Assembly: GCF_019649055.1 (NCBI RefSeq)
Contig: NW_026570283.1
Span: 1 to 64,000, forward strand
Direction: 5' to 3'
DNA from: Paramacrobiotus metropolitanus
Taxonomy: Eukaryota > Tardigrada > Eutardigrada > Parachela > Macrobiotidae
DNA: 64,000 bases
Every line of letters begins with the position of its first letter. The stretch's first letter is position 1. The notes beneath the pieces were generated by a model. That model saw only the letters and a program-made list of their open reading frames with translations, made no database searches and was not told the origin of the DNA. Positions 1 through 64,000 of this stretch are shown here, one piece after another. Position numbers and translations under genes: made by a program.

Positions 1-3000
1 ACATTTCTGCGGAGATACAAATAAACTGGTTAAACTGAGATGGATGGATGACATATGCCGCGGCCTTACAAAGAGGAGGACATCAGGGTGTGCGACACAA
101 CGAAACCAACAAGAGCAACTGCAGCCCTTTGCCAGTAAGTCACCTGCATCGCGAGGTGTCAGTCTAAGCCACCCCTAACTCAGTTGACAATATTATTAAA
201 TAGAATTAGCAAAGCTAATTCCGGTTAACGCAGCGGAGGTGTTCGCAAGGCTGGACGACTTGGTTAACCAGTGTCCAGCCAAGAAAACCCATTAGGGTGT
301 GTCCTGGGAGGCAGATCCCGATGCTGTATAAGCAATGCAGTTTCGGTTGTGGACGTTGCATTTGTAGTGATTGTGCATTTCTGTTAGTGCATTTGAGTTG
401 CTGTCGTATTGGAGTAAAGATGTTTTGCATTTAACAAGTCGTTCTTAAATAACAATACGTCGTCTGCTGTAATACTGCTGTAATAACAATACTGCTGTAA
501 TAACAATACTGCTGTAATAACAATACGTCGTCGTTCGTCGTCGTCGTTCTTTTAATTGAGGATCAATAATTTTTTTTTTTGTTCATTATGCCGTCTCGTC
601 GTGCTGTCTCACAATCAACCAGCCGCCGATCAGATGCGTCTCGTAGCCGTTCGCGCTCCAGATCCACATCCCGGTCGGCTACGCGTTCTCCTCCTCCGTC
701 GTCCAGTTCGTCCAGTCACTCCAGTTCTACGCGCTACCAAGTAAATGATAAGCGCAAAGCATCCACGTCACGCGATTCAAAGCGTCATTCCGTTGGTTCT
801 GGTGAGTCATTAGACCGACTTCTCCGCCTTAAATCGGAATTGCGTCATGAATTACGGAAGTTGGACAATCACACGTCGCAGGTGTTGTCATCTCAACTTC
901 CTTCACGTACACAGTCAGTTTCTCCTAATAAATCCCGAGACAGTGTTTTGCTTGTATCGGAACAACACCATCCTGTCCAGTTTCCACGTTTGCCAATAGC
1001 GGCGAGATTGGGTTTTGAGTTGCCGTCTGTTCCTTCAAGAGTTGAACGTGAATTGCGTGATCGCACCAAGTTTGTTCATTTTAGTGAGCTGCTGTTGGTT
1101 AATCAGAATTTGGATTCTCATGACCGCGGTGATTCATCCCGTGGCAAATTGGCGCCAATTTCTTCATTTGCAGAGTGGTGTGAAGCGTTCTTTGTGTTTA
1201 TGTCTTATCGGGCGCATTACTTCCCTCAGTTGCAGCACCCATTGTTGAAGTATATGAGTATTATTGCGAGTATGGCTAATCCAAAGCGTCAATATCACAT
1301 TAGCCAGTGGCTCGCTTACGACCAGCAATTTCGGATGTTTGCTCGTATGCATCCTGATGATTGTTCGATTTGGCAGCGCACTGATAATGAGATTTTCCGT
1401 TTGACTATGATTATGCCTGGTAATGCTGTTGCTAATCGCGGCAATATCAGTACTTTTGGCAGTGGTTATACTGGTGTAGGTTATACCGGCACTGGACATA
1501 CCGGCTATACCGGCACTGGTTATACCGGTCCTGGTTATACCGGCAATGCGCGTAAGTGTTTACGCTGTCATTTGTTTGGTCATTTGGCTCGTGAATGTCC
1601 TGACAAAATTGCGGAAGATGCTATTCGTATGCAATCCAGTGAGCAGCTTTTTCGCGGGCGTGGAGTATCCGACCGTAGAGCTGTCTGCATCGATTTCAAC
1701 AAAGGAAACTGTTCAACACCATGTAAGAATAAACTTCGGCATATGTGCTCCTATTGTACCGGCGCCACCCATGGAGAGTACAGCTGTTGGAAATTGCGCG
1801 ATGCCGGTAAATCCGGCAACACCGCTTAAAATTGGCGTTTTCATAGAGCTGCTTGCGCCACATCCTGATCGTTCTTTTGTTAATCAGATTGTTACTATTT
1901 TGCAACATGGTGCTAATATCGGTTATTTTGGTCCTCGTGTTTCTGTTTATACACCTAACTGTAAATCGGCTAAAATCCATAAAGATGTTTTACTTAAATC
2001 TGTTCAAAAAGAAATCGATCTTGGTCACACGGTTGGCCCTTTTCGGCATGCACCATTTGTTAACATGGTATGCAGTTCATTAGGCGTGGTGCCTAAAAAG
2101 ACATCTGGTTTTCGTATTATTCTTGATTTATCGCGGCCAGTCGGCCAGTCTGTGAACGATTACATTGATAAAGCTACATTCTCATTATCATTTTGCTCAG
2201 TAGATGACGCTATCGCCTTACTTAAACGATTTGGGAAAGGCGCCTTAATGGCGAAACAGGATATTAAACATGCCTTTCGGCTGATTCCTGTAAGACGAGA
2301 AGACTGGCATTTATTAGGCTATTGTATAGAGGGTCTATATTATTTCGATGTTGTTCTTCCTTTCGGCTGTCGATCCTCGCCATATCTTTTCTGCTTATTC
2401 TCTCAAGCATTACATTGGATTGTTGCCCACATGTTTGGTTTTGATAATTTACTTCATTATATGGATGATTTCTTCTTCGTTGGTAAATCAAAGTCGGCTG
2501 AGTGTACTAATATCGTGCAGCTGTTTATCGCTGCCGCTGATCGGTTGGGTATTCCATTAGCCACAGAAAAGGCAGAAGGACCGGCAACGAAACTGACCTT
2601 TCTTGGTGTTGAATTGGATTCAGTCGCGTGCACTATTGCCTTACCGCCTAATAAGCATGCCGCTATCCTGTTGTTATTACAGCAGTGGGCAGTGCGTTCA
2701 TTGTGCACCAAGACAGAGCTGCAAAGTCTCATTGGTACTTTACAGTTTGCGGCAAAGTGTGTGCCGGTTGGTCGCCTGTTTGTCCGGCGTATGATAAATT
2801 TATTACCTGTATCCGGTACTGACGCAATCGTGCTTGGAGCAGACATCCGGGAAGATATTCAGTGGTGGTTAGATTTTCTCCCTATTTGGAACGGCTCGAA
2901 TTGTTTCCTCGATGTCGATTGGTCGGGTTCTGATGTGCTGCAGTTTTATACTGATGCCTCCAGTACCATTGGTTTTGGTGGTTATTTTAATGGGAAGTGG

Positions 3001-6000
3001 TTTAGTTGTTTGTGGTCTGAGCTAAGTTCTCGGCCGTTTTATTCAATTGAATGGTGCGAGCTTGTTCCTGTCTATGCCGCATGCTGTATATGGGGTTCTG
3101 ATCTCTGTCAGCGAAAAGTGCTGTTACATTGTGACAATTTGGGAGTTGTCCAAGCTTGGAACAAATTCTCCACGTCTTCTTTATCTGTAAATATTTTGAT
3201 GCGTAAGATATTTTTCTTAGCGGCTAAGTATAATTTTAATTTGAAAATTTCGCATATTCCGGGTTGTTCAAATAAGATTGCCGATGCGTTATCTCGGCAA
3301 CAGTGGGTTCGCTTTCGGTCATTAGCACCGCTGGCTGATGCATCGCCATGCGTGTTGCCTGCTGATTTCTTTACTTCTTTTTCGTCATGAATACCACATT
3401 AAAGCGCCTGTTACGTAACCACATATCTTCGTCGACTCGTCGTACATACAGAGCTGGTGTATCGTCATATTTTCGTTTTTGTAAAGTAAAGAGTGTAAAT
3501 GTATTCAGCACTTCGTCTGTTGCACTGTTTATTGCTAATCTTTTTGACAAACATATTGCATATTCAACTTTAAAAGTCTATTAAGCGGCTTTATCTAACT
3601 GGTATAAGGAACACGGATATTCCGACTACACAGATTGTAGTGCTGTAAGACAGGCAGTAAAGGGTTATGCCCGGTTGATTCCACCGGTGCTAGACCGTCG
3701 ATGTCCCGTGACACTTTCCGTTATGAAATGTATTAAACAATGCATTCTTGATTCGGCATTGTCTGCCTATGCACAGTGTTTGCTTTGGGCAGCGTGCACT
3801 ATCGCATTCTTCGGATTTTTACGACCAAGTGAGTTTGTTACCTCACATCGACATTCGTTTATCACTCATCGTACTTTGTTGCAAAGTGATGTTCTAATTA
3901 AAGAACGTTATGTGCTTCTGAATATCAAACGGTCAAAAACCGATCAAGTCGGAAGAGGCTATAAACTTTATTTACGTCCCACTCATCGGTCAGTATGCCC
4001 GTACCGGGCTGTTAAACGGTTTTTGTTGTTGTGTACTGATCGGTTTCCTAGTACCCTTCCCTTTTGTACCTTTGATGACGGTTCTTTCTTGTCTCGCAGC
4101 CGATTTGCAAGTTTGCTTAAATTAGTGTTGCGTTATCATCCTGAACTTAAAGATTTATCTCCACATTCGTTTCGTATCGGCGCAGCGACTGTTGCTGCCG
4201 ATCGTAATTACTCATCCGAGGCTATAATGAAAGCTGGTCGGTGGAAAAGTGATGCGTATGCCCGATACGTTCGTTTACCGCGTACTGTCGAGGGCTTGCG
4301 TCCGTACTAATTTGATGGGGGTTTGGGGGGTTGTTTTAGCAAGGACTGCGGGGCCGGTTGCGCCGGTGTCCCGTGTTCCGGTGCTAGTGTCTTCACCCAA
4401 TGCCCAAATAAAACTGAATCGTTGTTATGTGTTGTTGTTGTTGCACCCGTAGACTGCGTTAAATAGAATTAGCAAAGCTAATTCCGGTTAACGCAGCGGA
4501 GGTGTTCGCAAGGCTGGACGACTTGGTTAACCAGTGTCCAGCCAAGAAAACCCATTAGGGTGTGTCCTGGGAGGCAGATCCCGATGCTGTATAAGCAATG
4601 CAGTTTCGGTTGTGGACGTTGCATTTGTAGTGATTGTGCATTTCTGTTAGTGCATTTGAGTTGCTGTCGTATTGGAGTAAAGATGTTTTGCATTTAACAA
4701 GTCGTTCTTCCCTCCCGCCCACCCTCTTTTGCGAGGGGAAGGGGGGTTGTTTTAGCAAGGACTGCGGGGCCGGTTGCGCCGGTGTCCCGTGTTCCGGTGC
4801 TAGTGTCTTCACCCAATGCCCAAATAAAACTGAATCGTTGTTACGTGTTGTTGTTGTTGCACCCGTAGACTGCGTTAATAACTGCGTTTACTTGCCCTTT
4901 GCTCATACACGCGTTCGTCACTCGTATGGGAACATTGCGATCAATGGCTAGAACCGTCGAACGCTACGACCAATAGACATTGCAAAATGCTGCCACTGTT
5001 CTCTTTTCCAGTTACACCAGACGCGTGGAAGTGGAAATTGAATTCCGTAAAAATGTTCCAAGTCTAATTTCCCACAGTTAGCACATCGTGAGAACGTGAC
5101 AAAAACTCGCAAGTCCTAAAGATCCAAGCGTAAATGTTGTATGCCTGTGAAATCGTTTTTTCCTTTTTATTCGTTTTCAAAACCGTTTTATAATGGAAAG
5201 TACGGAAAAAAGTATTGTATCTGATCAGCGGTTTTATTGCGAAATTTGCGAAATTTCCGGAGAAGAAAGAAGTTATAGCTGTGAGAAAAGCCTGAAAAGA
5301 CATCTGCGTGAATTTCACAAACATCCAAAACACTCTGTAAAAGGTAATAAAAAATTTAATCTCTAGAACGCAAATATTGCATGATTGGATTTTGCAAGAT
5401 ATTGTTAGCACTACTGACTGTCTTTGCAATAGCGTCAGGAGCAGTTAAGGTGTGTGTATGCAACGAAACGAGCTGCGGTTTCCGCTATCTGCACATGGAA
5501 CAATTTGTTAAGCATCTGGCTGAAACCCATGGACTTCAACATCGAATGGTTAATCAGAATTTTGTTGGAGAAGAAGAGTTTGATAACTGGAAATCAGAAA
5601 TGCAGGAGCAAACTTGTTCCCAGTTTAACAAATATTCTGCCCTTACTAAGTCCAGGGATGTGACATGGCAAACTTATCTCTGCTTCCGCAGTCCCCGAAC
5701 AGAAGCTGAAGTGACTTCAACCACGCTAACCTTCCGGTGTTCAGCTTTTTTCAAGGTACAGTTAAAACTACGACTTGGAAGCAGCACTGGTCCAGTTAGC
5801 TGCAGCAACTAGAAAAGATAAAATCAAGTCAGAACTAACAGCGTATTGGGTTGAAATGTTTTACGCTTAACTATTAGCACGTAGCACCTAACTGAAATTT
5901 ACAGTGTCTTCAGATGAAATATCAGCAGCACCTAATTAGTAGCACCTAGTCAAAATTTACAATGTTTGCAGATAAAATATCAGTAGCACCTAATAAGTAG

Positions 6001-9000
6001 CAACTAGCCGAAATTTACAATGGTTTCAGATGAAATATCAGTAGCACCTAATTAGTAGCACCCAGCCAAAATTTACAATGCTTTCAGATGAAATATCAGT
6101 AGCACCTAATTACTAGCACCTAGCCGAAATTTACAAGAGTTTGAGATGAAATATCAGTAGCACCTAATAAGTAGCACCTAGCCGAAATTTACAATGTTTC
6201 AGATGAAATATCAGTAGCACCTAGCCGAATTTTACAATGTTTCAGATAAAATATCAGTAGCACCTAATAAGTAGCAACTAGCCGAAATTTACAATGGTTT
6301 CAGATGAAATATCAGTAGCACCTAATTAGTAGCACCCAGCCAAAATTTACAATGCTTTCAGATAAAATATCAGTAGCACCTAATAAGTAGCACCTAGCCG
6401 AAATTTTTAATGGTTTCAGATGAAATATCAGTAGCACCTAATTAGTAGCACCTAGCCGAAATTTACAATGTTTCAGATGAAATATCAGTAGCACCTAGCC
6501 GAATTTTACAATGTTTCAGATAAAATATCAGTAGCACCTAATTAGTAGCACCTAGTCAAAATTAACACTGTATTGAGTTGAAATATTAGCGGCACTTAAT
6601 TGGTAGCACCTAGCCAAAATTTACAATGCTTTCAGATGAAGTATCAGTAGCACCTAATTAGTAGCACCTAGCCGAAATTTACAATGGTTTCAGATAAAAT
6701 ATCAGTAGCACCTGGTCAAAATTAACACTGTATTGAGTTGAAATATTAGCGGCATTTGATTAGTAGCACCTAGCCAAAATTTTCAATGTTTTCAGATAAA
6801 ATATCAGTAGCACCTAATTAGTAGCACCTAGTCAAAATTTACAATGTTTGTAGATAAAACATCAGTAGCACCTAATTAGTAGCACCTAACCGAAATTTGC
6901 AATGTTTTCAGATAAAATATCAGTAGCACCTAATTAGTAGCACCTAGTCAAAATTAACACTGTATTGAGTTGAAATATTAGCGGCACTTAATTAGTAGCA
7001 CCTAGCCAAAATTTACAATGGTTTCAGATGAAATTTCAGTAGCACCTAGTCAAAATTAACACTGTATTGAGTTGAAATATTAGCGGCACTTGATTAGTAG
7101 CACCTAGCCAAAATTTTCAATGTTTCCAGATAAAATATCAGTAACACCTAATTACTAGCACCTAGTCAAATTAACAATGTACTGAGTTGAAATATTAGCG
7201 GCACTTAATTAGTAGCATCTAATTAAAATTTAAAGTGTTTAATTAGTGGCATCATACCGAAATTTACAGTGGCCACAGCTGAAATATCTGTGACATCTAA
7301 TTAGCAGTTTTATGTTATTGATTAGCCAGTAAGTAAGAAAAAATTACTTAGTAAACAGTAGCCTAACATTAAGCATTCAGTAACCAGCAACGTTTTGGAC
7401 CTGTACAATAGTATCAGTAAGTAAGGTTTTTAAAATAACAGTAAAAGTAAGTTAAAAGTAGAGGAAAATTCTGACTGGCAATATTTCTACTGACAGTATC
7501 ATTTTTATTGGAATTTCTTACGATTTCGCAATAAATTGCTCGTCACCTTCCCGCTTCGCGCGAAATTTGCTTCTTCACATAAGCTTTAGTTATTAGTATT
7601 TGGCTTAGTGAGTAAGTAATCTTTGAGGCGAATTAGTAAACAGCAAATAAAAGTAGCGTTTGGGGCAGCGAAAAAGTAACAGTAAAGTAAGTCTATAAAA
7701 AGCAAAAAAATAAGGAAGAGGTGCAAAAAACTCAGTAACCCATCACTGCGTAATTAGCACCACTTTAGACGAATTTCGCAGCGTATAGAGGTGAAACAGC
7801 AATGGCTTTTAATTTCCATATAATCATCTAAACGAACACTAATTCCACGCAATTAAACTTACTACTCAAAGCTTCCATTATTCTAACATTTTCAGATGTA
7901 CCGTAGCGGAAACGGAATAAGCATTCGTGGCTGCTTGGAACATTATGGCCACGACCCAGCCGAAGACGTGGCACAACAAAGAATTCCAGACAGCATTAGA
8001 CAAGAAATTGCCACACGAGTGAATTTAGGCGTCCCACCCAGAAAAATTGTTCGTGACCTTAGACGATCAGCCTTCCAGAAATATCAAAGCGGTAAAGCGC
8101 AGTTCCATGCAAATTCTTGTTTCATTTAAGTTGGCAAAAAATTTGTATTTATGTTAACAGCTGGACTTCCTCAGAGATTGGCTTTTTTGACCCTGCAGGA
8201 CGTATACAATATTCGGCGTGAGTACGGTTTGGAGTACCACTGCACTGACCCTAGCGATCTCTCCAGTATTGTTCTGGAAGCTGCGCGCCAGACCTCGCTG
8301 CCGGAAGAAGAAAAATCGATTTTGTTTTTCAAACATTTTGGAGACGAATCGGATTTATATCCGGACATCACAGACTCGCATTTTATTTTAATTGTCCAGA
8401 CGGATTCCCAAAAAAAGCACTTAACCAACCTCAGCTGCCGAAGTGTGTGCATCGACGGCACGCACGGAATTACCGGCCGCCCCGAATTTAAACTAATTAC
8501 TTTACTGACACTGGACGACAAGCAGCGAGGAATTGTTGTGGCACACTGCATAACAAACCACGAAGACGAAATTTCTGTAACTCATTTTTTTAAAGCTCTC
8601 GAATGCCAACTGAAAAACAAGGACGTGCAATGGTTTTTATCCGATGACGCAAACGCATTTTATAATGCATGGAAAAACGTTTTTGGAAATGCCGCACAGA
8701 AAATTCTGTGCATTTGGCATGCCCGGAAAAATGTCAATCAATGGCTGGATCGTCGATTGAAATCGCTGCGGTCCATAAAACAGAAATTTCGCGACATTAT
8801 GTATGCTCACAATGAGGAAGCTATGGAAAACGCGGTTGCTGAAATAAGACGAGCAATCAGCAGCCAACCGGATGTTCGGACCTATTTGGAAACACATTAC
8901 CTATGTCGAATTTCTGAGTGGGCACTCTGTCTTCGCTCTGGGGCAGATTTTTCAACAAGCTCCTTCGTGGAAAGTTTCCACAGGTAAGCTATCTGATATC

Positions 9001-12000
9001 ATCACTTACCGAAATAAAAATACTTTCATTTAAAAAAAAGTAAATTACCCATGTGACGGAATTACCAGTAAAGCGATAACAACATTTACCGAATACTATG
9101 TTAGCATACCAGAATAAATCAAAATTAGTACCACCTAAGCTGAGAATTCGTCGCACTAAACAGAAATATCAGTAGCACCTAATTAGTAGCACCAAATCGA
9201 AAGTTACAATTCCTCAAGATAAAATTTCAGAGGCGTTCAATTAGTAGCACCTAGACAATATTTACACTGTATCGAGTTGAAATGTTTGCGGTGGCACCTA
9301 ACCAAAATTTACAATGTCTTCAGGTAAAATATCAACAGCACTTACTGAGTAGCGCCTAAACGAGATAAGAATACAGATATCAAATATCAGTAGCACCTAA
9401 TCAGTAGCATAATCGAAGTTTTTTCAGTTGAATTATCAGTGGCACTTATCAGAATAAAAGTGAGGTGGTACGAGTAGCACTGAATTATCCATTTGCTTTT
9501 CAGAAATCTGAAACGCTCGTACCTGGAAGGAAAAAACGGCTTAAGAATAGACGAATTTCACGATTCGTTAAGTGATTTCATTGAGCACGATTCCATCAAA
9601 CGTTTTGCGGAAGATGCAAAAAAGACTCCATCCTTCAGGATTCGTGAATTAGCAAAAGGTCATCGACGCTCGCAGCTCGTAGAAGATAAATACGAGTTTG
9701 AAGTAGATTCTGACAAGCGGTGGCTGTGCACTAAGCTTTCTGACCCCGATTGTGTTTACGTAATTTTGCAAAAAGATTGTGCAAATGAAAGCTGCGCGTT
9801 CAAATGCCCGGACTGCCGGACAGATGTCTGCGCCCATTCTTTAGTTTGTGACTGCATCGGATCCATCAGTGGTTTCAGAGTGTGCAAACATGTCCATCTG
9901 CTTTGTTCCAGCACGGTTGATGTATCGAACATACATCTACAGGTACAGTACTAATTACTAAATCACTATGCAGTCATAAATATCAACACCAATTTGGTGG
10001 GTAAGTTGTGCAGCATAAGCTTTAAATAATAATTATTACTAGTCACAATTATATTAGTCACATTTCGGCACTCCCTTTATCTGCGTGGGCGACTTTACGT
10101 TTTCGGCAGCATTTACGTAGATAATACTTTATATAACAGTAAATTACTCAGGTCCGTACAAGGTATGAAACGTAAGCAATAAAGTACCTACATACTTTGC
10201 GACCTGAGTTACGAGTTTTAGTCGTCATTACAATTGTTCGAATGTAATTCTCCTTATCACGTCGCGGGTATTCAAAATTATCAGACTTTTCCTATACAAA
10301 CATGTCGAGCGCGGATGCACGTGTTTACTTTGTACCGAATAAAAGGTAAAAAAAGATAGAGTACGAAGTGGTCACCTAATAAATTTTATAGAAAACGCGC
10401 GGCGAAGTTAGCCATGTAGATCTGAGAAGTGTGGGAGGCGAATCGACAGGAGTTCCCTATACATTCAGCGAAGCGGTTGAACTGGAGCAAAATTACAGCC
10501 TAGCTGACATTGACCTTTCCGGACAAGTGGTATGCACTGACAACTCAAGTTCCATGGTCAGTGAAGCGAACAAAACGGCACGTTCAAGCCAGAAGAAACA
10601 TAGAAAGAAAGATTTCAAGGGCAGACTGTCGTCTCTAATGGATATCATTACCAAGCTGAGTGCAAGTCAAACCATGGAGGATTATGACGATATCGACAAA
10701 CTTGCATCGCTGGCGGAAACCCTCGACGTTAAGCGGACGCTAAAATTAAGCCACCCGACAATCGTGCTTGATAAAGCCCGGCAGCGTAATTCCCGACTAA
10801 AAGTCCAGAGCAGAAAATTTAAGAAAACGAAGAAAAGCTGTGGTCTACAACTGACCAACAAAAAGGTCGGTGGTATGAGTACTAAATTAACGAAGTAAAA
10901 TTTCGCTTGTTCTGTCGTGGTTAATTGTCATATCGTCAGTTTTAATTATCAGGACAATAATAGAATTTTGTATGCTTGCAGTGTACAAACGGAAGTTATG
11001 TTTGATTCAGAAAAAATGTTTCGATAACTTGCGAATTATATAAAATACGTATTTGTTAAACAAAACATTTTTTGATTTTGATGTGGTAGCTGATACGCGG
11101 TAGTTCTCAATCCTTTTCACCTAGAAACCGACCCAGTTCAGCATCGTGGGGATCGGGACTTTTATCGGTTATCCGACGCCGTTCGCGTATACCGTAGCTT
11201 ATTGATTTTATCTAATTATGCCACAATGAAATATCAGCTCACGTGCATAGCCATTCAGTAAGTCTTGAAAATAACAAAATAACAATTCGAAAATATTGAA
11301 ATATTCGTGCCGTTAGTTTTCATGCTGTACAACAGTTATTGGCACAACTGTGCATATGTTGGTCAACCTAGCAAACGGTGGCCGTAGAAAATCATGACAA
11401 ACTATCAGGAGAACCAGAACTAACGACACTGTTACAACTTCCCATGTACAGTTAGTTCCTAGTGTCACGCGGACTCAAACAGCGGAATTCCAACCGTTCC
11501 ATCCGTGCTTCAGTTCCATGTGGCGGCGCAATTCGGGAATCTGTCCTCCGTTAAAGCCGCTTTCCGAGCACAAGCTGCAGTGCAAGCGCAGCTGATACTT
11601 TGGATACTGCTTCAAGTGCTCCTTTCGGAAGTGCTGATGCATGGTATACATACTCATAGAAAGATACTTTGGCACGGAGCAGTTCGGCAGGGGACAACGA
11701 GCTCTTTTCTGCGGAAACAGTAACAATTACACCACCAACTTTGCCAAAAATTAAAAATATTTGCAAAACAGACCAAAGAAAAGAAAATCTAAATTCTGAT
11801 AAGAAATTCGAAGTGTTATTTCGATACCCTTTCAATCAGTATACATAATATTGAAGAGTCATGCGACGCAATAACTGTGTTTGAAGAATTTAGTATAAAT
11901 TAATAAAAATCGTCCAAATCGTGTTAACGGCAAAGTCGGCAATAACTTACAGCGTCCCACTTTACGTCAAAAATGACTGGTTCCTTTCTTTCTTCGGCCT

Positions 12001-15000
12001 GCGCTGAGCTATCCGAATTTTGGCAATTGTCACCGTTCACTCCATTATCACCAAATTTATTGGCTACAAATGATAGCAAATTTAGCGGAAATTCTCTACC
12101 GATATACATCAATCCGTTTCTCACTGTCTGATTCCGCGGCATCACGCACAACATCCGAAGTATCCACCCGAAATACAGGTCGACTATGCATCGGTTCATC
12201 CAGCGATTCCTGTGCAGTGACAACACTTTTGCGAACGTTCGTCTCAGAATGATGTCGTGAGCGCTTGGCTTTACTAGCTGCAGAAGCCTTTTGCGGAAGA
12301 CGCGACATATTGCGTTTAAGGCCTTTTGTCTTGATTGGTTTCGGCGCATCGTCGGCACTGTTAGAGTTCGAATGCAGTGAGGCCGCGCACTCGTCACTGT
12401 TGTCCCTGGAGGAGGGTTCCGGATGAGCCGGTGGGCGAAGCGGGGTGCGCTTTGTTGTCCCATACTTCTTATTACCAGAAACACTATAAATACGGGCTTT
12501 TCGAGTCTTAATCGACTCCGATCCACCGCGTGCCTGCAGTAGGGGATATCGCTGGTTTACAGTGTGCAGGCGATAAACGGCTTTTTTCTTTGCAAATAAC
12601 AACATACAAATTCGTGAATCAATATTGAAAACATGCACGCAGTACTATGTGGATCAAGACTGACCAGGGCATATTTTCCGGGTCTAAATTCAAAAAATGC
12701 TGATATTTCCATAAAGGAATAATGCTACCTTAGTATATTTAAAAAATCAATTTCATCTGCAAAGGCTCAAAAGGCGTGGCAAAGCAACAATAAAATGTTA
12801 ACGAAGTGTTACATACAGTTTACTGCTATTTGGAGCACTGGTGTTGCGCAGTCTCCTCATGATAGCTTCGTTTTGATTTTGCGAGCGACGCACTAGTTGT
12901 GGACTCTTCAGCAAGCCCCTCATGTCATCCCAGCCAAATTAATACTTGTCAGAAATTTTTCTAAATTATTAATTAAACCGTAGACAAGGAGTGCCTGCAT
13001 ACCAAGCTGTATTAATGTGCTTTTATATTAGTAATAACCGATAGCAAATTTTGGAAATTTAAAATTTTGCATTAGCGGCAGGGCCACGGCTACCGCATGT
13101 GTGCACTAGTTAAACACCAGGACTTGACAACTGGTAGGGTCCAATAATTTGCTCGTGCAATACGGTAAAATTCTATCAACAAAAAATATAGCCTGAAAGA
13201 GTACATACTAAGTACTGCACCAATACACGGCAACAGTACGTAGTGCTGTGTGTTCATTCATTCAAATCGAATTTCAAGACGTATAGTTCAGCATATTCAG
13301 CAAGCGCACTTACAGATGTACATTTATAGTATTGTACTAGTACTCACAAGTACAGCACTGCTACGCCAAGTTCGGACACTTTCCTCGAAAGATTATGACA
13401 AGTCACCCATTAAGAATTAAAACCGCTTTTCATTTTTGTATGATCAGCGTATGTGTCAAGCAACTTTTTCATTTAAAGTTATAAGCTGAAAGCATGCTTC
13501 GAATTACAGTGAGGTCTAAACTAGAACCGCCCAGCTTCCAAATACGGCTCGACCTATCTGTTCTGGGATGCATCTCCCTTTTCACAATTCGTTTAAAAAT
13601 TCCACACCTTTTCTAGTCTAGATTAGTTAATTTTATGGTGTTTGCCAATCAATTCACTTGCGGATGGTGACTAACATAGACCCATTTCTAGGAAGACCAC
13701 GTGACCTTTGCAGCATTCCTGCGGGCACCATCAAAATACAGGATGAACTTATTCGGGCGCTAGCTGTACAGCCGTGAGCAGTCGCAATTGCCTAATCTTG
13801 ATAAAATCTTGTTTACAGAGGATTGTGCAACTACTTCAGATTTTTGATTCCCACAAAAACCGGATACGTATCGTCCCAACGAATTATAATATCAATCATA
13901 GCATTTTTTAGACTGCTTTGTTAGGTTTTTCTGCCAGTTGTCCGGTATGTAAGTAAAAGAGGCCCACGTGCGTCGGCTCGTGCCATTGCTGCCTGTGTGC
14001 ACATTTTCAAAAATTTGTTATGAAGTACAGCACAGATCTGTGTATTAGCAGAACAAAGTTTTTGCACAACTTATTGTTTACAACACAAATTGATGAAAAT
14101 TTTCCGAAAATGTGTATTCAGGCAGCAATGGCCCGAGCCGACGCACGTGGGCCTCTTACTTACAGCATTTCACGACAGCGGACAGCTGCAAAAGTCCACG
14201 GTGCCGCAGGAAAAAGTTTACATAATAATGACCAGTAACTTGTACTGCACTGCATTACACAGTATATGATAGTATGCTAACTTTTTATTGTTGTCTGGCC
14301 ACGCCCTCTTGACGATGGCAGCTAAAAATACTTTTTTAAGCATACTACAATAGTACACTACTATTTTACAAAACATGAAAATTTTTTGAATTTGGAGGCG
14401 GAAAATGTTCCCTGGTTAGTGGTATTTTGAAAAATTTATGCTAAATTTTACGAAAAAATCGTTGTATTCATTTAACTCATTTGATGGCAGTAACTTACAG
14501 CGGCCCAAATCGCATCGAAAACGGCGCTTTCATTTTTTCTTTTGACCTGCGCGTCATCCGAATCATCCGAATCCGAACCATCCAAACCCTGGGATTCTCC
14601 CGAAAGCGCCCGAGAACCTTCTCACAGTCACATAAAGCATGATGAACTCATGTCAAGCAAGCACCACAACCTTTGAACATGCCAATGTAGCCATTACTTT
14701 CATCACAATTTAATCAAAAGCTGTCTTTGAACACTACCACACCAAGTGAAAAGAATTATTTTAACCTTGGTAAATTGGAATTTGGAAACATAAGTTTTGA
14801 TTCAAACTCAGCACTAAAATTCATTCCTCACCTGATGGCTTGGCCTGTACTTGACCGGACTGCTCGACGGCAAGCTTTGAGCGAGACGTTCGGTTAGTGT
14901 ATTTACTGAAGCCAGAAAACAACACATTATGTCTGAGTTGTATGTGCATACTCGTTAGGTCTATCACTGATTCATTGTTATCAAAACAAAGTTTTAAATA

Positions 15001-18000
15001 TTATTATTACTGGTGCAATACAATCTTGCCTAGCGACACCTTGATATTTATATAAATATCTGCCGTGTGCAACTATTTTATTTTAAGCGGCGTTTAACTA
15101 TTCAGGGCAAAATTGTCTCTAGCGGCGCTAATGTAAGTCGTTGAAATTCCGTTTTTCCAAATTCTGTCAGCCCGACTCCAGACCGATATATTCCAGTGCT
15201 GACCCCGATGGCGGTGCGGCCGCTGGCGTTAAACCGGTGCTTAAAAAGCATTCCGATCGACGTAGCCGCCGACTTAGAATGATACGGTAGGTGATTTTCT
15301 TCTGCATATCTGGAATATGTAAAAACTTTCCTGTTTAACTGGTTTTGCTTCATTCTCAGAAAAGTTACAGTAACTACATTTTCTGGAAGACCTAGATGAA
15401 ATAACACCTAGAAGAAATAACAAACGCAAACTCACTTTCTGAAAAATAAAAGCACTCCTGCTTTTGACGTCTTGGTGTTTGGAGATGCGGTAAAACATCT
15501 CTCAACCCTGAAATCGAAAACGGAACAATTAACATACCAAGAAACCGTCAGTGCAGTTATGCAGCCTTTGTTACAGCGCTGCCTAGTACCATGTTTCAAG
15601 TTCTTCGGCCACCTGGCATTCTCCGGTGTTCCCTGTTAAAAATTTTCTCTTCGGTTTTTTGTTATTTGCGTTAGGGAAACAATAAGATTTCTTCAAACAA
15701 ACTAGTTTTTTACGTGATGGAGTATCGATGTTCTCGTGCGCAGCCACATCCGCCTGGGAAGCACGTTGGCAAGCCTTTAAACTCTACGAGAAAATAAATG
15801 CTTCTTTTTAAAACACGAAGCATGGCATACACAAATTGGGCATTACACTAATAAATTCTGCATGAGCTTCGGATGCATTTTGAATGCATTTTCTTAATTC
15901 AGCACACTTTCGTCCGTTCTTGTCGGCTACAGATCGCTGTTCCTGAATTATCTGGTCAAAAGGAATTATATCTAAAAATAAAAAGCAAATCAAAAACCAC
16001 ATACCAGCGTTATGGGTAATCGATGTATTTGTTTGTTCATTTATTATTTCTTGGGCTCAGTTCTACTGCTTCCGTGTTATTGGTATTTCAGCTAAAGACT
16101 TTAAATTTCAGTTAATTCCTAATAATTCGGTGCTATTTATGTTTGATATATCGGTTAATTTTAATTCCGGTTAGGTGGTCCTGATTGGGCGCTGCTGATA
16201 TTTGAACTCAATACTGTTAATTTTAACTAGGTGCTACTAATAAGGTGCTACTGATATTTTATCTGAAAACATTGCAAATTTTGGTTAGGTGCTATTAATT
16301 ATGTGCTACTGATATTTCAACTCTATACAGTGTTAATTTTGACTAAGTGCTACTAATTAGGTGCTACTGATATTTTATCTGAAAACATTGCAAATTTTGG
16401 CTAGGTGCTACTAATTATGTGCTACTGATATTTCAACTCTATACAGTGTTAATTTTGGCTAGGTGCTACTAATTAGGTGCTACTGACATTTTATCTGAAA
16501 ACAATGTAAATTTTGGCTAGGTGCTACTAATTATGTGCTACTGATATTTCAACTCTATACAGTGTTAATTTTGGCTAGGTGCTACTAATTAGGTGCTACT
16601 GATGTTTTATCTGAAAACATTGTAAATTTTGACTAGGTGCTACTGAAATTAACTATGTTAACACTAATTTCGGTTAGGTGCTACTAATTAAGTGTGGCCA
16701 GCAAGTACCTTTGGTAGGAACCCAGGCTGCATTCACATGAGCGTCCGCCATGAAAAACATTACAAAGGACGAAGCTTCTCTGTTTCCGCACAGGTTCCTG
16801 CTGTTTTTGCCTTGCTGGGGATCAGTAATTCGTGCCGGCCACTTTACAATCTCATTTCGCGAATAACGGCCTGAAATAAATTGAACATAAAAAAAATTTC
16901 ATACCAAGTGCGCAGTTCAGATCCGTGAAAAGCTGCTTGCCAACGTTTCATATTTAGAGTTTTGTTTTAACCAATACGCATAGAAATACATTTTCTTTCA
17001 GCCCAGACTATTTCTCCAATCTTGAATTCCTCCATTCGTTGCCAGCTGACTGCTAGCGTTGATGGTTGGCCGATCAAATGTTCCTATGAAAACACACAAT
17101 TAATTAAGTTCTTTCTAAAATATTTTTGAAATCGCATCCTCAGATAAAACCCTACAAACAGCACACATCTCCAGCTCCCATTCATGAATACTTTTTAGCA
17201 AAATCGAACTGGGAAGATCGGTTTCAACCGAAGAAAGATGCAAGTTAAAATTGCACTATTGCGCAACTGCAGCGACAACCAGAACACCGTCATACACTCC
17301 AATATATCTCACTTACTCAGACACACATGGCCTGTCAGACAATGAAAACTAACAATTAAATCCAATTATCGTGATCGCACTCCACAGTACTCACGGTTTG
17401 TAAAACTAATTTACCTCTGACATTAGTGATCGCACTAACATGTTGCACTTACCGGAATTTCCTTCAATAAATTTGCTGAAAGGGATCGGTCGAGAATCGT
17501 TCCTGTTGCAACAGTTTACGCAGCCACTGACAGAAAATAGAGTCAACTAACCGTTTTATGGTAATTTCACGTCTTGCAAACCAACTGGTAAGTATAAATA
17601 AGACACATTCTAGTCAAGAAAAAGTAACAACGTTCACCGTGCCACACACTTTTTCAACACATGGTCACACAATTTGTGTTTGCGAATTTTCATAAGTTTT
17701 TAGTATGCCCTGACCGCATTACATTAATGCAGACATGCAAAAATGGAGTTCCATATTATTATAACGTTGTAATGCAGCCCAGTGGAAACCGGTGTTTCGC
17801 AATTTCTGTTGGTTGTGAAGTTCAGCGTTTGTGGCCAATGATCGCGATGTTCCCATACGAGGGACGAACGCGTTTGCTCATACACCTTACGTGATTTCTC
17901 GTAGGTGAACAAACAGCTACTCACAATCAGTTGCAAAGACGAATCCGCTTACAGTCAGCGCACTGCTTCCGTAGCGAACTTTGTGTCTACAAGGTGCACC

Positions 18001-18659
18001 ATCAGTTCATTCCGTATGGAAAAGAAGTGCAGCAGAAGCGAATGGAAGTTTGTTATGAAGCAGCCAGAGATCTGTATGCGCGCCCGGTTAGTCAACTGAA
18101 AAATGAAAAATGGCAGTCGTGTGCATGGAAGTACTGTAATATGGCCAGAATATGCGAAGCCGACTGGCAGATGATCTACCTCGGTCGCGAAACTTACCCT
18201 GAACAAGACATCCGCGGTTACATAGAGTGGCGGTTCAATCTAAAGGAAGTTGGTCAGTACCGGTTTATTGCAATGTACTTTAATTTTTTGGAGGGAAAGC
18301 TTTTCTTTCCTGGCTGAAAAACGTAAACGGCTGATTCTACTTTAGGATTCAAAGCTAAAAAACTAAAGGTCGCCGCGCTACATACAGCATTCCGCAACGG
18401 AGAAGTAAAGATTACTGCTGGCCCGCGAACATCGTCTGAGCGCTTTATCCTGACCGTATCCCCTCGCGGTTCTCCGCTTTGCATTGAAGAAGCCGTCGGA
18501 TGGGAAGACTTTCTGATAAGAGTGGAGTTATCAGGTGCATGTGTCGATGGCCAGGTCAGTCAGGATTCTCAGCTTTTCCCGCAGTTTTCACCGGAGGTCT
18601 ACGGAGAACAGGCAGAAAGCGGTTTGCGGATTGTGGTAGACATGTGCTCTCTGTTTTGA
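1..18659 (+). CDS. Host gene of unknown function, interrupted by two transposons in one intron (5' partial)
   Basis: I do not recognise this protein. Three exons fit in one frame: from the window edge to 134 (open, ending at a consensus donor CCA|GTAAGT, phase 1), 17905-18252 (acceptor TCTCGTAG) and 18346-18659 (acceptor CTACTTTAG, stop TGA at 18657). Phases agree at both junctions. The visible product is about 248 residues, rich in charged and aromatic residues, with cysteines in exon 2 (FRSELCVYKV, WQSCAWKYCNMARIC) that would suit an extracellular domain. No signal peptide is visible because the 5' end is outside the window. The intron 135-17904 holds the Ngaro and MULE elements. A further in-frame piece near 18742-18859 could be an alternative last exon. 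The link between exon 1 and exon 2 across 17.8 kb is inference from splice sites and phase, so the first exon is the least certain part. Confidence 0.45.
198..446 (+). repeat. Split direct repeat A1
   Basis: This 249-bp segment recurs at 4461-4709. It begins AAATAGAATTAGC and ends CAAGTCGTTCTT, after which the two copies diverge abruptly. It forms the left end of the Ngaro-type element. Confidence 0.9.
447..548 (+). repeat. Short tandem repeat in the 5' leader of the retrotransposon
   Basis: Just after A1 there are three or more copies of a 17-bp unit (ACTGCTGTAATAACAAT), followed by a TCG-rich microsatellite up to about 548. It precedes the gag start and is probably untranslated leader. Confidence 0.75.
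579..1829 (+). CDS. gag: Gag-like protein of the Ngaro-type element
   Basis: This is a 416-residue frame. The N-terminus (roughly residues 1-70) is a Ser/Arg-rich basic tract, which would suit RNA binding. A central alpha-helical region with no recognised motif follows. Residues about 295-320 form a Gly-Tyr-Thr-Gly repeat (units of GYTGTG type). Immediately after is a CCHC zinc knuckle (CLRCHLFGHLAREC), and then a second Cys/His cluster (CIDFNKGNCS...CSYCTG). In this retroelement class such proteins package the RNA. A second ATG three codons downstream (588) is an alternative start. Its end overlaps the RT frame, so RT is probably made by frameshifting or re-initiation. Intact. Confidence 0.82.
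   Translation: MFIMPSRRAVSQSTSRRSDASRSRSRSRSTSRSATRSPPPSSSSSSHSSSTRYQVNDKRKASTSRDSKRHSVGSGESLDRLLRLKSELRHELRKLDNHTSQVLSSQLPSRTQSVSPNKSRDSVLLVSEQHHPVQFPRLPIAARLGFELPSVPSRVERELRDRTKFVHFSELLLVNQNLDSHDRGDSSRGKLAPISSFAEWCEAFFVFMSYRAHYFPQLQHPLLKYMSIIASMANPKRQYHISQWLAYDQQFRMFARMHPDDCSIWQRTDNEIFRLTMIMPGNAVANRGNISTFGSGYTGVGYTGTGHTGYTGTGYTGPGYTGNARKCLRCHLFGHLARECPDKIAEDAIRMQSSEQLFRGRGVSDRRAVCIDFNKGNCSTPCKNKLRHMCSYCTGATHGEYSCWKLRDAGKSGNTA
1546..3390 (+). CDS. pol: Reverse transcriptase-RNase H polyprotein of the Ngaro-type element
   Basis: This is an open frame of 614 codons, +1 relative to gag, overlapping gag by 284 bp; the true N-terminus is not determined. RT motifs are visible in order: a GFRIILDLSRPV block, the first catalytic Asp in MAKQDIKHAFR, and the YMDD box in LLHYMDDFFFVG at about 2455-2490. 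The RNase H domain follows with the Asp in FYTDASSTIGFGG (about 2945), a Glu in SIEWCELVPVY, the Asp in LLHCDNLGVVQAW and a closing ADALSRQQW. The enzyme copies the element RNA into DNA. It ends in an ATGA overlap with the recombinase frame, which suggests termination-reinitiation. No break is seen. Confidence 0.87.
   Translation: MRVSVYAVICLVIWLVNVLTKLRKMLFVCNPVSSFFAGVEYPTVELSASISTKETVQHHVRINFGICAPIVPAPPMESTAVGNCAMPVNPATPLKIGVFIELLAPHPDRSFVNQIVTILQHGANIGYFGPRVSVYTPNCKSAKIHKDVLLKSVQKEIDLGHTVGPFRHAPFVNMVCSSLGVVPKKTSGFRIILDLSRPVGQSVNDYIDKATFSLSFCSVDDAIALLKRFGKGALMAKQDIKHAFRLIPVRREDWHLLGYCIEGLYYFDVVLPFGCRSSPYLFCLFSQALHWIVAHMFGFDNLLHYMDDFFFVGKSKSAECTNIVQLFIAAADRLGIPLATEKAEGPATKLTFLGVELDSVACTIALPPNKHAAILLLLQQWAVRSLCTKTELQSLIGTLQFAAKCVPVGRLFVRRMINLLPVSGTDAIVLGADIREDIQWWLDFLPIWNGSNCFLDVDWSGSDVLQFYTDASSTIGFGGYFNGKWFSCLWSELSSRPFYSIEWCELVPVYAACCIWGSDLCQRKVLLHCDNLGVVQAWNKFSTSSLSVNILMRKIFFLAAKYNFNLKISHIPGCSNKIADALSRQQWVRFRSLAPLADASPCVLPADFFTSFSS
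3387..4310 (+). pseudogene. Tyrosine recombinase of the Ngaro-type element, with one in-frame stop
   Basis: The frame starts in the ATGA overlap with pol. It runs open to a TAA at 3582-3584, then continues open in the same frame to a stop at 4310 (308 codon positions in all). The N-terminal part (SSTRRTYRAGVSSYFRFC) looks like a core-binding domain. The C-terminal part has the expected integrase tetrad: an Arg in FGFLRPSEFV, a HxxR box in HSFRIGAAT and the nucleophile Tyr in YARYVR. In this class the enzyme integrates a circular DNA intermediate. Only one substitution separates this copy from an open frame, so the damage is recent, or the stop is read through. I see no deletion. Confidence 0.82.
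4325..4460 (+). repeat. Split direct repeat B1
   Basis: This 136-bp segment starts with a G run followed by TTGTTTTAGC and ends at GACTGCGTT. It recurs at 4741-4876 with about one difference (GTTATG versus GTTACG). It abuts A2 directly. Confidence 0.88.
4461..4709 (+). repeat. Split direct repeat A2
   Basis: Second copy of the 249-bp A repeat, directly joined to B1 on its left and separated from B2 by about 31 bp of C/T- and G-rich sequence. Confidence 0.9.
4741..4876 (+). repeat. Split direct repeat B2, right end of the Ngaro-type element
   Basis: Second copy of the 136-bp B repeat. It ends at ACTGCGTT; the host intron resumes with AATAACTGCG. Confidence 0.87.
4898..4909 (+). repeat. Left target-site duplication of the MULE
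   Basis: TTTGCTCATACA directly precedes the left inverted repeat and matches the 12 bases that directly follow the right one. Confidence 0.85.
4910..4993 (+). repeat. Left terminal inverted repeat of the MULE
   Basis: It begins CGCGTTCGTCACTCGTATGG and pairs with the reverse complement of 17789-17872. The outer 40 bp match at all but about four positions; similarity then falls and is lost after ~84 bp. It lies about 200 bp upstream of the transposase start and may contain its promoter. Confidence 0.85.
5193..10898 (+). CDS. MULE transposase with C2H2 fingers, DDE domain and SWIM-type finger (six exons)
   Basis: The exons are 5193-5343, 5439-5755, 7896-8091, 8161-8983, 9504-9942 and 10392-10898. 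They sum to 2433 nt, giving 810 residues with all phases consistent. Two C2H2-type fingers are at the N-terminus (C16-C19-H37-H42 and C58-C63-H76-H81), probably for binding the inverted repeats. The catalytic domain shows the MULE signature: D320 in VCIDGTHG, D383/384 in WFLSDDANAFYNAW followed by CIWHARK, and E492 in SFVESFHR. A SWIM-type CxC-x9-CxH finger follows (C611, C613, C623, H625). The last exon encodes a basic Lys/Arg-rich tail. The enzyme should cut and paste the element. No break is seen. Introns 2 and 4 are filled with the GTAGCACC satellite. The start was chosen as the first ATG upstream of finger 1. Confidence 0.88.
5868..7305 (+). repeat. GTAGCACCTA satellite array in transposase intron 2
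   Basis: About 25 imperfect tandem units of ~57 bp. Each has two GTAGCACCTA boxes separated by ATTA, then a GCCGAAATTTACAATG stretch, TTTCAGAT and AAATATCA. A second variant (CACTGTATTGAGTTG with GCGGCACTTA) is interspersed, giving a higher-order pattern towards the right end. The array makes up most of the 2.1-kb intron between exons 2 and 3. Confidence 0.92.
7306..7895 (+). other. Remainder of transposase intron 2
   Basis: This stretch has no gene. It is AT-rich, with scattered AGTAAGTA and AGTAAC motifs that look like a decayed second short repeat, and it ends in the acceptor ACATTTTCAG of exon 3. Confidence 0.5.
9120..9445 (+). repeat. Second GTAGCACCTA array, in transposase intron 4
   Basis: About five degenerate units of the same ~57-bp repeat, in the same orientation, inside the intron between exons 4 and 5. 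They are more diverged than those in intron 2. Confidence 0.85.
10899..11474. other. Spacer between the two convergent MULE genes
   Basis: No coding potential is visible. It must hold the 3' ends of both convergent transcripts. I see no clear AATAAA signal here. Confidence 0.4.
11475..17035 (-). CDS. PWWP-domain and C2H2 zinc-finger protein carried by the MULE
   Basis: Exons read on the minus strand: 17035-16990, 16870-16709 and 15971-15847 (phases agree), then less certain ones at about 15783-15590, 15507-15436, 15380-15190, 14905-14831, 14620-14499, 12533-12110, 12066-11951 and the last at 11708-11475 (stop TGA). The first three encode a PWWP domain: FKIGEIVWA (W12), KWPARITDP (W26-P27), FVMFF (F51-F55), AAWVP and then IIPFDQ plus an amphipathic helix. 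PWWP domains read methylated histones or DNA. The middle is basic and Ser/Lys-rich. The end has two C2H2-like fingers (CPLPNC...HQHFRKEH and CSLC...RRHMELKH). The gene lies wholly between the inverted repeats, convergent with the transposase. It may target or protect the element in chromatin (inference). Internal exons need transcript support. Confidence 0.62.
12665..14414. mobile_element. Nested 1.75-kb inverted-repeat element with CAGGG ends
   Basis: The left arm (CAGGGCATATTTTCCGGG..., 12665 to ~12830) is matched by the reverse complement of the right arm (~14245 to 14414), including blocks around AAATTCAAAAAAT and GGCGTGGC...CAACAATAAAA. CAGGG-type ends resemble hAT elements, but the flanking 8 bp do not match, so no duplication is demonstrated. 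It lies in an intron of the PWWP gene. I see no transposase inside, so it would be non-autonomous. Confidence 0.55.
13945..14170. repeat. Foldback repeat inside the nested element
   Basis: The left arm (GTAAGTAAAAGAGGCCCACG..., about 13945-14010) and right arm (about 14105-14170) are reverse complements over about 65 bp with few mismatches. They share GCGTCGGCTCG and CCATTGCTGCCTG blocks. It could form a long hairpin. Confidence 0.75.
16105..16692 (-). repeat. GTAGCACCTA array in an intron of the PWWP gene
   Basis: About nine to ten units of the same ~57-bp repeat as in the transposase introns, but inverted on the map. The minus strand reads GTAGCACCTA, so the array is again in the sense direction of its host gene. 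It lies directly downstream of the donor of PWWP exon 2 (16709). Confidence 0.9.
17036..17788 (-). other. Upstream region of the PWWP gene inside the right end of the MULE
   Basis: About 750 bp between the right inverted repeat and the PWWP start codon. No coding exon is seen. It presumably holds the promoter and 5' leader, possibly with a non-coding first exon. Confidence 0.35.
17789..17872 (-). repeat. Right terminal inverted repeat of the MULE
   Basis: Reverse complement of 4910-4993. The plus strand ends CCCATACGAGGGACGAACGCG at 17872. A 77-codon ORF crossing it has no counterpart in the left repeat and is not a gene. Confidence 0.85.
17873..17884 (+). repeat. Right target-site duplication of the MULE
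   Basis: TTTGCTCATACA immediately after the right inverted repeat, identical to 4898-4909. The host 3' splice site (TCTCGTAG) follows 20 bp later. Confidence 0.85.
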
Positions 18660-18859
18660 CATTAATCATGCAATGCATTGCTCTGCAATGTAAGCTGTAT
18701 TTGATAGTATTTTTCGTACTTGGCAACACAGGAACTGAAGTTTTTGTTAAAGATTACGAGGACGAGTCCCATACAATGTACAAGATGATTACGAATTCTT
18801 ATGGTCAGCATTTTGATACCATGTCACACCACAAGTACCAACGGAGCAATTTTCCGTAA

Positions 18860-21502
18860 AGGAATGTGAGGTTGTAGGATAACGGCGTGGGTTGTGGTGT
18901 AGAATCGGTAGTTTCTGTTCGTACTGTTTGTATCCGGGTTACGGTGTAGTTTTTTGTAGAGGTCGCAAATATGGTTCGTGCCGGTGACCCTAAGTTGTAT
19001 CGCTTCATCCTGACAACGGCCCTTTGTTCGACCATGACACTGCCATTCACCCGAAGAACTAGAATAATTGTGTTGTTAAAGGACGTAAGATAAATTAAGA
19101 AATCACACTTCCTACATTTGCAGTCTACGACAACACACTGTAGCATGTTTAACCGGAAAGAGTTTTCTTTACGCGAAATCGGAGAAGCCATTAGATACTT
19201 TTTTAGGCGGTAACCGATCTCTAATTCGATTGTTCCACTTCACAGTCTTTTATTCATGTAAAGTGTCTATGTGGTAATGTTGAAAACCTGTTTGGGAGGG
19301 ACAGTTTTATGTCCAAAATGGCAACTGCACATTATATACATTGCCATACTTTTCCCATTTATAGTACATGCTTTATCAAGAACTTACTATGGCTGTAGTA
19401 TGGTATGTTCACACTTCACACTATAGACTAAGTACTTAGCTGTATAAATAAATTACCACGGCATACAAATCGAAACCAGTAAACAATTTATTGCTGCACA
19501 GCTTGCACTGCGTCTGGGCTGTAGCAACTAGCAAGAACATCCAAAATTCATCACCAATAAATCGGTTGGATCGGATGCATATCCCTTCTCTTGTGATGGC
19601 ATGAATCACGAGAGGTTGTTGAACAATTATAGCCTCACTTAAAGGTCACATGAAAAACCTTTTCTTACAATTCAGGTATCGTGATCGAACAAAGGCTTAG
19701 ATTGACATCTGCGGTAAATGAAATGTTTCCTAAAAGCGGCAGCCGTGTCAACCAAAAAAATTCATTTTTTTCTGTTGTACATAGTTTGCGGCTAGCCTGA
19801 TCAACTCGTCAAGCAAAGCAGTTACGAAAGAAGTCTTGCGATTTCTGAAACCGTGTTTTACAAATCAAGTGTCATGCAGAAACTTCGTGAAAGCGGTAAT
19901 ACCAAACGCGGTGTACAGTTTTGTCACAACAGTATGCGAGTAGGTGTGCGCGTAATCTGCGTCAAAAATGACTGTGCCATGGGATGCCTTTTGCTCCAAC
20001 CTATAGCTACCAAGGTCAATTGTATATGTACGGCGACGGAACGGCACCCACATTTAATTTTCGATTAAGAGCACTTGTCTCCGCAGTTGTTTTCATGCAG
20101 ACGGATCAAAAAGATTACCTGTGGGGCTGACACAGCTTATTGCATAATATTAAGTGATTTTTTCGATTTTTGAAGACAAAATTCTGTTTGGGGCGCTCTT
20201 ACCCAAAGTGAAAAAATTATAGCAAAAAACATAAATTTCACACCATAAATTTCACACTACATAAATTTCACACTACATAAATTTCACACTACAAAAACAT
20301 AAATTTCACACTACAAAAGTTATCGCGGCTTTTTAATTTTTTGAGTTGAATGTGTCTCATGTGGAATCTTCTTTAATAAATCGTCTGGCGTTAATTTGTT
20401 TGATAAACCACCAAGATGAAAGCTTTTTTATTGTTGATATTTGTCTGAGTATTAATTTTCCCATTCCGGATCCCACACCACTGCAGCAGGAAAGTGGTAG
20501 AATATTGATCCTATAGGAATTGGGTGCTCGAGGTATTCGTCTGTGCAGCAATTACCATATCGTGGAGCGTATTACTCGTACTTTATAGCACCTATAATAG
20601 CCACCATCAATGATTATTAGATTAGTGTAAAAAAATCCCTTATTATTGCGTGCAATAAAATTTAATCAGGTGTAATCAAATTTTATGGATAACCTTGGCT
20701 GGATTGATACTTTGAAAAGACCGATCTTCCCGCCTTAAATTTACCATTGCCCAGCCTCTCGTGTGCGCGCCATTCCTTTGTTCCCATGTAGATTTGCATC
20801 ACGCAAGGTATGCTTCTTTTAGCCGGCCCAGGGTTTATGACAATAATTTTCTAAGCGTAAACTTTTCATGCCAAAGCCGACTAAAAAGTATTGACATCCT
20901 ATACATCGCAGCCCGCTATTAATGCATTGTACGCACAACGTAGATCGTACGGACAACAGCCCACGTACTCATTATTCGTCCCCAATCCCCATTACTACAG
21001 CCGCCCATTGTCCCCGATGATGCCGGTGAGGCAATGTACTGCATGCGCAATCTGTTAAGTGCAGTTCCATGTTGATGGGGCTAATAATCTTAATCTGCTA
21101 TTAAAGAGTATGATGTGCACTTTGGGAAGTGTATGCCCGACAGTCAGGCTCGGTTGATTTCGACTTCCTTTTCATAATCTTTGTACAAGCCCGACAGTGA
21201 CCGGGATCGATCTTCCTCTCGCTGTCATTAGTTCTCTGCTCCCGCCTTTACTTGGCGCACTTGTATTCATTTATACCAGTACCCCAGTATGCGACGTATA
21301 AAAGTCCTGTTTCACGCGTGTCGACGTTGCCTAATAGTGCGCTAGATTTTGATAAAGGACTGTCGCAATCAGGATGATGTATTTGCGATTAATCTAATTA
21401 TCACTAACAGACAACTTCGTCGCACTCCATTACCGGCGTTACTAACGTCGCGCTGACCCGACAACAGACTGTATAACTGTTGCACAATCTCCAAGGTCAG
21501 AC
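18860..21502. other. Intergenic region with a short tandem repeat
   Basis: No gene is supported. At about 20225-20320 there are four to five copies of an 18-bp unit containing CATAAATTTCACAC. Several ORFs of 60-128 codons lie here (for example minus strand 18805-19191) but show no family match or consistent splice pattern. Confidence 0.45.
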
Positions 21503-24031
21503 ATGATTTTTAACAGTTCCTTTTTAAATATTTCATTCATGTACGTAAATTCTTCGGGAGCGAATGACACCGGCAACGGCACCGCCGGTGAGGTGCAGAT
21601 GGTCTTCAATTTCGCCGGCATCAGTACCATTATCCTGCTGTTCCTCACCGTGTTTCTAAACGTCCTGGTGCTTTTCTTATTCTACCGTATTGGCAACATG
21701 ACCCGCAAACCATTTAACGTGTTCATGGTCAACCTGATTGCCACGGATTTGCTCTACTGTGTCTGGGAGGATGTGTTTGATATCGGCATCAATATCTGGC
21801 CTAACTACTGGATGAACAAGACCCCCGCTATTTGCTCGGTATACTTGTACGCCAATTACACCTTACGTAAGTCAAGCTTATGTTTTAATTATCCGCTACA
21901 ATTGCCGGGAACGTCATGGGTTACAATAAGTTGTTTCTGCGATAAATAATTACGAAGGAAGCATAAACCTTTTACTTGGAACCACACAAAGAACTTTCTT
22001 GGTATCACATGATGTGACTAGACAGGCAAAAGATCTATACATAAATTTACATACCAAGCAATGGGAAGCATTATCGGTTTACGGTTGACGAAACTTGCCG
22101 AATGCAATGCTGCACGAATCGACATTCGACAGTTCATGATACAGTATAATATATAATTATTACTCGTATTATATGTACTGGTACACATCGCATGAATATC
22201 ATAATATTGCTACAAGGCATCTGCGCTATGACCACATGGATACGCAGGAAAAACAGGATACGGTTTGTTTACCACCATTCTATTCCCAAACATGTGAATG
22301 AATAGCGCGGCAATTCCCGCGGAGATCCGCTGGCGGATTAGCCTCAACCTGACGAATCTCATTTATTCCGTACTCATTTCGTTTACAGTGTGTCGCGCAT
22401 TTGGTACCACTTGTTTAGCCAACCACACCGTGACGTGCCCGTTAAGCGCCACTTGTAGATTTTGAATAGACGTATCCCTCCCGCCGCTCACACCAACCAT
22501 CGCTTAATTGAAGTTTCTTCACACTGCGTGGCTCCATTGACAACCATACGGAGTATTCCCGTAACAATTTTATGAAACCCTCATTAAAATCCGGTACAAT
22601 TCGGGCTCTGCAGCGTTCGCGACTGACGTTAGTCTCTTGAAAAGCCGATTTAACTGCCAATTAAGGCCACAACGTAGTACTCTTACAAAGGTACCACACC
22701 TGCGGCTTAATTTTGACAGTTCTAATATGATTTACGACATCGGCTAGATTGCTTTAAAATTTCCTCATATTGTTAACCGACGTTAATCTTTTTGTTTTCT
22801 TGGGATACCCTACAGAAGCTATGGCATGTAATGCCCACATGCTGATCACCATCAACCGCCTGTGGGCCATCATCTTCCCCATATCCTACAAGTCCAACCA
22901 GAAGGTCTCGGTGTTCGTGGCGATCTGCGCGGCGGAATGGATCTACGTGCATGTGGTTGTCTTCCCGGGTTTCTTCATTGATATGTTGTACTACCGGAAG
23001 GATTTGTACGAAACGGGCTGTGGTCTCAACTCGGAGGCACAACAAGCGTGGAGTGCGGCATCCATGATTCTGCTGCTCGACGTGCCCTTGTCCATCATTG
23101 TTGGGGCGTATCCGTTTATACTGTACAAGCACCAGCGACGTCAAAATGAGCTGCGCCGTCTCCACCCCACCCAGGTATACTGTAGAATAATGTAAAATTT
23201 CACTCGGGAAACGACAATAGTAATATATTGTCATGATTTAAATACAAAAACCATATAGTATCGCAGAAAAGTTGATCGGAAAAGGTCACTATGTTAGAAT
23301 TATGTCAGTGATCTTGATAACGAGTTGACAATGGAATTCTTCATAACATTATACTTACAGCATTCAGAGAGTTTCGGGCTTTTTTAATTATTTGGTAATA
23401 TATTACTGAATATGTGCGCTTGAATCACGACTGCACGTTATTGTATGTGGTTTCAGCAACACCGCCGGTAAGAAAATCGAATTATGCGCTGGTAAAACCT
23501 GATCTCTGTGGAAATTAAATGCGTAGCTGTATGGACAGCTTAACAGTCATTAAAAACTTACATATTAATATATATTATTTTGGCTAGTCATTTACACGTA
23601 TTTTGTGCATTTTTCTACTTGTGAAGGTGACCCAGACAAACCATGTGTCCAACAGTAAGGCAGGACATCAGGGACAGATATCTCACAGCCAGCATGTGGA
23701 CCCAGAGGAAGGAGCGTCCACCGTGGCAACGGCCAACGGTAACAAGAAGATGGGACGGAAAGTGGCTTTGCAGCCCATGTTGATACTAACCTTATTGACC
23801 ATCAGCGTGGTCATTTGCTGGACCCCAAATGCAACGTTCTACATGTATTATGCCTTTAATGAGTCGAATGACACGTTTGCGCCGCTCCAACCCTATATTA
23901 TTTTCTTGTTCAACGTGCAAATCTTAATGGATCCGCTGCTGTTCCTCGTCGCTTTAAGTGATCTGCGTGCCGGATTGTTTGGACTATTTGAGAAGCCGCT
24001 ACGTTGGTTCCGAGAGAAAGGATGCGCTTAA
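21503..24031 (+). CDS. Rhodopsin-class G-protein-coupled receptor, lineage-divergent (three exons)
   Basis: The exons are 21503-21866, 22816-23174 and 23627-24031. They sum to 1128 nt, giving 375 residues. The short N-terminus has Asn-X-Ser/Thr sites. TM1 (IILLFLTVFLNVLVLFLFY) is followed by the TM2 motif KPFNVFMVNLIATDLLY. TM3 ends in TINRLWAIIFPISYK, where NRL stands in place of the usual DRY. The disulphide cysteines are present (AICSVY at the TM3 top, ETGCGLN in loop 2). A long third intracellular loop, Gly/Ser/His-rich, comes before TM6 (ISVVICWTPNATFY), and TM7 carries MDPLLFL in place of NPxxY. It should signal through a G protein at the plasma membrane; the ligand is unknown. A related first exon lies at 62299. 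Confidence 0.85.
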
Positions 24032-24701
24032 ATGCGACATAGAGCGTATGTGACCTTTAGTTATTGCTTTACTTTTAGTTGATGCAGATGTTCTGCCAAT
24101 ATATTATGCTAAAATGTGATGAATCATATTCCATATTCATAAAGTACCTTGCTCACAGAAGTGTTTCTGGATAAGCCGTGAGTTGACATTGAATTATACT
24201 GTGTGTACGCTAGTTTTCATTGTAGTGTGGTTGTGTGTATATAATTACAATGGATTCGCACTTAACAAATTGTTTTGGCTGAATTTTGCTTCTTGGTGCT
24301 TGTCGTTAGCATTGTTATCTCTTGTACTTTTTGCAAAAGTTCACGGAGCTGTTTCATAGCAAATACGCACACCATATATGCGCTATATGTGTCGATGATG
24401 GACCTTTTCATTTCAGTAGAGCTTGTGCCGAGTAGTCGTGTAGAACAATATAAACAGCGGGTTTTACCCCTGCATATGTCGTTTCTGCATAACGTTGATC
24501 AATATTCAACACTGCATATTATCCAGGGAGGAGTGGCAAATAATAAAATCTAAATAAATATGCACAATAGATATCCGGATAATCTTCCACAGGGCAGTCT
24601 GGCCGTATATAACAGAGAGTATTTTGAACTTGCTCTGGATAACGGAAATTGTACTTTTTCGTCACTTGTAGTTATTTGCAGAAAATTGACATAAACTTAT
24701 C
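24032..24701. other. Intergenic, no feature seen
   Basis: AT-rich 3' flank of the receptor gene and upstream region of the transporter. A 92-codon ORF at 24275 has no recognisable family or splice context. Confidence 0.4.
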
Positions 24702-27700
24702 ATGCAGATATCATCCGTTAAGAGTAAAGAGCTTTGGAATATTGTGTTGTTGAGTTTCGGGTTTTTCTTCAGTATGGGAACATTATTAGCCTGCATGTTG
24801 TCCGAGGTAATGCAGCCCACTTGCGCAGGTTATGACGAAATTTTATTTCCACAGACAGGCGGTGCAGTGATGCGATCTGTATTTCCAGAAGCAGCATGTA
24901 ACGCGTCTCGTTCTTCCCTGTTTGCTGAATTACTTTCATGTGCAATATAGTACAGTATCTGTCATCTATGCATTACGGACGTTTTAAAACTAAGAGTTCT
25001 ATGTTTCGTTTAGACAATATTACTTCACGGAGTTCAAGATTCAGTAAGAAATTTTTCTCGCGTTTCGCTGATTGAACGGCTCTATGATAATCAAACCGAT
25101 ATGGATTTTCGTAGCACTTCCAAGGCACACCGACAATGGGCTACATTTGTTTGGCCCTCAATTTTGGTAAACGTTGATTTCGATCGCCGTATTACCGTAC
25201 GCAAATGGCACCGGTTAATTACTAATCAGTTGGTTGTGACAGCGTCGTTGGCAGTGTCGTACGCCCTCTCACCACCTTTGGTAAGGAACACGATTACGTA
25301 ACAAATGCTGCAAATTAAAGTGCTAACTAGTTTTAGTATAGCTAATACATATTAAAAACTCAATATTAATTGTGCAAGTAACAGGGACACTATTCTGCGG
25401 AATAAATAATGGTCATTGATGAGAAAACGTGACCATTAATGTACAGCCACCGTCAGCAATGATTGTTAATATCAGCCGGATTTTATAAATTACTTATGAA
25501 CCTTTTATACAACCTCAGTCACGCATAAGGAAGCTGTTCTTCATTTGAACAGGCAGCAATCTTTGGATCGAAACTCCTGATCGTTGTGGGAGCCGGTAAG
25601 GTGGATTTGCAGTGGTGTTGGGCTGAAGAGAATAACTGGACTTGACTTACAAAATTAGGGTTGACATCTACTAAGTCAACGCTTTATGTGAAAGCAAAGA
25701 AGTCATAAGATGATTTAATGGTGACAACGAAGTTAACGAAGACAAAATCGCACCAAAATAACAACTGGAAACAACACACATGCTGTGAAAAAGATTTCTG
25801 TTTATTGATGTTAGGTTTTGAGAAAAACAGACCAGAAATTCAGTAATTTTTGTCCTGTTCGGGAATGTCATTGTTGTTGTGCAGCTGATGTTTTTTAAGT
25901 TGAGTTCTAAATTCTGGTTGATTGTTTTTGTTATCTGCCTTGCAGTTAATGTTAATGTTCGCATAATAAACTGCACGTTTTACACTGCTCCACACAAGGT
26001 CATACGACTGCCTAACTACACCAGTCAGTTTAAGAGCGTTTGTAGAGAAACTGGAACCATGAACGTACTACGAGTTTACGTAATTTATAGCGCTCTTGAC
26101 ACTTTCCCTATCCGCCTATTTCCGGCCACTGGAAATCACATTATACTTGTCAGCCATGACCCAAGGTCTTGGGAGTGGCATTTTATGGACGGTTTACAGC
26201 TATTTCCTCACGGTGAATTCCACCAAGGAAACAATCGGAAGGTAACAGCAGCAGCAGTTTTTGAACATTTGTTAGTGGTAATACTGAATATTTTCTGTTT
26301 GCAGAAATACTGGAATATTTTGGGTTATATTTCATTGCGGGTAGCGGGACATACACATTAGTCATTATATCAAAACGTTACTACTTATAGAGTAACAAGT
26401 AACAATCAATCTAATTATTACGGTTGTTTGATTACAGATCAGTTTGCTGGATTGTCTGCTTTTACACTCTCACCAGTCTTTTTGCCGATATGAATAAAGT
26501 CCGTACAATATTTTTCGCCATTCTGCTGCCTTCCTCGGCACTGGGTATCCTGGCACTGGCTATGCTTCGCCATCCCTGGTTCTTTATTATTAGCGTGACA
26601 AAGCGAACCGCTGACTCAAGGTCAGGAGGAAGAAAGATTCTAAATATTCAGTTTGCGAAGACATGGTTTTGCTGATAAAGCAGATTTGAAATGCTAATGT
26701 ATTACCACGTTTGTATGTCGCTGTTGTTATGAATCTCTAGGCGCGAGTCAATAGCTGTTACCGCTGTATCCATATTTCGCCGAATAATAGGTAAGTAAAT
26801 AAGGACATGTGCAAATATTTTATTTCCGACCAAGAGTCATTAGCAGATTACTCGTAGACCTGCCTGTAGCCCATTTTTTGGTTTGAATTCGAAGTGACCA
26901 CGGTAGAAAAATTTGTCACAGTGTCATAAACCACGGAAATTCATTCCCAGCTAATGAGAACCAGGACGTTCCGTTTAACTATTTATTTACGTTGTAGCGG
27001 GTGCAACATTGTTGCAGATGATGAGTTAAAGATGGCACTTTCAAAGCCTATGCTTCTTCTTTCTCCCATGTTTGTGTACATGGGTAAGAGAAACTTACGT
27101 CGAATGTTCCAAGTAAGGCGATAAACGTATTTCATACTTAAATTGAACAGGAATGGAAATGACCTTTTGGATGAATGTTTATGGAACGGCACTGGGCTAT
27201 ACACTGCGTTTTGGCACCGAACGAGAGCGACTGGTTGGTCTAAATGGAATGGTGGTCGGTGCTGGACAAATCGCCGGTAACAGATACAATGACACTGATA
27301 CTTGAAAAAACTTCAGCTTTTTGCTTCGCAGGGGGATTTATATACGGTTTGTCTGCCAACTGGTTTCGCAAACGTGGCCGCGATTTGGGAACGTTGATAG
27401 CTTTATTGCTTCATTTTGCTGCTTTCTATCTTGCCTTTGTAACGCTACCCGACACGGCTTCTCTGGAGGAAACCGACAAGCGTTCCTACTTTGCCATAGA
27501 GTACGTAAGCACCATATTCTATGTACAATTGTTGATCGATGACGGGCTTACTGTTTTATTTTACGCTAGCTCCTCCCTTGCCATGATTTGCTCGTTTCTT
27601 CTCGGATTCGGTACGTATTGGCACGAATGTTTTTCAGAAAAATCGCAGCATTTTTGGAGATGTTGCACTTACCTGTGATTTAAAATATTCTCCTCGTAGG

Positions 27701-28175
27701 CGACGCCGGTTGGAACAATCCGGTAGCACCAATAAGGCGATAGGTTGCTTAATTGTAAGCAGTGTAGAACCGAAAAGTTTTGCTCTTGTAGCTTTTCTCG
27801 TTACTGGATACACTGCATCCACACAATCCTGTGGCGGCATTCGCTGTTTTTCAAGGGTATCAGGTAATATAGCGCTTTTCAGCTTGCACGCAACACTACT
27901 GTTACCAACTGCACAAGTGCCGGTATCCGTCGTAGGCGATTGGGAACCTAATCTCCTTTGCGTATTCAACATGCTTAACTCTACCCTATCAGCTAGCGAT
28001 TCTCGTGGTGGCCGGTGTCGCAGGACAATTTGGTTTCTGCATTGTGGAATGGAAGGCAGTGTCGGACGAAGTGAAAGCGCACATGTCTAAGTGTGCTTCG
28101 GTGGCCTCCCAGTTATCTGAAGGAACGGTTGCCACTTCCGTCTGCGATCTGGATTTAACGGAAACAAAAGTTTAA
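24702..28175 (+). CDS. MFSD11/UNC-93-like membrane transporter (about 12 or more small exons)
   Basis: Resolved exons: 24702-24806, 25014-25280, one around 25557-25601, one around 26430-26590, then 27018-27083, 27151-27275, 27332-27500, 27570-27610, a 23-nt exon at 27700-27722, 27792 to ~27862, one from ~27883 ending near 27922, and a last exon to a TAA at 28173. Family signs in order: ELWNIVLLSFGFFF (TM1), MALSKPMLLLSPMFVY, GMEMTFWMNVYGTALGYTLRFG, ALLLHFAAFYLAFVTLP, ICSFLLGFGDAGWNNP, NPVAAFAVFQG and FGFCIVEWKA at the C-terminus, which follow the human MFSD11 pattern. UNC-93-like proteins are 12-TM major-facilitator members without a firmly known substrate. Exons between 25.6 and 26.4 kb are unresolved, and a frame problem near 27863 is noted separately. 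Confidence 0.72.
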
Positions 28176-28505
28176 CACTTCTGAGTGTTATGGAATGTGT
28201 TGGCGGTGTTGCTGTAGCCTGGTAAATGCTGTAGTAATTAGGTTCTGCATTTCTTGAAGTCATTGAAGTTATAATTATTTGTGATGTGTTCTATCAGAGT
28301 CATTTACAGCAGTGTTTTCATGAAGATCGAAATATGAACATCCTATTATTATTAGCGCTCATAAATCATATTGTACGAATGATTGCCCGACTTTATTGAG
28401 CAGATATTGTACTAACAACTTATGTACAATATCAATAATTAAGTTTGGTTTGCACAAGAACTACATAAAAGCAAGAACGTACGGACGATTTCACGCAACT
28501 TCGGA
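28176..28505. other. Spacer between convergent genes
   Basis: The 3' ends of the transporter (+) and the decarboxylase (-) face each other here. No other feature is seen. Confidence 0.4.
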
Positions 28506-29846
28506 CTACTTCAGGAGATGTAGGTCGTCTTCAGATATACAGACAACGGTACTAGCTGTGGGAACACCATTGAAATTTGATGACAATTCTTTGGCGTAGC
28601 TGCCCATATTCTGAATTTCCAACCACGTTCCGGTGCTCAGTGTTGGCAGGGCGAGATCCTGGGCTATGATATCTTCCGGACTGCATGTCGGTCCATATAA
28701 AGTCGACGGCTGACAGGGCTGCTCAGTTACGTCGAACGACGGTTCGTCTAAGGGATGCACGCGCATCTTCAGTTTGGGTTTGAAGATATCAATGGGTCGG
28801 CATGCACCGTAGACACCATCAGCCAGCACATAACCCGGTTGGCGCTGTTCCTCTTTCACTGTTTTCACTCCGATCACCGGCAGAAACAGCGACTGCGCCG
28901 TGGTCATAATCAGCTGGCCGGGTTCGGCGATCAGGCGCACGCCCGACGCCGGGGGAAAGTGGGTGTCTAAGGCACTGCCCAGGTCATGACAGAATTCTTC
29001 AAAGGTCAATCGTGCGTTACTCCAGTCGCCGCGGAATCCTCCGCCAATGTCTAGGATGGAGAACGGTCGAACGTTGTTTTGTGCAAATTCAAAGAGTTCC
29101 TTGGCCTTTTCGATGGCCCCGATGTGGGCGGTGGCTTCGCCGTTGACTCCGACTCCGACGTGGAAGGCCACGCCTACCACGTTGAGACCTAGGTCCCACG
29201 CTTTCTGGATGAGAGATTTGGCGGTGGCTTCGTACACGCCAAAACGGCCGTGCATTTGACCTTTAGCGTCAACGTGCGGGTTGTTGTAGCGCAGACGCAC
29301 CATCAGCTGGGCGGTGGGGTGGTAGGTTTTGAGTTTGAGGAGTTCGTCGGCGCTGTCGAAGACGGTGAGGCGGACGTTGTGCTGGGCGGCATGAAGTATA
29401 TTGGAGACGGATTTGCAGGTGTTAGAGTAGACGAGACGGCCCGGGTTGACCACGTGAATTAGGGTCCGGTCGATTTCGGAGCGGGTGGCGACGTCGAAAC
29501 CACAGCCCAGTGCGGCCAGGGCACGGAGAATTAGCGGGCTCGAGTCACATTTGACGGCTGCAATAGGATTCAGGTAGAATTAGTTTAAAACTTCGGTGTG
29601 CTTTGGTTATAAGTTATGAATGACCTATTTAGCCGGCGTACCGTAGTGGAGACCGACGCGGGGTAGATTGCGTTGCCACCTCCTAACAATGTCAATGATT
29701 CTGTTAAGATCGAGAATAAAGAATGCATCATCTGAGAATTGCATCCATTTCTTGGTTAACGCAGCCCGGATAATCGTATTTCGGGTGACTTTCTCGTCGG
29801 TAACGGCAATTTCAAGTGAAGACTTGGTAAAATCGCTCAGCGTCAT
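28506..29846 (-). CDS. Ornithine decarboxylase family protein (two exons)
   Basis: The exons are 29846-29642 and 29557-28506, 418 residues, split inside the AVKC motif as LHY|AVKCD. This is a PLP-dependent fold-III decarboxylase; ornithine decarboxylase makes putrescine, the first step of polyamine synthesis, in the cytosol. Visible residues: the PLP lysine K71, H201 in VAFHVGVG, the glycine loop LDIGGGF (240-242), E280, the catalytic cysteine C360 in YGPTC and Y389 in NMGSY. Two positions differ from the mouse enzyme: the phosphate-binding Arg of EPGR is Gln283, and the Asp after the catalytic Cys is Ser361. It could be a normal decarboxylase, one with altered substrate, or an antizyme-inhibitor-like relative; the retained Lys and Cys favour an enzyme. 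A TATA box ~150 bp upstream supports this start over an ATG at 29981. Confidence 0.88.
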
Positions 29847-29995
29847 TTTGGTATCAATATTTACTGTAATGTTTTTATTAAGTCGAACTCCAATACACTT
29901 CAAACAACACCGCAGCCGGAGCAACCACAAACGATATTCGTGGTGTAAGTAAAATCGTTTGTAACAATGACCGCTGTGCAAACTGGATGGCGTTC

Positions 29996-30009
29996 TTCTT
30001 TTTATATAT
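29996..30009 (-). promoter_or_regulatory. TATA box of the decarboxylase gene
   Basis: The minus strand reads CATATATAAAAAG, about 150 bp before the chosen start codon. Transcription would be expected to begin about 25-30 bp further on, near 29970, leaving a leader of roughly 125 nt. Confidence 0.5.
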
Positions 30010-30819
30010 GCTCACCGCCGACGAACGCAAATGAGACTTTGTCAGTCACGTTATTCGTGTGATGCATCTTTTCGTGTACCAGGAACGTAAGGCCAATGAT
30101 AATCGCCGGTGAATGGGACATTTGACGTGTTATCAGACTTCGATTGTATTGCGGCCACAATTTTTCTAGATAAGAAAAACACCAATTGTACGCAGATTGT
30201 ACGACTTCATTAATGCCGTAGCAAACGTTGCTGTCATTATAACTACATTTATTTGCGGCTGCGTACTTATTATGGTAACAGTAATACAGCATAATCACAT
30301 AAAACTTTCATATGAGTATGGAATTAAACAGATTTTCGAGGACATCGCAGACAACACAACAAACTGCATTGCAGGTACTTGAAAGTTGAAGGATGGTTAA
30401 TTTTTTAGTTTTAAAAGTTTCAACGGTTTTAAGGGTTTAAGCAAAATATTACAAGCTTTGATTTGCACAGTAAATTATATGCACGAAAATTGATATTGTA
30501 ATACGTCCAACATAAATTGCGATTGCGGCGCACATACGGTAGTTGCGTTCAGTGTGAAGGTTTGTGAAACTACCAGCTTTCTTTGTAGACAAATAACATA
30601 TTATTTTTCCGAATGCCATTTAATGCCGGTGTCCGTTAATTAATATCACACAATTATCGAGGAAGTGGAACTTATCGCAAGCAATGTAAAATGATCAAGT
30701 GCAACATGGGAACAAAACAAGAACGACAATAATAATCATTGCATTAACTGGTACACACTATTTAACGAGTATACTTCAACAACAAAACCAAAACGTCAGA
30801 AAAACAAGAGAAAACAGAT
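30010..30819. other. Intergenic, no feature seen
   Basis: Between the decarboxylase promoter and the 3' end of the ZP gene. No gene-like ORF or repeat is seen. Confidence 0.4.
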
Positions 30820-33800
30820 CTATTTATACAAACGATATACATCGGGATTGTTGACCGTTGAGGAGCTGGATGACTGGGAGGAACCGCTCCATGCCATGGT
30901 CTGGCTGGCGGTGGAGGGCGGCTCGAAGTAGTTGCCTTTCTGCCGCTTAAGACGCCGGTACATGGCAATAAAGGCTAAACAGCAGGACAGTGTGGCCACT
31001 TGGATTATGGCGGCTGTTATCCCTAACGCCCATACAAGGGCGGTCTTGGTGCACACTAGCGACCGGCTTGGTGGTACTACAAGGATATCCAAAGTTGAAA
31101 TAAATTATATTAATATAGGCCATAAAAATATTATTTAAATAATCTATAAAGAGCTGAGTTTGTTCTGCAGACACTTTTCTGTTATTTGAAGAATAAATCG
31201 ATAGCAAGATATTCTTCGTGGATTGTACCAACGCTAATGATATATGTAATTAGCAAAATTATTAGTACTTCGTATTTATATCGTATCTTGACTAAGTTTA
31301 ACTTACACTGGGCTTCATTAACAACGCCGTCTTTGCCAATAGTGGGTGCCCTGTTATTCTCGGTATCCACTAGAATAGCCAACTCCATGGTCAGTTCGCG
31401 ATCTTCCACGGAAGTGGCGTTATTGGGCGCCGATCGACGTTTACGAAGAAGACTAGCAGCGCCGGAACAGTCAGGCTGCAATCAAATGCACAGATAATTA
31501 TGTTACCTTGCAGTCTCTTACGAAAGTTCAATGTACCAATGGACACTTGTCCAAGCAGAAAGACACGGTAACGCGGAACTTTACGATGGAATCAGATGCG
31601 AATTTGAAAGCGGCGAATCGAGAGGTTAATGAGTGGTCATCTTTAATTTTGGCCATTGCGGGAAAGATGCTTGGCTCTACGGGACATCTGAAAAGTAGCT
31701 GTGTTCACCATGTTTTGAAATTCAGTAAAGCTCTGGTGAATCCTGAATTAATTGGGAAAGCCCGATATGCATGTGAAACATTCCATACCAATTTTTTAAG
31801 TACAACGATTTTAGTTATTAACAACTTTTCATCTGATATACCCTCTTCCGTCGACCAGCTGCAGCGTCTCATCACCCGCTCCGCTCATTGCCACCAGATC
31901 GCTGGCTGATATCCCAAAAGCACTGGCCTCGTCGAGCATGTCAATTGACAGAATCAGCGGATCCCCCAACTGGGCGCCCTGCACCTCCTTTCCCGAACCG
32001 TTGCGGATCTGAAGGCGGACTTTTGGCAGCGCCGCTACCCCCGAGACGGTCTGGGTGACGTTGGAGTGGTTTGGGTCCATGAAACGGGGTGGTACACCCT
32101 CAACGGTCAGGTCCTGGATGAGAGTTACTTTGGATGCCGGGTAGTCGCAGGCAATTCGGATGCGCCGATCACTGTCGCGTAGAACGATCGGATGCATCTA
32201 AAAAATGAGGAGAGATAAAAGCAGAAACTTATGTTGTTTTGGCCGGCATAGTCTTTTAATTAAGGGAGCTAACGCAACATTAAAGAGAAACCATTGAACG
32301 AACTACAGCTAGAGCTATTATGTGTAAGACAGACTTTTTTTAAAGAATTTTACCACTTTTCTCGATTTCCAAATTGTCGAATAAAGTACCCCAAAAAAGT
32401 GCTGCGAACAGAATGTACAGATACAGTCTTACACATACCTGAACGACGACGTCATTGACAAAGGTTCCGTTACCCTACATGTGAAAAGCAAAAACAGCGA
32501 AGGTCATTGCCAGTCAATAAAGTACGCTTCATGGGCTGCGGATAGCAAATAATTCAGAGTTAGGCAAAGTTTAAAACGTGCCGCATGTGCTGCACATTTC
32601 ATAAAGTAATAACTTTACTGAAACAGTTTCGTGTCAAGTGTATGGCCAATCATCACTATTTTAAGAGAAGATTACTCGCAATTGCGTACCAGACTTTTGC
32701 TTCCACACTCGTTGCCTTCCAGTTGCATAGTTAGTTCCACTTGGAAGTCATTGTTCCCGACCACGACACACAGATTTGGTTTATCCGCCTGGAAAAGGAG
32801 ATCAAACATGGGCATTATAATGACATTTCAAAAACGATCTACTATATCCAAATTTAACGGTCGCAAACAATTTTATAAATTGATATAATCACTATGCATT
32901 GTACATTGTAATATCGTGAATTTTAGGCAGTGTTTTTTTAGACAGCGTTTACATAAATAAACATATAACTGCATTTGTGGAAAATCTATGGCTTGGTGAG
33001 ATTACTTTGACCTTTGTTTAAGGAGGTGAAGTTACGATCCGTTTCGTAAAGTTAGCTACTATGTAATTAGTCATCAGTTGTTTTGTCAGTGTACTTACCG
33101 GATAAAATCGACCGTTGAATGGCCGATTGAGCTTGAGAATGGCCGTCATGGAGTTGGGACCGCAGCTCATGCTGACTGTTATAAAACACAACAGACAATT
33201 AGCTAGCAGCGTTAATTGGCAGTGTATCTTAACTACCCATGAATACACTGGCGCGCAGCACTCTCTCGCAATCACGCCAGCCGGCAGAGCATGTCCAGCC
33301 TGCGGTCAGGACTGCAGCGATCACACCGATGGCAGTCAAGCGGTCAGCTGTAGGTGCATGCCACTATATATGCCGGAGACCGGAAATTAGCGCCGGCTAA
33401 GCGCTGTAAGCGAGAGATGTGCCCGCCGGGTCACTCAACGTAACGCGCCGGTGATCATCCGTAAATGCGCCACAAACGCTCTTCAGCTTCTGTTGCTCAC
33501 TGGTACTGCTGTAAATTCGCCTGAACAGACTGGGCAGGGAGTAACGGGCGCGCCAAAGGTAACGCGTAATTTATTGCTCGTTTATATGCTTTCGATGGAA
33601 AAAATATCTAGATCAACTTCTTTATCGATGTGCATGGTCTTGTATGCCGCCGAAAAGTTTTTGTATCCCGCAGATCATTAGTTAAACAGAACGAAATTGC
33701 ATCAACTGGATCAGTGGAAAAAAGATAATTCTTATGAATATTACGTGTTGCTGTTTTCAAGGTTACTGTGGTAAATTCTAATGATGTGTTAAAACAAAAA

Positions 33801-36495
33801 AAAAACTAAATAGTAATCAGTAATTAGAAATAAATACGCAAAAAGAAAGAAAAGGACGCAAAAAAAACAAGAAACTACTACTTGCTACTTAAAAAACACG
33901 CGTGATCTGCATGCTAGAACAGCTGTTTTTCCAATAATATGTGTACAGGTGATATTATGCGGTTTCCTTACCATCAACACAATCCCCACGTTCCATGAAA
34001 CCTGTCAGACTTTTATCCTGCGCCGAACGGGTTTGCTGTAGATCGTTGTTTGCATTGATCAGGCTAATACGATCATCTGCACTCAGCACGCAGGTCTTAG
34101 TGTCCTCATCATATCGGTATGCTCGGCAGACAAAATTCTCTTCTTGGTGGCAATATGTTTCGCATTCTTTGATACTGGTCGTATTATCCAGTTCCGTTTC
34201 CACCGAAAACAAATTCTCTTCGACAGCTCGGAATTCACACAGATTTGGCTCTAAAACAAACCAAGGCTTATTAACTTTTTTTACACTGATTAAAGAGTTA
34301 GCAAATGTACGAGTATGTCTCATGCATCTCATAAAGTTTTGTTCCGAAATACACTAGTCACAGCGCAGTGAATTTAATTTATTAAAAAAAATCATTCTTC
34401 CTTAGTTTAACGACACCAACCTCGTCATGCCTTTATTTGCTTACTTTAATGTGCGAAGAACACTGCTGTAACTACGAGTATTAATGTTTCTACCGTTCTT
34501 CAAATGCTCCTTGAGCGCTCATAACGGATAAGCAGTTCTCACCGGGTGCACACTGATTCTCCAGGTAGTCCACCTGATCCTGGGCGGGGTGGAAGGCCTG
34601 CGGTAGGGTGCGGCGACTATGCCGACTGAGCCGGCATTCGGATGTCTGATAGTGGTACTCCGCTGAGCGACACACAAACGACTGCTCCTGCAGGCAGGCA
34701 CTCATACAGTCCATCCGATTGGCCACACTGTGCAGCACCAGGTCGTCATTGTTGACCAGCTCCATGCCCACCACACGCTCGAACGCCCACTCCTTCTTGC
34801 ATTGTAATCCTGCATTAAAGGAGAAAATTACTCAAATTTTTATCACTCGCCAGAATGCATAAATTAAAAACTAATCGAAATTCGATAACGCATAATAGGT
34901 TACTACTGCCTGTTAAAAACGGAATCGAAATTATCGATGAGCTTATTACTTTATACTTCGTGATCCATATTTCAGGCAGAGAAAATTCAGTAACTACCCA
35001 GCGGGAGCTTAAACACTTTACACTGCACTGAACTATGGAGGACATAAAAATTTATTTAATGTGCCTCTGTCGTACTACAATACAATACATGGTACTGTAA
35101 CATAGACACTGTATGTTACAATATCTTATAAGTACTCGTGCTGTAAACCGACTACTCTATGTTTATTATCAAATTTATAGCTGCCACTGAATAAATGTAG
35201 TGACAACAATTAAGCAACTGGAAAAATGAACAATCATTCCGCTTGAAAACAAATTAAGAAATACATTTTATAGGATTTCAGTATATGCAGCACGTATTTC
35301 ACGATATCACTATTAATGTTACAAAAGGAAAACCCAAACCAAAATTTTTACCGGCACAGCATAAAATAAATAATTTGAAACCATCTGTAGTACCAAATTA
35401 AACGGCAAAAAGTCTTGTCATTGCCGAAATTTACCGCAACTGAATTACGGTTATTACTGACTTGTCTACTGTATGTCCTTACCGGGTGCATTGAGACAAA
35501 TCTTCTCATAATAGGCAAATCCCGCCAAGGCCGTCAGTTCCGCCCTGGACTGTTTGGGCCGCTGATACAGCAGCAGACACTTGGCCTTGTTGTAGTCAGT
35601 GATGTAGGCCACGCAGTGCTCAGCATTGCTGCACTGCCGATTACAGGGAAAGGTCAACTCTGTGGAGCGATTACTCAGTCCGCCGGCCAGTGTCGTCTGG
35701 GTGCGATTGGCTTCGTTTAAGATCATGGCCGGTGACACAGCGCTGTCCAGTGTCCGTTCGAACGCGATCAGGCCGGTGCAGTTGAGAAAGGGCAGTTTGC
35801 CAATGCTGTTCATCTCGTCTAGGGGCTCATCCGTGCGGTTCTGTGTGTCGGGTAGGGTGGGCGTGGGGGCGGGAAGGGATACGGCGATGGCTATGATGTG
35901 AAAAAACTGTCTACGTTAACAACATATCTGTATACGTACAGAGTAAACAGCGTACAAAATAACTGCATTATGTGTACCATGTCAGATCCTGGAAGTATTA
36001 ATATTTTCATGTTGCATATAATATGGAAGTATGTGTGTACGGAAGCGCAAAAAACAAGTTAGGCAATTTTCTTTTGCTACTCGTTCAGTAGCACTACTTC
36101 TATGGTATGGAAAGTATAGCTTTTGTGGCACTGATATTTGTATTCTGATACGGATGGGATGGTAGTGTAATGATTTCTGAAAATAAAGTCACGTAAATGT
36201 CAAATTTAAATGTCAAAGTGTGCCTAATACGTATATGGCAGAAAAAAAATTTATTTTTTAAAATTTATTTTCTTTTACTTCCAAGCCGCAAAAAAATCTA
36301 CAAAATTGCCTGACCTGCTTAATTCATCTTTGCACTGAATGGGATTACACTGAAGCACGACAAACACTTGTGGCTAGCGCGCTTACCGGATACATTATTG
36401 TTAGTGGATTGAGCACTGACTACTCTGGACAATTGGCACACAACGGCAATAGACAGGGCAAAGGAAGCCGATACGACCACCGTCCGCTCCCGCAT
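30820..36495 (-). CDS. PAN/Apple and zona-pellucida domain membrane protein, NompA/NOAH-like (11 exons)
   Basis: Exons on the minus strand: 36495-36387, 35890-35483, 34809-34543, 34250-33972, 33175-33099, 32788-32690, 32476-32441 (36 nt), 32197-31842, 31687-31537, 31475-31307 and 31076-30820, giving 735 residues with all phases agreeing. Exon 1 is a signal peptide (MRERTVVVSASFALSIAVV). Exons 2-4 each encode a PAN/Apple module with paired cysteines (for example CMSACLQEQSFVC and CETYCHQEENFVC). Exons 5-10 encode a ZP domain: MSCGPNSMTAILKL, VNDVVVQ, DGRGCPVEPSIFPA, FRVTVSFCLDKC. A furin-type site RKRRSAP follows, then one TM helix (WALGITAAIIQVATLSCCLAFI) and a Ser-rich tail. PAN plus ZP is the architecture of Drosophila NompA and nematode NOAH, apical matrix proteins linking sensory cells or epidermis to cuticle. 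A cuticle-anchoring role is inferred. Confidence 0.88.
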
Positions 36496-39400
36496 GGTGG
36501 CTCGGATGCAGTTCCGGTGGAAAGCAGCTGTTGCAGTGGTGCCAAATAAAATCCAACAGAATTTCAGAACAGCCGCACTATGGAAATGCAGTCGCGGCCT
36601 ACGGAGCCGTTGCGTAGTCCAAGAATAACAATGTCAATTTGGAATAATCACTCACAAAACAAAGATTCTGAGTACCATTACAAGTTGAAGTTACCACAAA
36701 AGCTTAACGGAACTCAAACACAAAGTAGTGTGGTAACCCTCCGCAACGCTCAAGCTGTAACCTGCCCGACTGAACGCACACCTCGGAAATGAAGACCATC
36801 TTTAAGCCGGGACTTCGGATAACCTGCGACATTCTATGTGTACGTGGTGAGCGTACGTTGGCCAACAGGTGCATCTGAGCGGAACGTACGTACAGACGCT
36901 GCGTACGTCACCCAGCCAATTAGATCAGTGCAGTCGGTGCAAGGGGACCTCGCGAGGGTGAGAAGAGTGAGAGAGTGAGAGTGCAGGCGCCAATGGCCAG
37001 CGCAACCAAGGCCATTCAACTGATTGTGAGATTCGCAACTGGGCATGTACGACCTGTAAATTATACACGAATGATACTCGTATAGACTGACCAATTTACC
37101 CGCCCGCTTTTTTTCGCAATCCATGCTGCATATGCTGATGTGCAGGCTCCGGAGACCATGCACAACCATGATACTCTATGAGGATACTTTACATCCTGTG
37201 CTGCTTGGGTGTTGAAATCACTGAGGAAAATCATTAAGGAAAAGTGTATTAGATGGTTAACTAATAGGTTTTTAATTGCCTAAATACTGCAAAGTATTTA
37301 ACTATCATCGATAAGAAAAAGACTGTTGATTGACCCCCACTGTTGATTTAAACATGCGAAAAAACATATGTACTCGTACATCTGACTAACAGCGTTACGT
37401 TTTCTTCCCTTCTTAAACTTTGCAGTTTGCAGCTCTGCTTTTAAGGATTTTCCTTTAACTTATTTATCTCTCTTTCTTTTAGTTTTTTACCTGCTCTGTA
37501 ACGTTTTGTAAATTTATTGTTAAGATAGCGTTTTCCCTGTTTATAGAGACCCGACGTGAAATAAAAATCGAAAGGTTTTGACAGAATCGTTTCCTGCCCA
37601 ATTATCACTGACAAGTGGCAGTTGACGACATGCCGTATATTCATTTTACAATAGGTGTGCGTACCTGTAGATCTATGGTCAGCGGCGGCTAGTGATGCGT
37701 TAAACTGTTTTTGAACTTAACAGCCGACTGACCACAGTCTACGAGAGTAATTATACGTTTTACCAGCCAAGCTATATAGTGGAAAGTCGCAACAAAAACA
37801 CAGTCATGAAAAGGGTAAGTGAATGTTAACGTTATATTCCGGCTAGGAAGCGAGGTGTGGAGTGTAAACCGAAACTGTACGAGTTGCCGGTAGCGCAGAA
37901 GGACACACCACATCTTCCCCGGAAATAAACATCGCTGTGCCCTTCACAACGTCCATAATAAAACAGATTTGTTGTTTTATTATCACTGCCTTGAAGTCTT
38001 GTGTATGCGGGCTGCGGCACGTTTAGGTAATCCATCAACATTTGCCATGTTTTCTTGCCTCGCTTTCAGCAGATTGCGGAAAGAGAACACACACTGATTC
38101 ATGTTTATTGCGTTATGGATTCGGCTTACACTTAACATACGTTTCCTTCTCGAGGTCACTTTTTCACAACATTGCTGAAACCATTATGATAATAAATTAG
38201 TTATGAGTATACTTCTCAGTTTGTTGCTAACATCGTTAAGAAAATTATTTACAAAATGTAGAACTGCAGCGCAGATTCGCTGCATTTTTTGTTGGTATCC
38301 GATTGCAATAATAATATTTAATTTTAGAAAATAGCGTAGTGTAATATTTGAGCAGTACTTTGTGAGCGACATGCAGCGCAATTTCAAACATTTGTGGTTT
38401 TTGTGATTGTGCCGTGGTCGGATTGTTGACATGTGTATGATGTATGACCTTGTTCAATTTGCACATGCGAATATAATTACTGCTATTGTACCGCGTTGAT
38501 ATCGTTTGAAGAAGCCGTAAAACGTTTTTCACCTGCTGTTTTACGGGCAATCTCGCAGCAATCACCACAGAGATAAAAAACATTAACCAAGAGTGTATGT
38601 TTTTATTTACAAATTACGATCCATTAGAAGTTGAGTGTTTTTTATATTACTTGCGGCTCTACGTATAAACAAATTAATAAATAACCAAATTAAAATGAGA
38701 TATTTTGCTGCACCGAATTGCATGTTTTCGAAAATAAGAGTATGAAAACAAAATTTAAAAAATAATAGGCAAATTGGTAGGCAGAACTGCTCGGTATTGC
38801 TTTTAGAGCTAATTCAAAATGTTCATTCAAGTTTCGATGCTGTAAAATAAATTTCATGTACTGAAGCCAGATTTATATCGCGCATAAGTAAAGAAGCTAC
38901 ATTTATATCGTAAGTAAACATGCGTTTGTAGATGTGTGCAATGGAAACGAGTAAATTTCGGTATCCTGCGGCGATTGTGCATGTTATACTTTTAAATAAC
39001 AGAGTAGCAATATCAGCGACTGCCAATTCCCACGCCGACCACACTCAAAGAGCAGCTTCCATAGATCATTATGATCGCATATAGATATTATACAAAAGCG
39101 TGAAATGGAGACGATCCTCACAAGCACGAATAAACAATCGAATGTTTCCAAATTGTATCTATGATTTATGAATAATGCGCGCAGTTCTTAATATTGCTGT
39201 AACAAGTCGGACTACTGATTATGTAATGGTGTGAATGTGATTAATTTGTCTCGATTAAACACTGAACTTGACCGCGCAATATGTATTTTAATGCGAAGCT
39301 AATGATCTGGAACGTGTTGTTGGCAGGAAGAAAACGACCATTTCGGCGCGCAGCTACTACCAGACACCGTAGTACTAAAATTAATTTCGATATTTATATT

Positions 39401-40074
39401 ACTAGTTCTCCTATTGTTGGCGGTAAAACTCATAAATGTGTAATTAACCGATTTTTTCACAGGCACACCAGTTTATATATGAATCAGAACATTAACAATG
39501 AGCTCGTAGAAAAATATTCCCACATCAATAACATAATTATCTGTATAAAAGCGTGTTGTTACTGTTGTACACAATGTACTGTACTCCCAGATGTGGGTTT
39601 TCTTAACCAAGGCACCGCTTTACAGAGGAAACTGTATAGATTTAAGCAGATTGTGAACGGCTTCCGGGTCAACAGCTGAGCGGGCAACAGGTGGTCTGGG
39701 ACCAAAATATGCTCCAAGAACGTTGTTCAGGGACGTAATGGCCTGTCAAATTAAACGTTTGTTGCAGGAACCATTCTATAGATTGCTGCACGTACCGAAA
39801 TGGGACAAGTGATTTTTAAAAACATTCATCAGTCACTCTTCTTAAAACTACATCACCACGGTTGCCGGATTCGCAACTGTATTATGCTTATTTGAAAATA
39901 TTTAATAATGCAGCTGGGCTTAATTTAATCATGCTGCGCACGATACTCGTTATGCATACGTTTTTCTTTTATAATAATAACAAAGTTTTATCGTAAATTT
40001 TTGATGGGTGCAGCAATTTGAGGTGAATATAAATAGTAAGGTAATAAATTGTATTGTAATTTTTATATATTTAG
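36496..40074. other. Long intergenic region, no supported gene
   Basis: This 3.6 kb contains only AT-rich sequence and isolated ORFs. The longest is 132 codons at 39281-39679 (+), Lys/Arg/Cys-rich, with no family likeness or visible splice partners. Cis-regulatory DNA for the ZP gene is likely but not identifiable by eye. Confidence 0.4.
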
Positions 40075-41907
40075 TTACGGTGGCCTTACTTCCGGTGGGA
40101 GGGTGGCTGGGGCCACTTCGTAGATCAGCCACTGAGTGATGTCATGATTAAGGATAGCTTGCAGGAATCCAGCGAATAATCCCGGAAAGTTAATGGCTTC
40201 AATTAACGGTTCGGCCATCTACAGTTATAAGTGATCATATCAGATTACATATGTAAGCAACTAACTATTAAATCAATAATCTGATAACCGTACTTCTAGG
40301 GAACCTGTGTAGCTCGGACTGGGAATTACGCATTATTGTTTTATTGACATTCCAGAAATACTATTTTTCGCAATGGAGGATAGGTCATACTGTCTTCCTG
40401 TACCGTATAGAATTCCATCAATTTTTTCAAAGTCGCCATCAGACTTTCCACGGTTGCCGCCTCAACTCCCAGGGCGGATGCAATCAGATTCGTCAACAAA
40501 TCGCGCTGTTGAACGAGTTCCCTAGTTTGGACAACGTTCAATGGAGCTGGGGCTGGTGCTGCAATATTTCATTTTGCTTCATAATATTTTGTATAATGTT
40601 GTATTACACGCGTAAATACGTGTACTTCCGAAGTATACTTGTATATGCAGTGGTAGAGAAAAGTCGAAAGGGAAATGTGTGTCTGCTTAACCTTTTTCCT
40701 GAATCTATCTTTGGTTTTGATGCAATTTTATAAAAACTTACTCCAGTTGCGCGCAGAACTGCTTTTGTACGCTTAAACATTTACAGTTTAGTATCTTATT
40801 ATAACGATTTTGGGTGATCATCAATATATTAGCAGAAAATCGAGATAATCAACAGTGCGGTTTAAAAAAAATTGTTTATTGTTGATATACAGGTCGATCG
40901 CACCAAGTGTGGGCAGTAACAAAATATTCCCCATTGCTACCATTAACTCACAAAATCTTTTTCTTATTTTTTTATGATAGTTCTTGTTCTAGAGCAACTT
41001 TTTTAGTTATATTTCTGCGGTAGAAGTTAATACGCAGGGAGCGGAAGCGGAATTTTTGCTTTCAATTTTCCTCCAAAAATCGCACTGCTTAATAAGAAAT
41101 ATTCATGTGCAGTCAATAATTTTTTAAAAATTCTGGGCGCGTGAGAACTGGCAAAGAATATTGTGGTTTCCTAGTGGTCCTTTTCTCACTTTCTTTTAAT
41201 CAATAACGTCTGGTCCAACGTGTTCCGCGCTCTAGGCAACCACATTCTTGGGATGGTAGCTTTTAACGTACAAGTCTATGAGAGACACTCTTGTTTTAAG
41301 CCCGCTACGGGCAATATGCGCGCTAGAATCTTTTGCTAACCATTATCGAATACCTTTAAAGGCACTCAATAGTTTACAAAAAAGTTCACAGAAAAACATC
41401 AACTACTGAATTTTTGGGAGGGGCGGTTATAAACTTTAAAAAACTGGCCCCTACCCTCTTTTATTAAGCCCCGCCCTACTCGTTGCGGCCGCATCAACGG
41501 ATTTTAGTTTTAACATCACTGGATCCGCAATAAAAAGTTGCACTAATAAAGATGAAAATAAACAACAAAATTGTTTACAGAATTATTTTTCAAATTATTT
41601 TACTCAACTGCCCACACTTGGTGCGATCGACCTGTATCTGTATTTGTTGATTGCCAGTTTACATGTTCACCTTGCTTAAATCCAGCGAGCATATTGAGAA
41701 ATTGTTGACCAATAGCATTTCCCGCTAATACTGCATCATACTGCGCTGCAGGCGAGGCATCTAGATGAAACCAGAGTCAGCATAGCAGGGTTTAGGAACT
41801 CGGTCTGGATGCAGAACAAATGTCCACTTACTTCCTTGTTCTCGCTTGGGAATAAAGGATGCAGAAGCCACGGCAACCACCGAAATAACGACAAAAAATT
41901 GTTTCAT
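40075..41907 (-). CDS. Small secreted protein of unknown family (four exons, 154 residues)
   Basis: The exons are 41907-41832, 41760-41671, 40558-40404 and 40218-40075; they sum to 465 nt with matching phases. The N-terminus is a clear signal peptide (MKQFFVVISVVAVASASF) followed by a possible dibasic site (PKREQG). The mature part is helical with no cysteine, a short Ala-Pro linker (APAPAPL) at the start of exon 3 and a leucine-rich helix (DLLTNLIASALGVEAA), ending PPEVRPP. I do not recognise the family. It could be a lineage-specific secreted or cuticular protein. Intron 2 carries a 745-bp Tc1/mariner-type MITE. Confidence 0.65.
40890..41634. mobile_element. Tc1/mariner-type MITE, 745 bp
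   Basis: Perfect 28-bp terminal inverted repeats (CAGGTCGATCGCACCAAGTG...) are flanked by TA on both sides (40888-40889 and 41635-41636), as expected for Tc1/mariner insertions. No transposase ORF lies inside, so it is non-autonomous. It sits in intron 2 of the small secreted-protein gene. Confidence 0.88.
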
Positions 41908-43416
41908 TTTGCTTTTCTTTGTATTTACTAGTATAAATCCATCCACGAGCTCAATCAAACCAGTTATGTGTTTGAAAAACTTTAGTTCACAAACGGAAGT
42001 AACAATCAAGATATAACCTTGCCTGAAATCGATAATTACTATGGGGAAACTTTTAGGATAACTTAAAAGGTCCTAAAATTTATCAACTTGATAGCAATAC
42101 ATACAAATGGAGATTATTCGACAATTTCCAGAATCGGTTGTTATCGCATGTGAGTACACCATTTGACACTGGCCCCGATGGTGTTGTTTTACCGATAAGA
42201 TTATAGCCATTGTTTTAAATTATTTCAGTGGGTCTGAACACTTTTACCAGTTGAATTTTCACGGTTTTTATCGTAAGATGTTCGTCATAATTAGTATGCT
42301 GTTAATTCCAAACATGCGTTAGAATTTGGCGCTATGTATTTGCTTACATTAATTTAGTCGTTTTGTTTTACGCCTACAACTTCATTGCAGTGCGTTAACG
42401 CACAAAATTATTCAAAAGCAGTTTAAACAAATATGACATTCTAAAATAATTATCTGCACTCTCAAAATGAACGTGAATGTAGAAAGGTGGATTAGATTAA
42501 GAATTAAGGATAATTATATAGATTATTATAGCATTAACTGTACGTACATGCACAGTAACGGAAATACCGGTAGAGTAACTTTTATTTAAAGGTTGCCCTT
42601 TATCATAAAATGAATAAATCTAAGGAGTGTTACATCGGAATTAATCGTACAATAACTGATTTAAAAATAGGCACTGATCTAGGATCGCATAAACATTGCT
42701 CCAACGCTGTATTGTGCATCAAGAGTCTATAGCACAGCACAGCATAGTGTGCTGTATAAGGTAATAGGCGTTGACCTTCATAACTATGCATTCCATACCA
42801 CCAAAACTTCCGAAGTAGATCGCGGCAGAAAGTTGCATACTGCAGATCCTGAGATTCACAGTGGTATCGATCGATGGTGAATCATATGAGTAAAGGTGCG
42901 TAACACCATAATGCTCGGCTGCTTCAGGGACAAACATGTACCCATGGATGCGTAATCCATACAATTCTGGTAACTTGGTTTAGCGTACCATTGCTCCACA
43001 CACAGCCGCTTGGGTAAATATGTAATGCTAGACGGGAGTTAGGGCAGGAAGATGCTACTCTAGCTGGAGTTGCCAGCACTTACTATGTTTGTCTTCCTAT
43101 CATGGTGACTGCCGAGCACTGATCCACGGGCTTCAGCATACCCTTGCCACCGTTAACCGACTTTTCTACAGGATTTGTTGTGCCAGTTTTTCTGGCATAT
43201 GCATACGGGAATGTTGTAAGACTGTGGATGATTTATCACGGGTTTTTTTGGTGATTTGTTTTTGCTGTTTAGAACTGGTAGAAGCAGTTCCAGCAGCAAT
43301 CCAGTTGCTCGAGCACTTGGAAAATTACAACGTACAAATCGTTAGTTGAATTGTTAATAAGAATGTGATGAATTTGCTTACGGTAAGAAATATTACGACT
43401 GTGGCAAATCGACGAT
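41908..43416. other. Intergenic region between divergent genes
   Basis: About 1.5 kb separates the start codons of the secreted-protein gene (-) and the mucin-like gene (+). No gene-like ORF is seen. It should contain both promoters. Confidence 0.4.
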
Positions 43417-46400
43417 ATGTCTGTGAGGTACTTGGTGGCATTAATTGCCATCTCGCTACGATTTGTAGACGGTAAGTTCTGTGATTTCGTTACAGATGGC
43501 ATCAATAGTATGAGTGAGTTCTTAATTAATTTTATTTTATACTGTATAGAGTGGAACCTCAACAAAAGCGATGTTAAATCGGCGAACGAGCTGTTCAATG
43601 TATTTTCTACGGTTCATCGTATAGCTATCGCACGTAGTCATTAGTCTGTCTATTCTGTTTTAGATAATACATCTATATGTACGAGTATATACTTGTATTT
43701 CTCATTAGGCGTGTTAATGCAGTCATATTTAACGGGAACATTGCCCACAACTTATCACATTCATTTTAAAGTCTTGTTAAGGTCAAGCTTCCATCCAGCT
43801 CGGAGATAAACAACAAAAAAATACTTTTTGAGCATAGTATTTCGATTGTCTGCATAATACTATGTAAAATACATTACATACTGAAATGTCGATGAGTTGC
43901 TGAATGTGTTTGTCATATGTAAGCACTTGTCTATGTAGGTCAATCCGGAGGGTCGGAAATCAATAGCAACACCTCGCTGTACGTGGTGGATATTGCTCAA
44001 GACGAATTGCTAAATCCAATTTTGGCCTCGCTCAATCCTTTTGTTCACCTTTCTCGCCGGCCTTCGCCAACCCGAGTCCCCGTGATACCTCTACCTTCCC
44101 TTCAGTCTTCCGTTTTGTTAATTACATCATTACCAAGCCCCGCAGTTTCTCCGCCGGACCAAACCCCAATCCTGCCTGTTTCACCATCAACCGTTCTCAT
44201 TTCGGATTTTACTCCAATGATCTGGTTTACTAGTTCCGTCGATTACTCTTTTTTATCAACTATCGCCTTCCCATTTGGAACGAGCTCACTCAGCTCAGTC
44301 ATCGACCCAGTTACCAGCGTTTTAATTACTCCCGACTCTGTGTCCGACGCCTTTCTTCCCATTTTCATTACCCCGACTCCCACTGTGACGTTAGAAATGA
44401 CCAGCAGCGTGACAGCTCCAATGTCAACTGTGCAGATGCAGTTGGATGATGGAACAACATTCCCACCGACGACACCGGATTTGCGGACACTGAATGATAC
44501 GCGACTGGTCATTCGTCCGCTTCGACCGACACAGACCGTGTCGCCAGTATTGGTAGTCGGCACACCAACGACACCTTTGAGCACATCACGGCCGACTACA
44601 ACGACGACGACGTTTCAGCCGCCCACTACGACGGTTACAACGGTAGCAACCCCCCTTGCCAATGAAATGCTGCGCATTGGTACGAGAAATTAGCGCTACT
44701 TGTTGCCATACTCCGTTTTATCTTGTTTCTGTTCTTTCTATAAAATTTTTGTTTGTCGGACGTTACTACTCGGAAGTCATTTTTTGATGGTATCGAATTT
44801 CAAGAGTTCCATTCGTTCTTGCATGGCACTTTCTCTTGCAAGTCATTTACACATCCCTTCCAGTTACTCATCTCAGGCGCAGCAGTACTGTAACGATCGT
44901 AGATGAGAAATTATTTATTGCCTTCATTTTCCTGCTTTTCTTATATTAGTGATAGCTCAGCCACGATGGGATCGAACCAATTCGGTTTTGAGCACATACC
45001 GCACTCGAATGGAAGCCGGGTTGTTGAAGGTTTTTCAGGAAGCCGATCGCCGGTACGTCTCACTTCTAGAAGACGAACGGCTGATAAGTAATGCCACGAA
45101 TATCACCACTCCTGGCTTCACAACGACGGTTACACCGGTATCGAACGTAACGGTGAGTGATCCGCTGCTTGGCGTCTGGTTGTACAGATACGTGCGGAAC
45201 CGTTCAGTAATGTGAATAAAAGATTGTACGTGAAAAGCTGATACTATGTATATCTATATTATTAATTTTGCAGATTATACAAATAAATGGTACATCACTT
45301 AACGGAACTGCAGCAACCCAGGTTGATTTCATTCTCTTGCATACCGATCTGGCATTCGGACCGCAGTGGAGCGTTTTAAATGCATCTGACGGGTTAGAGC
45401 GGGTTAATCTGCTCAGCAACGACGAGATCAGCTCCATTCTCGGCAGTGTTGTCTTACAGCGACCTTCCGGTAGAAATATTAATTTCCACAAAATCGCATT
45501 ACTCATACGGTACTGATATCTACATTGTCCGAATTTCTGCTTTAGTGATTTCTGGATTGACTCAAAATTCTTCGCGTCCGTCATCAGCTAGCATTTCATC
45601 GCCAGATTATTACGGAATTATTGTTGGAGTTTCGACGGTAATACTAAAAATAATACCAACTTACGATTTATTTCGGCTACGTCTTTGATATTGTTTACCT
45701 AAAGCAACATACCGCGAGTTACGTCTATAATACTACTAAAGAGTACTTACTTGTGGGTTTTTATATCAGGCGGCGGCAGTTTTATTGGCAATCTGTCTGG
45801 TTTGGCTCTTACTGTGTATTTGGATTCGATGCATACGGAAACCACCTAAAACGGTTCCGACACTGGTACGCTTTTATGATTTTAAACTCAAGCTTTGCTG
45901 TACCGCTCGCCAAGGTTACGGTAATTTTTAAGGAATTTTCTCCATAATAATCTTACCTTACGGCCAATAACCCGTACATGCGTACTTTAGTTGGCAAGAT
46001 TTGATTATAAAGTGACAACACCACCCGGTAGGCGCCTTGGGAACAGTTCGAGCGTGGTGTTGTCAGTTTGTGCTGTCAGTTTCGTAAATTCGCAATTTGC
46101 ACCAACAGGTATCGCATCACTTTACTGCCACGCAAACTTCGTTACCATCGCTCCGGCCGCAACCTGGCGAGTTCAAGGACCAAGGAATTCAGACTGTGCT
46201 AATGCCTCGAAAAAAATCCTTGGTACCTGGTGGACCTTTGGAACAGCTGCCAAATCCATTGCAGCTCCGTGGAACAAAAGAGACCACGTTTATTCAGAAA
46301 AGTTTTAGTGATAAACAACCAACACCGGATCGGGGTGTTCGTATTAGTGAGTCCCGTCCTGTACAAGCAGCTTTTCCTTCCCGAACCCAACCAATTCGTG

Positions 46401-46882
46401 TATGTTACATATTTTTCGGGTGCGTGGAAATCCAAAAAAACGTACATTAAATTTTCAGGAAATTCCGGTAGCTAATTCGGAGCAACCACGGGTCCAATCA
46501 CGCGATAGAACAGTGAATCGCCCAGAAGACGCAATGATAAAGGGCGGGGCAGGACGGGTGAAGCTCATATCCGTTATCAAGTAAACAAGGCGCATTGTAT
46601 AGTTAAATTTCAAAACTCCTGTACAGCAGTTCATGGTATTAAGTTAATAGTTTATAATGTTAAGCACTTTTTTCTAGGACCAATCATATCGATCCAAATT
46701 ATGTGCAAGGTATTTCTAATCGAAAACCTGTTGAATCGCCGCGCAGTAGGTTTGTGAAGATTCGTAGTGGATATGTTAACAACGGGTACGAACCTCAATC
46801 CCACCAGCGTTCTCCGGAATACAAACGCACAGTTGGCGAGATAAAAAGGGAACTGCGAAACTGGGAAATCGGCAACGTCTGA
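43417..46882 (+). CDS. Mucin-like single-pass membrane protein of unknown family (nine exons, 666 residues)
   Basis: The exons are 43417-43471, 43939-44679, 44950-45152, 45274-45469, 45546-45637, 45770-45865, 46109-46399, 46459-46580 and 46678-46882; they sum to 2001 nt. The start encodes a short signal peptide (MSVRYLVALIAISLRFVDG). Exon 2 encodes ~245 residues rich in Ser, Thr and Pro (RPTTTTTTFQPPTTTVTTV), as in O-glycosylated mucin stalks. Exons 3-5 encode a folded extracellular part with several Asn-X-Ser/Thr sites. A TM helix spans exons 5-6 (GIIVGVSTAAAVLLAICLVW) followed by a basic stop-transfer (RCIRKPPK). The cytoplasmic tail of ~210 residues is Pro/Gln/Arg-rich. The domain between stalk and membrane could be SEA-like, but I cannot confirm this. 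Probably a surface glycoprotein. Confidence 0.75.
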
Positions 46883-47060
46883 TTTGTGTTTTCTTTATAA
46901 CACGTTTGCCATCTCCGTGTGCCTCTTTTTTGTTGGTTTTTGTATTAAATAATATTGTAATAATAATTTGTATTACCTTGGCACTGCTTTGTATGTACAT
47001 ACTCTTTAAAGGTCACTGAAGTATAAAACTACGTACAACTAGAAACTTGGTCATGTATGA
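46883..47060. other. Short spacer between convergent genes
   Basis: The 3' ends of the mucin-like gene (+) and the SLC16-like gene (-) are 178 bp apart. AATAAT near 46950 is the closest thing to a polyadenylation signal. Confidence 0.35.
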
Positions 47061-49364
47061 TCAGTGGCATTCAATAGCTGCAACAACAAAGGAACCGGCA
47101 CATATCAAACCACCCGATCCCACCATGAGCCACCGGAAGTCTCCTTGGAGATATTCCACAACAGCACCTTCAATCGAACAACCGTTGCTTATAACAGCCA
47201 TTACAAAAGTTTCTTTGCCACAAATTCCTTCTCTTAAAAAGTAAATTTTAATACGGTACAGCAGCCAGCTTACCAGCGGCTGGAAGGCCTAATAGGGCGG
47301 ATACGCCAAAGGCAAAAACAAAAAAGCCGCTCGCCACTTCGGTTTGTTCTTTTGTTACCAACAAAGGCGTTAACATGGGAAGTCCAACCATGGCACACCC
47401 TATATAAAATTCAAAAAATGATACTGCTGTTATTGTAGTCGTTATTATTACGCGACGTACGTGACAGCAGTTACGTATCTGTACTTGTATCAGTTTCGGT
47501 GTTTGTTGATTCATATGTGCACAATTACCACGTAAATCACAGTTTCACAATATAAAATTATTGATGATAGTGAAAATTCAAACTTGTTCTTTTTAAAATC
47601 GAACAGCAAACAGCACGATTAGTGTGCCTTTAAAGGCACACTATTCGCACGCTTTGAATACATACAACTTGTACTCCTATCAGTTTGGATAATTAAATAT
47701 CTACAGATATGCTTTGTACTGTCAGTAATAATGAATGTTGTGGATGATGGTACAGATAATTAATAATTACGAATTTGGATGACTACATATGGATTACTGT
47801 ACCTCCTCCAAATCCATATACGCAGCAAAACATCACCGCGGTTTTATACGTTGTACAATACAGCGATAAACAAGCAGCCGCCCCTCCACACCACAGCGCT
47901 CCGGCCAGTAAGAAACTTTTATTGACCCACGTCCGGTCAATCAACACCGCGCACACCATCCTCCCCGCCAACTGCGCTACGGCAATTATCGTCAGGAAAG
48001 CCGCCGCATCTACCGCGTTCAACTGCAGCACCTGCTCCGCCCATGACGTAACAAACATAAATATCGGAAAGTATCCGGTAGCAAAAATCAGACACGCCAG
48101 CAGAAAGATATCAAATTTAACCCGCTTAAACATGGCTGGGTCAAAATGCTTTTTGGGATAGTGGGACAAAGGCTCCGGAAGGTGTTTGGGAGCGGGACGC
48201 AGGAGAAGGGCCAGGATACAGCCCTGTAGGGAGACACCGGCAAGAATAAGAAGTGCACCATGAAGGCCATAGTGGTCCAGAAGAAAGGCAGTTAGCAGGG
48301 AGATGACGAAAGTGCCCAGACCGGAAATGACAACAGCCAGGCCGAAGGCGAAACCGCGTTTTGCATCAAACCAGAAGGTCACGCTGGTTAAGGCTGCTAG
48401 CATTATGCAGCCATAGCCAAGACCTGTATCAAGGAAATGGGTATTAAACATGGTGTAATATGGTCGAAGCCAAGAACGGACATTATTCCCACGCAATGCA
48501 TATCGCTCAGTGCCCTGCAGTGGCCAGGAAATAATTATAGGTGAGCGTTATTCATTTACATCAGCCGACATTATATTATTGAATGCATGGTTAAGGGTAC
48601 CGGTCACTGTTTTGTAATTGATGAATCCATACATACCCGTTAGAACGCCTAATGTGCCCATAAGGTAGTAAACATTAGGTGCCCAAAAGCTAGCCACCAT
48701 CCCGCCGGCGGCCAGTAGAGAACCAACAAAGCCCACAACGCGCGCGCCGAACCGGCTGATCAGCACACCAATAAGTGGTCCTAACGTGAGTAGAAAGACA
48801 ACTGATCGCCATGAGAAACAAGTGTAACGCTCAAGTGACAGGAAGCCGGTAAATTGTTTATTGTGCGCATCTTTTTGATTGGTATTGTACATAATATCCC
48901 AATTGCAAGTATAACAGGCAGCAACAAAAACCATAAAGCAGTTTAGCCAACTCAACAAAAACATTGATGATGTAATCATTATTTCACTTATGGTACAAAA
49001 CTGAAAAAAGAGCAAACAGCACAGATAATACATAATTATGTATATCATCAATAATTTTGGGTTTACATATGTTACATAAACCCAAAATTATTGATCCAGT
49101 GTTCCTACCCGACAAAAGCATGGCCCCAAACATGAGGGAAGAGATCCAAGCTGCTTCATTGGCCGGTGAGCTGTAGTAGGACATAAACTCCGGGAAGAGC
49201 ACTCCTGTAGAAAAGCTGACACCATCAGTGATGGTGTAAATCAGACCGGCGGTAGCGCAAATAGCCCACGCATAACCCCGATCCACCTGGTCGCCACCCT
49301 TGTCAAAATAACCCTGATTCCCATTGCCAACGGGCTGCACATGATATTTCGCCGTTCTCGTCAT
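47061..49364 (-). CDS. SLC16 (monocarboxylate transporter)-like major facilitator (five exons, 424 residues)
   Basis: The exons are 49364-49109, 48801-48637, 48423-47803, 47399-47274 and 47167-47061; they sum to 1275 nt. The N-terminal RGYAWAICATAG at the start of TM1 matches the SLC16 signature (D-R/G-G-[YFW]-x-W). The loop 2-3 segment SRFGARVVGFVGS and the TM4-5 segment FWFDAKRGFAFGLAVVISGLG are also typical. A central hydrophilic loop (RPAPKHLPEPLSHYPKKHF) divides two six-TM halves, and the C-terminal half includes SGFFVFAFGVSALLGLPAAG. It should move monocarboxylates or similar solutes with protons across the plasma membrane; the substrate is not predictable. The tail is very short. An ATG 15 bp upstream (49379) is an alternative start. 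Intron 1 holds a strong hairpin. Confidence 0.85.
49047..49095. repeat. 19-bp-arm palindrome in SLC16-like intron 1
   Basis: ATCAATAATTTTGGGTTTA and its exact complement flank an 11-base loop. It could be the remnant of a small foldback element. Confidence 0.7.
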
Positions 49365-51140
49365 GATTACAGATAACAATAATATAATTAATTAGCTTCG
49401 AATTCGAATTAGCTAAATTTTCTAAAAGAATGACTGCAAAAAAGTTAATATTAGTTTCATAAATTCAGCCCATTGTCATGAACGGCCATTGCCAGCGAAA
49501 CAAGCTAAGGCACCGGAAATATATGATGGCCAGAGACGCGACCGCGATTTGCGAGGATCACTTGATTTCTTGTTTGGATGATGTTTACTTTAAACCCGCG
49601 GTACGGTTACCGCTGAACCAGCGCATTACGCCGCACCACCCCGGTTGTAAGGCTGAAAAATCAACACACTTGATGGATTGGCCGCAAGGTAGTAAATGCG
49701 CTGCAGTAATGTGCCGCGCGTCGCGGCGGCCATCGTTGTCGTCTTCGACTACATAAAACGCCGGTGTGTTGGAATTATTGGTGTTTGTACAGAAACAATG
49801 GCAAAAATGTGAACAATTTGCTCTAAATATGGTCAGCTGTATAAGCTTAGCATTATTAAAGCATGACACGTTTGGTTGTCAGTACGTACGACACTTCAAG
49901 CAAGCGTGAAGCGAAGTTACGGCAGGCCTACGAATCGCATGCCGAAAAATTACTAGTTTTTGTTGCAATGTGAACGAGCTCATGTGCCTGGTATTTTGCT
50001 GACTAAACGGTAAAGTCTGGTCGCTGGGGTTTTTTTACGGTAGAACTTTATTATTTGACTAAGCGACAGTAGTATCAAAATGTACACTGGCTGCTAATAA
50101 ACAGCGAAAACCCAGGTTTACAGTGTTTCTGATGCTTTTAATTATGCTGTTGCTCCGGGCGTGATAACGATACTTCGGTACGAGTGCGATGAAGCCTACA
50201 AAAGTTTTGTGAATAAAACCTCCGTGTAAATTAAATTAAGTCTCATTAGGGTCTCAAATTGGCTGCTGTTTGCTTAGAATTTCTCGAAATACGAGTTCAG
50301 TTGAGTATTCGAGTCCTACTATTATTATTAGAAAGTTTCGGTTTATTTTCCAGAAAAAGTACGTATTTATAGATTGGTAAGCCATTTATTGCCTGCAAAA
50401 ATTACTAATAAAGATTTACTATTAACATAATAGATTAGACCGATAAATAAACGACAAGAATAACTTGCAACTAGAATAACTAATCATTTTGGCGCCGCAC
50501 GTTTATAGGTAAATGAGATCCGGCTGTTGAATATTATGACTCTTTAAATGTTCCGACGTATTCGTATACTTCAAATGCGCCAATACATGCAGATTCAGAG
50601 CATCGCACAAAGTTTCTGTAAAGAGTAAATGAAAGAAACAATTCTGGTACGTCGGTATTTTATTTAACGAAATACGAAAGATTTGGATTTGTATGCGCGT
50701 CATTGAACGTTGAAGCGCGAACAATAAGGTATTAAGTATGTGTAGCAATCATTACAAGTTCACGTATTATATGTGGTGATCTATTAGCGCAGTAGCGCGG
50801 AAAAAATAGCACAATATTCACCATCACCAACAAAAGAGAATCATTATTTTAATACTCGTTGGAATACCATTATTAATATAATACGAACAGTCTTTCATTG
50901 CAAGCAGTTCATTTCCTTAGGCATACAGATACATTAGAGAATCAGTCTTCTGTAGCACCTACCAGCATACCAGCATCAGAACATAGGAGATTGGCATTTG
51001 AGATGACGATAAATGTCGAGCAAGACGCAAGCTATAATAAAGCAGTGAAAACACTGATGTCCGACCCACTTCTTCATACTTGATTTTGAAGAAAAGTCTA
51101 TTATTTTTATTAGATATATAATCAGATCCCACTAGGCAGC
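49365..51140. other. Intergenic region
   Basis: A GC-richer patch at 49480-49760 has overlapping ORFs of 92 and 94 codons on opposite strands, but neither resembles a known protein. The rest is AT-rich without recognisable features. Confidence 0.4.
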
Positions 51141-51150
51141 GTATATATGA
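51141..51150 (+). promoter_or_regulatory. TATA box of the chitin-binding protein gene
   Basis: GTATATATGA lies 58 bp before the start codon, with a pyrimidine/AG-rich initiator-like region (GCAGTTTCAGCTGTC) about 20-30 bp downstream. This implies a leader of about 35-40 nt. Confidence 0.6.
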
Positions 51151-51207
51151 GCAGTTTCAGCTGTCTTTAGTTATTTTGTTTAACGGTACTATAAGATCTC
51201 AGATAAA

Positions 51208-52361
51208 ATGAAGTGCCTCATCCTTCTAGCTGCCCTATTGGGGGTATCTTCTGGCGGACTGGTAAGATAAAAATTGTATGTTTTCAATTTTATATTTTTG
51301 TAGTGAATAATGGCATTGTGCAAAAAGAAAAGGCAGTTAGTAATTTTCTTGACTTGTGATAACCATTTCATTGTTAGCAATAAATGGACACATGTCGTAA
51401 ATTTTAAAGGTCAAGCGTGCGGCCCAGAATCAGAATCCCGGTGTATGGAGTGCTCTGGACCAGCTCCGCGGGAAGGCCAAACTGGGCATCGAAGATATTC
51501 GTGCGCTGTTGAGCATCGCCAAGGCCGGACAAGATTATCCCAACTTGAACGAAATTCCAGCCGGAAACTTTGACTGCGGATCGGTTAAAGCTGGATTCTA
51601 TGCCGATGTCGAGTTTAAATGCCAGGGTAAGTAAGACCGGATTTTATGTGCGCGTTATGATTACTGCATGTGCACATAGCGGAGACATATAAAAAAAACA
51701 CGAAGAAACTGTAAAATACCGACGAGCCACTATGGATATACAGTTTGCACTACTTCTATAAGTTGAAACCTGTTTTGTTTCTTGTTGATTAAGTGGCACC
51801 GTTGACTTATTATTAGTAGCATTTATTTCAATCTTTTCTAGCCACCATAGCAAGAGAATTAATTCTGTGTTAAGTTCTTCGTAATCAATACGAGTATTTA
51901 TCGTTGGGGCGTTTATATATATTGTACATAAGAATCAATCCATGCCTTTTCTGTCTGTATCAAATGATTTTTGTTACAGTCATTCGTCGATGTGACGTCA
52001 ACGGTAATCAAACTGCATATTTGTGCCCTAATCTTACGGTAAGCAACTATTTGTAAGACACAATTAAGAGCCCCTTTATCCCCTGCCGTCGCTGCCGATG
52101 AAAAACGTTTTAATTACGCTCGCATAGGTCTTCAACCAAATTACTTTGGTTTGTCACTGGTACTGGGATGTTGATTGCTCCAAAGCCAAAGAGTTTTATG
52201 ATTACTCCAACAGTCGGCTGTACCAAGGACAAGATGTTCCCCTGCTGGACAATGAGGACAGCTATGTTGTAGCAGAGGCCCTAGGCGCAATCAGTCCGGA
52301 TCAGACGGGGAGTGCTGCGGCGGCCGCCAAACCCGCCAAGAGAAAGAACAAGAAATCCTAA
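51208..52361 (+). CDS. Secreted chitin-binding protein (CBM14/peritrophin-A type; four exons, 187 residues)
   Basis: The exons are 51208-51261, 51410-51626, 51980-52038 and 52128-52361; they sum to 564 nt. The signal peptide is MKCLILLAALLGVSSGG. A helical, charged segment (SALDQLRGKAKLGIEDIRAL) leads to a chitin-binding type-2 domain with six cysteines: FDCGSVKAGFYADVEFKCQ, IRRCDVNGN, YLCPNLTVFNQ, LVCHWYWDVDC. This pattern is that of arthropod cuticular chitin-binding proteins. After the domain comes SKAKEFYDYSN and a Lys-rich tail (KPAKRKNKKS). It should be secreted and bind cuticle or gut-lining chitin. A TATA box 58 bp before the ATG supports the chosen start. Confidence 0.9.
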
Positions 52362-53469
52362 GCGAGTACGCCGCGGCAACATATTGCATCGTTTCCGGAA
52401 CCATTTTTTACGATCGGCATTGATTGCTGATGGTTAATGATAGTTGTGGTCTATTCTGCCGGTAAACGATGTTCTACCATGTTTTTGCAATTTTTTTCTA
52501 TCATTCTTGCGGCTTGTTTGTTTGCTGACTGATTGGGAAAATAAGCTAGCTACCTAATTACGAGTATAATGGTCTTTCACGGCGGGAAGCTAAATTCTCT
52601 ACTGACTCTTCGTACCATGCTTGAAAAGTTTCATTGTCAGCTTCATTATTTAATCAGCAGTTTTTATATGTGACAAATTCGAAAGGCTACTAGTACTTGA
52701 AACCACATGGCAATTACTGTGTAAAAATAATACTGTGATAAGTACTGTGTAAATATGCCCCTTCGAAGTTCGAATAATAACCGAACGAGTTGTTTCCAGC
52801 ATAGTTATAATTTCCTGCTATATATGTACACATAAAGTGGACTTCACAAAGATGGTTACACCTGTAGGCTATAGCCGATAGCATATGCATATCATCAGCA
52901 TATGTGTGGATGTATTTGCGTAACCTCCTTTATGAAGTCCACCGTACCATACACATGGCCATGGGTTACTAGCGTATCATCGGTCGTTATACAGAATCGT
53001 ATTGGTTTGTTATCGAAAACTTGGTAAAAGCTAATAGTTCGCCGAATTAGAGCTTGTTGGACGAAAACTTCATGTTAATGCATGTACCTTTGTTCAAGGT
53101 TATCGGTAACACAGTGCTTAAACTATTTTATATTAATCGTAAGTAACGCTGAAGTTTCGCTACTAACAGTAAAGAAATTGCCCACGTATGTACACGTGCA
53201 ACGGCTCCGCTCAACAATGGTATCTAATCGATATGCGTAACGACAATCATTGTGCACCACCGGAAATTTTTCGACAACGGCTATAAACGTGGCTGTGTCG
53301 CGCGATAGAAACGTGAGTAAACCGCACGTGCAGCACACTGCAAATCTACTCTGGAAGTCGCCTTGCGGATAATGATATTATGATTCAACGTGTGCGGTTC
53401 ATTGCCGTTCAACATGTACATGTTCCCTGGAGCACAATGAGCAACTAACGCGACAAAAAAGCAAGATTG
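52362..53469. other. Intergenic, no feature seen
   Basis: Between the 3' ends of the chitin-binding gene and the 107-residue orphan gene. Only short ORFs without context are present. Confidence 0.4.
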
Positions 53470-53902
53470 CTAACATTTTATTTTATCCAGGGTTCTTTCA
53501 AGATTTCCTTGCAGTGTGTCAGTTCGCGAAAGGGCACTACGCGCAGATTCAGTAATGAGCAAAATTTTCCGCCGCAATGTATCTGAGTATGACGAATCTC
53601 GGTCAATATGGCGTTGCATAGTCGACCACTCTATGAGCACGTGATACCAAGCTATCAACTAACGTACATCGTAAACTCGCCATAATACACAAGATGTACG
53701 ACTTTATTAAATATCCACAATATGGTGATATTGTGCAATAATATAACAATTATACCGCATTAAGTACCTCATATAAGCGATCCACCGACGTACATGCACT
53801 TACGCACCGATCGACGATGGTTCGGCAATCAGAACACGATAACCATGTAACGCTAATATCTGCCAAATGTACCCTGAAGTGCTCAACGGAACTTTCCGCC
53901 AT
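53470..53902 (-). CDS. Small protein of unknown family (two exons, 107 residues)
   Basis: The exons are 53902-53768 and 53658-53470 on the minus strand; they sum to 324 nt, phase 0 at a good donor (GAG|GTACTT). The sequence has no signal peptide. It is predicted helical, with a C-terminal charged segment (LRRKILLITESARSALSRTDTLQG...) of coiled-coil-like spacing ending in DKIKC. I do not recognise it. It is head-to-head with the methyltransferase gene, the start codons being 44 bp apart, so the two probably share a promoter. It could be a small subunit of an intracellular complex, but that is a guess. Confidence 0.55.
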
Positions 53903-53946
53903 GGTATGTTCGGTGTTTTTTACTGCATTACACGTGCTTTGACAAA
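53903..53946. promoter_or_regulatory. Putative bidirectional promoter
   Basis: Only 44 bp separate the two divergent start codons, so the two transcription starts must overlap or lie inside each other's leader. No TATA box is visible. This is inference from the spacing. Confidence 0.4.
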
Positions 53947-54720
53947 ATGGAAGACGCGCTTGACGCATTCACTGTGCAGCGGCCGTTGCGGCCAACGCTT
54001 AACCGCCAAGGGTACTGTTTGACCCATCTAGATCCCTACTGCAAAGAGTTTATTGACCTTATGCGGCGGGAAGCACCCGTCCTCCCTGTAGCCGATTTCG
54101 GTTGTGGCTACGGGTTTATGACATTGCGGTTGTTGGAAACGGGCTGTGATGTGATTGCCAATGATCTGCATGAGCCCCACTTGGTGGAACTGCATCACGA
54201 AAAAGCTACACGGTTTCCCGAAGCTTTGCGAATTATTCCCGGTGATTGTACACAATTGACCTTTGCCTCCAATAGTTTAGGCGGCATCCTGGCATCACGA
54301 TGGATTCACTGGCTTACCTCAGCGGAAGCCATTCGGGATATCCTGAAGAAATTTTATGATTGGTTGACCCCGGATGGTGTTGCATGTATAACGTGTGGGT
54401 TATGCGCACCAGCCGCGACACCGGCAGCGTATTTGGAGTATTTACGAAAAAAGGAGGCGGCAGAAGAGTGGCCGGGATGGTTGTCCATGTCGGGCGGGGA
54501 TATTAAGGAGTGGATTACCAAGTTGGCAAATGCGCCGGATATGTATTACGGATTTGATGAGGATGTGTTGGTAAGGGAAGTGGAGTTAGTTGGGTTTTCG
54601 GTGGAAAAATGCGGCTTGTTTGGTACGGCCGGAGTGACCCCTGGCAGCCAACTGGAGAACAGTCATGTTGGCGTGGTCGCCAGAAAAGTGCTCACTGAAA
54701 ACGCTAGGAGAATTATTTAG
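53947..54720 (+). CDS. Intronless class I SAM-dependent methyltransferase (257 residues)
   Basis: Single exon. Motif I of the Rossmann fold is VADFGCGYGFMTL (residues 48-60), which binds S-adenosylmethionine. The acidic end of strand 2 is ANDLHEP (D73). A post-I region IIPGDCTQLTFASNSLGGILASRW fits motifs II and III, followed by a helix and the LTPDGVACI turn. The substrate cannot be told. It is one of the few intron-free genes in the window and is closely paired with an intron-containing gene. That could reflect retroposition or acquisition from bacteria, but base composition by eye does not decide. The start was chosen as the first in-frame ATG after the divergent gene. Confidence 0.82.
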   Translation: MEDALDAFTVQRPLRPTLNRQGYCLTHLDPYCKEFIDLMRREAPVLPVADFGCGYGFMTLRLLETGCDVIANDLHEPHLVELHHEKATRFPEALRIIPGDCTQLTFASNSLGGILASRWIHWLTSAEAIRDILKKFYDWLTPDGVACITCGLCAPAATPAAYLEYLRKKEAAEEWPGWLSMSGGDIKEWITKLANAPDMYYGFDEDVLVREVELVGFSVEKCGLFGTAGVTPGSQLENSHVGVVARKVLTENARRII

Positions 54721-57536
54721 TCAAATGTCAAATTGACGTTTATGCAGTATTGTTTGTTACTAGGTACTAATTTGTATGCTGTTGAGTTTGACATAATCCA
54801 TTATCGCCGTCGCTGCGCCCGTCAGTGATATGCTGAGAGTATTTTGCTTGTGCTACATGGTGTTTTTTCGCTTGTTTCTGTAAACTGTTCTATGCGAAAT
54901 GCGTGGGAAAACCCATTAATTAAAAATGGCAGTAAAATTCAATATCCAAAATTGCGTAAAGTCTTAATCAGTGGTAACTGTACAAATTCAGAGGTCCACA
55001 TAATTATTGCGCGGAAACGTTTAAGTGTGCATGGTAAATAAGATCTTAGCCTACGGCAACCTTCCACAGTACAACGAGCATGTACGTTCGGCTCTCCAGG
55101 CACCAGTCTGAGCTTTATATTCACCAGAAAAACCTGCCGGCCGTGTATTTCATACTGAAATGGAAAAGTTCAAAAGTCTACACATGGGAACCTTTTGCAT
55201 TATAAAGTTATAACAGACAAATTTGAAACATTGCTATTTGCATGTAGTCGATTACTACACATACTATGCCCACATCTGATGACCCATGGGCAAGTTGCAT
55301 CAGATGACCCAAATTATAAAATTATACACAATCATTTTCTAAAAGTTATTTGACCTTTTATGATGCACATATTATGATATATGAGCTTTTAGCATGCTCA
55401 TTAGCCGATGAAGCAACATCACCTAATACAAACGACCTGAATCCAAAAGAATGGTCTTCCTTTTCTCCATAGCAGTGTTTAATTTAGTAGCTTATAACGG
55501 AAAAATAGCTGAGTAACCAGCAATCATGAATAAAACGCGAGAATACTTCAGTAACCTACTCGTATTATAGGGAACAGACGCTACCTCCTGCATCTTTTAT
55601 CCGCTATATTGGATCAAAACTGTCAAATGCCATTTTATACCAGACGGCATAAAACGCTCGCTTTGTTGCAGTTCAACCGAGTTTAAACGCTTAAACAGAT
55701 GTAATAACAAAATTGTTGTTTTATTTGTTGATTTACCGTAGCGACGAAATCGCAGGCTGGTACTGCGCATGCGGGCAGTTCATATGCTTTCGATATTATT
55801 AAGCATGTTGTATGTTTGTTGTTTCGTAATTCGCATGCGCATTCCAATGCACATTCACAATGCTTGGACGTCGGTCTCTGCTGATATTTATTTCATCTAG
55901 CGGGGGAGGCCCATGTATTAAAAAATGGCTTCAATGTTGTAGTTTAGTACTGTAAACGAGAAACTGCTAACTAATGATCGTCATCTAACTAATACTAATA
56001 ACTAACACAAAGCGGCAACATTTCACCATTTCCAACTCTATATTAAATGACATTTGTTCACCATTTTGATGTATTGAAAACAAAGTTAAGCCGCATAACG
56101 CAGAATAATTCTTGTATTTTTCATTTGAATTATCAGAATTAATGAACTGTGAATTCTAACACTCTGTCAAAATGGTGGTTTCCACTATGTACGCATGTAA
56201 CCGAATGTTATAAAAAACGCTAATTAAGCAGCTCTTTTGTATGCGTACCTTGAAAATTGAAAAAGTGAACAATACTGAAAACCAGCCAAAATTTCCATGT
56301 CAAATTTGGATTACTTACAGTAATTAAGTACCTTTAAACCTTCGTCCCAGCCGGAGTGCATATGGTGGCCTGGTGCAATCAGCTTGAGGAATAATGTTAT
56401 GTTACTGGATCAGAAACGCCTAAATAAATTTGAAGCGCTTTTAAACGCGTTATCTACTGTATAGCGAAGACTGTTTTCGAGACTTAAGACATACTGATAC
56501 TTACACAGCTATAATATTTGACAAATTTGAAATATCTCTATGAATTTGATTGTCCTATAGTCTGTAGACGTTGCATCAAATGATCTTAATTATGAGAGTA
56601 TACACAATAGGTTTCTAAATAAATTAGTAAGTAATGTATAGCTGTCTTGTATGCAAAAGGTAAAGGCTCAAATATAACCATAACTACTCGTAACAAGAAA
56701 CCTCGTTACTGGAATGTGGTCACGGCTATTTTAAAATGCATGCGTGACATAGTGTTTCATAAGAAAAGGGCTGATCGTATAATGGCACGCAGCAAATTTC
56801 GGATAGCTCACTTCCACATTTGTATAATTCCGGCGGGAATCTATTGATACCGTGGTGGTACCCGAATCAAAATTGGTCATGATGTATGCATGCGGGTTTC
56901 GCACCCTACCGTCAAGATATTGATTCACTCCTTTACGTTAAAACCACCCGGAATCATTTTCATTAATGCAATGCGTGCCTCCATCTTCCCGGCATCCGGC
57001 TTATATTTAAAATCAGCTAATGTGACTAGGTGTAGTTTCAGTTTATCATCCACAACGTTAGATGAACACGTACATATGATGCCGGAAGCGACAGGGTGAG
57101 AAAATTGAACTGTTTTACCTGGTACACAATGGGCGTTGCACTCTGATCAGTTATTAATATCCGGCTGTTTTTGCCAATCGACACTAATTTTCCGCTCCTT
57201 GGAAGTGTCTGGGTCAAAGATTATCGGGAATGGTATTGATTGCAGTTAAAACCCTATGTCAGCCCTCGAGAACTTACAAGAAATACGTGTGATTTTTTCA
57301 CCTGATCCAATAACTCCATTAAGATAAAATGGAACCGATACAGCGAAAATGACGTGCAATTTAACAAAAATCGATGAATGCCACATACGCAATTCCCACG
57401 TGAGTCCATCACCTCGCCTGTATTTTATCTGTACCGCGCCAGAAATGAAAGCCATCTCTTCTTGTATTTTTTTGCAGTATCTGTTCGCTGGTTTGGTGGT
57501 GATATCTAACTTCACGTTTATAATTCTTTCCGTAGA
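54721..57536. other. Intergenic region with a diverged repeat pair
   Basis: No gene is supported. Segments at ~55205-55345 and ~56515-56630 are diverged direct copies, sharing GACAAATTTGAAA, GTTGCATCA and TATACACAAT blocks in the same order. Confidence 0.4.
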
Positions 57537-58840
57537 ATGAGCAATCTGACTAATAATACCTTGATACGTCAGGAGGAAACTGACACGTATATCCATGGGA
57601 TCATCACCGGCGTCCTCGTACCTACCGGCATCCTGGGTTCCTTACTGTGCCTGTATTTCATTAAGCAACGCCACTTTGAGCAGACGCCTCAGAGTGACGC
57701 TCTGCTGATTAATCTCTGCGTGTCATCACTGTTATTCTGCACCGTTAACGCACCAGTGTTAGCGTACACTCTCACAACGTTTCCTATTAACTATTTTTTT
57801 CTCCATCCATCCGCTTGCCAGGGATTGGTTTATATTTTTTGGTTCAGTCAGACTGCATCCGCCTACGCTCATGTTGGCATCGCACTAAACCGTTTCATCA
57901 CGCTAATGTTTCTAAGTCATAAAAAATTCAGTTACTCAAACCTGGTGGCCGGCTTTTTAATTGCGGCGGGATGGATTATTCCCCTAGTGACCTTTATATT
58001 TCCCTTGTTCCACATGTTCGGCACATTTGGGTACACGACGATCGCACACACGTGCTTATTCGTGGGGGTCATTCTGCGGCCATACCAGTTGACGTACAAA
58101 ACGCTGAATTCCTTTTTTCCTCTATCTTTAATGGTAGTATCGTACCTGGCAATTTCGGTGAAACTGTACTGCATCGCCATAAATCGGCAGCGGCGCATCG
58201 ACAAATCAGTGAACAATGACGCATTCTCCCGCACCACAGGTGGACTGACGCGGGCGACGGATGCCACGGTGGCCAAGCGAAAACGTGTGCGTGCAGAGAT
58301 CCGCACGACCAACACCGCCATGATCACGTGTTTCATCTTCCTAATTTGTTATGTACCGAATTCGCTGTATGGGTTCTTTGTCAAGACCGTCCGTGATCTG
58401 CAGTCAACTACGGGAATGTCGCTGATCCTGCTGGTGTGGATAGGTATTCATTTTGTAAACAACGCATTGTGTAGTAGGCTTAGGGCCAGTTAGGGGAATT
58501 GTGTAAGTACGTCTAAAATAATAACACTAGCTAGCTTGGTTATTTTTGGAGAGATTTCCGTCGTATCCCAAATGTTGCCTGACATCACTGTGCACAATAA
58601 TTAATTAACTTTAATACGATTCGCTGACATGATGCAGTCACGAAGTCGCACGTCAAATCTGATGAGTAAAAATTATAACGATATGTATTCTCAGGTTGCG
58701 CCACAAGCCCTGTTTTCTATGTTGCCATGAGTTCGGTGTTACGGCGAAAGCTGATCCCAATTTTTCGAACCGGAGGCAGCCGAAGTGACCGCATGGAAAG
58801 CATACGCCAGCAAACGCAACCCTCGATCGAAAACGATTAA
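57537..58840 (+). CDS. Rhodopsin-class G-protein-coupled receptor (two exons, 359 residues)
   Basis: Exon 1 is 57537-58470 and exon 2 is 58695-58840; they sum to 1080 nt. The open frame running past 58470 to a stop at 58493 reads into the intron. Asn-X-Ser/Thr sites lie at the N-terminus. TM1 is GVLVPTGILGSLLCLYF, and TM3 ends in IALNRFITLMF (NRF in place of DRY). The TM3 cysteine (SACQGLVY) and loop-2 cysteine (AHTCLF) are present. A basic third loop (AKRKRVRAEIRTTN) precedes TM6, and exon 2 supplies the end of TM7 as SPVFY in place of NPxxY, then a basic helix and Ser/Gln tail. Plasma-membrane receptor, ligand unknown. Only distantly like the receptor at 21.5 kb. Confidence 0.82.
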
Positions 58841-61800
58841 AGCTTATGATTTCAGAAAAAAAATATGCTTTTCTTTGTAAACGTCTTGTTTCTTAACTAG
58901 AGGACGAAGGCGCGGCCATTGGTTAAAATGTATACTTAACCTGGATCGATAGACCGCTGGGCTTACCTGACTGGTATACATAATTGATTGGCAAAACGAT
59001 TGGAATTTTTGAGTTACCTATAATATGATACAAATAAAAAGCTTATCCTATATTCGATAAAGCTGATATATGCAGTAGCATACGGTTTATTATGAATACA
59101 CCATGCAAGTCAAACATGAAGTAACGGTTGATGGCTGTTTATAAGACATTGTATTAATTTAACATAATATAAAGCGTTACACAGTGTTTTTAGTTTCTGT
59201 ACAGATAGAACCACCTTTTCTCAGGCTTTAGCGTCTCATTCAAACTAAGGAGTAATAATTACGTCGGACCACTGTATCTTTTCAATAGCTGATGCAGTTT
59301 TCATGCGAATGCTCCGCGTGCCGACCAGTTTCAATGCTTCCTTGATTTTAGCAAATACTCGCTGATACTGACGCGTACTATGCGATAACAACGATATGAG
59401 ACAATTGTCGTACGTACGACAATTGTCAAGTAAACACAGTACGTTTCAAATGTTCTAATTCGTCTGTTTTCATTCACGCACAACGCAAAAAGATAATCTC
59501 GGTGTCATATCGAAAGGTTACGGATGTCAGGAAAATAATAGCAAAATAACGAGCGCACCATTAATATTTGACGCACATAAGTAAGTAGTATTAAGTACTA
59601 TCATTTTGTTACCGTAAGGTTGATAAGAAACGAATACCTACTCCCGCATTTGCATGCGAGTATACAAGTACGTAATATATTTTTAACGCTTTACCATTTG
59701 GACAAACAGAAGCAAGCAAGTGGTGGACGGCTGGAAGTCTATTGTCGTTAAAGCTAATTATAAGCAAAGCGACAAAAAATGTGACGTCTGATTTGCATGT
59801 CGCTGCCGTGATTGCAAGCCACACACACATCTTTTATCTATCTGTACTTACTACTGTTGCAGTACTGATGCAGTACTGTTGAAGTACTGTTGCAGCTGGC
59901 CGAGGACGAAAACGAGGGTATGAGCGAAAGCGGCTCTTTGCAATACTAATGCCATCAGCTGTTGAACGCGACTATAAAAAACTCTGACTGGATTATATCT
60001 CGTACATAGCTTAATCATTATCATGGCCAAAACAAAAACAATGCTGCTAATTGTTCAGTACTAATTTTGACTACTCTGCGTGTGTTATCTTGTGAGTCTA
60101 TGTGAAAATAAACTATGTCGAAGAAAATAAAACATATTTTAAACTTCATTTGAAGACCAAGCACGGATCTGAAGTCCAAACAAGACTGAGTTCTTCTAGT
60201 TCATTCTCAGCGTGGATATCAGCAAATGGCTTACCCCGATAAGAAATTCCCTTGTAAACGGAGTACTGGCCACTATCCAGTGGCCCAGTATACATCCTGA
60301 AGGTTCTAGGCAACAGAATTTGAGGTATTACTTTGTAGTTTGTACCTCAAAGTTGATATTATTTTTGTGAAGAAACTTTCTTATGGACAGTGTCCGTATT
60401 GTATATAATTAGTAGCGGATGATAGGTAATAGGTATACAGTTATACTCTATAATTTGTTCTACGACAGCTCATTAGAGTAGACAGCAGCCGCAAATTTAT
60501 CAGTGTAAACAATACTGTTTACCCGATTTTCCGAGCGTTGAAATTAGTGTATGTTCTGTAACTGCCGCACTATTAATACTCTAGTAATAGCACAAAATAC
60601 TCTGCATACCACATGAAACTGTTTATTCGACGCAAGAAAGACGTTAGCTGGACAAATCAATATCCCAGTCCTGGAAAATCGTTTAGTAATTTTAGTTGAT
60701 TGCAAACAACTGATGCAAATGTAAAAAACTATGAAATGGAAAATACACTTGAAATGAGAAATATTGTTTCAGTGTTCATCTGCTTATTAGGCGCTTAGCG
60801 CGCTATGAGTTTGCACTTCGCGCCAGTATGTTTCGAGAGCACTATCATTGGCGAAGAGTACGATATTAGTTGTCATTGATTTGAGCTTGACTATTTTGCA
60901 CTACCGAGATGGTTCTGCATCAAGCGGATGAAATTTCCTGACATAAAAATAGTGTCAACTTCGCAGGTAGCAGTAAGACGAGCGAACCCACAAGCTTCCA
61001 ATTTTTACTGTAAAGGTCATCAAATTTCTGCAGGTGTCTTAAAAATCAAATGAATAAACAAAATCTGTATCATGTTTCAGTTATACGGTATTGGTTCACA
61101 AAAACTCTTATTCTAAAAAAGATGCAAATCGTTCGTACTCAAAGAAGCTTTCGTACGGAAATTTCGACAAGTGGGATAATACACGCCAACGCTTATCTGG
61201 CATAATACCGTTAAGCATGAATGCGGAGTGCATCCTGACTACGCAACACATGAGCCTGCTGTTGAACTATGATTTAGAAACTATAGGCCGGCAATGAGAC
61301 ACCTGAAGTGGGGTATTAGCAGCAGGACCTGTACCGCTGCCGCTGGAATGAAAACCAGTACAGTACTTACACATCCGTGCTTTGAGCAAGCATGCTACAT
61401 ATTTTACTTTGTAGGCGCATATGCAAAATACATTCACAAACCAGACAATATGCCTGAGCATATTAACAATACAATGTACAAGTGTACACTGCACAGTATC
61501 TGTAATATGGCATTTGCAGTTAGTATACTCGTACAGTTTAAGCTTTGGTTGATGACCGATACGTCGGGTGTGGTTGGCAAGATTGAATCAAACCTTATTA
61601 ATCACTACGTCGGGCATCTCATCACACCTGATGGATTTCTTTACGTATTAATAGCTTGTCGTTTCTCTTGGGGAAAAGACTGCGCCTGCAAGAAGTACTA
61701 ATTAAACTAATTCATGCCCTATGCACTCTACAGTTTGCATTTGTTTTTCGCACATTTTTTCGTTTTATTGGCCTTTTACTAGATGATACAGATAATCACA

Positions 61801-62298
61801 TTTACATGAAAACCGCGCCGGCTTGGTTATAAAAATGCAGTATCCGATCCGTAAACCAAAGAACAATGCACCTTTTGAGCATATCGGGCCATGTCAACAA
61901 GCATCACCATGTCAGTTCAAATCCGGCTGCGTGATATTTGACATCTCCGTCACTGTGAATAAATTTTATGTGGCTTGCATATTATTGTATATATCCGTAG
62001 ATGTGGGGATGATCACGTGAAAGTTATACGCTGCTTCTATTCATAGATATTGTACGTTTGCTGACAGTGAATGGTCGCCTGTCCGACCTGGTGCTTTTCG
62101 CACGTAATTTTATGCGCCTATCAGTCCGAATTCGACCATGCAATTGCAATATATGTTGTTCATTACTAAACGCATGATAATTTGAACCGTCACTGGCCGC
62201 TTTAATTTGATTGGCAACTGCATTCCATGAAATTGGGATAACAGCGATAATCTACAGTTTTCCGAGAAAATTACATTATCACTGAACGTCTGTAGAAA
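58841..62298. other. Long intergenic region
   Basis: No gene is supported. It contains a 28-bp perfect palindrome at 59400-59427 and a short tandem GCAGTACTGTT repeat near 59860-59895. ORFs of up to 135 codons at 61.1-61.7 kb show no recognisable domain. Confidence 0.4.
59400..59427. repeat. 28-bp perfect palindrome
   Basis: GACAATTGTCGTAC is followed directly by its exact reverse complement. It contains two copies of the 10-bp palindrome GACAATTGTC flanking GTAC. Confidence 0.85.
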
Positions 62299-62779
62299 AT
62301 GTCCCTCGCAACCTTTTCTAATACATCTCAAAATATTACCATCTTTCCGATATCAAATGCCAGTTGTGCCACGGATGTCTGCACAGTGTGGAGTACGGAT
62401 GCTGTCGTGTCGTTGTGCATTTTCACATTGGGATTCTCGCTAAATGCATTTTTGTTGCTAATATTCTTCTCGCATCGCACTCTGTGGACACCCTTTAACG
62501 TCTATCTTGTTAGTTTACTGTGCGCCAATCTGTTAACAACGATAACCTGCGACTTATTTGACTTTATCAGTAATCATTATAGTTCTTGGTGGCTGGGTGC
62601 GAAGGCCTGTACCGTGTACACGTACGGGATTTGGGTGCCCACAATGGTGCAGTATGTGGCCCATACGCTAATCGCCATTAACAAATTATGGGCGTTATTG
62701 TTTCCGGTGTCCTACCGAAATATGCACGGATATCAAGCGTCCGTGGGGCTGACATTGGTGGGTTGGGCAGTGGCGCACG
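62299..62779 (+). CDS. G-protein-coupled receptor, first exon only (3' part outside the window)
   Basis: The open frame from 62299 encodes an N-terminus with five or so Asn-X-Ser/Thr sites and TM1 (LCIFTLGFSLNAFLLLIFF). The TM2 motif TPFNVYLVSLLCANLL, TM3 ending in AINKLWALLFPVSYR and the start of TM4 (LTLVGWAVAH) follow. A donor (CACG|GTACCC, phase 1) at 62779 fits; the frame then hits a stop at 62803-62805. The motifs KLWALLFPVSYR and PFNVYLV closely parallel the receptor at 21.5 kb (RLWAIIFPISYK, PFNVFMV), so these are paralogues. No later exon is found before 64000, so either the intron exceeds 1.2 kb or this is a truncated gene. Confidence 0.7.
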
Positions 62780-64000
62780 GTACCCCATTAAAAGTAGACA
62801 GGTGATTGATATTTATTTTGGTACTTGTATCCACATGTGTAGTCACTCGTAGTTCGCGTGGGTCACAGTACCCCTTAAATCAGCACTTTTTTGGCGGAAA
62901 AAAACCAAATTTTGTAACGATACAAATTTTGTCGATGTCGGACATGAAGTATACCGGTAGAAATTGCATAAATCCTGGTCGCACAGAAAATGTTGGGACT
63001 GTCTTCTAAGTATGTGTATTACTAATTATGAATTTTTTGCATTTGTTTTGTGGTAAGTCAAAGTTTTTAATGACGATTTGAGTGCAGGTGTGATTGTTGC
63101 CTACTTGTGTCTGAACGAATTAATAGTTCGCGCTTGATAAAACGGTAACGAACGTGTACAATCCGTACATAATTAAATACTGTTATATACAGCTGATTTC
63201 ATTTCGGAATACTCCCTGGAAACTTAACAAACTCCCAGTTTTCTGTGCGTTAGGCCGGTAACAAACCATCGGCATCCAGCACAACCTTACTTGATAGCAC
63301 TACAGGTGCACTTGGATTATGGTGCAATTAGGCAATAAAGTGCATTGCACATTATCGACGATCAAAAGTTAAAGCAAGGCGATACAGCTGCACTGCGGCT
63401 ACCCGACACTGCCCAGAAAAAACGGTTGAAACGATGTCAATATCTTTGACTAAATGTCTTTGAGAATGTTGCCAATTTGCTAATACATTAGCTCATATTA
63501 ATCATTAGCTGCCGGATAGATAAATTTTGAATATATAGCAGCGGATTAACAAAATATTTTACATGGTTCAATGCGGTGTTGAATGCGTTCGACTGAAAAC
63601 TAAAAAGTCAAGTATGACTTAGGATATCACTGTCAAGTTTTGCCGCGCGCAATAGCAGCGCATGGAATCCGCAGCCGTTACGGCGCGACTCTGTGTGAAT
63701 TACTGATAAGATGCTTTTTTCGCATCGATACTCCTTACGCGTACGTGCGCGCTTGCGATAATTATGCCGTCTTTTAACCGGTGCATGTCACAAAGCAATA
63801 TTGTGCGCAGCACTTTTCAAAGGTTAATAATTTAATTAGGGATAAGTGCTAATTTTAGCTTTTGTGCTGCCACTGCTACGGAAAATATAGTGAAACAGCC
63901 GTTATGATCGTTGCGGTTCTGGCTAGCATGCTTGATGCTAGGAACAAAGGTCATGAAATTTGCGTTTAATTCATAATTACAGTGTACTCAGTGTATGTAC
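62780..64000. other. Probable intron or downstream sequence, nothing recognised
   Basis: No exon for TM5-TM7 of the receptor is seen on the plus strand, and nothing gene-like on the minus strand. Confidence 0.4.

What the first reader, a model, noticed from the sequence alone, without database searches (positions are those of the whole stretch)
11475..17035. The MULE carries a PWWP chromatin-reader gene convergent with its transposase
Three phase-matched exons give FKIGEIVWA, KWPARITDP, FVMFF and AAWVP followed by a helix, a PWWP pattern. The gene ends in two C2H2 fingers and lies entirely between the inverted repeats. A transposon with its own histone- or DNA-methylation reader could steer insertion, resist silencing or act with the transposase. 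I know of no named family with this pairing. Capture of a host gene (Pack-MULE style) is the alternative.
Basis: partly seen in the sequence, partly recalled or inferred. Interest (0 to 1): 0.85.

Follow-up and report, generated by a model that had tools for sequence, protein, structure and literature searches.

The report
Jumping gene carrying a chromatin-reading protein
A family of large transposons in this genome carries, next to its transposase, a conserved gene for a protein with a chromatin-reading PWWP domain, which suggests that the element brings its own tool for dealing with host chromatin.

Summary
The PWWP observation holds, and the gene belongs to the element. The window copy is a 12,965-bp MULE (4909-17873) with 79-bp inverted repeats and a 10-bp target duplication. 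Three phase-matched exons encode a PWWP domain (Pfam 39.5 bits, cut-off 25.6). Transposase searches of the genome gave 9 loci; 8 of 9 carry the same second gene, convergent with the transposase; the ninth, C76, is a different compact MULE without it. Two other families (transposases 46-50% identical to the window's) have clearer PWWP domains (46.7, 48.2 bits). Two nearly identical 15.4-kb copies with different target duplications show that the gene moves with the element. It is under purifying selection, with dS like the transposase's. This argues against a one-off Pack-MULE capture. Correction: the window gene stops at 15102, after a second conserved domain, as in the other families; the C2H2 exons are not joined to it in any reading I could make. 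The searches found no transposon-encoded PWWP in print. The function (element-to-chromatin tether, or anti-silencing) is inferred.

The parts
4899..4908 (.). target site duplication, left copy (TTGCTCATAC)
   Evidence: matches 17874-17883
4909..4987 (+). left terminal inverted repeat
   Evidence: 79 bp, pairs with 17795-17873
5881..7240 (+). tandem array of 58-bp units with motif GTAGCACCTA, 5' of the main transposase exon
8130..8987 (+). main transposase exon (MULE catalytic domain)
   Evidence: PF10551 36.8 bits, cut-off 27.6
9484..9954 (+). transposase, later exon (found in 5 of the 6 family A/B copies; not in internally deleted C11)
10392..10898 (+). transposase tail ORF (partly conserved in 5 of the 6 family A/B copies)
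16990..17035 (-). second gene, exon 1: start of PWWP (MEEFKIGEIVWAERK)
16709..16870 (-). second gene, exon 2: PWWP core
16163..16650 (-). 58-bp tandem array, inverted relative to the left one, in the intron between exons 2 and 3
15847..15971 (-). second gene, exon 3: end of PWWP with C-terminal helix region
   Evidence: second copy at C355:626-757
15590..15783 (-). second gene, exon 4: linker
   Evidence: 41% aa identity to C355
15436..15507 (-). second gene, exon 5: start of second conserved domain
15102..15309 (-). second gene, exon 6: second conserved domain (possibly winged helix) and stop codon
11339..12529 (-). separate C2H2-like cassette, 75.6-88.6% identical in DNA to C25:983 kb in three alignment blocks; not shown to be joined to the PWWP gene
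17795..17873 (-). right terminal inverted repeat
17874..17883 (.). target site duplication, right copy

Best explanation
The PWWP gene is a resident second gene of a clade of large (13-15 kb when not deleted) MULE transposons, inherited together with the transposase. It encodes a protein with an N-terminal PWWP chromatin-reader domain and a C-terminal conserved domain that is probably DNA-binding. Most likely mechanism: the PWWP domain holds methylated (probably H3K36-methylated) nucleosomes while the C-terminal domain holds element DNA or the transposase. The protein would thus couple the element to active chromatin, either to choose insertion sites or to keep the element from being silenced. 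Shown here: element membership, conservation, selection, PWWP identity by sequence, and movement with the element. Inferred: the ligand, the partner of the C-terminal domain, and the function.
For: Element anatomy: TIRs and TSD. Association: transposase searches gave 9 loci; 8 of 9 carry the second gene, convergent with the transposase. A PWWP search with the family B protein hit exons at 6 of 6 family A/B loci and otherwise only a weak C185 match, E=0.55; the window PWWP query hit only C63 and C355. PWWP identity in three families: 39.5, 48.2 and 46.7 bits, cut-off 25.6; family B aligns to the solved PWWPs of DNMT3B, MSH6 and ZMYND11. Movement: C29 and C77 copies are 99.3-99.6% identical over about 15.4 kb with different 10-bp TSDs, so the whole unit with the gene transposed recently. 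Co-inheritance and selection (Fisher tests on rounded approximate counts): family A v B, transposase dS 0.72, w 0.08; PWWP dS 0.74, w 0.23 (p 1e-7); C-terminal domain dS 0.82, w 0.12 (p 4e-14). Window v C355: transposase dS 0.63, w 0.11; exon 3 dS 0.83, w 0.26 (p 0.003); exons 5-6 dS 0.79, w 0.14 (p 1e-10). TAGCACCTA occurs 46 times in the window element and 2 times in the other 51,035 bases of the window; the arrays sit in a second-gene intron and 5' of the main transposase exon, which resembles the VANC targets described in PMC5735166 (section 9 read).
Against: No expression or binding data. The window copy's PWWP is the most diverged and has a 5-residue insert before WPA, and alone finds no PDB chain at E up to 1, so it may have lost or changed its ligand. 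The C-terminal domain is only weakly assigned: Pox_D5 20.9 bits, just under its cut-off 21.4, in family B; 15.1 in family A; no Pfam match for window or C355; RFX comparison not supportive, hhalign probability 6%; fold of exon 6 alone of low confidence, pLDDT 60.5. The 58-bp motif arrays are absent from the five family A/B copies scanned, so repeat binding cannot be general. The window PWWP scores higher against a host-like PWWP gene than against family B (181 v 100), and so does family B (135), so the PWWP half may have been acquired or replaced more than once. Within families the estimates rest on very few changes (e.g. PWWP C38 v C30: 2 and 2; w 0.31). Several copies are broken: stops or frame breaks in the C11, C30 and C77 transposases, a frame break in C11 PWWP exon 2, C355 internally deleted with a stop in exon 8 (my reading).
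Confidence: 0.6

Rival explanations
1. The protein is mainly an anti-silencing factor like VANC of Arabidopsis VANDAL elements: it binds motif arrays in its own element and counters repressive chromatin, with the PWWP domain recognising or displacing a host mark.
For: Motif arrays in an intron of the second gene and 5' of the main transposase exon in the window and C355, with a shifted motif between the two; VANC targets also form tandem repeats in such places and change between relatives (PMC5735166 section 9).
Against: The five family A/B copies scanned have the gene but no such arrays (C3 has only a 9-bp-period array). No sequence likeness to VANC was tested. Host silencing marks in this species are unknown.
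Confidence: 0.3
2. Passenger: a host PWWP gene captured by one element (Pack-MULE style) without a role in transposition.
For: Two intron positions inside the domain, with phase, are shared with a host-like PWWP gene at C29:424017 by all three element families, and a third by the window gene (read), so the ultimate source is probably a host gene.
Against: Present at 8 of 9 transposase loci in three families, with dS like the transposase's and dN/dS well below 1; a passenger would decay.
Confidence: 0.07
3. PWWP and C2H2 fingers form one protein.
For: C355 has no stop at the end of exon 6 and has a splice donor there (my reading); exons 7 and 8 are alike in window and C355; skipping exon 6 keeps the window frame up to exon 9. 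The finger block has dN/dS below 1 against C25 (0.38 and 0.54).
Against: In-frame stop at 15102 in the window, where the genes of families A and B also end; stops after exon 9 in the joined reading with the sites tried; a stop in C355 exon 8 (my reading); fingers found only in the window and at C25, plus two weak hits at C67; much lower dS to C25 (0.14-0.22) than between element copies.
Confidence: 0.06

Closest known systems
MuDR of maize (mudrA + mudrB)
   Same: MULE with a transposase gene and a second gene; mudrB described as apparently required for integration (passage of PMC6446971); mudrB convergent with mudrA (recalled)
   Different: No PWWP mentioned in the passages seen; plant element
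VANDAL21/Hiun of Arabidopsis (VANA, VANB, VANC)
   Same: MULE with accessory genes; VANC binds motif arrays in introns and upstream of the transposase (PMC5735166, abstract and section 9 read)
   Different: VANC carries DUF1985/DUF287 (figure legend), no PWWP mentioned in what I read; arrays here in two of the seven elements scanned
LEDGF/p75 (host PWWP tether of lentiviral integrase)
   Same: PWWP reader joined to a second domain that recruits an integrating enzyme (abstract starts listed)
Mutyl (yeast MULE with MutB)
   Same: MULE with a second ORF of DNA-binding role (PMC6446971 passages)
   Different: No chromatin reader mentioned in the passages seen
Rehavkus (MULE-related)
   Same: Chromatin-type PHD finger and a minisatellite listed for it (table in PMC6446971)
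   Different: Listed with one ORF; PHD finger, not PWWP
Pack-MULEs
   Same: MULE ends around host-derived gene sequence
   Different: Here the transposase is kept and the gene is conserved across families

Membership tests
MULE (Mutator-like) transposons | MULE-type transposase domain | tested here: met
   PF10551 36.8 bits, cut-off 27.6, at 8130-8987
MULE (Mutator-like) transposons | terminal inverted repeats | tested here: met
   79 bp in window; 81-87 bp family A; 143-145 bp family B
MULE (Mutator-like) transposons | 8-11 bp target site duplication (range recalled; 8-11 bp entries seen in the table of PMC6446971) | tested here: met
   9-10 bp at C63, C29, C77, C38, C30, C11 and C397 (7 of 9 copies with both ends seen); the C25 copy has a 9-bp match displaced by 7 bp; C3 none
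PWWP domain proteins | score above the curated Pfam cut-off | tested here: met
   39.5 (window), 48.2 (family B), 46.7 (family A) v 25.6 bits
PWWP domain proteins | five-strand barrel fold plus C-terminal helices | not testable with these tools
PWWP domain proteins | aromatic pocket for methyl-lysine | tested here: inconclusive
   Y, W, F positions aligned in families A/B; window has a 5-residue insert next to them; binding untested
Pack-MULE | host gene fragment without transposase, not conserved between elements | tested here: not met
   transposase present; gene at 8 of 9 transposase loci
VANC-type anti-silencing protein | sequence-specific binding to motif arrays in its own element | not tested
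   arrays present in window and C355, absent from the five A/B copies scanned; binding needs experiment
mudrB-type accessory protein | sequence homology to MURB | not tested
   no MURB sequence was compared
winged-helix DNA-binding domain (Pox_D5/RFX-like) | score above the curated cut-off | tested here: not met
   family B 20.9 v 21.4 bits; family A 15.1; window and C355 no match

The most novel reading that the evidence does not exclude
A clade of MULEs encodes its own chromatin tether: a PWWP reader fused to an element-binding domain that directs the transposition complex to H3K36-methylated chromatin and, in one lineage, docks on motif arrays inside the element. It would be a self-encoded counterpart of LEDGF, the host tether of lentiviral integration.
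Probability: 0.3. Interest if true: 0.88.

Novelty: new variant of a known kind. Interest (0 to 1): 0.72.

Why it matters
How DNA transposons choose insertion sites and escape silencing is largely open, and the MULE accessory proteins with a known role that I met in the review passages come from plants and yeast. A conserved element-encoded histone-mark reader would give a concrete, testable molecule: reader-pocket mutants against insertion-site maps. It would also be a natural example of the PWWP tethering that has been engineered in lentiviral vectors (PMC5082951, title and abstract start).

Tried and rejected
One-off capture: rejected, since 8 of 9 transposase loci have the gene.

Gene ending in C2H2 fingers: not supported for this copy. 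The finger cassette matches C25:983 kb, whose status (host gene or element relic) I could not settle: the window's TIR, transposase and PWWP queries found nothing in the 20 kb fetched around it beyond an N-terminal transposase match at E 0.23 or in the next 8 kb; inverted repeats were not searched for there. A LSM14-like ORF nearby was recognised by eye only.

First impression that the long inverted arms were the element ends: rejected; they are inverted 58-bp arrays, and the true ends are the 79-bp repeats.

RFX-like winged helix: recognised by eye, not supported by Pfam or hhalign (probability 6%); Pox_D5 near threshold only; PHROGs gave one hit at E 0.34 and NCBIfam none; the PDB profile search gave 3 hits, best E 1.4.

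Fold of exon 6 alone: mean pLDDT 60.5, two strands, uninformative.

C29:424017 looked like GLYR1 by eye; the one downstream ORF that I tested had no Pfam match, so the name is not claimed.

dN/dS between window and families A/B was not usable: transposase dS saturated.

A tardigrade transposon paper was looked at in passages only and has no PWWP (PMC11071193).
Full report
WHAT IS THERE. The window is the first 64,000 bases of contig C63 of a 169.8-Mb assembly. Between 4909 and 17873 lies a transposon of 12,965 bp with 79-bp inverted repeats, 81% identical, and a 10-bp direct repeat TTGCTCATAC at both outer edges. The + strand carries a MULE transposase (PF10551, 36.8 bits against a cut-off of 27.6).

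THE GENE. Six exons with GT/AG borders and matching phases (17035-16990, 16870-16709, 15971-15847, 15783-15590, 15507-15436, 15309-15102) give a 268-aa ORF with its own stop. Residues 7-106 match Pfam PWWP at 39.5 bits, cut-off 25.6. The fingers at 11475-11708 are not part of this ORF. The equivalent genes of the two other families stop right after the same last domain (...KIIVRY-stop). The sister copy C355 differs: it has no stop there and goes on into exons 7-8, where I read a stop. Joining the window's finger exons by skipping exon 6 meets stops after exon 9 with the splice sites tried. The finger cassette (11339-12529) is 75.6-88.6% identical in DNA, in three alignment blocks, to C25:983 kb, with dS 0.14-0.22 and dN/dS 0.38-0.54 (p 0.09 and 0.04). 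That is far less divergence than between element copies. A finger search found the window, C25 and two weak C67 matches.

OTHER COPIES. Transposase searches with the window and family B proteins gave 9 loci: C63 (window), C355, C29, C77, C3, C38, C30, C11 and a weak C76. DNA around the 8 loci outside the window was fetched and searched. Family A (C29, C77, C3; 14.5-15.5 kb, TIRs 81-87 bp) and family B (C38, C30, C11; 9.8-14.5 kb, TIRs 143-145 bp) have both ends. Eight of 9 loci have the second gene, convergent with the transposase. PWWP exon 2 is present in 7 of these 8 (with a frame break in C11); C355 is cut by the contig end before it. The final exon of the last domain is present in 7 of 8; C11 lacks it. 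C76 is a 3.65-kb MULE with ends at C76:444203-447851 and no such gene. C29 and C77 are 99.3-99.6% identical but have different TSDs, so a 15.4-kb unit including the gene moved recently. TSDs of 9-10 bp were seen in 7 of 9 copies with both ends in view; C3 shows none and the C25 deletion copy a displaced one.

PWWP IDENTITY. Family B scores 48.2 and family A 46.7 bits. A profile of window, A, B and the host-like C29:424017 domain finds 66 distinct PDB sequences at E up to 0.01, the best being DNMT3B, NSD2, NSD3, MSH6 and HDGF. Family B alone aligns to DNMT3B, MSH6 and ZMYND11, with the aromatic positions GY..WPA and VQFF kept. The window copy has a 5-residue insert there, and the window protein alone finds no PDB chain at E up to 1. 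A PWWP profile search of the genome at E up to 10 gave 8 matches, 2 over cut-off: C29:424017 (a host-like PWWP gene) and C33:820879 (followed by an AWS domain, so NSD-like); the window's exon 2 was one of the weaker six. The family B PWWP query reached 6 of 6 A/B loci but not the window or C355, and the window query reached only the window and C355, so the halves of the clade are far apart.

SELECTION. Nei-Gojobori estimates (Fisher tests on rounded counts). Families A v B: transposase dS 0.72, w 0.08; PWWP dS 0.74, w 0.23; last domain dS 0.82, w 0.12. Window v C355: transposase dS 0.63, w 0.11; exon 3 dS 0.83, w 0.26; exon 4 dS 1.29, w 0.34; exons 5-6 dS 0.79, w 0.14. Within families: PWWP w 0.30-0.31 on 2 and 2 changes; last domain 0.26 on 7 and 7. 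Similar dS says that both genes travelled together; low w says that both proteins were kept working. Window v A/B could not be used because synonymous sites are saturated.

ORIGIN. Two intron positions in the PWWP, both phase 1, are the same in window, families A and B and the host-like gene at C29:424017; a third, after AH.EF, is shared by window and host (my reading). The domain therefore probably came from a host gene with introns, long ago. Window PWWP scores higher against the host gene (181) than against family B (100), and family B also scores higher against the host (135). One old capture followed by fast divergence, or two captures, both fit.

HOW IT MAY WORK. The last domain is conserved across families (29-33% identity; in the two pairs tested no shuffle of 500 reached the score). 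It is near the Pox_D5 winged-helix model but below its cut-off, and RFX likeness was not supported. In the window, 58-bp arrays with TAGCACCTA (46 in the element, 2 in the other 51,035 bases) sit in the intron between exons 2 and 3 and 5' of the main transposase exon; C355 has arrays with a shifted motif. VANC proteins of Arabidopsis MULEs bind motif arrays in such places (PMC5735166, abstract and section 9). Of seven elements scanned for tandem repeats (C77 was left out), only the window and C355 have the 58-bp arrays, which is against repeat binding as the general function. My best account is a reader that couples element or transposase to methylated chromatin; anti-silencing is the main rival.

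LITERATURE. Searches for MULE/Mutator-like with PWWP (1 paper, an Arabidopsis radiation study, seen as listing; 0), PWWP domain with transposon, transposase and accessory protein (416 papers with 3 of 4 terms, the 20 listed seen as listing only) and PWWP encoded by a transposon (0) showed no transposon-encoded PWWP protein. A review of MULE diversity mentions mudrB, MutB, VANB/VANC and an unknown second ORF in MULE-Co, and the word PWWP does not occur in its main text (PMC6446971, passages). A 2026 survey of arthropod MULEs does not mention PWWP and gives lengths up to 10 kb (PMC13359780, listing and passages). The library holds open-licence papers only, so absence is not proof.

LIMITS. One genome, eight elements, no transcript, no binding data, and no structure of the spliced domain. 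Copy counts are lower bounds, as the tool states.

Noticed in passing
C38 element, L006 (oriented coordinates 15693-15373, minus strand): Family B element C38 also carries a Ulp1-type (C48) protease exon, 24.5 bits v cut-off 20.7, as Kaonashi MULEs of plants do (recalled).
   Followed up: partly
C76:444203-447851: Compact MULE with 103-bp inverted repeats, a 494-aa transposase ORF and a further ORF downstream that looks Ulp1-like by eye (no Pfam match); no PWWP gene.
   Followed up: partly
window 5881-7240 and 16163-16650: 58-bp tandem arrays in opposite orientation in the left and right parts of the element; also in C355 with diverged units, absent from the five family A/B copies scanned.
   Followed up: partly
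C25:784969-790053 and C397:17375-17939: Non-autonomous copies with the window's TIR type (5.1 kb and 0.57 kb); TIR hits like C397's with the same score at C309, C78, C72, C32 and C28.
   Followed up: partly
window 196-446 and 4459-4709: Two 251-bp direct repeats, 100% identical, near an ORF that looks like a tyrosine recombinase (Pfam Phage_integrase E=0.056, below cut-off): perhaps a DIRS-like or Crypton-like element next to the MULE.
   Followed up: no
window 13940-14165: Inverted repeat of about 60 bp around a short spacer between exons 8 and 9, perhaps a nested small element (seen by eye).
   Followed up: no
window 17895-18317: Right next to the element is an ORF with a PNGase PAW domain (62.5 bits): the insertion lies beside or in a host N-glycanase-like gene.
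   Followed up: no
C30 oriented 15359-18318: A shortened family A copy lies directly beside the family B element.
   Followed up: no
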